From Rhizophlyctis rosea (lineage: Eukaryota; Chytridiomycota; Chytridiomycetes; Rhizophlyctidales; Rhizophlyctidaceae): DNA of 64,000 nt. Shown one piece after another: positions 1 to 64,000 of the stretch (positions are counted from its first letter, which is position 1; each line of letters opens with the position of its first letter). Below the pieces are notes generated by a model. It saw only the letters and a list, made by a program, of their open reading frames with translations, was not told the origin of the DNA and did no database searches. The position numbers were made by a program, and so were the translations under genes. The stretch is from positions 80,513 to 144,512 of the forward strand of contig JADGJC010000081.1 of the NCBI GenBank assembly GCA_027596075.1. Reading direction: 5' to 3'.

Positions 1-2633
1 CCACCGCTTGGGCCATCCTTCTCCTCATCTCCCTCTTACTAGTCATTCTCCTAACGAGTTATTACCTACAACTGAAGAAGATTCGCGTTATACATGAGAC
101 TGTCGTGTCGATCGTGTTGGGAATGGTGGTTGGGTTGGTGGTGCACTTTGCTATTACGAAGCGAGGTGAGGATGGTGGATGGTGCTTTTGCGTCTGTGCC
201 TCTTGCGCGAGACCATGGACATGGCATGCTGATGCCCCAAAACGTCCAAACATTCAACATATATGTTCTTGTTTACGCTATAGTCGAAGGGATAGAGCAA
301 ATGCTTCACTTTGACCATCGTTACTTCTTCAACCTTCTCTTGCCGCCCATCATTCTGAATTCTGGATATGACATGAAGCGAGTAAGGAAAACTAAGCTCG
401 CATGTGAACTCGAATGCCATGTTTGACCTCCGCATCCTGCAGAAAAGCTTCTTCCGCAATTTTGGTAGCATTTTAACATTCGCGCTGCTGGGTACCATGA
501 TATCCACCATCGTCATTGGGTAAGGCCAGGAGCTGAATATTGCTGCAGGTGGGCATGCATTGGCTAAAGTTTGCCATTACCCATCGCAGGTTTTTGGTAT
601 GGGTAGTTATAAAATTCCTAAATGCGGTCCACTGGTACCCTGTCGACCCGATTGAGATGGTCTTTCTGGACTGCATTGTTTTTGGAGCCATTCTATCGTC
701 AACGGACCCAGTCACAATTTTGGCTATTTTTCATCAACTCAAAGTGGACCCGAAGTTGTATGCCATCATTTTTGGGGAGAGTATCCTCAACGATTCAGTA
801 GCGATTGTCCTATTCGAGTAAGTTTGCATGCGGGAAAACAGTCAATACAGTTGATGTTGACACCCATATTTAGAACATTAGGACAATTCCGAGACCGCCA
901 GCTGACATTCGGCAACTTGCTTCACGGAGCGGCCACGTTCGTAGCAATATTCACCGGCTCCGTCATGGTCGGCATCATCATAGCCCTTATATGCGCTCTC
1001 ATGCTCAAACATTCTCAACTACATCAATACCCCGCACTGGAAGCTTGCATCATCACGTTGATGGCGTACGCGTCCTATCTACTATCCACGGGCATCCAAC
1101 TATCCGGCATCGTATCACTACTTTTCTGTGGAATCACGATGAAACACTATGCATATGACAACATGAGTGTGCGAAGTCGGCGCACAACAAAGTATATGTT
1201 CCGGGTACTTTCGCAGCTGAGCGAAAACTTTGTTTTCATCTATTTGGGGGTGGCGGTGTTTACAAATACGAAAGAGGTGTATGCTTGGGGATTGATTTTC
1301 TTCACTCTGGTAGGATGAAATGGCTTTATTATCTTAAGGGCCACAGACGTACTCATTGCATCGTTTTTAGATAATCTGTCTTGTTGCGAGATACGTCTCT
1401 GTTGTGCCTTTGGCAATGGCCATCAATGCCATCAGCAGACGCATCCACGGAACCAATCGTGATGAGATTCCTCGCAATCATCAGCTCATGCTTTGGTGGG
1501 CCGGTTTACGTGGAGCAATCGCCTTCGCGCTGTCGTTCCAAGTGAGCGCTAAAGCCGGTCAAATCATTCGACCAGTCATCCTGGTAGTCTGCATCGTGAC
1601 GGTCATTTTGTTGGGTGGGACGACGAATCTTGCATTGACGAGATTGAAAATCCGTACGGGGGTCGGGCACAAGGCGGAAGAGGAAGAGGACGATGACGAT
1701 GATGCGGAGGATACGGATTCCAGCGACGACGAGGCGGAGGATTGGGATGACGATTTGCCGGGAGCGCAGGCGGGACGGACTAGACAATATAGGGGTAGAG
1801 AGGGGAGAGGGGTGTTGGATGGGGGTGGAAGTCCGGGGAGTGGGGTGGAGACGCCCGATGATGACGATGTGAGGGTGCAAGTTGATTCACGAGAGGTACA
1901 TAGATCGCTTTGGGACGAGGATATGTCGCATTGGTTCATGAGCTTTGATAATCGGTGGTTAAAGCCTCTATTTACGAGGTCGAGGTCGCGGAAATGGAGA
2001 TGGGGAACGCCGACGCAGGCTGGGTCGCGAAGTCCGACGCGGGAGGGGCTTTTGCCTAGGGAAGAGAGGAGGGGAAGTGGAAGAGCGTTTGGGGTTGGGG
2101 CTCAGCCTGCTGCGGCGAAAACGGGGCGTGCGGGGCGGGGTGGGGCTGGTTTGGGGCAGAATCGGGGTGGGTCATCAGCCGCGGCGGGTGGACGACAAAC
2201 GGGTCAGAATTCACCAACACCCGCAGGTCGCGCCAGTCGTTTTGGGACTCAGATTCAGGGGGAGACGGCCGCTCGGTCCCCCACGACGGGCGGGAGTTTT
2301 GCGTTCGGTTTCAAACAGCAAGCACAGAAAGGGACGGGCTCGTCAAAGCCGGGGCGCAACAGCTTGGACGATGATGAGTCCTTCCAAGATGTCAATGGGG
2401 ATGTTTGGGCTAGAGGACCGCAATCGCCGGGAAGAAGATTTAGTGGGAATGTTGCTGTTCCTGTGCGGCCGTTGTCACCGGCCGGACCTGGGACGCCCGG
2501 ACCTGCCGTGGGAACACCTGGCGGTTTGGAGCTTAGTGGGTTGAATGAGGGCAGGGGTGGGAATGCAACTGATGGTTTGCGTGGGGGTACGTCTGGCGGT
2601 TCGAGTGGGCTAAACTTGTTTGGGTTGGAATAG
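1..2633 (+). CDS. Na+/H+ exchanger, endosomal NHE/NHX type (5' partial)
   Basis: This is a cation/proton antiporter of the CPA1/NHE family, expected in endosomal or vacuolar membrane, exchanging Na+ or K+ for H+. The gene enters the window already in frame (first full codon at base 3, inside a membrane helix). Exons carry the NHE landmarks [15 protein letters not shown] (about 330-370), [16 protein letters not shown] (about 685-735) and [18 protein letters not shown] (about 765-818), then further helices to about 1620. The middle motif is closest to the organellar NHE6/7/9-NHX1 branch. Introns with GT..AG ends lie near 166-285, 379-435, 521-590, 819-873 and 1319-1370. After the last helix comes a cytosolic tail of about 330 residues. 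It starts with an Asp/Glu run (1675-1760) and continues Gly/Ser/Arg-rich, which is unusually long and of low complexity. The N-terminus lies outside the window. Confidence 0.9.
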
Positions 2634-3939
2634 TGTCAATAGCATTGCTTCTAGACTGGCGGTGTCTATACATTTGTACAGGATAGGTATCTGTTTCTTT
2701 CTCTTGTCGGTTTTCTTCCATAAATAGTGTAAATAATGCTATGGCCCTTTTTTGTGATTCGATTGGTATCTGAAAATTGATGCAGCAGCAAGAGTGAACA
2801 CGTGCTGTGGTTGAGTGCAGTCATTAGCTGCATTAGCTGAGGGTGTCTTGGCTTTCGGAGGGCTCTGATGGGCCAGGGTCCGCAGCTGGCTTGACGTCAC
2901 GACTGCACGCGTGAGTCGGAAGCGCAGTGCCAGACCCCTGCAAAAGGCAGTCTGTCAACCCTGTTCCCCTGTCATGGGTCTTCTTGGCGTGGAAGGAACC
3001 CGGGATACGCCGCGTTCCGCCTCTCAGTCAAAAACACTTCATCATTACCACTTACTATTATGGAACGTGGCTTCCACATAAATACACTCCTTCGGTACGT
3101 GTAGTCCCGCTGCGCATGACTGACTATTCGAGCAGATTACTATATCAAAAACCGATACCGTGAACCGAAGCAAGTTCAACGAGGATCGTTCCAAGTTTTC
3201 ATCACGGTTTGATAGGCACCTACCAAAGGTGTCGACTGCTCCATAAGTACAGTACGACCCATCGGTCATATAATCACCTGCTCCTCAAATTATTTGTTTA
3301 CATTCATCTTCTGGGTCATAACTCGGTTTTTTCGGTATGGTATTTTCTGGTCTTATCGTCACCCATTGAGACCCTGACCAGCTTGCTTTATCTGTACGCT
3401 TTTACCTGTTCGTTAGAACGAAACCCTCCGCTGCATCTCTCTTGGTTAAAGTCGTGACTATCCGTATTTTCGCCTCAGGTAAGGGTGCAGACAACGCCGT
3501 TATGCGCTATAGTATGCATACGGTATCGGTTTAGGGATTTGACTTTGTGGTGTGAACCTGAGTGAAAGTAACAGACTTCCCATTGCCGCTAAAAGATACA
3601 AAAATGTTTGCCAAGAAAGGCACTTGGAGGTGCATTTCCAGACACACGACATTCCCACACTCACTACCTCTACTATATTAGACCCCTCTTTCCCACACTT
3701 CCGCCCACATAATCCGCTAAGAGTCCCTCACCGCGGTTACAAAACACTTTTCACACATTCTCTGAATGTCATTTCCCATATCGAACACTCAACTCCACTG
3801 AACGTGAGTCACGCCTTTACCCCATCCCATGTAAGCCGAAACGGCTGTCATCTTTCCCGTGTTTGCCAATGCATGTTGCTTCATGAAAACCAGATTTCAC
3901 ACTCTTGTTCTGCGGCCTCCATAAGTTCTTGAACCAACC
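2634..3939. other. Intergenic spacer, no gene recognised
   Basis: Between the exchanger stop and the trehalose phosphorylase start there are only short overlapping frames without recognisable protein character. The stretch just after 2634 is the 3' UTR of the exchanger (AT-rich around 2700-2740). The right end should hold the promoter of the phosphorylase gene, but no convincing TATA element or operator was seen. Confidence 0.5.
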
Positions 3940-6793
3940 ATGCCATCCCTCCTGCAGTCAGACATGACGGCCGACACTCATCCACCAATGACGGAAGAGC
4001 CGGAACAGCTCAAGAACTCCGAAGCGCCGAAGAATCCGAATGAGGTTGTAGAGGAGACTATGAAAGAGAGGCCGCATATCCTGAGAAGGAAGTCGACGTG
4101 CAAGCCATTGGACTCGGAAAGGACGATGAGGTCGGCTCCAGATTCGCGAAGACCTCCGCAAGGGGTTTACGTTGGAATAGAGTTTGAACCGATGGGAGAG
4201 TCGCCTTGTTTTGCGATTTATGTTCATGATGGGTTTTGTATGTATTCATTTCGCGCCCAGTTGTTGATAAGCTGTCACATCGAACTGACGATCCGCTAAA
4301 CTGTCTTTCACGAAATAAGATGGAATGGACTACACCGTTCAAATGCTCGATCCAAACAATGTAACGCCACACTTCGTCGAAAAGTCAAGTTTCCAATTAC
4401 GCGAAAAAGGCGAGATGGACGGCGACACGAGCGGTTCCAGCAGTGGCAAATCCACTCCCGAAGGCGAAGAAGAACGCATCGACCCACACGTCCTCAAGCG
4501 AATGGAGACCGCCATCATCACCTGGCTCCGCGATTACGCAGCTTCTCATCATGTTCGCATCATGGCTGCCGGTATTGGCATCGAAGGCGGATCGGCTTCG
4601 GCTTCAGGTCCGGCACGACGTCTGTCCAGCGGTGGTAGCGGCCAGCTGCGGATCTGCATGCGTGATGTGTCTCTGGGCAACATCCGTCTCCACACAAGGT
4701 TATGGTTTGAGCTGGATATTTTGCCCATCATTGTGGAGACGGTTGGGGCGTCCATTGATGAGAGGGCGTGTAGTGCTGCACGGAAGGCGGAAATGTTGGT
4801 TATTCAGCCTGGAAATATCCCCAGGGTGTCGGTTGGGTTCAAGCATCAGGTTGAGGTGGATGGGGCGGGGAAGATCCGGATGGTTGATATGGAGGATTAT
4901 GAGAGGACGGTGTCTGACGAGACTTGGCGGATTTTGATGAAGCTTGCAGAGGTAAGAACATCTGACCCATTTTGCAACGCAAAATCATTCCGGTCTCCTC
5001 AACACCACCTCGCAGCGGACGAAATCCCAACGCCTAAAATTCGCCTTCTTCAACTCCACACCCCAAGGCGGCGGCGTCGCCCTCATGCGGCACGCCATCA
5101 TCCGTCTGTTCAAGCTCATTGGTGTCGACGCGCACTGGTATGTCATGAAACCCAACCCGGAAATCTTCGACATCACGAAGCGCAAGTTCCACAACGTATT
5201 GCAAGGGGTGGCGAAGGGGGATGCGCATTTGACGGATGAGGATAAGGAGATTTATGAGTGGTGGTGTAAGGATAACTTGTTGCGGTATTGGAAGGTTATT
5301 GTGGCGGAGTCGGATGTGATTATTATCGATGATCCTCAGCGTGAGTCGGTTGTTGTATTGCGCTGGAATTGATTGTGTAGCCTAATGCGGAATGGCAGCG
5401 TGTGCCATGATACCGCTGATGAAGAAGCTCAACCCGAATTTGAAGATCATTTACCGTAGTCACATCGAGAGTAAGTTTTGTTATCTTCATGTATCACGGT
5501 TAAGTGTGAAGAATCTGATACGGAACTCTCTCCGCAGTCCGATCAGACCTAGTCAAAGACAAAACCACCGAACAACATCACGTCTGGTCATACCTTTGGT
5601 CATTCATTCAGCATGCAGACGCATTCATTTCGCATCCCGTCGCGTCCTTTGTTCCGGACATGGTCCCCAAGGAGAAGTTGGCGATGATGCCTGCTACCAC
5701 GGATTTGCTTGATGGGCTGAACAAGAAGCTGGACGAAGCGAGCGTGCGGTACTACCACTGCGTGTTCAATCGCACAGCACAAGATGCGACGGGAAAGAAG
5801 GCGGACTTTGATAACCGGCCTTACATTGCACAGATTGCAAGGTTTGATCCTTCGAAAGGTAGGGCTCTGTCAAATTTAGTGCGGTTCCCTGTCATTCCTA
5901 TTTTGCGAACTCATCCATTTGCTGTTCAATCACAGGAATACCGGATGTCGTCCGTGCATACGCAAAACTGCGCTCACGTCTAGACCCATCCCTTCCACCC
6001 TCCCAAGTCCCCCAACTCATCATCGCCGGCCACGGCTCCATCGACGATCCCGACGGAAACCTCGTCTTCGAACAAGTTTTATCTCTCCTAGAGGAACAAG
6101 AATTCCAAAGCATCGCAAGCGACGTGATCGCCGCTCGTCTGCCACCTTCGGACCAACTGTTGAACACCCTGCTAAGAGGCGCGATGGTCGCGATGCAGTT
6201 GTCGATCCGCGAAGGGTTTGAGATCAAGGTTACGGAAGCGCTTGCGAAGGGCGTGCCGGTTATCGCGTATGCGTCGGGGGGTATTCCGCATCAGATACAG
6301 CATGGTCGGACTGGGTTTTTGGTCAAGACTGGGGATGTGGATACTGCGGCGGATCGGTTGTTTGATCTTGTGACGGATAAGGAGTTGAGGGAGACGATGG
6401 GGAAGAGTGCTGTTGAGTGTGTTGGGGAGGAGTACTTTACGGTATGTGTTAGTCGAGGAATCTTGATTGATGCGATTTGTAGTCTGCGGTGTCTAATGGC
6501 TTTCTTTCCGACCCTAGGTCTTTCAAGCCGTGTCCTGGCTATGGCTCATCAACGCGATGCACAGTGACACCTTCAAGGGATCCTCCATTCCGCCGCCCGC
6601 CCAGCAAAACGGACACGGAGCGATCGTAGAGGAGAGCGAGAAACACGGCACGAATGGTCATGCTACGGATGGTGTCGTGGATAGGGAAAGCGTGGAGGCA
6701 ATTGAAGCAGAGTTTGAAAAGACGAGGAGGAAGATGGGCGGTGATGGGAGGTGGATCAAGGAGTTTTGGAAGGAGGAGTTTGAAGGGAAATAG
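3940..6793 (+). CDS. Trehalose phosphorylase (retaining, GT4; clock-controlled gene-9 type)
   Basis: The enzyme reversibly phosphorolyses trehalose to glucose and alpha-glucose-1-phosphate in the cytosol. It belongs to the fungal retaining trehalose phosphorylase / Neurospora CCG-9 group of GT4. I read seven exons. Donor/acceptor pairs that restore frame include 4234 to 4320, 4952 to about 5015, 5340 to about 5398, 5471 to about 5538, 5862 to about 5936 and 6441 to 6518. Landmarks: GGGVALMRHAIIRLFKLIG and VDAHWYVMKPNPEIFDI after 5070, SDVIIIDDPQ near 5320, LIIAGHGSIDDPDG near 6020, and the GT4 donor-site loop SIREGFEIKVTEALAKG with GVPVIAYASGGIP at 6205-6295. The start (MPSLLQSDMTADT) is the first Met of the open frame; a second Met lies eight codons on. 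The C-terminal 80 residues are hydrophilic and variable. The gene could serve storage sugar turnover in zoospores or cysts, which is inference. Confidence 0.9.
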
Positions 6794-8384
6794 TCTAGGT
6801 TTGCGCGATTGCCTTTCTATTGGTAGCTGGGAATGTAGGTAGATGTAAAGTTTGTAGCATAGTTGCACATTTTTGTTGGTTTTTCAAGGTAGTATAGTGA
6901 CGGCAGAGACTTCTTAACGAGAGGTGTGCTTTATAGCATGATGTCGATTCATCGGTTTATTGTGTACAATCAGAATATATGTTGATATGCAAATTCTATA
7001 TTTCGAGACTGTCTGAAACGCAAGATATACTTACCTATGATGTACTGCTGCCGCTGCCATTATCGGCATGCCATTGCCGATGCCAATTGCCAGTGCCTGC
7101 CTTGCCTCCCCCCCCCAAAACACCCAATAAGCAGACACGATACGCTTACCGGAGATACCGCTCTAGTGGACCTATCGCCAACCCTGTGGATGACCATCCA
7201 TTGTTCGCCCGACTTACCCAAAGCCCCGTGAAGGGACGTAGACGCGAAGGCCTAACCTCTGCAAGCAGCGGATTCGATCGAGCTTGTCGTTTGACCCCCC
7301 TAGGGGGGAGCGAACGCCGGAATGGTCGGAACGCAGTTTTCCTCCACCAGAAAGAGGCACTGGGTGCCCGTGGCAGGGGAGAATCGGTTCCCCACATCCA
7401 AAGACCCATACGTTACCTGACCTTGAGCGAACAACTGCAGGAGACTCTTAGGCACCGACCAATCCTATCTCAGAGATTGGCAGCCCCGGTAAAAGCGAGT
7501 GACAAGTGGGGCGCAACTGCAGACGTCTTCCGCAAAAAGGGAAGCTTAAGACAATACGTCATCCTCCCTGGTGCTGGCCAGAGGTACTATAATCATATTC
7601 CAGGGCACTTCCCCACTTGTCAGCCAAGGTCTCCCTACTTGCGCAGTGTAGCTCGAGGAGGGAAGCAGTACTTCCGCTCCCTTTATTGTGTGCGGTCCCA
7701 TACTCTACGATATTCAACGGCACCCACAAGAACCCGGGATCGCAGTATATTCTAGTGGTGGGAAGAAGAGATTGGGAACGTCAGTAATCGGAGCGGGTAT
7801 CCAGTTATATTCGTGAATTCCCGCGCAGGTAGGCAGGCAAGCAGGAGATTAGCAGTGAAGTGAATAGAGAGGCAGCGTATTTGTGGATCAAGCCGAGTAT
7901 TGAGGCTGTGGTCGACTTGTGCAGTGACGCAGGAAAGAGACCATGCGAAAGAGAGGTGTGAAGACAATAATTCTGGAGGGGAAGGAGACTCTGGCCAGTT
8001 GTCTGGTTTGAAGGTGGGTCTGAAAGGGCGATCAAAGACCGGGCGGGCAAACCTTCCCGAACGCCAATCTCGCCGGTTAACAAGCCTGAGGTCAATCCAA
8101 ACCCAGCCTGCAGAGGTTTTCGTTCATTAACCTTGATGAGGAAATACTTAAACCAAATGAGGAAATTTGGAGTCATTCAAGGTTTGCCCGCCCGGTCTTT
8201 CAGGGATTTGCAGCGCGTGGCGCGTGGCGACGCCCAATGCGGCGCCGCCACATCGGTGCTGCGCTGCACGCTGTGCTCACGAACGCGTCCATCTCCCCAC
8301 CCACCGAATTCACCTGGAGCAAACATCTGATCTGCTCTTCTACAGACTCCGACTTCTTTGCTGAATATCCTCAACTCAGACACC
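6794..8384. other. Intergenic spacer with long non-conserved open frame and palindromes
   Basis: A 258-codon open frame spans 6979-7755 (+). It is Arg/Pro/Ser-rich, shows no domain I recognise, and overlaps good frames on the other strand, so I do not call it a gene. The spacer holds a 14-bp perfect palindrome (7295-7308, six C, TA, six G) and a 22-bp inverted repeat pair listed separately. The last 150 bases must contain the promoter of the ZNF830-like gene. Confidence 0.45.
8034..8200. repeat. 22-bp perfect inverted repeat pair, 167 bp overall (MITE-like)
   Basis: The left arm, 8034-8055, reads AAAGACCGGGCGGGCAAACC plus TT; the right arm, 8179-8200, is its exact reverse complement. The 123-bp interior has no coding potential. 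Such a unit could be a small non-autonomous terminal-inverted-repeat element or a cruciform/hairpin. No clear target-site duplication flanks it (GATC on the left, CAGG on the right), so transposon origin is unproven. Confidence 0.6.
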
Positions 8385-9251
8385 ATGGACGCACGGAAGC
8401 TCCTAAAACAAGCCAGAGCGGAACGAAAGGACACTCGGCCCGCTTCGGTCTTACAACGCAAGCAAGCGACTGCTCCAGTTGCCTCCACCTCCAAAAAGCG
8501 GTCGGCGCCGACACCTCTGCCACCCAAAGACCGTCCCACTACAAAGTCTCAACAACCGAACACCTCGACCCCGTCCAAAAAGCGAAAAGTCGACACAGGA
8601 CCCAACGAAGAAGCCCCATCCGCCCCTTCCGTCCCCTCCAACCTTCCCCCTAGCTTCTTCGACACCCCACCCGCGTCAGATCCCATCGCCGAAACCCCAC
8701 CTTCAAACCCAACAATACCCACCACGGAACCCGAACCCACCACCGACTCCACACCACAATCCTCCCTCCCCGCAAACTTCTTCGACACCCTACCACCAGA
8801 AGAGGCGCGCAAAAAGGAGGCTGCAGCAGCAGCTCAACTCGAAGCGGAACTCGAACGCTTCCAGAAGGAGCTCGAGCAGGACAACGTGGTGGCGGAGCAG
8901 GTGCAAGAGGAGGAGGAGGAGGAAGACTCGTTTGGACGTGACGAAGAAGAAAAATATGAACAGCTGGCGTTGGAGGAGCGGTTGGCGTTGTTGAAGAAGA
9001 GAAGGGAGAGGATCGGAACTGGGATGGATGTTGATGGCGGAGAGGCGAAGGTACATCATGCTGCTGGTACCAGTGCGCCTAATGGAACGTCAGGGGGTGT
9101 AGACAGCAAAGATGCAGGGCAAAATGGAGGTATCGCTGCCACCAAACCGAAAAAGATAGTGGAAATACGGAAAGCATTCCAGGATGAAGACGTGGAGCAC
9201 ATGTACGATGATGAAGATGACGAGGAAGATGAATCAGAAGAAGATTCATAG
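8385..9251 (+). CDS. ZNF830/CCDC16-like nuclear protein, zinc finger not seen
   Basis: This is a single-exon gene of 288 codons; the first ATG (8385, MDARKLLKQARAERKD) is chosen because the frame upstream has no other Met. The order is: basic N-terminus; a Pro/Ser/Thr-rich segment with two short repeats NLPPSFFDTPP and SLPANFFDTLPP; a coiled coil (AELERFQKELEQDN) followed by an acidic run; a KKRRERIG basic patch; and the C-terminal motif EIRKAFQDEDVEHMYDDEDD. The LPxxFFD box, the coiled coil after it and the acidic end match the ZNF830 (CCDC16) family, spliceosome- and replication-associated nuclear proteins. The C2H2 finger usual at the N-terminus of that family is absent here, so orthology is only probable. 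It converges with GCN2. Confidence 0.55.
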   Translation: MDARKLLKQARAERKDTRPASVLQRKQATAPVASTSKKRSAPTPLPPKDRPTTKSQQPNTSTPSKKRKVDTGPNEEAPSAPSVPSNLPPSFFDTPPASDPIAETPPSNPTIPTTEPEPTTDSTPQSSLPANFFDTLPPEEARKKEAAAAAQLEAELERFQKELEQDNVVAEQVQEEEEEEDSFGRDEEEKYEQLALEERLALLKKRRERIGTGMDVDGGEAKVHHAAGTSAPNGTSGGVDSKDAGQNGGIAATKPKKIVEIRKAFQDEDVEHMYDDEDDEEDESEEDS

Positions 9252-9283
9252 AAAAACCGGAAAAATCGGGATACCATTTTGTG

Positions 9284-9289
9284 AATAAA
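9284..9289 (+). terminator. AATAAA poly(A) signal of the ZNF830-like gene
   Basis: A canonical AATAAA lies 33 bases after the stop codon at 9251, in the 250-bp spacer between two convergent genes. Location and match are seen; use in 3'-end formation is inferred. Confidence 0.45.
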
Positions 9290-9539
9290 TTCAATGTACA
9301 CAACTACATACAAACACACTATCTGACCTATATACATGAAACACTGCCGCTAGCTCTTTGCTTCATCCATTACGACCTGAAAGCATATAAGAATGAACCC
9401 CCATCCACTATTGAATACAACCACATCTCAGAATGCTTATCATCTTTACGAGCCTTCAGGAGTTGCCGCCGCAGCTGCATCAAGTACCTGCGAAAATAGT
9501 CAGTTTTTAGGTGTGAACAGTCGATTTCGAAAGTCAAAC

Positions 9540-16099
<6,560 letters not shown>

Positions 16100-16382
16100 C
16101 TGTAGAAACGATGCGATGCCAGTTGGGTATTATTAGATCGCTTGCGACGCTGCGGAATTTGGGGGGAAGGAAGGAACGATAGGCCCGAACAGAACCCAAA
16201 GATGGTGGTGCCACACCCGAAATGTGGCGGAGGCCCAGCTCCGATACGATTGTAAGCAACCAGGCATTGAGACCCTTATTCCCGCTTCACATTTTCCTCC
16301 TCGGTATTTTGACTTATTTTGATCCAGTCTAGTTTGCCAAAACCTCAGCTTGCCCGGAAGCGGGCGTCAAGCAGCTTTAGGA

Positions 16383-17875
16383 ATGGAGGAGGAAGCGGGC
16401 CTGCAACATTTCGTCACAGCGCCGCATGGGCCAAAAGGCCATCTCGTGACTCGGAATGGTGTGATCATGGAAAGAGCGGCACCCACCCACAGTTCAACTT
16501 CCTCCATCAGCGGCGCAAGTACAGACAATGCATCCGACAACTTGTCAGAACCATTGCAAAAAGGACTAAAAACTTCTCCTCATGTTGAGGAGATGGAAGA
16601 AACCCGCAGAGGCGAACAATCTGCTACCCGGGAATCTTTTGAATACCCTGAACCGAACACATATAGTGAAACCACGGACACCAAATACAATGAACGGTCT
16701 AGCGACGTGATAGATGAGGAAATGATAGATAGATTAGACTCCGATGCAGCTGAGACGGCACAACTGAGTACGGATCCAGAAGCCACGGCAGAAGAAGACC
16801 CTCCGAACAAAGCAGCAGATCCGACCGATAGTGGAACGTCGGAAGTCTCAAAGCAAGAACAGACGGAGGGATCGCGCTTGTTTCAACAGAGGCTTCAACT
16901 TTTTTATCAAGAAAACATGCAACTGAAGGCCGAGGTGGAGATATTACGGGTTCGCGAAAAGGAGCTGACCGAGGAGTGCAATGGGTTTCGCCATCTTGGC
17001 ATCAGCCAGATGGATATTGGAGGGTCCCAAATATCTATCTCTTCATGGCGATCACAAGTATGGATCTACTTTCCAATGCTCGAGGAGTCAGGCCGGCACT
17101 TACATGATAGCTGTCTAATGTAGGATCTATCAGGTATCGGTCGATCGCTCTCGAGAATAGATATGCATCCGGAAGTTGCGGGGAAAGAAATGTCGACTTT
17201 ACGCGAGTCCCAGGTGCAGAAGCTGCAAGACCTATACAACAAAAGCCGGCGGGTGAGTAAAATCTGCTGGGCGAAAAGCTTCGGCTTAGTTGTTTTGTTA
17301 ACGGTTCCGAGTTGACATTGTGCCCTTGGCTCAATCCAGCACCTGGAGCGCGAACGGAAGGCGGTGAGGGCCTCCATGAATGTTAACAAGTGAAGGGCAT
17401 CAAAAATAATAGAGCGCACAGAACGAGTCACTGAGAAAAACATTGATGGAATGCCAAAATGCGGCCGTAGTAGATGCATTACGGTCGGAAGTGAAGGTTC
17501 TGAAAGACGAGCTAGCAGCTGTTAAACGAGAGAACAATGCACTAAAGGTGAGCACCTTCCCAGTATTCGGAATGATAGCAAGCGACCCTTACTTGGCACT
17601 CATACTACCACTTTAGATTCAGCAAGTCCAACATGAGAAGGCATTGGAAGCGATGCGAGAAGCTCAGGAGAGGTCGCGAGCGGATGATTATGGTGAGCAA
17701 TTAGTAAGGCTGAAGGTGAGTCCACTTGAGTAAAGCGGGCAATCTGGTTCAAAATGGCCTTGGTATCTGAATATTTCTGGCCCCAGCTACAACTGGCAGA
17801 TTTGGAGGAGAAACGGCGAAAGCGCGCTCCTCCACATGTACCGCCACTAGCAGACCAGCTGGCAAAAGTGACATG
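16383..17875 (+). CDS. Coiled-coil protein of unknown function
   Basis: I do not recognise a family. The first ATG in frame (16383, MEEEAGLQHF) opens an acidic, Ser/Thr-rich region of about 170 residues. It is followed by heptad-patterned segments LFQQRLQLFYQENMQLKAE and ILRVREKELTEECN. Later exons, joined by GT..AG introns that keep frame (17058-17123 and introns after about 17252, 17365, 17548 and 17715), continue the coiled coil with ESQVQKLQDLYNKSRR, LRSEVKVLKDELAAVKRE, KALEAMREAQERSR and LADLEEKRRKRAPP. The stop is at 17873-17875. The final 20 residues are basic and Pro-rich. It shares a short divergent promoter with GCN2 (about 280 bp). A structural or cytoskeletal role would be a guess. 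Confidence 0.65.
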
Positions 17876-18089
17876 AACAACCCAGTAGGGTAGATAGCTT
17901 GTTTCAGCGTAGATTTGGTGAAGATTTGTTATGCGTCCTCTCAAGTAGTTTTTGTAAGTAGCGTAGATTTAGTTGCGCACATGATCAGACTTAGTAGTGA
18001 TAGCGGCCAACAGAATTAAGCTTCAATGAATCAAATTACAACTTGTCTACATGTAGGAAGAGCCAGCTTCCCGATGACTTGCATACATA

Positions 18090-19522
18090 TTAAGAGTTAA
18101 GGTATGCATTCAAATCCCAGGAGTCGCCTGGATTTTGAAGTTGAACACCAGGCTGGGTGCCCTTAGCGCCAAGCTTCACTGGCAACCAGACATAGGACGC
18201 AGAACCGAGGTTGGGGTAACTCCACCTATCCCCCATGTAAACGTATTTGGTTCCACTCTTTCCTTGCAATGGAAGGAGATATGTCGGCTGAGAGTTGTAG
18301 GAGTTGGAGGAGGATGAGATTTGGCCGTTATCCCACCAGGGACCAGAGAGACTGCTAGCCCAGTAATGTTTACCGGCGTTGGGAGACCAACCTAGAGGGA
18401 ACTTCATCAACTGCTATTCTGTTGCTAATGCGAATGTCAGTTGCACGTTCATACATACCGCTAGTGGTGGACAGGATCAAGTAATAGCCTCCGTTACCCT
18501 TCATGATAGTGGGCGCCTCAAGACCGCCGGTGATAGTGCTGAGCACACCAGCAGCATTGGTGCCATCAGCCGTGAGCTTTGAGATTGTAAGGCCGGTGTT
18601 GACGTGACCACTTGCGTAAAGCAAGTAGGGAGTTCCATCATCATCGACAAAGATACCGAGGTCACGGCTTTCCAAGCCGTTCGGACGCATCAAGCGCACA
18701 AAGGAGTATGGACCGGTAACGGAGGAAGCGGTGAAAACTCCAACGTTTGCCAAAGAGTAGTCACTGCTGTCAATGTGGATATACATAACGTACTTTCCGC
18801 CGACGTAGACGATCTTCGGTCGTTCAACGACGCTGACTGTAACGGTGCGATGAGTCCTACACATTTCGGAACCTCTGACCATCAGAAAAGCTTACTATCA
18901 CTGCGTCCAGCCCACGAGTTGATTTGACTCGCAGTTACCAGGGTTCCTTTGAACGTCCAGGCAAGCAGATCGGGAGAGCTGTAGAGGTTGACACCCTTCT
19001 GACTTCCAGCCTTGTCTGTCTCACCAACCCTACAACATGCACATGAGCAATACGCTTGGTTGTTTAGCATCAATGACGTCTCATACCAGTAGTACGTTCC
19101 CCCGGCAGTAAAGATCTGCCCTCCATGCGCATGCAATGGGTTCCCGGCAACATCCTTCCATGCCGTGCCGACCCAAATGTTACGAGTGCCACTGGTTGAG
19201 CCACCAGTGGGTTGAGATGTTTGAGTTGTCGTGCGAGTCGTTGAGGTGCGGGTGGTGGTCGTTGTTCGGACCGTGGTACCTCCGCCACTGCTGCTACCGG
19301 GCACACATTGGGAGTAGTAGGCATTGGAGTACTGACAGGTGTATGCAGAAACTTATGGAAACCAGCTTAATTGGAATTTCATCCCAATATGTTAGCATCG
19401 AGGTGCGACTTACCGCAGGTGGTGGCTCCCGTCCATCCTTGTCCACCACATTGACCCCACGCTGCTTGTTGGGCCCAAGCAGCCGGCAAGATTGCAAGTG
19501 CAACGGCAGCCAAAAGCTTCAT
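18090..19522 (-). CDS. Secreted CBM1-GH43 exo-beta-1,3-galactanase-like enzyme
   Basis: The protein starts with a signal peptide (MKLLAAVALAILPAAWAQ, start 19522). A fungal cellulose-binding module CBM1 follows (WGQCGGQGWTGATTC, then after an intron YTCQYSNAYYSQCVPG). Next is a Gly/Thr linker (TTTTTRTSTTRTTTQTS) and a GH43 five-bladed propeller. Catalytic-domain landmarks: GNPLHAHGGQIFTAGGTYYW, LYSSPDLLAWTFKG, KYVMYIHIDSSDYSLA, RDLGIFVDDDGTPYLLYAS and LEAPTIMK. These match the galactan 1,3-beta-galactosidase subfamily (GH43_24; EC 3.2.1.145), which trims the backbone of plant arabinogalactan. Four or five introns are present. The stop is at 18090-18092. A CBM1 on a galactanase suggests anchoring of the enzyme to plant cell wall. 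Confidence 0.88.
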
Positions 19523-19591
19523 GTTGAACTCGTTGAGTTCACGGATAATGAATGAGTGGTCAGATTGGGAGGGGTCACAGACCACGGCCAG

Positions 19592-19600
19592 TTTTATATG
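19592..19600 (-). promoter_or_regulatory. TATA-like element of the CBM1-GH43 gene
   Basis: On the minus strand the sequence CATATAAAA lies about 70 bases before the start codon, a plausible TATA box for a strongly inducible secreted hydrolase. The function is inferred from position. Confidence 0.4.
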
Positions 19601-19967
19601 AAGGTCTGCTAAACCTCCAAATTCCTCCATTCCCCACCACAGAACAAGGCCCACTTAATGGGCACACGCAATTCTCGCGCTGACATGGACATGTGTTACC
19701 AATTTCTTTTTAGAAAGTGGCACTTGGTGCTCCATCTGGCAGGATGTGGGTTCGTGGTTGTAACTCGGAAAAGTCCTCGTGCAACATGGCAGTGTCGCAC
19801 TGGGGGTGGCGCAATTTGTCCGAAGGCCAGGACAAGTTGGTCCAATTGTTTGGCACCATCCTTCTCATCCTTTCCCAGCCTCACGATCTCCTCGGCCGCC
19901 AACTCTCGTCTTCATCAGCCAAACTAATTGACTGTTATCTGTCTGTAGACTGAGCTTACGAACAACA

Positions 19968-21491
19968 ATGTCCACGCCGCGTGTCAATCATACTCCACTT
20001 CGCCGGTCCCCTCTCTCCGGCAATCGAAAATCGCCTGTGTCTGCAAACAAGCAAACCCCGTCAAAATCCTCAACAGCTCCAACCACGTCGTCACCCTCAT
20101 CTGCTCCTCCGTCCAGCACCAAAAGACTGAAAAACAGGACAAGAGATTTTGACACGACAGTGCATGACTTGTCTCAATTGAAGTTGTCGCCGTTACAGTT
20201 GGTCGGTTGTTGGGTGAAGTAGCACTTATTGAGCATTGCCTCTAACCGCATATTACAGCGACAGCGCAAAGACAACGCGGAGAAATACACATCAGTTCAC
20301 CGTACGCGGCGTACCTCCAACTTCGAGTTGATGACGGATTCGTTTGAGGAGTTCATAGACGGCCCGCAAACCATTGCTGATGAGAATCCACCAGCTTCTG
20401 TTCAGCCGTCTGGCAGTCCGGATGGTCGCACGATCCGCCGCACTGTGTCATATAGTCAGATCGATGGACTGGAGAATGGTGGCTTGCTCGGACCGGACCC
20501 GGACACTGTCTTGAATCGGCCGGAGGAGGTCATCGACGGTGAACGGAGTGCTGTCTCGCCTCCGGTTTGTGTACGAGGTGCATCTACGGCTACTGTCTCC
20601 GTGGAAAAGTGGGGCTTGCGAACTGAAGTGGACTTTGATGCCGAGCTAAAGACATGGCGACGAATGGGTGGACGCGAAGTTCATTCGGGTGTGGTCATCC
20701 AGCATCAGGCTCCTGTGAAGAAACGGGTGATGAAGCGGGTGGAGGGACGGAGTGCCAATGCCGACATCAGTAACTCTGTCTCCGGCGCCCACAGGAGCGG
20801 CGGCTGGAAGCCATCAGACGATCGGAAGGATGGCAAAACATGGCTCTCGAAAGATGACATGAAAGATATCACCACGGGCATGAACCATTTGTGTAATCTG
20901 GTGGAAGTCAGGCTTGCTGATCACCAAAACGAACGGGATACTGGGCTGGATGAACATGGGGACGTGGACGGTGTGGATACTTCCGAGGATGTGAGGAAGC
21001 CGCGTTTCGATCAGGCAGTTGCTGCAATATAATTGAACTCATTGTCGCCAAATAGAAGGCCAAAAATTTTGTCAACACGATGAAGCAACTCCTTTTGAAG
21101 GCAACCAAGTTGGTTGAACAGGTATGGCAACTGGATGGATGCGAAGTACCTACAGCGACCAACCGCACGTTTTCAGTTGACCGCAACCCAAACCGCCCAC
21201 GCTACTATCCTGGCTGACAATGCGCAGACATTATCTAACCATGCCGCGAGAACAGATCGCTTGGAACAGCAGCAAGGTGCCGTCCTGATGCAACTACAGG
21301 ACCTCACCCAGGTCGTGGCGGGCATTGCGGGGGTAGTCGAAACGGGATTATGTAGGGCAACTGATCGACTCGATTCGGTGGAACGAGTACTTTGGGAGAG
21401 AGATGTAGGGTCTGTGGTCAGGAAGGTCATCGCCACTCCTTCTGATACCATGGGACCGATGCTTGCTCATAAACATATGGCAGGCAGCTGA
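19968..21491 (+). CDS. Unknown protein, four-exon gene
   Basis: I do not recognise a family. The model is exons 19968-20201, 20259 to about 20989, about 21056-21120 and about 21175-21491. The joins keep frame: SPLQL to RQRKDN, DTSED to KAKNFVNT, and KLVEQ to LTATQTAHA. The N-terminus is Ser/Pro/Thr-rich and basic, followed by a conserved-looking box TRDFDTTVHDLSQLKLSPLQ. The middle is polar with VEKWGLRTEVDFDAELKTWR; the end is helical with heptads (DNAQTLSNHAARTDRLEQQQ). The first donor is the weak GTCGGT, so the first junction is the least certain. The box-plus-coiled-coil pattern suggests a scaffold protein, but no function is assigned. Confidence 0.6.
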
Positions 21492-22152
21492 GATTGTGGT
21501 ATCAATATGAACGCCCAATCAAATGATGCAGTTACATGGTTTGGCATTGCTCTACTATGTCATTTTGCGGATGGTAGACTTTTTGGACAATATTTCAAGG
21601 AAACCATCGTTCAAATGTTTTAGGTCACGCAGGAGTGTCGGATATCAAGGTCGAAAGTACATAGTGCAAGGTTTCGGGTCATTTTGCGATGGGTTTGATT
21701 GGGTTGTGATTTGGCAAATCTGGAAACTGTGCCACCCACTTTCGGTATCCCACCCCGCCACCGGGCAATGCTTACGCCATTGACCATGCCCAAATCTTGA
21801 TCACACCTCCAAGTCATGCGATCACATTCCGCGGATTCCCTGGCATTTTCCCTCGTTTCTCACAAACCGTTCCAACTTCTACCAATTTCACTCAGCCGGT
21901 CACCCAGTTTCAACGGTCGCTCGATACCTAACTCTTCACAAGTGCGAAACCATATTCTTGAGCCCTTATTTGAACAGGTATCCTCAGTATGTTCAACTGC
22001 ACTGCAGAGCACCAAGCTGAAGTCACCCACCCACCCATGCTGGCAGCTGAAACATCGCAATTCGACGTAGTCACACCAGTCTCCACCAAGTCCAAAACTC
22101 CCTCATTGTTACTCTTTCAAACAAGTTTGGCCAGCAATTTGATAAAAGCACC
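21492..22152. other. Intergenic spacer, nothing recognised
   Basis: Short frames only, with no protein family, repeat or RNA gene. It must contain the 3' UTR of the unknown gene and the promoter of the E2 gene. Confidence 0.5.
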
Positions 22153-23006
22153 ATGTCGTCGCCACGTCGTCGGATAGAGACAGATGTCATGAAGCTGTAA
22201 GTTGGGGCCATCTCCGGTGGCAAGTTGACGTGGTCCGTCTTATCATTGACGTTTTCTCAGCCTTATGAGCGATTATGAAGTAACTCTTGTTAATGACAAT
22301 ATGCAAGGTGGGCGTTATGAGTTCGAGTGATATGCATTCGATAGCAACTTCAAGTGCACACCAGCTCATACTTCTCGTCCATACTTTTCACAGAATTCTA
22401 TGTAAGATTTCATGGCCCGAAAGACAGTACGTTGCTCAACTCCAATATATCATCATTCCACTGTCTCTGACTTGCCAACCCCTCACTGTCCATTTGAAAC
22501 GATGATCAGCTCCTTTCGCCAATGGCATTTGGAAAATCCACGTCGAGCTCCCCGATCAATATCCATACAAATCCCCCTCCATCGGCTTCATGAACAAAAT
22601 TTTCCATCCTAATATTGACGAACTATCCGGCTCCGTCTGCCTGGACGTAATCAATCAAACGTGGTCTCCCATGTTTGATATGATCAATATTTTTGAGGTT
22701 TTCCTCCCGCAGTTGTTGCGGTATCCCAATCCCACCGACCCATTAAACGGGGAGGCGGCTGCGTTGCTGATGAGAGAGCCAGCTGCGTATGAGGCGAAAG
22801 TCAAAGGTATGACAATGAGTGGTCGGTTGTTGGGTAATCTTGGCGCAAGGGTAGCTAACAAGTGGGAACCAATTCTTAGACTATGTATCACGATTCGCAA
22901 CAAAGGAGGCTGCGGAAGCGGCCACGGACGAAAGTGAATCGGATGGAGATGAAAGCTCTCATGGTTCTCTCTCAGATGAGGATGATCTGGCTGAGATGGA
23001 ATTGTG
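22153..23006 (+). CDS. UBC8: Ubiquitin-conjugating enzyme E2, UBC8/UBE2H type
   Basis: The E2 passes ubiquitin to targets of the GID/CTLH ligase, which in yeast removes gluconeogenic enzymes after glucose addition. Five exons (start [15 protein letters not shown] at 22153; stop 23004-23006) join in frame through introns at 22197-22260, about 22306-22392, about 22429-22507 and about 22806-22880. Diagnostic segments are [18 protein letters not shown], the catalytic-Cys stretch [31 protein letters not shown], and an acidic Ser-rich tail ending DDLAEMEL. The MEL end and the acidic tail are hallmarks of UBE2H/Ubc8, so orthology is strong. Length is about 184 residues, as expected. Confidence 0.93.
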
Positions 23007-23755
23007 AGAGTTGGAACGGCGGAAGGAGGGTTTTGACATCTGTAGATTGTTGGATTGGGTCGTTGTGTGTTGGCCGGCAAGCTTTTGTAACAAATTGCTC
23101 GTTCCCCTACGTCTGGAATATGATCAATTGCAATAATGCGTAAGGCGCTTATCCAATTCATTGCTTCACACGAGGATGCGTCGCGACGATCAAGCTCAGA
23201 ATGGAATGGGCGGGGCTTGAAGAATCAGCAGCTGGACCAATCTTTCATGCGGGTTTGTGCGATCGCCGAAGCAACTTGGTTGCCCAAAGCACCGATCGAC
23301 CAAGTGCAAATGGGTGGTTCACCAGTGGGGACAATGGAGTTGAAAATGATGGGGGACAGGAACGCAGGACTGTGTTACTGCCCGTTCTGGTTATAGGCGA
23401 CGATTGATTCAGCAATTATTCGTCCACGGCGATATTATATCGCCGTCAGCAAAGGAGGGGATAACACAGGAAGTCAAAAGGTTCAGTTTGACTTGTTTGA
23501 CTTCATAACAAGGTCTCACTTCAAGTCTTGCGATGCTGTTTCTGAAGCAGATTGTGTAAGCATTCCGGAGGCGGTGCACCCACGTGCGCCTCAGCCAAAA
23601 GTACGCCACAAACAATCCCTTCGACCTCCCTCCACCACACCTCTCCCCCACTCACTGTTCCCACCTTTATTGTTCGCGCCATTCCAAAGGACGAACTCAC
23701 AGATCTCTGACTTCTCGCCATCCACCATTTATCATATAACACAGGCTGCGGAAAG
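23007..23755. other. Intergenic spacer, nothing recognised
   Basis: No supportable gene. The right half is pyrimidine-rich (about 23620-23740) just before the SPX-SerB start, as in many fungal promoters. Confidence 0.45.
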
Positions 23756-26165
23756 ATGAAGTTTGGAAAGTGAGTGTGTTCTATGGGATTTGCTGATATC
23801 CTTGCTGCATGGAGGTGCTTACCATGTTACCGAGAAGAGGAGAGCTTTTCTAACATTTGACTGGTTTCGTGCGCAGACGGCTGGAAGAAGAACGGAAAGC
23901 GCTGCCCTCCGATTGGGCGGCCGTTTGTATAGACTATAAGGGGCTCAAGTCTCTTATCAAACGGTCTATCAAACCGAACACTCTCGTTTTCCACGCCGAC
24001 CCCTCCTGGACATCTTGGTCCCCCTCCAAACCGGGCTCCCCTTTTGCGGACACCGTAAAAGCGCGACTGACCGCCTTCCAAACTGCCGTACCCGACTTCC
24101 TCTCCTTGTTGGATACAAATATCGAGCAGCTCGTGGCTTTCTACGTGGCGGAATGCGAGCGGTTGAGCAACAAATATGAGCAGGAGTTTGGGGGAGCGCT
24201 AAAAAGTGCAGAGTCTGGCGAGGAACTCAACAGAACTCAGGTGGAAGGACTGCTGCACGAAGTAGTCAAGCTGGAGAGGTTCGTTTTCCTGAACTATACT
24301 GGTAAGGAATTGGTGGCAATGATGTGATGCATCATGCGATCAGTCTCGTGAACGCGTGTTGCACTAATAGGTATAACGAAAATCATGAAGAAACTTGATC
24401 GGCACTCTGGACTGCACCTTTCGGAAGCGTACATCTACCGTCTTACACTTTTGCCCTTCTACCGGTCGGAAACATTACTCCAACTGAAACGGAGATTGAT
24501 TGACTCCATGAGCGGTACCCCGTCGACGAACGGCATCCCTCCAGTTGATGACGTCTCCACCCCACAAGAAACTGTTCCCGGCATGACTTTGCCGCCCGCA
24601 CCTGAGTCCCATAAACCACGTGGCAGCTGGTTCCCGCCTGCTTCCCTTGGTCCTCAGAGCAAAGTACTCGTTTCCATGTCCGGCCCACATGGGACGGACA
24701 TCATTGGTGCGGTCCTGGAGAACATGGCCAAGCACAACTGTATCGTAGAAGACTTTGTCCTGTCTCGTCTCTACCACAACGTTACCTTCGGTTGTTTGAT
24801 CACTTTGGGAAGCGACAATGTTGATGTTTTCCGCGACCTTGCCGCGTCCGCGCGCAAATGGGAGGCCACACTATTCTTTGACGTTCAAGATTCGAAAGAA
24901 CCTAGTGTCCCATCCTTGGAAGACGCACCATACCAAAACCGTACCAAATTCACCGCCACCGTCCTCAACCAAAACGGCCTTTCACCGCAGTTCCTTCACG
25001 ATTGGACACGCCTCCTTCTCGATGAACGCATCTCCGTCGAAAAGATGACGAGATTGTCTGCATCTGGATCGAAGCTCTGCTCCATCGATTTCCGCCTAAG
25101 TGTTCCCGCTGAAGTCGACTTTGACAAATTCCGGGCAACATTGTTCCAATTGTCTGGGGCACACCACACAGATGTCGCATTGCAACCAAACGATGTGTTC
25201 AGGAAGAATAAGCGGCTTGTTATCTTCGATATGGATTCTACGCTGATTCAGCAAGAAGTCATTGATGAGATTGCCAAGCATGCGGGTGTGGTGGGAGAAG
25301 TTGCTGTAAGTAGGAATGCTGATCATGCGAGTGAGTGGCGCGTACTGAAGATTTATCTTCAGAAAATCACGGAAGCGGCCATGAACGGAGAGATCGACTT
25401 CAAAGAGTCACTGCGAAGACGCGTGGGACTATTGAAGGGGACCCCGGTTGATGTCTTGCAAACAGTCAGGAATCAGTTGACTTTCACCGAAGGCGCTCAC
25501 TTCTTGTGCAAAGCATTGAAGAAATTGGGCTTCAAGTTGGCCGTTATCTCGGGTATGTTGGTTTGTTGCTATCTTCACGGAAAGTTTGAACTTGACGTAA
25601 TATTCCATCAGGTGGTTTCATGCCGTTGGCGTTGTACGTGAAGGCGGAACTTGGGTTGGATTATGCATTTGCAAATCAAGTATGGCAAGGACGTTGTTTT
25701 CTCACAGATCTTGATCTAATCACGACCTCAGCTACGCGTGTCGCCGGATGGGAAAACGCTGACCGGTGAGACTATCGGTCCAATCGTTGATGGCGTAAGA
25801 AAGGCAGAGCTGCTTTCAGTCATTGCCCAGGCGGAAAGTGTTACTCCTGAGCAAGTACGTATATATCTCGAACCAATTCAACTTGCAACAGACGTTAATC
25901 AGTCTCCACAGGTAATTGCCGTTGGAGATGGTGCAAACGACCTTTGGATGCTTGCCGCGGCCGGCCTCGGTATTGCTTTCAATGCCAAGCCGAAAGTTCA
26001 GAAGGAGGTTGGTGTAAACTGCCAAAATTCATGGCACGAACGAAATGCTAAGACATCATAATTCTTTAGGCGCCTGCACGCATCAACCAAACTAGTTTGA
26101 GGAACGTGCTTTACCTCCTAGGATATACAGACGACGATGCTAAACAACTAGCTGAGAGTGTCTGA
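23756..26165 (+). CDS. SPX-ACT-phosphoserine phosphatase fusion (SER2/SerB type)
   Basis: The C-terminal half should be the last enzyme of serine synthesis, removing phosphate from O-phosphoserine. Eight exons were joined by hand: 23756-23769, 23877-24301, 24371-25305, 25363-25552, 25612-25679, 25732-25854, 25912-26007 and 26070-26165. They total 1947 nt, giving 648 residues in a single frame. Residues 1 to about 185 form an SPX domain: MKFGKRLEEERKALPSDW, IDYKGLKSLIKR, and the Lys-rich ITKIMKKLDRHSG helix that binds inositol (pyro)phosphates. A Ser/Pro linker follows, then an ACT-like region from about 241 (VLVSMSGPHGTDIIGAV), then the HAD catalytic domain from about 430. The HAD part has VIFDMDSTLIQQE (nucleophile Asp), AVISGGFMPLA and GDGANDLWMLAAAG. 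The tail NVLYLLGYTDDDA matches yeast Ser2. The SPX exons and phosphatase exons share a frame and exon 3 spans both parts, so this is not two genes. Regulation of the phosphatase by SPX is inference. Confidence 0.9.
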
Positions 26166-26850
26166 TATTGTAGATATGGATTTTTAGTCATAGTAGAGTG
26201 TAGATAGATGATGTGAGAGAAAATCGCACCTTGTTCCTTGTGAAGTTCACAAAGTGGCTTACGTTGGCCCGAACACGTGACCCCCTTTTGCGTAAGCAGG
26301 CAGTGCCAAAGTGTACACGTCAAATGTTCAAGGAGTCAAGGACCCGATCAAAGGGTATGATGAAGATCGCCATAAGAGGTTCAGTAAGCCAATATGAATG
26401 CTAGTTCAGACATAGCCGCCATATCCGCAATGCGCATAGCATCAAAGAGGCCGTGGCATGCAGTTTGAACAGCCCCAGTGTGTCGATCGTGTCGACCCTC
26501 CATGTCAGGGACCAATGATTCTTGGCACGACCCTCAATCACGCACATGCACCGCGATCCCTGGACGTAAATCCCTATGTAAAATCACACCATACTATGAC
26601 GTCGTTGTTTAGGTGAGCTACAATGCGTGTCGTATGACCTAGCCTCGGGCATTTTCTGATTTGCATGCTGCACTATCCCATCGGGTATAAGAAGCCGCGG
26701 TAGACCAGCAGTTCTGCATTTTACACACATCCGAGTTATTGCCTCAACGGTCGTCACAAAACAGCTCCCTTTACATACAAACTTTTATCTCTCTTTTTGC
26801 TGAGACCTCTCTTCACTCAAAAATCTTAACAAACTAAATCAATCGCAACA
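26166..26850. other. Intergenic spacer / promoter of the acetate-transporter gene
   Basis: No gene seen. The left part is the 3' UTR of SPX-SerB. The right part is a long leader: a TATA-like element at 26685-26694, then a C/T- and A-rich stretch leading directly to the start codon (CAACA before ATG), typical of a highly expressed gene. Confidence 0.5.
26685..26694 (+). promoter_or_regulatory. TATA-like element of the GPR1/FUN34/YaaH gene
   Basis: GTATAAGAAG lies about 157 bases before the ATG at 26851, upstream of a pyrimidine-rich leader. It is assigned by sequence and position only. Confidence 0.4.
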
Positions 26851-27979
26851 ATGGTTTTCGGCCACCATCACGCAAACCCGGACGCCGGTAACCCCAACCC
26901 GACCGCCACCCACGGCTCACATGCTACCATCCCCGGTACGCAAGGGGACCATGACACCCCCGCTGGCTACCGGACTGGCGACCCCATCACCGGCCCTGGC
27001 TACAAGGGCGGCTACCCCGGCGAAAACTCCTCCTTCCCTCCCACCACCATCTTCCTCAAGCCCATTGCTCACCCCGCCGCTCTCGGGTTGGCAGCCTACG
27101 CTTCCGCACAATTCGTGTTCTCGGCGTACCTGGCGGAATGGTACGGCCAGGACGCCACCGCACAGGCCATTTGGCCTTTCCTCTTGACTTTCGGCGGGCT
27201 CGGACAGATTGCAGCTGGGATGTGGTCTTTCCAGTAAGTGATGTTTGTGCATTGAAATTCATTTGCATGTACAGCTTCTGATTGTCTTCATTTTTTGTCA
27301 CCTATCAGGGCTCGTGACACTTTGAACTCGGTCTTCCACACCACCTGGGGCGCCTTTTGGGCCGCTCTCGCCATCTACTACGCGACTTACACCTTCGACA
27401 ACAACACTGGCAACAACACCAGCAACGTCGTTCCGTACGGCGGCGTTCGCTGGGGCCACTTGCAAAACTTTGCCGCCTGGCAAATCCCGATCGCTGCCAT
27501 CACTGCCCTCTGCGCCATTTCTGCGTAGGTGTCAGCTTGTCTTGCTTAGTGTTGTGATGGCTTTTGAAAGAGGATTCAACGTTAACGCTCTTTCTTTCTC
27601 CATAGTCTCAAGCGTGATGGCGCCAGCACCGGCAACCTCCTCCTCATCACCGTCGGCTCCATCCTCGCTGTCATCGGCTGGTTCTCTCCTTCCATTGCTG
27701 TTGTCAAGATCGGCGCTGTAAGTTCAAATACATCGATTTGTTCATCCTTCCAAGTACCAATCGCTAACCAAAACATCTTGTCGCCCAAAATAGTACTTCT
27801 GGTTGGCCAGCAGCGCACTCAGCCTCGCAAGGCTCCTCGAATACCTCTTGGCCGAGAGCACCCGCAAGGACACCGTCCTCCCTCTCTACAGGAAGCGCAA
27901 CCAAGGCAACAACGAGGGTGCCCGGACTGGCTGGAACACGGGCTACAGGGAGCCTGGTGTCGTCCAAGGTGAATGGTAA
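26851..27979 (+). CDS. GPR1/FUN34/YaaH family membrane protein (Ato/acetate transporter-like)
   Basis: The family moves acetate/succinate (or, in older literature, ammonium) across the plasma membrane. Four exons, 26851-27233, 27309-27524, 27606-27717 and 27794-27979, join in frame. A Gly/His/Pro/Asn-rich cytosolic N-terminus of about 70 residues precedes six hydrophobic helices: HPAALGLAAYASAQFVFSAY, WPFLLTFGGLGQIAAGMWSF, TTWGAFWAALAIYYATY, FAAWQIPIAAITALCAISA, LLLITVGSILAVIGWFSPSI and YFWLASSALSLARLLEYLL. The FGGLGQIAAGMWSFQ and GAFWAAL segments are family signatures. The usual NPAPLGL motif in the first helix reads HPAALGL here, so this is a divergent member and its substrate is uncertain. 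The intron donors are strong. The C-terminus is Gly/Asn-rich and short. A TATA box and long leader suggest high expression. Confidence 0.82.
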
Positions 27980-28496
27980 ATCAACCATTCGTGATGGGGG
28001 CGGGGAGCCTGGTGCTCTTGCAATCATTTTTGGCGAACATTGGGTTGTGTTAGGGAAAATTTTGTTTTTTTGATTTGGAAATCGGATGCGAAGTATCTAC
28101 GTATCTTTTGTACAGTCTCAAATATATCCGATGGCGTATATGTTACATGGTAGTTGCCTTGTGTGGTCAATGTGATAGCTTCTTTTGATCAAGGCCAACG
28201 TGGGCTTTTTGATCATAACCACCTATCATTCAAACATCATGTTGTCACCGAATACTCCAATCCTTTTTGACAGTTCCATGGTGATTCACGGGTGAAGCGC
28301 TTGAAGTGCGCCTTTACAACGGATTCTCTACTCTATATGGCCTTCAAAGAGAGATGGTGATGAGTGGATAACCAGCACCATGGCCCAAATCGCTCAAAGG
28401 AAGTAAAAACAATGTGCGCCAATAACCATTTGATTTGACAGGTCTACTGCCCACAAAATGTGAATGTCCGTTTGCTAGTTGGCACTCGATTGGGTA

Positions 28497-28728
28497 GAAA
28501 TGTTTGTGCACTCTCTAAATCACATTCAATGCACTAGTCAACATGAAATTGTACAATATGGGATGGCAGTCAGTCCGTATAGCTCAAACGTCTGCCCCGC
28601 CGCAACGCAAGAAATGTTTGTGTGCTCTATTGGGATACATTACACTCAATGCACTGGTCAATATGAAATTGAATATGGAATGGCAAATGATTCCTATATT
28701 CCAAACGTGCGCACCGCTACAACGAGCT
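28497..28728. repeat. Tandem duplication, period 114 bp, two diverged copies
   Basis: Copy 1 (28497-28610) and copy 2 (28611 to about 28728) both start GAAATGTTTGTG and stay alignable to their ends with scattered substitutions. On the plus strand both are open in the same frame (28500-28748) and give similar peptides: EMFVHSLNHIQC / EMFVCSIGIHYTQC, then EIVQYGMA / EIEYGMA, then NVCPAAT / NVRTATT. Two indels between copies are whole codons. It sits about 520 bp after the transporter stop. Whether it is translated is unknown; a short exon or a decayed repeat are both possible. Confidence 0.6.
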
Positions 28729-28805
28729 ACATAGGAAGGCTGTCCTAAACTATGCATATATACAAATTTCTCAACTAAACTCTTCTCAACCTTTTGAACT
28801 TTACA

Positions 28806-29600
28806 TTACGCCCTAGTGAGTGCCGGTAAACTTGGCGCCGTAGCTGTTCTCCCGCCCACCACCATTGCATCATCCTTATTTGCCCCTTCACCTCGGCTCT
28901 GATCATTTGCCATCCGTTTAGCTGTGAAATCTAAGAACATGTTATAGCGGCCACCACCTCTTGCTCCAGGTTCATTTGTTGCAGTAGCGGTGCGACGGTC
29001 AGGACTGGAAGGGGTGTGGGTGGAATTGATTGGTGGGAGATTTGTCTGGGATGGAGCAATGGGAGAAGGTTTGGGTTGTCGACGGGAGACTGCTATGCGA
29101 AGGGCTGTGTGCATGCGGGAGGTTAAGGTGAGGTCGGGAAATGTTGGAGTTTGTTTTAGAGGTGGTGACGGAAACGATGGGATTATGGTAAAGGCTTGGT
29201 CAAAAGCATTTTCAGCCCGAGGTTTCACTGGATCAAATGGTGAGTGCCGCTCAAGCATATCGTGTCGGCGCGACGTTCCCCCTGTCTCATTGTTTCTATT
29301 TTGAAGCCGCTTCTTATCTTTTCTATTATTTTGGACTGGGATTGTTGGTGGTCGCCTCGCACTTTCCTGGTAATCTACATTGTCAGCCTCAGCCTTCGCC
29401 ATTCGCGCTAACTGCTCCACCTGCATCCGCTCCCACCGACTCTGCTGCGCCTGATATATCTTGTACGCTTTCTGTAGCTCATAGCTTCGCTCATGTAATG
29501 GTGAGGAGAGGTCGCCAAGACGAGTGTGGTGGTAGCGTTCAGGTTGGGTAGGTGGACGGTGTACTATCTGGTGCAACTGTGATGGCAGTTCTAGAGCCAT
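28806..29600 (-). CDS. Unknown basic, Pro/Thr-rich protein
   Basis: A single open frame of 264 codons, start MALELPSQLHQIVHRPPTQP, stop at 28806. An amphipathic helix (ELQKAYKIYQAQQSRWERMQ) near residues 40-75 is followed by long disordered segments rich in Pro, Thr, Arg and Asn (IPSFPSPPLKQTPTFPDL, PINSTHTPSSPDRRTATA). The end has RYNMFLDFTAKRMANDQS. No family is recognised. A short upstream exon is possible. It is divergent from the LPMO-like gene with a spacer of about 750 bp. The long frame, with weaker ones opposite, supports a real gene. Confidence 0.55.
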   Translation of the reverse strand: MALELPSQLHQIVHRPPTQPERYHHTRLGDLSSPLHERSYELQKAYKIYQAQQSRWERMQVEQLARMAKAEADNVDYQESARRPPTIPVQNNRKDKKRLQNRNNETGGTSRRHDMLERHSPFDPVKPRAENAFDQAFTIIPSFPSPPLKQTPTFPDLTLTSRMHTALRIAVSRRQPKPSPIAPSQTNLPPINSTHTPSSPDRRTATATNEPGARGGGRYNMFLDFTAKRMANDQSRGEGANKDDAMVVGGRTATAPSLPALTRA

Positions 29601-30345
29601 AAGATCTGAAGGGTATGAAACGACTGGAGCAAGTGAGCTCCCATGACTACAGAATGCTGCACGGATATGTCTTGGGCAAAGTTGGAGCTTATAGATGAGG
29701 TGGGAAGTCTCTGGCGACGGGATGCGGGTGGTGCGGGTGGTGACGCCGATAGAACTTGTGGAAAACGGGTGATTCAGGATGAGACCCTCGCGTTGTTCTG
29801 CTTATATCAGCATACATAGCAACACTCCCCTCAGTCACTCCCAGTTCGGAGGGTCTGCCTTGCAATCAACTCAACCTTGCAGCTTTACACACTTGGCAGA
29901 GTTCGTCGTCATCACACTCCACAAGTCCACCCTCCAGATATGTTTGGTGATAGTAAGGCAACGACCTCGGCAGACCCCCACCCTCATCAAAATTCAATCT
30001 ATCAAATGAACGGAAAGTGCCACTGCCTGAAGCGGAAGTTCAAATTGACGTGTGGGAATAACGTGGCGGCGTGTGTAACGTCGGCGTTTCGTGTGTTGGA
30101 CGCGAGGTCGAGAGGGCCCGAGTCCTTCAAACTTTGTGGGTGCACGAATTTCGAAAAGGGCTCCGTCCTTCCGCCGTGCTTCCATACTTGTAAAGTGAAA
30201 CATTGCAATTTGCGACCTTCAGCGTCCTTGTACTGTTGGTTATGTTTGTCCCAGTAGGGTTTTAGACTGCTTCTTCCTGATAGACAAGGTTTAGACGTTT
30301 CATTGATTAGAACTATTAGATCCCAAATATTGAACTATCTCCACC
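29601..30345. other. Divergent promoter region
   Basis: Lies between two divergent genes. The frames within it (for example 29877-30257) have no recognisable protein character. No operator or RNA gene was identified. Confidence 0.45.
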
Positions 30346-31374
30346 ATGCGCGCCAGCATTACTCTTGCGGCCTTGTCCTTCTTGCAACTTGCGTCCGCAC
30401 ACTCTTGGCTGGACTGCGTCAAAACACAGCGCAACAACTATAACTCCTTGAAGCAAAATCCGAATCAACAGGTTGATGACACTTGTATTGGCTGGCCGCG
30501 GAACCACCCCAACCCGGGCGACTGGCTCAAGCTCACCCTGAAAGAAAACTTCCTATGGCCTTTGAAGGAAGCCGGAAACACCTATGCCTGCCATCCCGGA
30601 CAGAGAAGCAGCAACACCTACCTCACCAACGCTCCCATGGCCACCGCCACGCCTGGTGAAACGCTCATCCTTAAATACCCCGCCAACGGCCACTCGCGCA
30701 AACAGGGATCCTTCACCAATAGAGACCCCGGAAAGGCTCGCGTCTACTGGGCGGGAAAGGCAGCGACGGAGTTAGTCAAAACCACGGATCTCACTGCATC
30801 CCGTATCATTGCTGAGGCTGGCTTCTCCGATGATAACATTGTTTACAATAAGCCCGATGGAACATTCGAAGAGAAAGCGAGCTACTTTAGTGTGAAACTT
30901 CCGTCGGGCATGGGAGAGGGGCGTCACATGCTGGTGTGGACGTGGGCATGGGACTATAATCAAAGTACCCAGAAGTGGGAGGACACATACTCTACCTGCT
31001 TTGATGTGTTGGTCAAGGGGGGTTCTGGTGGGACCGGGACCACAACGAAGGGATCCACCACAACCAAAACCGCGGTCAAAACGACTACGAAAAAAGCTTC
31101 TACAACTGCGGCAACCAAAACAACCAAAAAGACAACAACGGTGAAGCGCACATCTACCACCACCATCAAACCCACATCCACCGCAACATCTGCAGTGTGT
31201 TCCGGCACCGGTTATCAGGGGGGCATGCAGCAGTACCCTTGCAAAGGGTCCGCTTGCGCACCATGCTGGTATGGCCCCCGCGCCGAGGGAGGGTACGGAG
31301 CGTTCAGCTATGTTGATGGGAAGTGTCCTTGGACTGGAGGATGGGACTGTGGCAAGGGTGGGGCTCGGACATAG
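30346..31374 (+). CDS. Secreted LPMO-like copper protein with Thr/Lys linker and Cys-rich tail
   Basis: A single-exon gene of 342 codons. Residues 1-18 form a signal peptide (MRASITLAALSFLQLASA); cleavage would expose His19 (HSWLDCV), the N-terminal histidine of the copper 'histidine brace' of lytic polysaccharide monooxygenases. A second candidate ligand is in KYPANGHSRKQG (about residue 109). The core ends with GRHMLVWTWAWDYNQ and DTYSTCFDVLV, an Ig-like beta-sandwich end seen in LPMO-type domains. Conserved-looking Cys pairs are present (WLDC, DTCIGWP, YACHPG, STCFD). A linker of about 55 residues made of Thr, Lys and Ser follows. The tail has six Cys (CSGTGYQGGMQQYPC, ACAPCWYG, GKCPWTGGWDC) and may be a small carbohydrate-binding module. 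The CAZy family was not identified and copper oxidase activity is inferred. Confidence 0.75.
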   Translation: MRASITLAALSFLQLASAHSWLDCVKTQRNNYNSLKQNPNQQVDDTCIGWPRNHPNPGDWLKLTLKENFLWPLKEAGNTYACHPGQRSSNTYLTNAPMATATPGETLILKYPANGHSRKQGSFTNRDPGKARVYWAGKAATELVKTTDLTASRIIAEAGFSDDNIVYNKPDGTFEEKASYFSVKLPSGMGEGRHMLVWTWAWDYNQSTQKWEDTYSTCFDVLVKGGSGGTGTTTKGSTTTKTAVKTTTKKASTTAATKTTKKTTTVKRTSTTTIKPTSTATSAVCSGTGYQGGMQQYPCKGSACAPCWYGPRAEGGYGAFSYVDGKCPWTGGWDCGKGGART

Positions 31375-31536
31375 CGACCATCCCGGCGTTATTCTAAGCG
31401 AGATAGGGCGAACAGGATAGATGCAATTGTAGGTAGTTGTATGGTCTGGTCAGCAGTAAATAGACTTGTCGAAAGAAACTGTTCCAACGGAGGATGTGAA
31501 GAAGCCCATTCAGAGAAATGATGTGAAGTAAAAGTG

Positions 31537-31542
31537 AATAAA
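31537..31542 (+). terminator. AATAAA poly(A) signal of the LPMO-like gene
   Basis: A canonical AATAAA lies about 160 bases after the stop at 31374 and before the convergent CEP290 3' end. It is assigned by position. Confidence 0.4.
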
Positions 31543-31689
31543 CACACTATCGAGTGGGAATGCACTCGGCAACAAATGGCCGCTAAAGTGTACAGTATTA
31601 CGATTGCATTTATATCATTGAACTCACAAGGGGAAGACCGTATGTACAGATGTTGTTACATACATTATTTACATGAAATACAATATCTA

Positions 31690-34600
31690 TCACCGGTGAC
31701 TTGAACCAGGTCCAGTATGGATACCAGCTTGTATTAGCACATCCTCCACAGCTATGCCCAACCTGCCACACAGAGCTCGCACAGTTGCCTCATACCGCAC
31801 ATTGAGCTCCATGCATTCCCGATAGTTATGGCGGAGGTCCTCCAGCTCCTCCAAGAGATTTGGCGTGAACTTGGACAGTTGTTCTAAAGCATTGGAACGT
31901 TTGACTCAATGGTTGCCCATCATCTGTAAAGTTATGGAATGTAACCAACCTCGCAAACAATGGATCTCTTTCTCCAACTCATGCCGTCCCGCCTCTCCAT
32001 CCGGTGGCACTTCTTTTCGAGACGGCATAGATTCCGTTGCCATCTGTTCTGTCAGCTTGGTGGCCCGCGCTCTCCACATCTCCAGCTGCAGTGATGTTTT
32101 AGACATTGTGTGAATGTGCAGAGACTGCCTATGAACATACCTCTCGGGTCAACCGCCGATTTTCGCTTGCCAATCCGGAAGAAACCTCTTTCGCAGGATC
32201 AAGCAACTTTTGTATCATTTCGTTCCTTTCTGTCAATTCCATCCTCTGATTTTGCCCATCAGCCATGTGGTCAAGATTGCTTCGATTGCTTGGAAAAAAG
32301 CATATTTCTGATTATCTTACCAGATCCTTCACCAACTGCCGATTCCGAATCGCCTCTTCCTCATCCTCCTGCATGCTCCAAGCTCCGCTAACCGCTTGCT
32401 TCACATGGGACAGCTCCTGAACTAACTGATCCCTCTCAATCTCCCACTTTGACTGCGCCGATTGCGCAATGCGAAGTGATCGCCTCAGCTTGGTGTTTTC
32501 TTCTTCCACCCTGCCGAGTACGTTGATAAATAAACAACACAAAGAGTAAATCTGGTTCTACAAAGTTGAATGCACTTACTTTGCTATCGTTTTGCCCACA
32601 TTTTGAACGGCTTTCCTTTCGTATTCCATTTCCTCCCGTTCCTTTTTCAGCTTCTTCAGTTCTTTTACCAGCTCCATGTATTTCGCTTGACTGGGTACAG
32701 CGCTTCCTGGCCTATTTCTTCGCTTAACATCTGACCGTAACTTATCCATTGCTCGAGAGAGGTGTTCAATGACGGCGAGAAGTTCGGATGTTGATCGGTT
32801 GGAAAGGGTGGTACGTGCTGTTAACAAGGACGATAAAGGAACGGGGAGTGATGGAATGGCGGGGCTTTGGGTTGCTGCAGCCGCTGCCTGTGACTCTTTG
32901 ACGGTTTGGATATACTAAGAACAGAAGTCAGCATTGAACGTGCAAACTGTTCGTAGCGGAAAACCACGGACCTGCTCCAGCTCAGTAATCTTCCGCAATA
33001 ACCTTTGACGTGCCATCTCTGCTTGTTCCTTGGCAGACTTTGTTTCGATAATTTCACGCTCTTTTTGGATCTTCTCAGTTTCCAGAGCTTGATATTTGTT
33101 CTGGACCACAGCAGTTAGTTTCAACTGCCAACCACACTGCCAAAAGTCCGACCGTGACGCACCATCAGATCCCGAATCCTGCTCTCCAGGACTCCCACCA
33201 ATCCCTGGCTTCTATCCCCAATCTTAGCGGAAGTATCAATCATTCCGGTCATCTCGATTGACTCCTCATCACCACCACGAGGAAAGACACCTTTACTCCT
33301 TCGGAGTTGGTCATTGAGCTCCTCCACAATCTTCAGCCGTTCCTTCAGCTGCTTCGTCTCATGCTGGGTTTGGGTAACATCAGCATTGGTGGTAATATCC
33401 AACTTCCTCTTCTGGGCATCGCACTCAGCTTCGAGCTCATGGATACGGGATTGGAGTGACAGGATAGTATCCGCTTGCGACCTGATTTGCTGCAATTTTG
33501 CGTCGTCCTGAGAGTCTTTACTGGCAGGGGAATCAACCCAAGAAGCACCTCTGCTCATCCCTCTCCCGCTGACGTCGATTGAGTTTTTCCGTTTTTGGCC
33601 GGTTTGACCTATCATGATTGCGGATGCCAATTGGGATGATAACGTGTTCACTTTATGCTGAAGGCGTAGGCGGTCATGTTCGCTACGGGTGATGGTCTCC
33701 TTGAATGATGCCAAAGTGCGTTGTGCGCCATCACATTCCTCAGTCTGGAAAGCCGAGCATCAGACCAGCTGTCATAGAGTACTGAGCATAAAGGCACTGG
33801 TACCTTCTCAGCTAACCGCTTCTTGAGATTCTCGATTCTGCGATTCAACTTTTTCTCAAGTTCCCATTTACTGATCGATTTTGTCGCATCGGATTCTGGA
33901 TTGAGGTAAGCTTATTGGTCGAGCGTAGCCTAATCGAAAAGTACGTACCGCGGTTGAATATTTGTTCAGAATGCAACCGCCCTTCAATGGCAACTCCAAC
34001 TTTTTGAGCATCAGCAGGAAGTTTCATTTCGAGATTTTTTGCGCCTTCCTTCTTTATGGATTCCGCAATGGTAGAAGTTGGGCGACTGGGTTGTTTATTT
34101 TCAACCGCATCTGCTTTCACAGGCTCCGCATTTTCATCCAAGACATGGCGGGATGCTGCGCTATGTGCTCTAGATGCTGGTCTACTTTCATGCTCACTTC
34201 CAGCCTCCGTTCCCTGTTAGAAGACACCTAAGCTTCTCGTTCTGAAATAACTGCAATCAATCATCTTACCTTCGCCTGCGACAAAGTCATGTCCTCCAAA
34301 GCCCTTTTGAAATGATCCCGTTCCTCCCGCAGCCTTTTCGTCTTAACCTCCAATGTGTGCATTTGTTTTTGCGCTCTTTCCAATGTATTCGTTTGCTTAG
34401 CAATTGTCTCTTCACGCTTGGCGATTTCTGCGGAAAGTCGTTTCATGTCTTCCTCCATTTCCGCTTCATCAAGGCGGTGTTCTTCGGCTTGCTTCGACAG
34501 CCTGTCAACCGCAAACGTTAGCCGAAACCCAGAAGCCTGCTGACAAATGATGCATACCTCTGCATTTTAGCTTCCAGTTGATTCACCTTGGTGTTTAAGG

Positions 34601-37600
34601 TTGCTGTTCTGGCTTCGACCATCTGTTGCAAGTCATATCGGTCATGATCGACTCGAATCTTCTTTTGCGCGACGTCTTCAGCTGCCTCTTGCATTTTGGA
34701 CCGTAGCTGCAAAGGCAATAGGTGAAACCGTGTACAATGCATCAGTATGAACGGTTTCGCGCTGCACCTTCTGAACCACTTTCTGCAAATTCGCGTGCTT
34801 CACAGTTTTCAAGTCCAGCTCATGTTTAAGCTTTGCGATATTTTCAAGCAGTTCTGGTGACTGGTGTTCCACCTTCTCCTGCAGCGTTTGGATCTGTGTA
34901 TTGAGATCTTCAACTCGCTTCAACTGTTTAAACGGATATACGTTTTAGCTCTTCTTCGCATCAAAAGATCAGGACAATGCATCTGACCTGCTCTTCTATC
35001 GCAGCCGTTTTTTCTTCATTGTCCTTTGTGAAACGGTCCAGCTCAGCTTTTCGTGCACGACGTTCTTCTTCCAGTTCTCCGCCCAGCTGCTGTACTCGCC
35101 CTTTCAGAGATGAAATCTCCACATCCTGTAACAGGTGTCATCTCTCAGCGAGAAAACTATTTCCGATGGTACCTTACCTTCGCTTGCATAACCTTCTCCA
35201 ATCTTTCGACATCATCTACGTGAGGTGGGCTTTTGCACAACATCAGTGTCAGTTAGGGATTTTGAATCCGAAGGGCAGTACCTGAGATTATCCCCCTCCC
35301 TGTCTGCCCTTGCTTGAGGTAGCTTCGATATGTGCGTGATTTCTCGGTCGTTCAGCTTATTCAGCAAAACGACTTTACCCGCTAGTTCTGCTTTGTGCCT
35401 CTGCAACCCACATTCATGCACTCTTCAATGACAGTCCTTGTATGAACAGCCATAAACGACAAACAAACCTCCTTTTGCAAAAGCATATCATCTCGAAGCT
35501 CCTTCACCATCGCTTGATATTTCTCCACCAATTCCCCTTTTTGCAACAACTGAGTCTGCAAAGACTTTATCGACTCTTGAGCGGTACGAATGGTTTGGTC
35601 TTCGCGTCTTCGCGATATGGAAGTCATTTTGATGGCTATTCCAAGAGAGTCAGTTGTTCGCTCCATTTGAAGCGCCATCCATGAAAGCATTTACCTCCGA
35701 TTTCGTCTTGATCTTTTTTCTCCATATCGTGCTTTGACACTTCCAACCGCAGTTTGGTAACATCCTTGTTCGTCTGAAGCAGCCTCTGTCCCGTTTCCTG
35801 TCGGCAACATAAGCTATGATGCTCCACAAGCGTTATGTCCTCCAAGCGCATTATACCGACCTCAACTAGATGCTCCAAGACAGAGATTTTGCCTTCTAAG
35901 TTCGATATAGTCATCTCCTGTGCAGTGCATATTCTACTACGCTCCACGAGCAAACGCAGAGAAGTCTCCAATTGCTGTCCGATAGGGAGACTTCGATCTG
36001 GTAAGATTTGTTTCAACTGCACAAACCATCGGTGTCAGTCATCACATATTACTAGTTAACTGCGTACCGAGTTTCCATACCTCTGCAGCCGTTGCAGCCT
36101 GGTAAATGCGATCTCGCTCCTCTTCCAGCTTTTGAATGGTCATCTCCAACTCGTTTTGACGCAACTCCCATTCCAGTTGACGTGCATCCAAAGCAGCCTG
36201 ATGTTAGATGTAAAATTGCTTTACATGTCATGTGCAATCAGAGTGTCAAGCCAGTCAGTCCGTACATTTGAATGAGCCAGCTTCTCCTCCAACGTGCCAA
36301 TGTTCTCCCCAATTAATCGAGCTTCAGACTCTACGGAAGATCGTGCTGCGCTCTCTCGGGCTAGCTGTCGCTCCAACCTCAGATTGGACAGTTGCAAGTC
36401 AGACAACTTTGTATGCCAAGCTACGATGCGCTGATTGGCTGGCGAGTTGCCTCGTAGCGTTGCGACCAGATTGGTTTGCTGTTCCAATTGAAGGGTCATA
36501 TGCGCGATTGTATCTGTGTCGATGGATGAATGACCTTGCCGCTTCGCAACGTGGATGAAAACAGTTTGACTCTTACCCTGACAATCTAAAAGCTCAACAT
36601 GTGCAGCGTCCGCCTCCGCTTTCAGTTTCGATGTTTGCGCTTTCAGATGCCGCACAAGATCACATGTCCGCTACAATATGGGTCAGTCGAGTATTTCAGA
36701 GGCATTAGTAATTCTAGGTCTCAGCATGTACCTCATGTCTCTCCAACTTCACTGCGCCGCCGAGCTGGATCCGCATCTCAATAACAGTGTGCTGTAGATA
36801 CCTCAACCGCTTCTTATGATCCATTCTCATCTGGAAGATGATCCGGTGATTTTCTTCCATGGCGTTCTCCAACTACATCATAGTATTAGCACTGCGAGAC
36901 ACAAACACAATAAATGTGACAATGTATACCTGCACCACCGTTCCTTCCAACTTCATGCATTTGGACAGGGCAGTCTCCAATTTACGCAAAGCCGCCGTTT
37001 CACTAACTTGCAAAGCAAGGATATGATGATGCAGCTTCCCAATCAGAAGTTTATCCTCCCCTTCCATCTGCAACTCCCGAATAGCAGCGCGCAAAATATC
37101 CTTCTCCTTGGCATCCGCCGCTTGCATGTGAGCAATATCCGCCGCTTGCGACATAGCAATGTCACTGATGTTCTTGTCTGGTTGCGAGATCATTAGTTTC
37201 CGGCCGACATTGTCAATGGAAGTGTTAGCTCACATTTCGCGACTTCTTCTTTTAGCTTGACCACTTGCTTCTCCAATTGCGCGACATGCTGCTTGATGCG
37301 ATCGTGCTCCTCTTTGCTCAGATAGCCCTGTTGTAGTGATTTCGTCAGGGACTATTCCTATCTCCGCACCAAAGGAAAACAGATTATGCACTTACTTCCA
37401 ATCCATGCTGCATCTTCAGTTCCACCCCGCGCAACCGTAAGTTTTCTTCTTGAGCTTCCAAGTACATCTGATCAAGCGCTTCCAACCGTTTTCTGAGCTG
37501 TGCCATGCTGGTGAGTGTGGTGCTGCATGATCGCAATTGATCAGAAAAACCATACCTCGGATTCGGCCGCGGTCAATTCTGCAGCTTTCTTCTCAGCAGT

Positions 37601-40600
37601 CGCAGCACGATGTTGCGCCACCTCCAGCCTAACTTCCGCACACGTAGCTCTCTGCTCAGCTTCCACAACCAATTGTGCGGATCCGGACGCCTGGTTCTGC
37701 CCTCCACGGGCCAGCCTCCCCAACGCTGCCTCCATTTTGGTTGCGTTACTCCTTGCCTCAAATAGATCAGCCTCTGCTCGCTCAAGCCGTTCCTTCAATT
37801 CTCTATTACGGCGCATCTCCGTTTCGAGGTTCTCCTTCTCTGATATCCATTTGGACTGCCATTCCAACAAGCTTCGGATCTTTGTTTGAGATAGTTGCAG
37901 TTGGGCTTCAAGGCTTTCGTGCTCAGCCATGGGCACGGATTCTGTGGGAAATGAGTCAGTCAGCTGTGTTTATGACGCTTCTTCACAAATATACTTACCA
38001 GACAACTGCTGTTGCAAATCCTCAACTTCTTGCCGTGCAGCATTCTTGTACCGTTGCAGCCGCCCAATAGTTTCTTTGGCCGTACGATCAAGTTCTGCCA
38101 TATCACTCTACTGAACATTGAGCGGGCATGCCTTGCCAAAAACCACCAAACAATCTCACCTTCAATCTCCCAACCTCCTTCCTCAATCCATTCTCTACCT
38201 CCACCATAGCTAAATATCGCCTCGTCAAACTCTTCTCATTTGTCAGCAACACTATTAACCGACGTTGAGTCTCCACTAAATTCCGCTTTACGTCATCTGG
38301 TCCCATATGTACAGCTTCGGCAATAAGTTCTAACTCTTTCATCCGCAGTATTGCGTCGTCTTTTGCTGCTACGGCTTCCTTCAATTGCCGTTGGGATTGC
38401 TGGATTTCCAAGGCGTGAGTTTCTTTTGTGGTTTGTAGGTCTCGGTATAGCAGATGTTGCTTCTGAGCTAGCAGTCCATAGTCGGTCTGGGTGGGAAACG
38501 AAAGTGAGATTGTGAGGACTGCAATGAAGCGAGATTGATGTTTCATGACGTACGGCATATTTCTCCAGCGCCGTCTTGGTCTGGGTCAACTCCTTATCGA
38601 GCCGCTCTTGATCCGATAAACTCTGAACAAGCTGCTCCACCAATGATGAATAATCTTGCATGTTGCCCAGTGACAATTCGGCAGGCAAGTCCAAAATCCT
38701 TCGCCGAGGTGCAATGGCTCGCTCTTTCCACACATTGCGCTCTTCCCTGACATTGGTGGATTCTCTCTCAATGCGTTCAAGAGTCGCTTTCATTTCTGCA
38801 GCAACTCGCTTCTCTTCCTGAAGCTCGATACGAAGGGCCTGTAGATACTTCAGCACTTGGTCTTCGCCTTCGAAAATTGATTCATGTAAACCCCTACTGA
38901 CCTGAGTAACACCTATGACGTCCTGTTCCGCCTGAGAGCTTTGCAATCGACGACTTTGTTCCTGCCGCAACTTGCTCTCAATTAACTCCACCAGTTGCTC
39001 CACTATAGGGAGCGTGATCGACTTCTTGCCATCCGACTTTCCATTTTGCATCAGTCTGACAAGTGTTGCGGAGACCTCCTTGATGGCGGCTTCCAACGCG
39101 GCATTTTCTTTGCTGATTTCTTCCAATCGGCTCTGTATAAACATGCCATGAGATATATGTACAGGTAATCCTGAAGAACCATAGTAGCTTGGCAGCTGAC
39201 CTGAGCCTTATTGGCCAACACTCGCGATTCCTCCGCATTGACTTGGGCACGCTCCAATTCAAGAGCGAGCTTATCAAACTGGGCGCTATCCAGATTGCCA
39301 AAGCCAGCTCCGCCTGCTGTAAACATTTGCACAATGGTCACACCACCATTTGACGGACCCACCAACGACATTGCGATCAACAGCACACCTGAAGTCCTCC
39401 TTGTCTTCCCCTTAGTGCGCAAAAACTCCGCATAATCTTCCATCTCCGCCAGTTCCGCTGCTGTGAGACCAAGTTGAGCAGCCCGTCCACCACGCTGTAT
39501 CATCAAAACAACACGGCTCATTAGTTGCAAATCCGCACGTGTCCATTGACTCAGTATGGAACATACCTCAAGCGCATGCAACCTCATCGCCTTCTTAAAC
39601 TGCAATCTCTCCTCCTCCAACCTATCAATCTCCTTCTGAAGCTCCATGTTCAGTGACTGCGCTTGTTCCTATGTACGCAAAATTTTCAGCGTGAAAATAC
39701 ATTACAGAAAATTGACGACGTTCTGCATCATACCAATTCAATCGCCCGTTTACTCCTCAACAATGATAGATCGATTTTAATAGACGTATCGATCCCCAAC
39801 CGTCGTCGTAGTTCTTCATTTTCTTCCAGTAGTTCATCGATCTGATTTCACTCGTTCAGTGACCGCAACGACATGCAGCGCATGTCAAATCTCCAAACCT
39901 GACACTGCAAATCATTCGTCTTCTCCGTCAACACCACAATATCCTTCTCCCTCATCCTTTTCTGCAACTTCTCTTCCTTAATTTCCCTCACAGCTTCCTG
40001 TAGTCCATACTCGCCTTCACCCCACCAGCATAATCAGTTCACCACCCCTAAAACTCCGCGCAATTCACAAGAAACCAACTCACCCCTCTCATACCGCTCA
40101 ACCATCTCCCTCAACTCCAAAAGCTCCTTCTCCCTCCCCTCCAATTGACCATCAATCTGCCTCATCTTGCTCACGTCATCCCGATGCCGCGATTTGTAGA
40201 CATCGATCTTTTCTTTGAGTTTTGCGACGGCGGTGAGGTGGGCTCGGGTTGTGTCGGTTTCGGGGGTGTGCTGGAGAGATTGTTAGTAAGTAGGTTCGAA
40301 ATGGATGCATGGGATTGTGGGGCGGACCTGGTGCTTTAAGGCCTTGTCTAATTGATCCCAGTCGACGGAAAGGAGTTCGAAATCGTGGTATACTTCCGAG
40401 AGTTTGTCGTTGAGGGCTTGGATCTGTTCGTCTGTGTGGGTTTCCGTCAATGTCCTGCTGGCAACTGTCACTCATAACAATGTACGGAATTCCAACCTTT
40501 CTCGCTAATCAACTTCTTCATAGCATTGATATTGAAGTACCGTATCTCCTCCCTCGACGTTTCCAAATCCTCCGACAACCTCTGTATGTGCTCATCTTTT

Positions 40601-42094
40601 TCATGTAGTTGCCGCTTCAGGTCGCGGTTGGTGTTCTGAATTGAATGATGTTTGAGATTTCGACCAGAACACATTCAACCGAACGAAAACGGGAATGATA
40701 CCTTCTGTGACCGTATCTCCTTATGCATCTCTTCCAACAATTTCTCGTCCCTGGAACCGCCCGAAGCCAACTGCGCGGAAAGATCATGCAGCTTCTGTTT
40801 GATAGCATCGCGTTCTTCCGTCAAGCGGTCAATCATACGGTCATTCTGGACAATGATCTCCTGTGCTTCTTCTTGTTCTTTGCCGGTTCTGAGGGTATTT
40901 GAGTACGATATCATGTGATTAGCATTTCACATCTCATCTGTCTCACCTTTCGATCTCCAGCACAGTTGCTTCAAGCTCTTGCGCCATGGTGTCAATTTCA
41001 TCATGAAGCTGAGCGTTCTCTGCGCTGAGAATTTGAACTTCTGCAACGTAGCGGTTGATCTCGGTGTTCTTGTCCTGTGTCAACAACAGGGGTTACGGTT
41101 TTGACAAACTCATCATACCCATGTTCAATCCGTCTCTTACCTTTAGCTGATTCCGGAACTGATCCTCATCCACGGTTTTAGACTGCAACCGGTCTTTCTG
41201 ATTGTTCAACTGAACGACGTAATGCTGAATTTCCCCTTTCAGTCGTTTGACATCATCCTCTAGCGTGACTACTTTCACTTTCTCGTTTCCCACCGCCTGT
41301 GATTCATATCAAAAAGTCAATATAAGAACGCGGCGATCATGGCTGGTGGTCAAAAGACTCACCAAACCAAGTTCCTGCACAGTACGCCGCTCTGCATCCA
41401 GAGCAGTTTCCGCAGTTGTTACATCTTTCGTGAGTGCTTCGTTCCGCCGCTCCAACTCGGAGATGTCTTCTCGCAGACTTCGAATCTCTGACAGTTTATG
41501 ATTGAGCACTACCCATTAATCATGCCAAAATAATGTTGCTTCATTACCAGCCCCATATGAGTCTCCTCCTAGTGCAGCAGCCCTTTGCCTGTTCAATTCT
41601 GATTCTGTATTTCTCAGTGTGGTCTGTGTCACATGGAGGAACGTACATTTAGATCACATCCATGCATGTAAAAAAAGTCAAAATGAACGCTCACGTCGAG
41701 ATCTTGAATCTGCTCTTCCGCCTCCTCGAGGTACATGTTCTTCAATCTGGAAAGAAAGAGCATAAGCTGGGGCTTGGCGGTACCAATTCAACACACAGTG
41801 CTGCCTACTCCATTGCCGCCTGCGTAAGTCGAAACAGATGAAGCAAGTTCGCAGGTGTCGCTCTCGGATCGTCCAAGCGCACCTGCGCGGTGGCCAATGC
41901 GGGGTAGAGCTCCTCCAGTTGTTCATCTGCATTTCCACTATCCTATATTATTATATGAAACTCGCTTAGGAGGTCGCGACTAGGAAGAATCCCGGTGGCA
42001 ATCTATCACGAACCTGAAGCACATCATCGACGTTTATTTCCAATATTCGGTCCCAGTCTATCGGACTGGTCTTTGGGAGAAAGGAGCCTGCCAT
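31690..42094 (-). CDS. CEP290: CEP290/NPHP6 orthologue, ciliary transition-zone coiled-coil protein
   Basis: CEP290 links microtubules to membrane at the ciliary transition zone and gates protein entry. The gene runs leftwards from MAGSFLPKTSPIDWDRILE (start 42094) to PGSSHR-stop at 31690, in several dozen short exons, nearly all coiled coil. Segments follow the known CEP290 order: LLHLFRLTQAAMELK near 41840; NDKLSEVYHDFELL near 40410; LVRLMQNGKSDGKKSITLPI with VEQLVELIESK (39060-38970); SLTRRYLAMVEVENGLRKE near 38200; KLHHHILALQVSETAALRK near 37030; QRIVAWHTKLSDLQLSNLRL near 36400; PDRSLPIGQQLETSLRLL near 35970; and LEELEDLRHNYRE near 31830 at the C-terminus. It is encoded alone, with no other cilium gene adjacent. 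Exon boundaries were not all resolved. Because CEP290 is lost in non-flagellated fungi, it points to a zoosporic lineage. Confidence 0.92.
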
Positions 42095-42494
42095 TTCAGC
42101 ATTCTTCAACACAATTTCCTATCATATGGGGTTTGGGTGCTGACATTTAGAAGTCAAAATTGTTGGAGATCACCAAGGTCGGGAACTTGGACACCCAACG
42201 TCAGTGGCGCAGCACAATTATGTAAGCAATATTTCGCCTTCTGCTCCTTGTCCCCTCCCCTCATCCATTGAAAGCCGGCAATCATCAATGATCCAATCAG
42301 ACCACGAGACCAGCAAACTCACAGAAAGGCACAAAGATTTACAAAAATTTACTACATATCAATCTACATATATGCTCGTTCCCCCACACTCCCCACCAAG
42401 TCCGTGGGGTCACGGTCGGCGATCCGAGCCAATACAGTATCTTACAATGCTGAGTGTGACTAAGGCTATCCAAACAGCGTAAAAAAACGTCCAT
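42095..42494. other. Spacer between PAS-kinase-like 3' end and CEP290 5' end
   Basis: Holds the promoter of CEP290 and the 3' UTR of the kinase gene, both minus strand. The only frame (42204-42482) is low complexity and not called. Confidence 0.45.
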
Positions 42495-44137
42495 TCAATG
42501 TCCCATCCCCCTTCGTTCCCCCGGTCCGCTTGCCCCCGGCCCAACTATCCACGGATGCCTCAAAACCATATCTGCCGTCGGCCGTCTATCCCCCTTCTTT
42601 TGCAACATCCAGTCCACTAGATGCATGCACTGATACGATACTCGATACCGTGGTGACTTGTATGTGTTTCGCGTGGCCTGCTCGGAATTGGCGAATGGGA
42701 CTTCCCCAAATAGGATCGTATACTGCAATGCATGGTGGATTAGACTTTGTTGCTTGTCCCATTGTTCCAAAATATCCGGACCATACCCGGCAACAACACT
42801 TACCAGTAGAATACCCAATGCCCATATATCCGCCTTCCGACCACTATACTTCTCACCCCTCAGTATCTCAGGACTAGCATACTGTATCGTGCCTTGGAAC
42901 CGGTCAAAGAGATAATCGCCTCCATTGCCGCTTTGCCCCGCACTCGGATCCGCCTTCGGCTCGACCGTGGCGCTCCCAAAATCGATCAACTTGGCATTGA
43001 AGTTCTTATCAACGATGATGTTCTCATCCTTTATGTCTCGGTGCACGATGCCTCGGGTATGAAGGTATGCGACGGCTGATGCTATTTGCTGGAAGATGTG
43101 GCGTGCTGTGTTTTCGGGAAGGCGGTCATTGCGTTCGATACATCTGCGGTTTTCAAGATTGGTCAACTTCATTTCGGACGATGAGAGCTGATCTTGCGAT
43201 CGAGAAGACACGTACTCGAATAAATCCATTGAGGGTTTTCTCAAAAGCCGTGGCGGCAACGGCATCGTTTTACTCCTCATCATTGGTGGAGGGGATAAAT
43301 CTTCCTCAGCGCCGCTCGGCGTTTCTGGTCCATGTTCGCCGTTTGAATCGCTGTTCCCGTTAAGCGCATGGCTAGAATCCCCGTTTGGTCTATTCTTCTT
43401 CTCCGCATCCACCCCATTCTCATTTTGTATCCGCGCGACCGCCGGATGTTGCCCTAGTGCGCCCCCTCTCCCGTTTGCCGCTATCGGATTCCCGCCGTCC
43501 CCGTAATCATGTTCCATCCTCGAGTCCCTTTTCATGCCAGCGACTTTCCCAACATGTCGTCCCCCATGCATCTCCATTACGAGGTAATAGAATCGTGCGT
43601 CTTCGTAATAATCTATGAACCCCACAATATTATCGTGTCTACAGTGTTTCAATAGGTAAATTTCCATCGGCACAACGCCGAAATCTCTATCGCGAGCCCA
43701 TAGCGGGGGTACACGACTCTTCAAAATGAACTTCACAGCGACTTCCAAAGTGTCGGTCACGCGGACAGCCCCAACCACAAAGCCAAACCCGCCCGACCCA
43801 AGCTCCGATTGGAGCGTGTAACGGGCAGTGAATTGCTGATTGAGTGGATGCCTCGAAAGCAGTCGTTGTGTAGGGGAGAGAGTAGTGGTCGCCTGTCGGT
43901 TGGCGTTCGCGTGAGGTAGCGGGGACTGGAACGGTGACTCGAGGCGGGCGGCCAGTGTGCTACTTTGGTCAATTTGAACAAGCTTTTGTGAGTTTTGACA
44001 GACAGTAGGAATGATCGCCGTAAGGGAGTAGACTATCAGTACGGATTCTGGAAGAGTGTTTTCGTGATGCGGGAAGCTTGTTAAATAAGCATAGGGCCAT
44101 ACTACATACCCAAAGCTCCTATAAGATGTCTGCCCAT
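42495..44137 (-). CDS. Ser/Thr protein kinase related to PAS kinase (PSK/PASK), no PAS domain
   Basis: PAS kinases tune sugar partitioning and translation in fungi. Three exons: 44137-44110 (MGRHLIGAL), 44047-42804 and 42722-42495. The first intron (44109-44048) joins MGRHLIGALE to SVLIVYSL; the second (42803-42723) is 81 nt and open. The N-terminal 95 residues have no visible PAS fold. Kinase motifs: YTLQSELGSGGFGFVVGAV (glycine loop), EVAVKFILKSR (beta-3 Lys), FYYLVMEMHG (hinge), GIVHRDIKDENIIV (catalytic loop), AKLIDFGSATV (DFG), FQGTIQYASPEIL and DIWALGILLYTILFGEVPF. RDIKDEN with the GTIQYASPEIL loop is PASK-like. About 110 residues of Asn/Gly/Ser/Pro-rich insert lie between the hinge and DLFEYVSSR. 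Other CAMK-group kinases are not excluded. Confidence 0.85.
42723..42803 (-). other. 81-nt intron without stop codon in the kinase gene
   Basis: The intron starts GTAAGTG after ...GILL and ends TTGCAG before YTILFGEVPF. It is 27 codons long with no stop, so retention would insert 27 residues (VSVVAGYGPDILEQ...) into helix F of the kinase and still be translated. Kinase homology shows removal is needed for a normal fold. Confidence 0.7.
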
Positions 44138-44189
44138 ATGAAATGAATACGGTGGGAAGACTGGGAAGAGGGGAAGAGAAGAAGTGACA

Positions 44190-44723
44190 CTATCACAGCG
44201 TGAAAACAGGTTGACCACTAGACAGTGACGAGCAGACAAGGCAGACAGTTGTGGATTGTGAAGCCAGTGACGTGTTTACATTTGCACCACAGTTGCACAC
44301 ACGCACAGCCCATTCCCAGAATCCATTTCCAAGCCACTTGCACATGTCATCCATTTTGACCAGGGATGGGCCAGTGCCACCAACAACGGTATATGTCCAA
44401 GACGCGCCCAATCGGAGATTGAAAAGGGTCCGACTGCCCAGACAATTTCCTCCCTGACGAGATGCGATGAGGGTCTTGCTGGTCTTGATAGGGTCCTACA
44501 CCGCCAAATCGCCAACATCGATACGCAAAAATCTACCTACTCCATCAGATTCAACGATAGTGGCATCGGAACCCTCCCCTGCGATATTTCTGATAAAATA
44601 TAGCACGGCCACACACTGAAGTATGCCATAATCTTTTGCAGAAACTACCAAAACTTTCGATGTACGGTCATTTGTCGGCAGTGTCTTCACCGTCAGCCCG
44701 GTAAATGTGTGTGGCAGATACAT
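44190..44723 (-). pseudogene. Decayed coding fragment, copy A
   Basis: Minus-strand pieces KVLVVSAKDYGILQC, KTSKTLIASRQGGN, VVGGTGPSLVKMDDM and CKWLGNGFWEWAVRV fall in more than one frame. The last two resemble copy B at 45060-45371, where GGTGP and LVKNYCSCKWFGSG occur separated by a frame change. Similarity covers roughly 44330-44500. No known family is recognised. Confidence 0.3.
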
Positions 44724-45059
44724 CTCGCTTTAAGAACAGCGACGCACATGCATGAATTTTGGAAGTCAAGGCGCTACCACGCAAGAACTTGAACTTATTG
44801 TCCCAAATCAACGTTGATTAGCAAACAGCTGAAGCTACTGGGTCTGCAGGATGTGTCATCCACTGTGGTGCGCCATTACCCTTTACATATCAGCGCCTAG
44901 ATCACGAGTTGTCGTGGGGTCGGAGTCGGGCAATAGCGATGACATTGGCGCGGCAACCTTCAATAATTTCATCGTATTCTACGATGCGCTCCATGACCTC
45001 AAAGATCGAAACTTGTGTTGGTATAGCTTCTTTTGAAGTTTGCTATGTATCATCCCAAG

Positions 45060-45371
45060 AAATCCCACTTCCAAACCATTTGCAACTACAATAGTTTTTG
45101 ACCAGGGCTAGCCGGGGCCAGTGCCACCATCAGCGGCATAACATTCGGTGAAAGGCCTCTAAAGGCCAGATCTCGCCGTAGATGTAAAAGTGCCCGACAT
45201 CCTGGACAACTCATCCTCATTCCAGCCTGGCCGTGATGCTTTAAGTGCTTTAAGGGTCCTTGTATGTGATCGCCCGCTATTTATGATTTTCTTAAGGTTT
45301 CGCAAGTATACAAAAGCATCTTCCACAGCCTGAGTGGGGTCCATGGTTCCGCCTTGCACGCATCCCGCCAC
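45060..45371 (-). pseudogene. Decayed coding fragment, copy B
   Basis: A 70-codon minus-strand frame (MAGCVQGGTMDPTQAVED at 45371, helical, then TRTLKALKASRPGWNEDE) is followed by sequence similar to copy A (GGTGP ... LVKNYCSCKWFGSG) with a stop and frame change between, near 45110. The two copies lie about 700 bp apart in the same orientation. Confidence 0.3.
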
Positions 45372-47211
45372 TCATGTGACTGCACGAAATATGGCAGAGC
45401 CTTATAAACAATATTGCAGACCGAATCGATGCAGCATAGTAACAGCCAGCATCTTCAAGTCAGGTAGTCCTCCCGCAGCCCGATCTCATACCGGCACATC
45501 TGTCCTGTAGCATATTCCTATTCAACCTCCGTATCAAAAGCGTACACGGTCTTCTTCCTGCCACATCAACGGATTGTCACTTATGGAGACCGATGGCGAT
45601 CCACGTATCATCACACTAACAATCACGTCGACCAAAAGCTCTTACAGTGACTATCACTGTCGATTGCCGACATGTCGTACATTCTCAGTGAAGCGTTCAG
45701 GAATCAAATCCCATAACCAAACAAGGCAGAAAAGGCGGACAAAAAGCCTGAATGTTCGAATCATCCGAAAAGTTCAATACAAACATGGGCCCTTTTCACG
45801 ACATTCTCTGTGGACCTGCTATGCTGTGTCACAATGTTTCCATCATCCAGGCCATCATCCCCTTCCAAGCCGGTCGAAGCCATTTCACTTGGGTCATACC
45901 CTCAACCTGGACCCAAGGCCTCCTCCCAGCTCCTCCGGTTGCGGAGGTGGCCGAAGATGGGCGCAGCCCACCTCAGACCGTCCCATATCGGCAGAACGAT
46001 CACAGAAAAGCCCGACCTTGAGGGCTGCTTGGATTGACCCAAAGGGGAAGAAAGTGAGCACGCCCAACCCATAGATGCGACTAAATCTCCCTAGAACTGG
46101 ACAAGGAAGTTTTGAATTTGAGCATAACATGCATAGATAGCGTATTGATATGATAAATTGTAAACAGTCATTGCAAATCATTAGTCCTCTTTGTACATAA
46201 AGAGCTCTTGCCCGCGGTTGTACAGATAAATCTGCGATCCCCAGATCCCTCCACACAGTTTTCATTCCCTCATATCCGTGTTGCAGGAAGTTACCAGAAG
46301 ATGTGTTCTATGTCCCTTCTCAATACATCTGATGTTCACAAAGTCCGATACAATGCAACACGATCTCTGATGTTGAATTCAAAGTAATTCCCAAGCGGCA
46401 TACTTTCAATGCACTCGCAACTGAACCTCCATCGTACTCGATGTCATGATCGAATATTGCAATTGCTGACGCTCAAAGGATGAGGTATCCAGCTTTGCTG
46501 GCTGGAGCTCTTCCAATAAGACTAGCGCCGACGTCATTTGTGTTGGCATATTGAGCGACCCTCGTGGCGCAAAGCACATGGTTATCTATCAGTGCTCGCA
46601 TCAGATTTCATCTTGGAGTGTTTCCTGCCACTGAAAAGCTTCGTTCGTTTTCCATCAACCCCACTAATCTCACCCAATCAGCTTCCATCAAATCGAAATC
46701 CGTGGACGCGTCAAATGACTCTTTGCGCCACCGGGTGCAGCAGCATGAAAGTTGTAGGGCACTGAGGCCGTACAAATTGTAAGTCCTCATCGGAATCGTC
46801 ATCTGCAGTCTTCGAGATTGCACTGTGACTCATGGTCCGCGTCCAGGCTGATGATGTCAATCCATGCATGAGTCAGAAAGACTGCAATCTGGTGGGAATG
46901 CAGCCGCACGTTTGGATACTGGCAGATTGCTTCGCCCCATCACCGCTGGCTTGGACATATTGTGTGAATGGCAACATGGGAAATCAGGGTCAGAGCACCC
47001 ACCCTGACTCCCCCCGCTCGAAATTGCAGTTGAAGGCCTGATCGTTCACTCTTTAATTCACGTTCTCAGCCAAAACCAGAGTCAATATCATATGGTACAA
47101 TCCTGTTAATAGTCCAACCTTTCTTTCATTCCCTCCACTTCGACTCCCCAATCGCATATTCCTTATAGAACTGAATATCCTACTACGTAAACCACACCCC
47201 AACGTACAACC

Positions 47212-48355
47212 ATGCTTTACAATCTCGTGCGCGGCGCAAAGAAGGTATACCATGCAATTGTTGAAGGAGCAGGAAGGCTGCAAGAGGCGTTTGGCTTGAA
47301 AAAGGTAACGCAAACCTAACCGAAGCGGTGCCTGTTGACGTTATGGTGGACTATCGCACTGACCTTTTCGTTGTTTATGCGTTCTTCGTAGGCTCTGCAA
47401 ACGGACACGCTTTTCGTTCTGCAAACGGACACGCTTTTCGTTCCGGGCGACGAAAAGTTTCCATGACTTACTCATCATATCAAAGAATTTTCCCATCCAC
47501 GGATACTTACCAGCTGCGTAGAACGAGCGTCTTCCCGCTGAACCCGCAACAGAGGCTTCCTGCCAAGCGGAAACAATCGGCACTCTCAACGACTACGAAA
47601 ACCTGCTCAGCAACATTGCGCGTTGCATGAATGGTGTGTAGGCTAATGCATAACCCGCGGAATTGTTAAACCTGGGCATCCACTCAACTGTATTCTTCAC
47701 AGATATCAATTATGCACGCGAGCTCGTGGTCCGCCTTGAATCGGTCAGCCAGTCCGAGACCATCACCCGGATCAAGGACATCCTGCTGAACCACGAGCGC
47801 CTCTACCCTCATCCGGAGCAGATATTTCTTCAGCCCGATGACTACGAGCAAGCCAGCGCAGCCGTCAAGCTGCATCTTGAGGCGTGTGCCAAAACTCTTT
47901 TGGCCAACAGAGAATGTATGTTGAGGCAATAGCGTTAGAGAGTCACACAGCCCAATTTTGCTTACATGGTTGTCAACTTCATAGCGCTCTACGTTGCGTC
48001 GCTGTACTCGATCGCCGTTTACACCGCTGCTCACCAAAACTGGCTTGCTCGATTTGCGTCACTCCTTCCCGACAGTCCAGAAGAAGGTATGCAAATATTG
48101 AAATTTACCGACACTGATGATTGACATCTTACCATGTGTTCTTCAAACACAGCCACGATGAACGCCGCCATTCTGCTGAAAGTGTGGCTTGATATCATCT
48201 ACACGGATCATATCAAGGACGGTACGCTCCGTGACGCATTTGCTCCTTTCAAGGTCTTCCCGTCCGACAGAGACGCTGCAACCGAGACCAACTGGAACGA
48301 GCCCGACCCGTCTGAAATTGATCTTGCTCCCCCCAAGCGCCAGAGGAGGACATAG
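47212..48355 (+). CDS. Unknown helical protein with in-frame 8-residue duplication
   Basis: I do not recognise a family. Exon 1 (47212-47304) reads MLYNLVRGAKKVYHAIVEG then GRLQEAFGLKK. A following exon carries the repeat LQTDTLFVLQTDTLFV. The next exons read TIGTLNDYENLLSNIARCMN, then DINYARELVVRLESVSQSET, RIKDILLNHERLYPHPE, VKLHLEACAKTLLANRE, SLYVASLYSIAVYTAAHQNW, and AAILLKVWLDIIYTDHIKDG ending PPKRQRRT-stop (48353-48355). The last four joins (introns about 47637-47701, 47918-47980, 48087-48154) keep frame with good GT..AG sites. The donor after the repeat exon is not clear, so that junction is unsure. The product is about 250 residues, mostly helical, with a basic nuclear-localisation-like end. 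Confidence 0.5.
47392..47439. repeat. Perfect 24-bp direct repeat, two copies in tandem
   Basis: CTGCAAACGGACACGCTTTT followed by CGTT occurs twice without spacer or mismatch. It keeps frame and doubles LQTDTLFV in the predicted protein. Perfect identity suggests a recent duplication or an assembly artefact. Confidence 0.85.
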
Positions 48356-48839
48356 TAGACACGAAGAGAACGACGCCGTGTTATGAGACGGTTGTTATGT
48401 TGGCAGATAACCGGTCATGATTGCAGTTGTAAATGATAGCTGATTGTGTTGATGGGAAGCCATAATGTTGTACTTGCAAGATTTGTAGCCAGCTGAAAGT
48501 TCTTACTTGAAATGGGAAGGTTCAGGGCACTTCATCATTGTTCCCGTGTTGCCATCTATCAAATTACGCACTGGTTTCCAACTGTGTTCTTCAGACTCAT
48601 CATGGATGTCCAATGGCATATAGCAACCATTCTAAAATGGCGATGCCGTTGACCTCACCTCGGCCCCTGATTGTCGCCTCCCAATGCTGCGTTGGTTTCT
48701 GACTTCCCGATGTCGGCAAATTTAGAGTCAACGAAGTGGTGTGTAAAGTATGCCAGCAATTGCAGTTCTTCACACTCTCAGAAATGGTTGGCGCTCCCAT
48801 CATGTCAATAATTCAAGGAGCTCTTTCCCTTTCGTGACG
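48356..48839. other. Spacer, nothing recognised
   Basis: 3' UTR of the preceding gene, then non-coding sequence. No repeats or RNA genes seen. Confidence 0.4.
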
Positions 48840-49525
48840 CATTCTGTCAATTCAACGCCCTATGTGTAAACGCCCTGGAACACAAATCTCGGAAAACGCC
48901 AAGAGCATGGCGCATCATCTACTTTTTCGCAGATGCCCGTGCACAATATGCGGTTGCTGCCGTCGTAAACGCACAGCGCCAGTATCTGCCCAACGCTTGC
49001 ATGCGGAGACGCGTAAGCACAGGCACGCAACCCCGCAGTTGACGTCTTCCCGATTTACACAGACTTCTCAAAGTGCTTCCAGGAGACCTGAATCGTCTTG
49101 TCCACGAAACTGTAAGCCCCATTCCGGCATTTGCGCGCTAGCGCATCCTGCAATTTTCCCTGGGCGTTTGCCTACATCAGGACGTTGTGCAGCTTTGCGC
49201 TCCGGAAGGCATAGAAGCAATTTGCGGATGCGCTAATTCGATTGACCCGGAGTGCACACAGCGGATCCTTCGCCAAAGCCATCAACAAGCGATCATGACA
49301 CTCCTAGTCACATGGAAATCGGGAACCAAACTTCCGATCAAAAAGTCAGATGCTGGAGGATTGCAACTAATACCTAATTTTGAATTCACGCATGAAGCTG
49401 CGAATGAGGCGCTTTCGTTGATCCTTGCAATGCGGTACATATCTTGCATCGGTTCCAAGGTTCCAAATCATTTCGTTGATGTCTTGCCCAAGATTCTAAT
49501 TCATCTGCAGCAGCGGAAGCAATAA
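48840..49525 (+). pseudogene. Probable decayed gene, family unknown
   Basis: Protein-like segments follow one another on the plus strand but not in one clean frame: FRDAFCQFNALCVNALEHKS and AWRIIYFFADARAQYAVAAV (48831-49010); LLKVLPGDLNRLVHET (49062-49110); then, after a good GT..AG intron, DVVQLCAPEGIEAICGCANS to the stop at 49525 (FTHEAANEALSLILAMRY, LPKILIHLQQRKQ). The first and second pieces cannot be joined by a normal intron without hitting a stop or losing frame. I therefore call it a pseudogene, though an unusual splice or sequence error could rescue it. Confidence 0.35.
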
Positions 49526-49639
49526 ACTGCTGCATCACTCGCTGAGCAGAGACACTTATCTCTATTATACACCCACTCGGATCATACCGCCACTCATTGC
49601 TCACAGTATTTGGTAGCAGAGATCTCTCTAGTCTTCACC

Positions 49640-49944
49640 ATGGTCAATGCTGACGGTACTTACTCAAAACCAGCAGTGCGATTCCGAGAGTTCCAGCCGC
49701 ACGGACAAGACAGCCGGGACAAGTCGCCAGCCTACATTCGTAACTCAACCGGTATTATATGTGGTGCTTCAATTTGTTTCGGGATCCATCAGCGCAGCTC
49801 TCTCCAGGTTGGACTGAAGTTCAAGCGATGCTCAAGTCCACAATATCGAAACAACATCTGCCGGAAATGGAAACTATGCACCTCAATACCTTCTTTACAT
49901 ACGAGTGCGGGACCTGTCCAAAAAGCTTGAAACTCGCGCAGTAA
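49640..49944 (+). CDS. Small unknown protein (about 87 residues), two exons
   Basis: Start ATG 49640 (MVNADGTYSKPAVRFREFQP); intron 49752-49792 (GTATTA..CATCAG, 41 nt); the second exon reads AQLSPGWTEVQAMLKSTISK and ends FFTYECGTCPKSLKLAQ-stop (49942-49944). The join keeps frame and avoids the stops on either side. A CxxC pair near the end could bind metal. No homologue is recognised, and the intron is shorter than most in the window, so the model is tentative. Confidence 0.35.
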
Positions 49945-50492
49945 CGCTTATCTGTCACCGAATGAATGATAGACATCAAAGGAACCCGTACATACTGCAA
50001 ATCAAAATCGTACGGTTTCATTATTAAGTGAGGTGGATCGGTCGTACTGATTGTTCAATACGGTCCATCAGAGATATCATGCTCCTGAAGATCTTGATTA
50101 TTTTGCGGAGTCGGCTAGAGGTACTGCCACGCAGTGTATGCAGGAACCAATACGTCTGGTGTCACAAATGATTTGCAGGAGTAGTTGGTAACATATAACA
50201 TCACGCGTGGGCAATCGATTCCAGGACGAAAGTATCATGATGGTTCCACCTTGCGGCCAGTCGCCACACGAATCAACTTTCGATACCAAAAAAGACCACC
50301 TCTATATATCAGCGCTTGTATCAGTCAGGACGCCCCCAATTACCGGAGCGCGCCGGCCATGACCGCGCTCAGTTTCACTCGTCTGGATCGAGTTCGGGGC
50401 CACCAAATTGCGCCAATCGCAAGCCAGTGGAGATCTGCTTGGTCTCATGGGCATTAGCCTCCCTTTGGCAACCCCTTTTACTTGCGCAAAAA
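49945..50492. other. Spacer, nothing recognised
   Basis: Only short frames on both strands; no repeat or RNA gene recognised. Confidence 0.4.
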
Positions 50493-50740
50493 TTAGAATG
50501 ATGTAACAAGTGCTGAGGCGCAGATCGACCGGGATACTGGGTCATGAACGCGAGTCACGCAATCGGCAAAACGGTCATCCAATCTTCCAGCACTTTCTTT
50601 GTTGTTGAAAAGCTTCTGAACATTGTCTCCAGCGGCTAGACTAGGTGACTCGCATACTTCGCGTTGTAAACACACCACCATTTCGGACTGACTTGACAGT
50701 CTTTCGAGTATCTGATTGAGAGCGGAAATTGATGAAACAA
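50493..50740 (-). pseudogene. Candidate terminal exon or gene remnant, helical protein
   Basis: A minus-strand frame reads ALVSSISALNQILERLSSQS then EMVVCLQREVCESPSLAAGD, NVQKLFNNKESAGRLDDRF, and ends at a stop at 50493. A stop in frame upstream (about 50752) and no start Met mean it would have to be a 3' exon. No upstream exon was found in the 480 bp before the next gene, so it may be a remnant. Confidence 0.25.
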
Positions 50741-51228
50741 GAGCTTCCTTCGGGTTTCACGGTGATATGGAGGGCCAGAGAAGCGTCTTTGTAGTATGCT
50801 TAGATGACGTCTGCTCAAAGGCGAAGGCGCATGTGTAATATGCTGGGGCGGAGGATGCCAAAGAGCTGGACTCTAAGCTCCGACGACTCGCGTCTTCTCA
50901 CATGAGCCACATTTGAAGGGTTGAGCCGATCGGGTGCACAACTTGACCATTCTTGTACATCCAATAGGGTCATCAACCCATACCAACTCAAAAGTCATCA
51001 AGAGACTGGGTGTAACATGGATAAATAGTCAGCAAGGATGAATAGATGTCATGGTGAACATGCTTCCAGAAGTTTTTGCGGTTCTAATGCCAATATAGCC
51101 ACCGTCGGATGAATCCAAATTGCGTTGTACGCTGACTTGCATGCTCAGATAAACGTTGCCGGAGCGCACAATGCATTGGATGGCATATCCAAATCAGCAT
51201 TTTGGAAACGCTTGAGCGACACAAGCCA
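50741..51228. other. Spacer before the methyltransferase 3' end
   Basis: No gene, repeat or RNA feature recognised. Confidence 0.4.
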
Positions 51229-52506
51229 TCACTTCCTACATACAAAAACCACGTTCACAAAATCATCCTTCCTCGCAAATTCCTTGATATTTCCAAACCC
51301 TGCTTCCGTTAACATGCTCCTCGCAAGCTGCTTTCCCCACATGGTTCCCAATCCCGCTCCGCCCTCCGCCAAGCTGACCGTCATGCAGTGGCACAAGCTG
51401 ACCGTGTAGAGCCAACTGCCCAGCGGATTGGCGATGTTCTGTTCGGGTGAAGAGTTGCCTCCAATATCTTGCATTAGGAATGTTCCGTTTGGGCGGAGGG
51501 CATCGTGGATTTTGCGGAGGGCGGTGGTCGGGTCGGCTTGGTCGTGGATTGCGTCGAAGACGAGGATCAGGTCGTATTGGGCGGTTGGAGGAAGTTTGCA
51601 GTTATCTTCGACTTTGTAAGTCACATTGGGGAGGTCTGATGAACATTTCATAAGTATCGCGAAGCATCGCAAGAATTCGTCTTTTTGCATTACTCTCAAC
51701 GTACTTTCCCCTTCCAACCCAGCGTTCGCCATGTCGATTGCCTCCTGGCAAATATCGATACCCGTGAATCGACTGTTCGGAAACTCTTGCGCGAGCAGTT
51801 TCGTCGGCCGTCCCGCCCCACACCCAATCTCAAGTATGTCAATCCCGTCACGCAGGCGTTGCATCATTTCCTCTCCGATGTTGGGCAAGATTTCGGGGAT
51901 GATGAAGGGAAGCAGATTCTGGATCCATGCCAATGACGATCAAAAATAAAGTGTAAGCCAGCTTGACTATTGCGGAGCCAGCAAGCTTTTGCCTCACCGC
52001 AGAACTCATCTCGCACATCGCATCATGAAACCTCTGCCCGAACTGCCCGTAAGACACCCCTCCACCTTCCTTGAAACACCGCATTATCCTTTCTTCTTGT
52101 TGGGCGCTCATGACACTGAACTGCGCGCTGAGGGCGAAGCGACTGATGATGGGTGCGTAGGAGGGATGAAGGTGGTACGTTTGGGTGGACGGGGTGTACA
52201 CCACCATCTGAGTAAATGAACGAAAAGGGTCTGAACGCGCGGTAGGCAAGGGTGTGCAGTTTGAGAACGGAAAACTGCAGTAGCCCCTACCTGACTGGAC
52301 ACGAGTCCGTTCAACCATTCTCTCACGTACCGCTCATTGTACTTGGCCTCCTCAGCGAGCTTCTGGGAGGTTGCAGGGCCGTTGCGTTTCAGAATGTCGA
52401 ATAGGCCTAGGCGGTAGCCGATGGACAGGAGCACAGACTGGGCGCCGAAATTTACCACGTTTAGGAGGTGCCCAACGGCCGCTGGGTCTGTTTGAGGAGT
52501 AGACAT
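51229..52506 (-). CDS. SAM-dependent methyltransferase, Rv2258c-like with winged-helix N-terminus
   Basis: The protein should transfer methyl groups from S-adenosylmethionine to a small molecule in the cytosol. Exons: 52506 to about 52293, about 52201 to about 51990, about 51915 to about 51690 and about 51634 to 51229. The joins SSQ/MVVYTPSTQ, EMSSA/NLLPFIIPE and EGE/NLPNVTYK keep frame. The N-terminus is helical with a winged-helix look (GLFDILKRNGPATSQKLAEE). The class I methyltransferase core has DILEIGCGAGRPTKLLA (motif I), SRFTGIDICQEAIDMA (acidic loop), YDLILVFDAIHDQADP (motif IV) and LRPNGTFLMQDIGG (motif V/VI). Domain order and the AIHDQADP segment resemble Rv2258c-type and related proteins of bacteria and some eukaryotes. 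The substrate is unknown. It is divergent from the giant membrane-protein gene (835 bp spacer). Confidence 0.85.
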
Positions 52507-53340
52507 CTCTTTGGCTGATGTTTCTGAGAAAGGCTGCCTTGGAAAAGGAGGTTGGTGTCTGGGATGGGGTTCTGTGGTTTGTTTCGAGAATGCGAAGCCA
52601 GTGAGTGGAGCACAGGGTGGAGCAAATTCACAACGGGTCTCAACAGCGTCTCAACACCATCTGACTTTGGGTCCTGGAACACCTGGCTAGCCCCTGGCTA
52701 TCGGCCAGAATTGCCTCGGTGGCTTAGTCCACGTCCAAAACCACGCAAAACCACATGGATTACATCATCATATGACGTGGCACGCATCAGTGTGACTGTC
52801 AACTGTGTGAGTCACGGGCCTGAACGTCCTTACCTATTTGGGTCAATTGGCCCAGTTCTTTAGATTCGAATGCATCGGTACTCTGTTAGCTTACACTTTC
52901 TCAACCTTCGCGCAAGCACAACGTACACCGTCCGAACAGTTGGTAAATGCATTCATTATAACAGCGCTGTGCACCATGAGGTTTAAGACTAGAGTATGGC
53001 ATCTTCTAATTCCTTCCAGTGTCGCGAGGGTCCTAGAGTTCCTAGTTTAGTTAGTTCCGAACTTCCCGACTTCCTCCTACTAGTCCCATTGTAACCGATA
53101 GCACAATCAATAGCATGTAAAGCAAAAGCTGAGCGAGACTTTCCCTGTTGTTTGTTCACACCATAACACCTAGTACATTTCCGGCAAGGCTCGATCAGGA
53201 TCGATCAATTTGAGAGCGTGGTGGTGCTCCGATTACGTCAGCGAATAACTTCTTGTCTTCTACCGATTTGCAAGTCTTCATATTCCTCAGACTACCTCAT
53301 TATTCCCTTGTGTTATTCCTTTCTTTCATGGAAGTACAGG
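52507..53340. other. Divergent promoter region
   Basis: Spacer between the methyltransferase (-) and the giant membrane-protein gene (+). Short frames only. No clear TATA element or repeated operator was seen. Confidence 0.45.
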
Positions 53341-56300
53341 ATGAGCACTGCAACAGATGCTCCCCAGCCATCGCAGGACGTGGCAGTGCGAGAGGGAGGA
53401 GGACGTGACAGCGAAAGTCCCTTGACTCCAGATGTAGAAAAAGCACGGAAGGCATTTCGAAGCGCTCGGACGATGTCCGATATGTCGCTTAGCTCCCTGT
53501 ATTCAAAACCAAAAGCATTAGCATCTTGGATGAGGGGAGGCAAAGCGTCGTCGAGACGTTCTAGCAACGCTAGTTCCGTGCACACCGCTGACGGTCAGTC
53601 AAACTCTCAACCAGCCTTTGCGGATGTAAAAACCTTTGATTCGCGCAAGGTTCGGAGCTGGGCGATGTTTCGTGGGACTGCTGCATTGGATCTGGTGACG
53701 GGGGCGGATGAGTGGAAGGGTGTTGATTTGCTAGTGGTTGGGTTTGACGAATTGAGACGAGTTCATCTTGGCATCGGTGGCGGGGAAGTTGATTCCGGAT
53801 GGCATGCCACTTCTGCCAGCACCGGCTCCCCCAATAGTATGTTCAGTACTTCGGGGGAGGGCAACGTGTGGTCCCCTCAGACCAAGCCGGCGCAATTTTC
53901 CGTGGGGGCGGAGTCCGATGCGGAAAGTGATATTTCGGTGAGTAGCGTGCTGCTTGGCACGCATGATCGCTTCCGAACTAATCTTATCAAAAGTCTGAGA
54001 TGCTCTCGACAGATATGCTTGTCCCTAACCACGACAGAAGAGGCAGCATCTTCAGCAATCACTCCGCACGTAGTACACACCTAACACCAATAGCACACGT
54101 TCGAAGCCAAAGCACCTCGGATCTTACAACGCCCTTCTCTCCCCTATCCCCTCGTGCTCCACCCAAGAGCAACCTTCGAATGTCCAAATCCTCAGAAACG
54201 CTCAATACGGCAAGCAAGCCCCGTTTTCCATGGATACCCCGCTCCCGCTCCTCTCTGTCCCTATCTCAACAAGGCCTCGTCTCACCATCCGCTCAAGCAA
54301 CTCCATCCTCCACCAGCTTCCGCCGCATCATAGCCGCCCGTGTGAAGTACCTAATTGCATCCATCGATTTGAATGCCCTGTACACTGTGTATGATGCGTC
54401 TCGTTCTGCCGGATCATCATTCACAACGTATGCAATGAAGTACTTGGCGGAAGGGTTGAAGGAGATGCCGTGCACACTTGCAGGCGTCCTTCTGACGGGA
54501 TTGAAGCCAGTAGCAGAAACGCGGTCAAGTGGTAATTCAGGACTGGTCAAATTTGTGGACGCACTGCGGGGAGAAAAGGAGGAAGGATGGAATGTGCCGG
54601 TGGTTTTGTTGGACGAGTATGGGTTGGAGATGTGGGCTGACGTGAGGGATAAAGTTAATGGTATATTGCTCGAGAACCTATTCTTCAAACCGGATGGGAC
54701 CGAGGTTGTCAGATTCGGGTGAGTTTTGCGCGAGGCTAGGGTCCGTAAGGAATTCTCGAATATGTTGTTTACAGCTACAACCTTTACAGACCAGACCGTG
54801 CTACCTTTGATGCTCTTACCAAGAAAGTTTCACTGGAGGTATCGCTGCGCATTGACTTTGTAGTCCTTGATCGCGAATCTCTCTCCATTCCATTACGCAC
54901 ATTGAGCGCTGCCATCATCCGGCGATATGTTCAATGGCATCGGGGTCTGAGCATTGTCGGATGGTATACGCGGCGGGAGGTCTCGGCCGACGGTGCATCG
55001 CGGCGTCCAAGCATCAAAGCCTTTGGCAATTTCGAGGAGCTATGTCCTATCGGCTTTGATGAGCTAGGAGACGATAGTATCTTCGAAATGGCCACACAAG
55101 CGGACATTGTGGAATGTCGGAACATGGTGCAGGATATCGTTGCCAGGATGCGAGCCACCGGTGTCACACCAGATGGGGTTGAGCGAAATATTTGGAAAGG
55201 ACTTCTTCATGAGCAAAGCGATATCCCGCGGGGTTGGGTGGATGATCTTGTTCCCAATTTGTTTGATAAGGATGTGGGAGCGTCGGTCATTGAGAAGACA
55301 ATGTTGAAAAAACCGAAGCCGCCTGATCCGCCGAGTTTTTACACTATTTCAGACGTTGTTGAGAGCATGAAGCATGTGGAAAGACCTTCCATTTCTGATA
55401 GAACAAGCGGTCGCGTGGAGGGACCTGTCAGTATGAACCATTTCGGGTACAGTTATGGCACCGGGCGGCGGAAAGAGGTCACAGCGGTTGTCACCGGCGT
55501 CATGTTTGACCTGCTGGAGAAGAACCTCCTTGCCTCTGCCCAAACCAATGTTGATGCTGGTGGTCGGCAGCAGCAATCAACACCAGAGTTCAGCTCCTTG
55601 TTGAACGTCCTGTCGCAAATATCTCAACATCCCACCAACGCAACCCGCTGGATACTGGGTCTATTCGGAACAGATAGGAAAAAGGAACTATTGAAGGGAT
55701 TGGTATCATTACGTGAAGGCCTGGACGCTGAACGCATCAAAGTATGGCTCCCCACAAAGGCAGCTTTCCAAACAGGAGTAAAGACGGATCTGCCTTACGA
55801 CAACATGTGGGGTATTGCGGAGGAGAAGGAGGGACGGTTGCATCTATTCATACAGAACACGATTCCGGATATATCTGAGGCGGTTTTGCATCTGTATTTC
55901 AAAGAGCGATTGGGATGGACAACCGGTGAATGTGTCCTTGTTGAAAGTCTTGTCAGGTGAGAAACCAGAGTGATTGTAGCGTCCTTGAATTGTTCTAACC
56001 GATCGTTGTCGTGTAGTGCTCAAAACCAAGCCAAATACGACATGCTCATAGCAATACCATCTCGAATGGTCGTCCAGGTGGAGCAATCTTGTCCATCGGT
56101 CCAGTTAGACTATGTCAGAGAAGAGCCACGAAAGCGCAAAACTCTGTGGACGGATGGTTACCTAACCGCGGATGGAGCAGGATATCTGATCAAGCTTGCC
56201 GAACATCTTTCCTTGCTTGCGGAATTTCGACTAATTCAACATGAACGTAAGTCTCATAACGCAAAGACTCTTTCTGACTCCATGACTAAGTGTTCCTCCT

Positions 56301-59300
56301 CTAGAGTATATGGATGAGATGAAAAGTGCAGCGGCAGAGGGATACGCATTTCGGACGAAACTGGAGGAGAAGATGGGGCTATTGGTTGGAGAGTGCACAC
56401 TGTCCATACAGGGCTCACAACGTCTCCTCAACTTCGCACGCGGCATAAGCTCAGAGATTCGCAAACGTGGCGGCGCCGTCCCGTCCAGTCCAATGCTAGG
56501 AGGACCAGTCGAAATGTGGGCACTCTGCTACTTATTCTCAGCATTCTGGAAAGCCTGTCGGTGGTGTGCATTCCAGGAGTTGGAGGTATCCCTTCAGAGT
56601 AAGAACCCGGCATTACTTCCAGAATCCGATCAGGCGGCAGTGAGCATTGAGATGACCACAACCGCCAGCACACTCGCCACAATCTTCGATTTGACGAGTT
56701 TGCAGCTTAGCTTAGCGCTGCACCCGAGGTTGCGGGAGAGGCTAAAACGTGAGCGACATGCGGTAGCCAAGGCGGCAGAACTTGATGCGCAAACTCCTTC
56801 GCTTGACAATGATGTCGAGGATTCGAGTACCATCGCATTTAAAAAGAGCATTGCCAATGCATACATTTTCGTTTATCCTATCCTGCTGGATATCATCCTC
56901 ATTTTGGCCATCGGGTGCGGGATCTTTGCAGGTGATGCGGGCCCCGTTGTGCAAGAGATTACTAGTTTGGTATTTTTAGGTAATGTGCCAAATGGACTTT
57001 ATGCTTAATGATTGGCCGACACTGACCTGTTGCCTGTGTAGTAATGTTCCCAATCATTGGGGCAGTTATCAATTCAATCGGGAGGAGTGTCACTTATTAC
57101 TTCTATCAGAAGAGCATTCCTCTCATGATCGCCACATTCTATCGACGGCTGACGGCCGCTATTGTCATTTTCACCTTTTGGGGATTGGTTTTGGGCATTG
57201 TAACATATTTTACGAAGAAGGATCCTGTATATGCAATTTTTGCTTTTTTGTATGCTGTTGCTTTTGCGTAAGTGTTCAATTACTGCCTCCAAACCCATTC
57301 ACTGGCCCGCTCACACTTGTTCTTTTCCATTTTAGGTTCTACATGTTGTTTTTCTCCACACTGTTGATTCTACGTAACCCCGATGACTACTTCTACAAAT
57401 CGGCAGGCCCTATTGCCGTCTTGAAAAGTGTTGCTCTGTTGGTGGTGAACGCCTTCATCGTCAGTTTCGTAGTGCTCGATGACGACTTTGCGGTTCCTCA
57501 CCGGGAGCTCCTGGTTTGGGGATTGTATATAGCCTGTTTGTTTATAGCTACTGGATATATGTTATTCTGTTTCACGCGGATCACCGCCGAATACCTTCGC
57601 TGGCCAAAAGCCGTCTCGGTTACCCCCAAAAGCGAAATTTTGGCGCTTTACGAGAAGATTGAACCTCGGCCGACCAGCACAGTGGAGAGCGATGTAGAGA
57701 AGTTGGGCCGGATGAAACGAAGATGGGAACGGTCGGCGACGGAATGGTTTAGTAGTGAAATGCTGAGCGCCTTGCGGGACGTGACCGGGACGGCAGATCT
57801 GGATCCTATAGTGCGGAGTAGAGCCAGTCAGTGGTTCTGGGAGAACATGCTTATGAAATGGTTTTTGGAACGCTCTGGGATTGAAGCACCCAAAGCCTTC
57901 TCTTCAGAGTGGGACGGGGTACTCAGACAGGGCCTTGCAGAGTTGAAGAAGAAGTTCCAAGTTGAGAAGATGAATCGGGGGGACATCCTTTTCGCGAATG
58001 AGTGGCCAGCAATTACTTTCGGATTTTTGTACTTCGTGTTGATCTTCGCTGATCGATGGAGTATCCTTCTTGTGTCAGGCAAAGCGGTATCCTTCTTCCC
58101 CACTGAGCAGATTAGTGACGAGTACATGTACGGCGGCCTGACCAGTGTTATATTTTTGCTGCTTGCTTCGGGGTTGTTGGAGCTAACCCTGACGCGATTC
58201 TACACTGCACACCGACGAATCTCCATGACCACGCTGGCCGAAAGTAAGACCCCGACAGATGTTTTTGAGCGGTACCGACAGTCACTTCAGAGATTATACA
58301 ACAAGGAGCTGGGCATATTTGTATTATATGCGATGCCTATCTTCATCATTACAACTGGAGCCCTCAGCATCTATGCCTGGTATACCCGATTGTACTACAT
58401 CCTGCAAGTGTATTTTATCTCGGCAATAGGTTACGTCGGGCTCCTAGTCGGCTTGTTCCAAAAGCTTTTCATTGCTCAACAAGAATCTTTGGTTAACACT
58501 TGGTTAGCGGTGGGCAACGTTGTCAGTATCGCGGGGACCGGTGCTGCTATTCTCTTGTTTGAAGAAGATGAATACGGAATATTTGCTGGTGCGGTCTGCG
58601 GATGGCTCTTTGCCTTTGCTTGTATTGGATCTCGCTATTTTGAAAAACACCAGAGCGTTCATTATCGAGTTCAAATTAGTAAGTGGAGTGAGATTTTCCG
58701 TACGAGATTGGAACTGATCAAATGTCAATGTAGCTCCTGCTTTGACATCTTCGGGTCAACGTCTGATTGGACAGAAGCATAATGATGCAATAGAAGAAGC
58801 GCGTAATCAATATGCACAATCTTTATACTCCGCCCGGAAGAAGCCCATGCACCCGGGATCTCCGGTCGGTCAGCGCATCAAAGATTATCTCGAATCCGCC
58901 GCCGACATGGTATCACTCATGCCACCAAACCACATCTTTCAAACCGCCCTATCCGTCTCCCGCTCCCTCATGGTGGTGATATCGAACAGGTTTGGAAATA
59001 AAGAAGTCCTCGTTTACAAGATGAAGGATCTGTTGCAATCCGGGGGGTGCAGCTACTCGGCCATTTCCGTGCAGCATACAGGACAGAAGAAGACAAATCG
59101 CCAGGAACTTCATGTTTTTGTGTCGCCATTGACTGGGGCAACGGATGCACCGGAACTGGAGGGTACCATTCTTGCGGAGGCGCTTGTTCATGAATTCGTT
59201 GAAAGTGGCGGTCTATCTCACGCTAGTGGATGTGTGGCCGAATGCGTTTTGGCGGCGTGTGGGCCTCAGCATCGTCAGGATGGGGCAGGAGTTGCGGATG

Positions 59301-62300
59301 TGATTCCAGAGCGCATCAAAATGCAAATTCGTGCAATGGGACATCATGAAAAGCAGGCCATTAGACTGAGGACCCGGGAGATGTTGATCGAAAAGACCTC
59401 ATTCGGCGTGGAGGTTGATTGTCGATGGCACAGGGAAGGTGGAATGCTACCGGAAGATCGGCAGTTTATGGTTCAGTTGGCGAAGATCTGGTGGGCGGTA
59501 TTTGAAGAAGTTCATAATGTAGGTTCACTGTAGCTTGTTGACCAATCTAGAGACCCACGCATTGACTCGCACGTTATATATATTAGACAACATTTTTTCC
59601 ATCTCACTTCGCCGAATTTGTGTCCACCGCGCCACAGAGTTTGTTATCAATCATACGAGGCAAAGGTCCGCCCAAAGCGTTCACGGACATTAAAACACAT
59701 GCATCACAATCCATCATCTTGGCGGCACTTGCAGTCAGTATACAAAAATTTTGTGCGGAACAATCATCTCCTCGGATACGCCATTCGCCTTTACGCACCT
59801 CCCTTTCCGAAACGTTTGCAACACAACCGCCATTTTGGAGGCGGCTCTTCCATGCCGCTCTCAACAGCAGGGTTTACATTTACCTCGCCCTCATAGCCGA
59901 CCCCCGTCTTGGACGCGAACTTTCACATCACCCACCTCTACCCCTCCGCCTTCCCTTGGCCCTCCTTCACAAATTCACCCGGTTTCTCCTCACCGCTATG
60001 CATGATCATTTGCTCCACACTCAAAACCACAGTGTCAACCTCATGCTGAAAGAGATGAATCGCGGATTACGTCGCATCCACCATATCGGGGATGGCGGGG
60101 GCCATGCAGTCACGGTTGAGACGTATCATGGAGTCATGTACACCACGATTGGGGTTGTACGGGACAGCGCCACTGACGGCCAAGAAGAAGAAGGTCGAAG
60201 CAAAGATGGCGGATATGTAATAGTTGATCGGTATAAAATCACCGGTGCAAAACCTGCCAACTGGAAACCAGGTCCTGGCGCTGAATGCGTTGGCAGAGGC
60301 TTTTACCGGCGCGTTGAGGGAGGAATGAATTTACGATTGTCACACGAAGAAATCCTCAACGCTATAGGAGAAGTGATGAGAACACACATTTACAAGTACA
60401 CGGATGAGGGAAAGAAGGAGGATAGGATCCCATTTGCCAGATTCATTTTTGAAGGACGCGTGGATGCTGATCAATGGTTAGCGGGACAGTACACACAGTC
60501 CAAAGCGCTTCAGGTACAAACACTTACGAAGAAAGGAAACGATGTAGTCGTTACAGAGTCGGTGTGGAGTACGTTACATAAGCATACGAGGGAGCCAGCT
60601 AGAATCAATGCAACACATACATATATGGAGAAGGACCCTGAAGGTGCCCAGATATCCGCTCAATTCCGAGCAAGCCTACCAGTACCTTGGACTATGACGG
60701 TACACTATGCACGGCTGTCGAAAGGGAACGGTGTCAGACCAACACAAATTGACTACTCAGAGGAGCCGGACGACGTGCAGTACACAACAAGATACGACTA
60801 CTCCCATCCAAAGCACGTTCAAATTAGTACCGTAAAGTTCCCAATTGGAGAGCCTGACGCGGCTCTCAAAGCTCCAACTCCGACTGCAATATCCGAAGAC
60901 GTATACGGCGTAATCTTTGAACCTTCTCCGCCCTCACTATTCGAAAGCTCTGACTTCTACATCTCCGGCATGAAGTCCGTTTCCTTCCGACGCTGGTCTT
61001 GGCGATTCCCATTCGTCAGCCTCGAACGTAAATGGTTCTATGACCAGGCTTACACAGCACTTCGCAAACGGGAGAACTTGTGGGCGTCCTGGCGTCGCGG
61101 GGAACTGGCTGGAGTATTCGCCATGGAGCTGGATGAGCGCTTCTTGCGTGATGAACCCTTGTTGAAAGCATATTGGCGGAAACGTGATTTTGGTGATGTG
61201 AAGGGTGCGAAGGCGGTTCTCAAGGATAATAAGCAGAAGCTGAACGCGGAACTGCAAGTGACGGATCGGCCACTTACGAGAACACATTTGCAAATCCGGT
61301 ACTCGGATCTTTATGTGCTGGGGGTTGGAGGAGATGCGCATAAAGTGTTTGCGGGACCGGATGCAGAAGAGGACAAAGGAGAGCTCATGGCAAAAGCAGC
61401 TTTGGCAAGATCTCAAACAGTGTCGTCCAACTACCTGCAACTTGTCAACGTAGACAGCGGCACATGGCCGACATCCGGTGGAGGAGTAGGTTCATGTCGT
61501 CGTGACCTGATCGCCGGCCTTACCCGATTCCGGTGGAGCGCAATCGCCGAAATTGGCACGGCGGAGCTCGTTCAACAAGATTACCCCATTGAGCAACACA
61601 TCAACTCCATCATCTACTTACCGCTGTGGGATGTGGACTTTGGCAATCCCAGCGAGAACGTGTACCGCACCATTCCCTACCAGACTCTCAACCTGAAGGC
61701 CCGAAATACGACCACCCACGTCGTGAACGAGACATTCGTTCCCTTAATTAAGAAGCTGATTGAAGGATGCTTGAAGACCGAAATCAAGGAAGATGAGATT
61801 GATGGGTTCGTGGATATGTTTGTCGGGTTGCATCACTTCTTTGCTGGATATGATTGGGTGCAAGCATGGGACCACGTTGCAACACAGGAGGCTTGGGTAA
61901 CAACTTGGTTGAACGGAGGGTGGGAGTTGTGGAAGACGGGGCAGTTGGTGGATATCGAAACTCCCACATTACGTCATATAGAGATGCTGTATGACTTGAT
62001 AGCAAGACTGTTGCTGCCTTTGACGGTGAAGATCCCTAAACTCCCCGTAATTCATTCGTCGCATCATGGCGTTCAGGCGGTGATTGGCGTTATAGCGAAA
62101 CGGATTTATGGAAGCACATTCGTAGTCTGGGATCACGGCATTTTGTGGAGAGAGAGGTTGTTTGCACTGTGTTTTGATGAGAACATGCCAAGATTTGTGC
62201 AGATTGGGTTTGCGGGGTTGACCAGGCTGGTCACGAGAATCGTTTTTGCCAAGTAAGTCATAGAAGACGGATATTTCCATTGTGACATCATGGCTGACGC

Positions 62301-63261
62301 TTTCTTCAGCGCCGACTGTATTACACCATGCACGAGCATCCAAAATGTCGCATGGGAAGCTTGGCTCGGTGGAGGTAGGACAACTTCTCGATTCGTCGTC
62401 ACGATTCTGTATATATTAAACATAATTTTTGATTGACCACCAGGCAAATACAACTCCCTCTCCGCCTCACACTCAATTTTCACACGCACGACGCCCGTCC
62501 TGAACGGCATGGATGTCACCAAGTTCAAACCCAATCCCTCCGCAACGCCCCCAACACCAACAGCCATCATGCTCTCCCACATCTCGCCGGTCAAAGACGT
62601 CCTCAACGCTATTTCAGCCGCCAACATCCTCATCAATACTTTCCACCTCACGTCCTACCAGCTCCACATCTACGGCTCCGTTGACAAAGATCCTTCATAC
62701 ACTGCGGAATGTGAACGCGCCATCGCCAATTGGGGCCTTGCAGACAAGGTTATCATGAAAGGGTTGGGAAGTCCAAGCAAGGTGCTGCCGACAGGATGGG
62801 TGTTTGTCAATTCATCAATCACGGAAGGTCTGCCGCTGGCATTGGGAGAAGCTGGATTGTGTGGACTGCCGGTTGTATGTACAGATGTCGGAGGCAGTAG
62901 GGAAGTTATTTGGGATGTGAGAACTGGAGAAGTGTGCGGTGCGATAGTTCCGCCCAGTAAGCCGATGCAGCTGGCGTTAGCGCAATTGAGGGTGATGGCT
63001 GTTGCGGATGGGGTTGGGAAGTGGGTAGAGGGTGGAGTTGAGGACGTCACGCTTGACTCGCTGCTGGTGAAACAAGGAGCGTTAGAGAAAAGAGTAATGG
63101 ACCCAGATGTTGGGAGGGTCAGACGTGAAATCGGAATGAGGTTGCGGGAAAGGATCATGAGCGTATTTTCTATCAAGCGGTATTGGAGGGAGCATGAGCA
63201 AGTTTGTTGGCTAGGTCCGCTATACGAGAAACAGCTTCAGGTAGCTGAGGCTGTGAAGTAA
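53341..63261 (+). CDS. Giant multipass membrane protein: PelG-like transporter part fused to PelF-like GT4 glycosyltransferase
   Basis: Eleven exons: 53341-53926, 54013-54718, 54775-55956, 56017-56246, 56305-56979, 57042-57267, 57336-58678, 58734-59518, 59587-62252, 62310-62374 and 62444-63261. They total 9282 nt, exactly 3094 codons (3093 residues). Residues 1-250 are Ser-rich and disordered; about 260-1080 is cytosolic with alternating strands and helices (VVLLDEYGLEMW, VNGILLENLFF, LRIDFVVLDRES). From about 1085 to 1640 there are about 12 membrane helices split 6+6 by a 140-residue loop. Helix 7 reads FGFLYFVLIFADRWSILL, like the 'WADK' helix of PelG. A cytosolic part of unknown fold (1650-2650) follows. 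The last 400 residues are GT-B: HSSHHGVQAVIGVIAKRIYG, FVVWDHGILWRERL, NGMDVTKFKPNP, SITEGLPLALGEAGLCG and PVVCTDVGGSREVI. A polysaccharide-making and -exporting role is inferred; the first donor is the weakest junction. Confidence 0.8.
56824..58660 (+). other. Twelve-helix membrane region within the giant protein (PelG-like)
   Basis: Hydrophobic segments in order: IFVYPILLDIILILAIGCG; SLVFLVMFPIIGAVI; AAIVIFTFWGLVLGIVTYF; FAFLYAVAFAFYMLFFSTLL; SVALLVVNAFIVSFVVL; LYIACLFIATGYMLFCF. A charged loop follows, then TFGFLYFVLIFADRW; SVIFLLLASGLLEL; FVLYAMPIFIITTGALSIY; YFISAIGYVGLLVGLF; LAVGNVVSIAGTGAAILLF; GAVCGWLFAFACIGS. Count and 6+6 split suit a MOP-superfamily flippase. The PelG match rests on helix 7 and on the charged FERYRQSLQRLYNKE segment after helix 8. 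Confidence 0.5.
62030..63240 (+). other. GT4 (GT-B) glycosyltransferase domain within the giant protein (PelF/DUF3492-like)
   Basis: The acceptor-side half (from HSSHHGVQAVIG, with WDHGILWRERL) parallels the HS..TG(Y/V)..L..A..G.P....EHGIY..ER pattern of PelF. The donor side carries NGMDVTKF and the E-x7-E type loop ITEGLPLALGEAG that binds the nucleotide sugar in GT4 enzymes. The two Glu are present, so the domain looks catalytically competent. Confidence 0.65.
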
Positions 63262-63922
63262 CCGCGTATGATAAGTAGTGAACGTTGTACATAGAATGAT
63301 GAATTTATAGGGATCTGGGAAACATGGAATCCCCCGACTGTGTGCCACTTATCATCCTCCCTCCCCCTACCCGTCCCCCCTCTGCACCCATTCCCTACCA
63401 ATAATCACTGTTATCATGCACTCAGGGTCCTCCGCTTGGTCGTGAATTTACGACTAGTACAAAGTCTTACCTCTGGGCTCATGAACATGGACTTCAACGG
63501 GTGCCCATCTTTGGTGCACCGGCTTGTAATTTTTCACTCCAGGACCCACATAATGACTCTGATGATTTTGCACCAACAACACACTCCCAACCTCCGACAA
63601 CAACCCCTTCGTCGCACTCCTTCTGACGGATAGTCTTGGAATTTTGTCATGACATCCAGACTTCAAAGTTCACAAAAAGTTCAAACATGCGCACTTCATG
63701 GGCAGTACATGACATATGTGTCCTTGAATCCGTATCGGTTTTGATCCCCATTCGATGTTCGTCGCGCGTTCGCCACAAGCTCGACTCTTCTTTGATACGA
63801 AGAAGGCGTACTTCATCGTCGTCATTCAAGTGATTGGCAAGTTGAAACAGAAATTGATAGGGTTCTGGAAGGTGTGTCGCTTAATGAAGCTTTAGTTTTT
63901 TCCGTCGATTAGCTTTGGTGTG
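63262..63922. other. Spacer after the giant gene
   Basis: 3' UTR and unresolved sequence. One minus-strand piece looks protein-like and is listed separately. Confidence 0.35.
63471..63655 (-). CDS. Candidate internal exon of an unknown minus-strand gene
   Basis: The frame reads KIPRLSVRRSATKGLLSEVG then SVLLVQNHQSHYVGPGVKNY and QRWAPVEVHVHEPRG, followed by a GTAAGA donor at 63470. The amino-acid pattern looks like real protein, but neither the upstream exon (the MNDDDEVRLLRIKEESSLW frame near 63829 is one candidate) nor the downstream exon can be fixed, and the sequence end is 350 bp away. Confidence 0.25.
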
Positions 63923-64000
63923 GGGGGGGGCCCCCCCCCCCCCCCCGCGCGCGGGCGGGGCGCGGGGGGGGGGGGGGGGGGGGGTGGGTGGAGGTGGGGG
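63923..64000. repeat. Poly-G/poly-C homopolymer end, probable sequencing artefact
   Basis: The last 78 bases are runs of G and C with a few GC steps and TGGG. This is unlike anything else in a window of mixed composition. It most likely marks a contig end with low-quality bases rather than a telomere or a real repeat. Confidence 0.8.

Follow-up and report, generated by a model that had tools for sequence, protein, structure and literature searches.

A candidate one-polypeptide, Pel-like polysaccharide synthase-exporter in the chytrid Rhizophlyctis rosea

The Pel machine of bacteria consists of the GT4 glycosyltransferase PelF, the MOP flippase PelG and the GH166 hydrolase/deacetylase PelA, which are usually separate proteins. 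The window analyzed here, the whole 64,000-nucleotide stretch of R. rosea DNA, raises the question of whether a single fungal polypeptide can hold such domains together and, if so, whether it would both make and move a polysaccharide. Judged from profile comparisons and predicted structures, the protein is probably a membrane-embedded homologue of a bacterial Pel-like operon that, as one polypeptide, would both make and export a GalNAc-type polymer.

The gene occupies positions 53341-63261 of the forward strand, where 11 exons joined at GT..AG junctions give a single open frame:
53341-53937, + strand, exon 1
53994-54718, + strand, exon 2
54775-55956, + strand, exon 3
56017-56246, + strand, exon 4
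56305-56979, + strand, exon 5
57042-57267, + strand, exon 6
57336-58678, + strand, exon 7
58734-59518, + strand, exon 8
59638-62252, + strand, exon 9
62310-62374, + strand, exon 10
62444-63261, + strand, exon 11

Of the combinations of ambiguous splice sites that were tried, 12 remain open and range from 3,076 to 3,103 aa. The one giant protein proposed in the sequence-only reading is upheld by the single frame and by agreeing splice phases, but its 3,093 residues give way to the 3,086 of the best model, which coincides with the NCBI model P0001 at all three ambiguous junctions. P0001 (R. rosea HDV00_011968) is also the best database match (97% identity over the region searched); it starts about 165 residues later than the 3,086-aa model and is missing parts of helices 2 and 12 that homologues such as P0003 retain. 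The Pfam scan and the homologue search were run on the 3,076-aa model, and other residue numbers refer to the 3,086-aa model. Residues 1600-3076 of the 3,076-aa model retrieved 45 homologues, the weakest of which scores 603 bits, far beyond chance. The surrounding genome (44 Mb in 634 contigs) carries a second copy, protein P0004 on contig C633, with 47% identity over residues 660-3078 and 33% over residues 93-644. Contamination was rejected because of the introns, the chytrid relatives and this second copy in the same genome. Elsewhere in the window, the contig terminus at 63920-64000, just past the synthase gene, contains long G/C homopolymer runs and is likely an assembly artefact; a divergently oriented methyltransferase gene lies upstream in pieces (51229-52650, - strand), with a SAM methyltransferase domain and an Rv2258c-like winged-HTH domain, and a protein kinase exon (PF00069, E 5e-56) is found at 42495-44189 on the - strand.

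The following parts are distinguished in the protein:
53623-55252, + strand, (beta/alpha)8 barrel of the GH114/GH166(PelA)/GH191 type, residues ~95-600 (AF2, VIA-align, profile)
55415-56720, + strand, module A, the first copy of a soluble module, residues ~655-1050 (hhalign)
56838-58665, + strand, 12 membrane helices (6+6), residues ~1090-1655 (hydropathy, profiles, predicted fold)
57583-58005, + strand, soluble insert of ~140 residues within the membrane part
58678-60009, + strand, module B, the second copy, residues ~1660-2045 (hhalign, residue counts)
59189-59221, + strand, HExxExxGxxH motif in module B, residues 1812-1822
60022-61374, + strand, beta-rich domain, residues ~2050-2500 (AF2 strands in homologue P0018)
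61402-63210, + strand, PelF-type GT4 (DUF3492 + GT4), residues ~2510-3070 (Pfam, hhalign, residue counts)

The C-terminal glycosyltransferase, already taken for a PelF/DUF3492-type GT4 from its letters, is borne out by the DUF3492 profile PF11997 (E 6e-11) and by PF13692 (3e-16) and PF00534 (3e-15). In the 3,076-aa model, DUF3492 covers residues 2521-2793 and GT4 residues 2840-2988, both over the Pfam cut-offs; PF11997 scores 43.1 bits against a curated cut-off of 23.3 and matches 16/16 homologues at E<=1. The NCBIfam PelF family, likewise matched by 16/16, is the top family for homologue P0003, which at 83.4 bits does not reach its equivalog cut-off of 100 bits. By hhalign, the GT part aligns with seven bacterial PelFs over 315 columns (E 1e-41). 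The E-x7-E motif, encoded at 62824-62850, is nearly invariant (E2942 in 43/44 rows with one gap, E2950 in 43/44), and K2865, the Lys of the ISPVKD motif, is kept in all 44. The GT4 Arg position holds Arg in 7/7 aligned bacterial PelFs and His in 44/44 rows of the giant-protein family.

The arrangement of 6+6 helices with FADRW in helix 7 was also recovered. Profile hydropathy over 44 aligned rows puts helices 1-6 at 1106, 1140, 1185, 1215, 1249 and 1280 and helices 7-12 at 1447, 1488, 1549, 1577, 1610 and 1635, and within FADRW, D1451 is found in 44/44 rows and W1453 in 38. Direct hhalign of the membrane part with three PelGs gives a Prob of 0.4, or 2-5 when four Deinococcus-type proteins are added; these four alone reach 0.2 against PelG, which is matched only by larger bacterial sets. 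Bacterial intermediates and structures were needed, since direct hhalign to PelG, and likewise to GH114 for the barrel, is too weak alone. The membrane-part profile finds bacterial transmembrane genes adjacent to pelF, at best with E 2e-13, and in profile-profile comparison the fungal part matches this pelF-adjacent family at E 1e-12 and the family matches PelG at 3e-11; sub-cut-off PelG Pfam matches occur in three of four of the bacterial transmembrane proteins. The AF2 models, here and for the barrel, are of a Neocallimastix homologue and not of the window protein, and that of the membrane part adopts the MATE/MurJ/WzxE flippase fold, in agreement with the MOP flippase structure that had been anticipated. 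Foldseek alone returned MATE matches for this model, all at E>0.001, and no match of a PDB sequence search had an E under 0.27. The kinship with PelG claimed earlier therefore holds by way of bacterial intermediates and predicted fold, but not as a direct PF16933 match, which was absent at E<=1 from the window protein, from 16 of 16 homologues and from the R. rosea genome. Profiles and model together support placing the membrane part among PelG- and MOP-type proteins, with a connection to PelG that runs only through those intermediates and the fold.

In a Bacteroidetes MAG (L012), Paenibacillus (L024), Tumebacillus (L028) and Thermus (L005), pelF clusters contain a transmembrane gene below the PF16933 cut-off; like the fungal protein, they combine PelF with a PelG-like protein, but as separate genes, and their unfused transmembrane protein has its own N-terminal region of ~100 aa that is unmatched in the fungal one. 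The L012 and L005 clusters also include a GH114 gene, and L005 an Agd3-like gene; the latter, which precedes pelF, scores 30.0 bits with Agd3_CE (above the cut-off) and 26.9 with CBM87_Agd3 (just under). The gene preceding pelF in Streptomyces (L009) has no Pfam match, and a homologue of the L005 or the L009 gene occurs in 56/87 pelF loci. In the loci L005, L008, L009 and L011 (Thermus, Deinococcus, Streptomyces), pelF is followed by a PF16933-negative, many-helix protein, which a larger bacterial set relates to PelG; from their gene content, these loci possibly represent a Pel/GAG-like bacterial operon, perhaps an undescribed one. In the Bacteroidetes cluster (L012:7754-8935 and L012:12164-13795), a second DUF3492 glycosyltransferase stands directly before pelF, and the gene after the transmembrane protein encodes an HD domain resembling c-di-GMP phosphodiesterases.

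The sequence-only reading recognized no family in the long N-terminus or the center; it missed a GH114/PelA-type barrel and a duplicated module. The barrel contains a long, poorly conserved insert (residues ~150-300, from alignment occupancy). VIA-align of its AF2 model (homologue P0018) returned alpha-galactosaminidase-like proteins in all of the top nine rows, and among 4,375 bacterial ORFs the profile of residues 300-600 matches bacterial GH114 at E 5e-5, a wider N-part profile reaches E 0.001 and a longer barrel profile (residues 95-600) matches none. Hhalign of the barrel with GH114 sets is too weak alone (Prob 0.1-21), and Foldseek alone found generic barrels only, none at E<=0.001. Alignment to bacterial GH114 placed two columns, which we take to be the catalytic Asp/Glu pair of that family; they hold D in 0/39 and E in 3/38 non-gap rows. 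By alignment and model, the barrel is of galactosaminidase fold with both catalytic positions lost. Its profile was found in 39/45, 12/57 and 0/105 proteins of three homologue sets, so that in Dikarya the barrel appears either lost or too diverged.

Modules A and B are duplicates that flank the membrane part, before helix 1 and after helix 12 (hhalign of the two regions: Prob 97, E 1e-10, 302 columns). In the module B motif, H, E, E and H are invariant in 44/44 rows and G is kept in 42. A motif of this type is present in 45/45 of the first homologue set and in 13/157 of the later set (mostly Dikarya), and because of the latter count a general metallo-function is not claimed. Neither module nor the beta-rich domain has a match among the 4,375 bacterial ORFs, the beta-rich domain has no Pfam match, and, GT families apart, every Pfam family seen among 16 homologues at E<=1 was confined to a single one of them, the best being DUF6789 (E 3e-4).

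With the window protein, P0042 and an Aspergillus homologue as queries, 45, 101 and 439 homologues were retrieved (the best 120 of the 439 were considered), and 207 were fetched in sets of 45, 57 and 105. The matches come, among others, from chytrids, the rumen fungus Neocallimastix, Gonapodya, many Ascomycota, the basidiomycete Naganishia, Sphaeroforma and the brown alga Pylaiella littoralis, and the family extends through Dikarya including Aspergillus and Penicillium to ichthyosporeans; the codes CFRG, Ihof and Clim presumably stand for Creolimax, Ichthyophonus and Corallochytrium. Five domains are present in 167/207 homologues, invariably in one order (167/167), and this survey shows that the architecture is common across fungi and protist kin, a breadth that the sequence-only reading missed. 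All six domains are found in 51 homologues, ordered in 51/51 when the best stretch per domain is scored; spans merged over weak side matches gave 9/39. The architecture is strongly supported. The family, unnamed or named by domain only in the sources, is widespread and not a chytrid oddity. To our knowledge, Dikarya such as Aspergillus and Penicillium have no zoospores, and the role in the zoospore cyst suggested earlier was dropped in view of their homologues. In a tree of the PelF domain, 63 giant-protein rows stand apart from seven chosen bacterial rows on a 100/100 branch, with long branches flagged; by this tree the family is probably old. A second tree with 70 bacterial rows drew long-branch warnings too, and because of the warnings on both trees no bacterial donor is named. 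Among single gene models, the protist protein P0052 has Agd3_CE ahead of its synthase domains (E 6e-31, within the first 1,008 residues), perhaps a true fusion and perhaps an artefact of joined models, and P0048 is fused with PH and RhoGEF domains.

From what is known of the families, activity, product and direction of transport would be as follows. The C-terminal PelF-type GT4, predicted to be cytosolic, would polymerize a nucleotide sugar, most likely UDP-GalNAc, and the chain would exit via the 12-helix MOP-type domain fused to it. For the galactosaminidase-like barrel at the N-terminus, binding of the chain or regulation of the enzyme is the probable role, and separate secreted proteins, namely an Agd3-type deacetylase, GH114 and GH135, would then process the polymer. 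Counting against this reading are the lack of a direct PF16933 match, the low hhalign Prob with PelG, the longer barrel profile with no ORF match, the Foldseek results, models that come from a homologue, His at the GT4 Arg position and the location of the processing genes found. Alternatively, the fused glycosyltransferase and flippase might serve a glycolipid or glycoprotein intermediate, glycosylating and flipping a lipid carrier with no extrusion of a long polymer. MurJ and WzxE, flippases of lipid-linked sugars, are indeed among the matching folds, but the closest bacterial relatives adjoin pelF, some with GH114 or Agd3-like genes, which is an exopolysaccharide setting, and the barrel in the same chain belongs to the polygalactosaminidase type; this alternative is considered unlikely. 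No tool result speaks for a reading in which the glycosyltransferase is active, the MOP part serves only as an anchor or as a sensor and the polymer takes another way out; it is very unlikely, since the membrane part is matched in 203/207 homologues (45/45, 55/57 and 103/105) and the helix-7 aspartate is kept in every aligned row. That two adjacent genes were joined by hand in error is scarcely credible, as all splice phases agree, the five-domain homologues keep one order and P0047, a TRINITY transcript ORF of 4,408 aa labelled complete, contains all six domains.

GH114, GH135 and Agd3-type genes are the processing kinds of fungal galactosaminogalactan (GAG). The R. rosea genome has seven GH114 matches, on C443 (two places), C17 and C54, a profile that also matches 2/14 control genomes; 11 Agd3_CE matches, on C618, C201, C458 and C323, and one GH135 match, on C603, both kinds with 0/14 in the controls. 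None of the matches listed for the three lies on C615 or C633, those found being on other contigs. The gene set of R. rosea and the bacteria is near that of the fungal GAG cluster (PMC4817252, PMC8647848, PMC8224951, PMC7329490, PMC6753227). A 2016 paper makes the case that the pathways of fungi and bacteria converged and leaves transfer from bacteria possible (PMC4817252). The chances seem about even that eukaryotic GAG-type synthesis instead descends from a bacterial Pel-like operon: hydrolase-, flippase- and GT-like genes would have been fused early, in an opisthokont or before; the hydrolase would have become a non-catalytic cytosolic domain; and a new HExxExxGxxH module, possibly metal-binding, would have been duplicated around the pore, so that the likeness of Pel and GAG would reflect ancestry and not convergence. 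Shared ancestry could explain why the PelA hydrolase cuts GAG (PMC8647848). If this holds, Pel-type polymers would also occur in chytrids, in rumen fungi and among the unicellular kin of animals. The spread of the family over fungi and part of their protist kin suggests common ancestry for a bacterial coat sugar and a fungal one. A family whose single chain unites PelF, PelG-like and PelA-like domains offers a concrete, homology-based model for how such a polymer might be made and moved in eukaryotes, and the specific residues of the window protein named above are candidates for mutational work.

Among known systems, the fungal alpha-1,3-glucan synthase Ags1 has a GT of family GT5. Ags1 is like the window protein in being one polypeptide with an expected 12-helix pore-like domain, and unlike it in having an extracellular domain that resembles GH13 amylases (PMC7329490). 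In the GAG cluster, Gtb3/GT4C (AFUA_3G07860) is described as a putative transmembrane GT, an uncharacterized polymerase-exporter thought to polymerize and export the GalNAc/Gal polymer galactosaminogalactan (PMC8647848, PMC7329490), and its deletion depletes GAG (PMC8566572). Unlike the genes of that cluster, the R. rosea processing genes found are on contigs other than that of the synthase. The window protein family is an attractive candidate for the Gtb3 orthologue. An A. fumigatus homologue, P0114, exists; identification of the Aspergillus matches with Gtb3 itself was rejected on identity levels, as this type is 58% alike between a Metarhizium and an Aspergillus protein and MrGtb and Gtb3 are given as 28% in the literature. 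In searches of open-access papers, no statement of homology between this fungal family and the Pel machine or between Gtb3 and PelF, and no mention of DUF3492 with fungi, was found, the one mention of DUF3492 concerning Fusobacterium. Unlike the Pel machine, the window protein is a single polypeptide; its barrel is N-terminal, presumably cytosolic and without the catalytic pair; PF16933 is not matched directly; no deacetylase domain was found in its chain; and it has duplicated modules and a beta domain for which families were not found. Like the Pel machine, it has three homologous or related domains, an ADK/ADR-type motif in helix 7 and E-x7-E in the GT.
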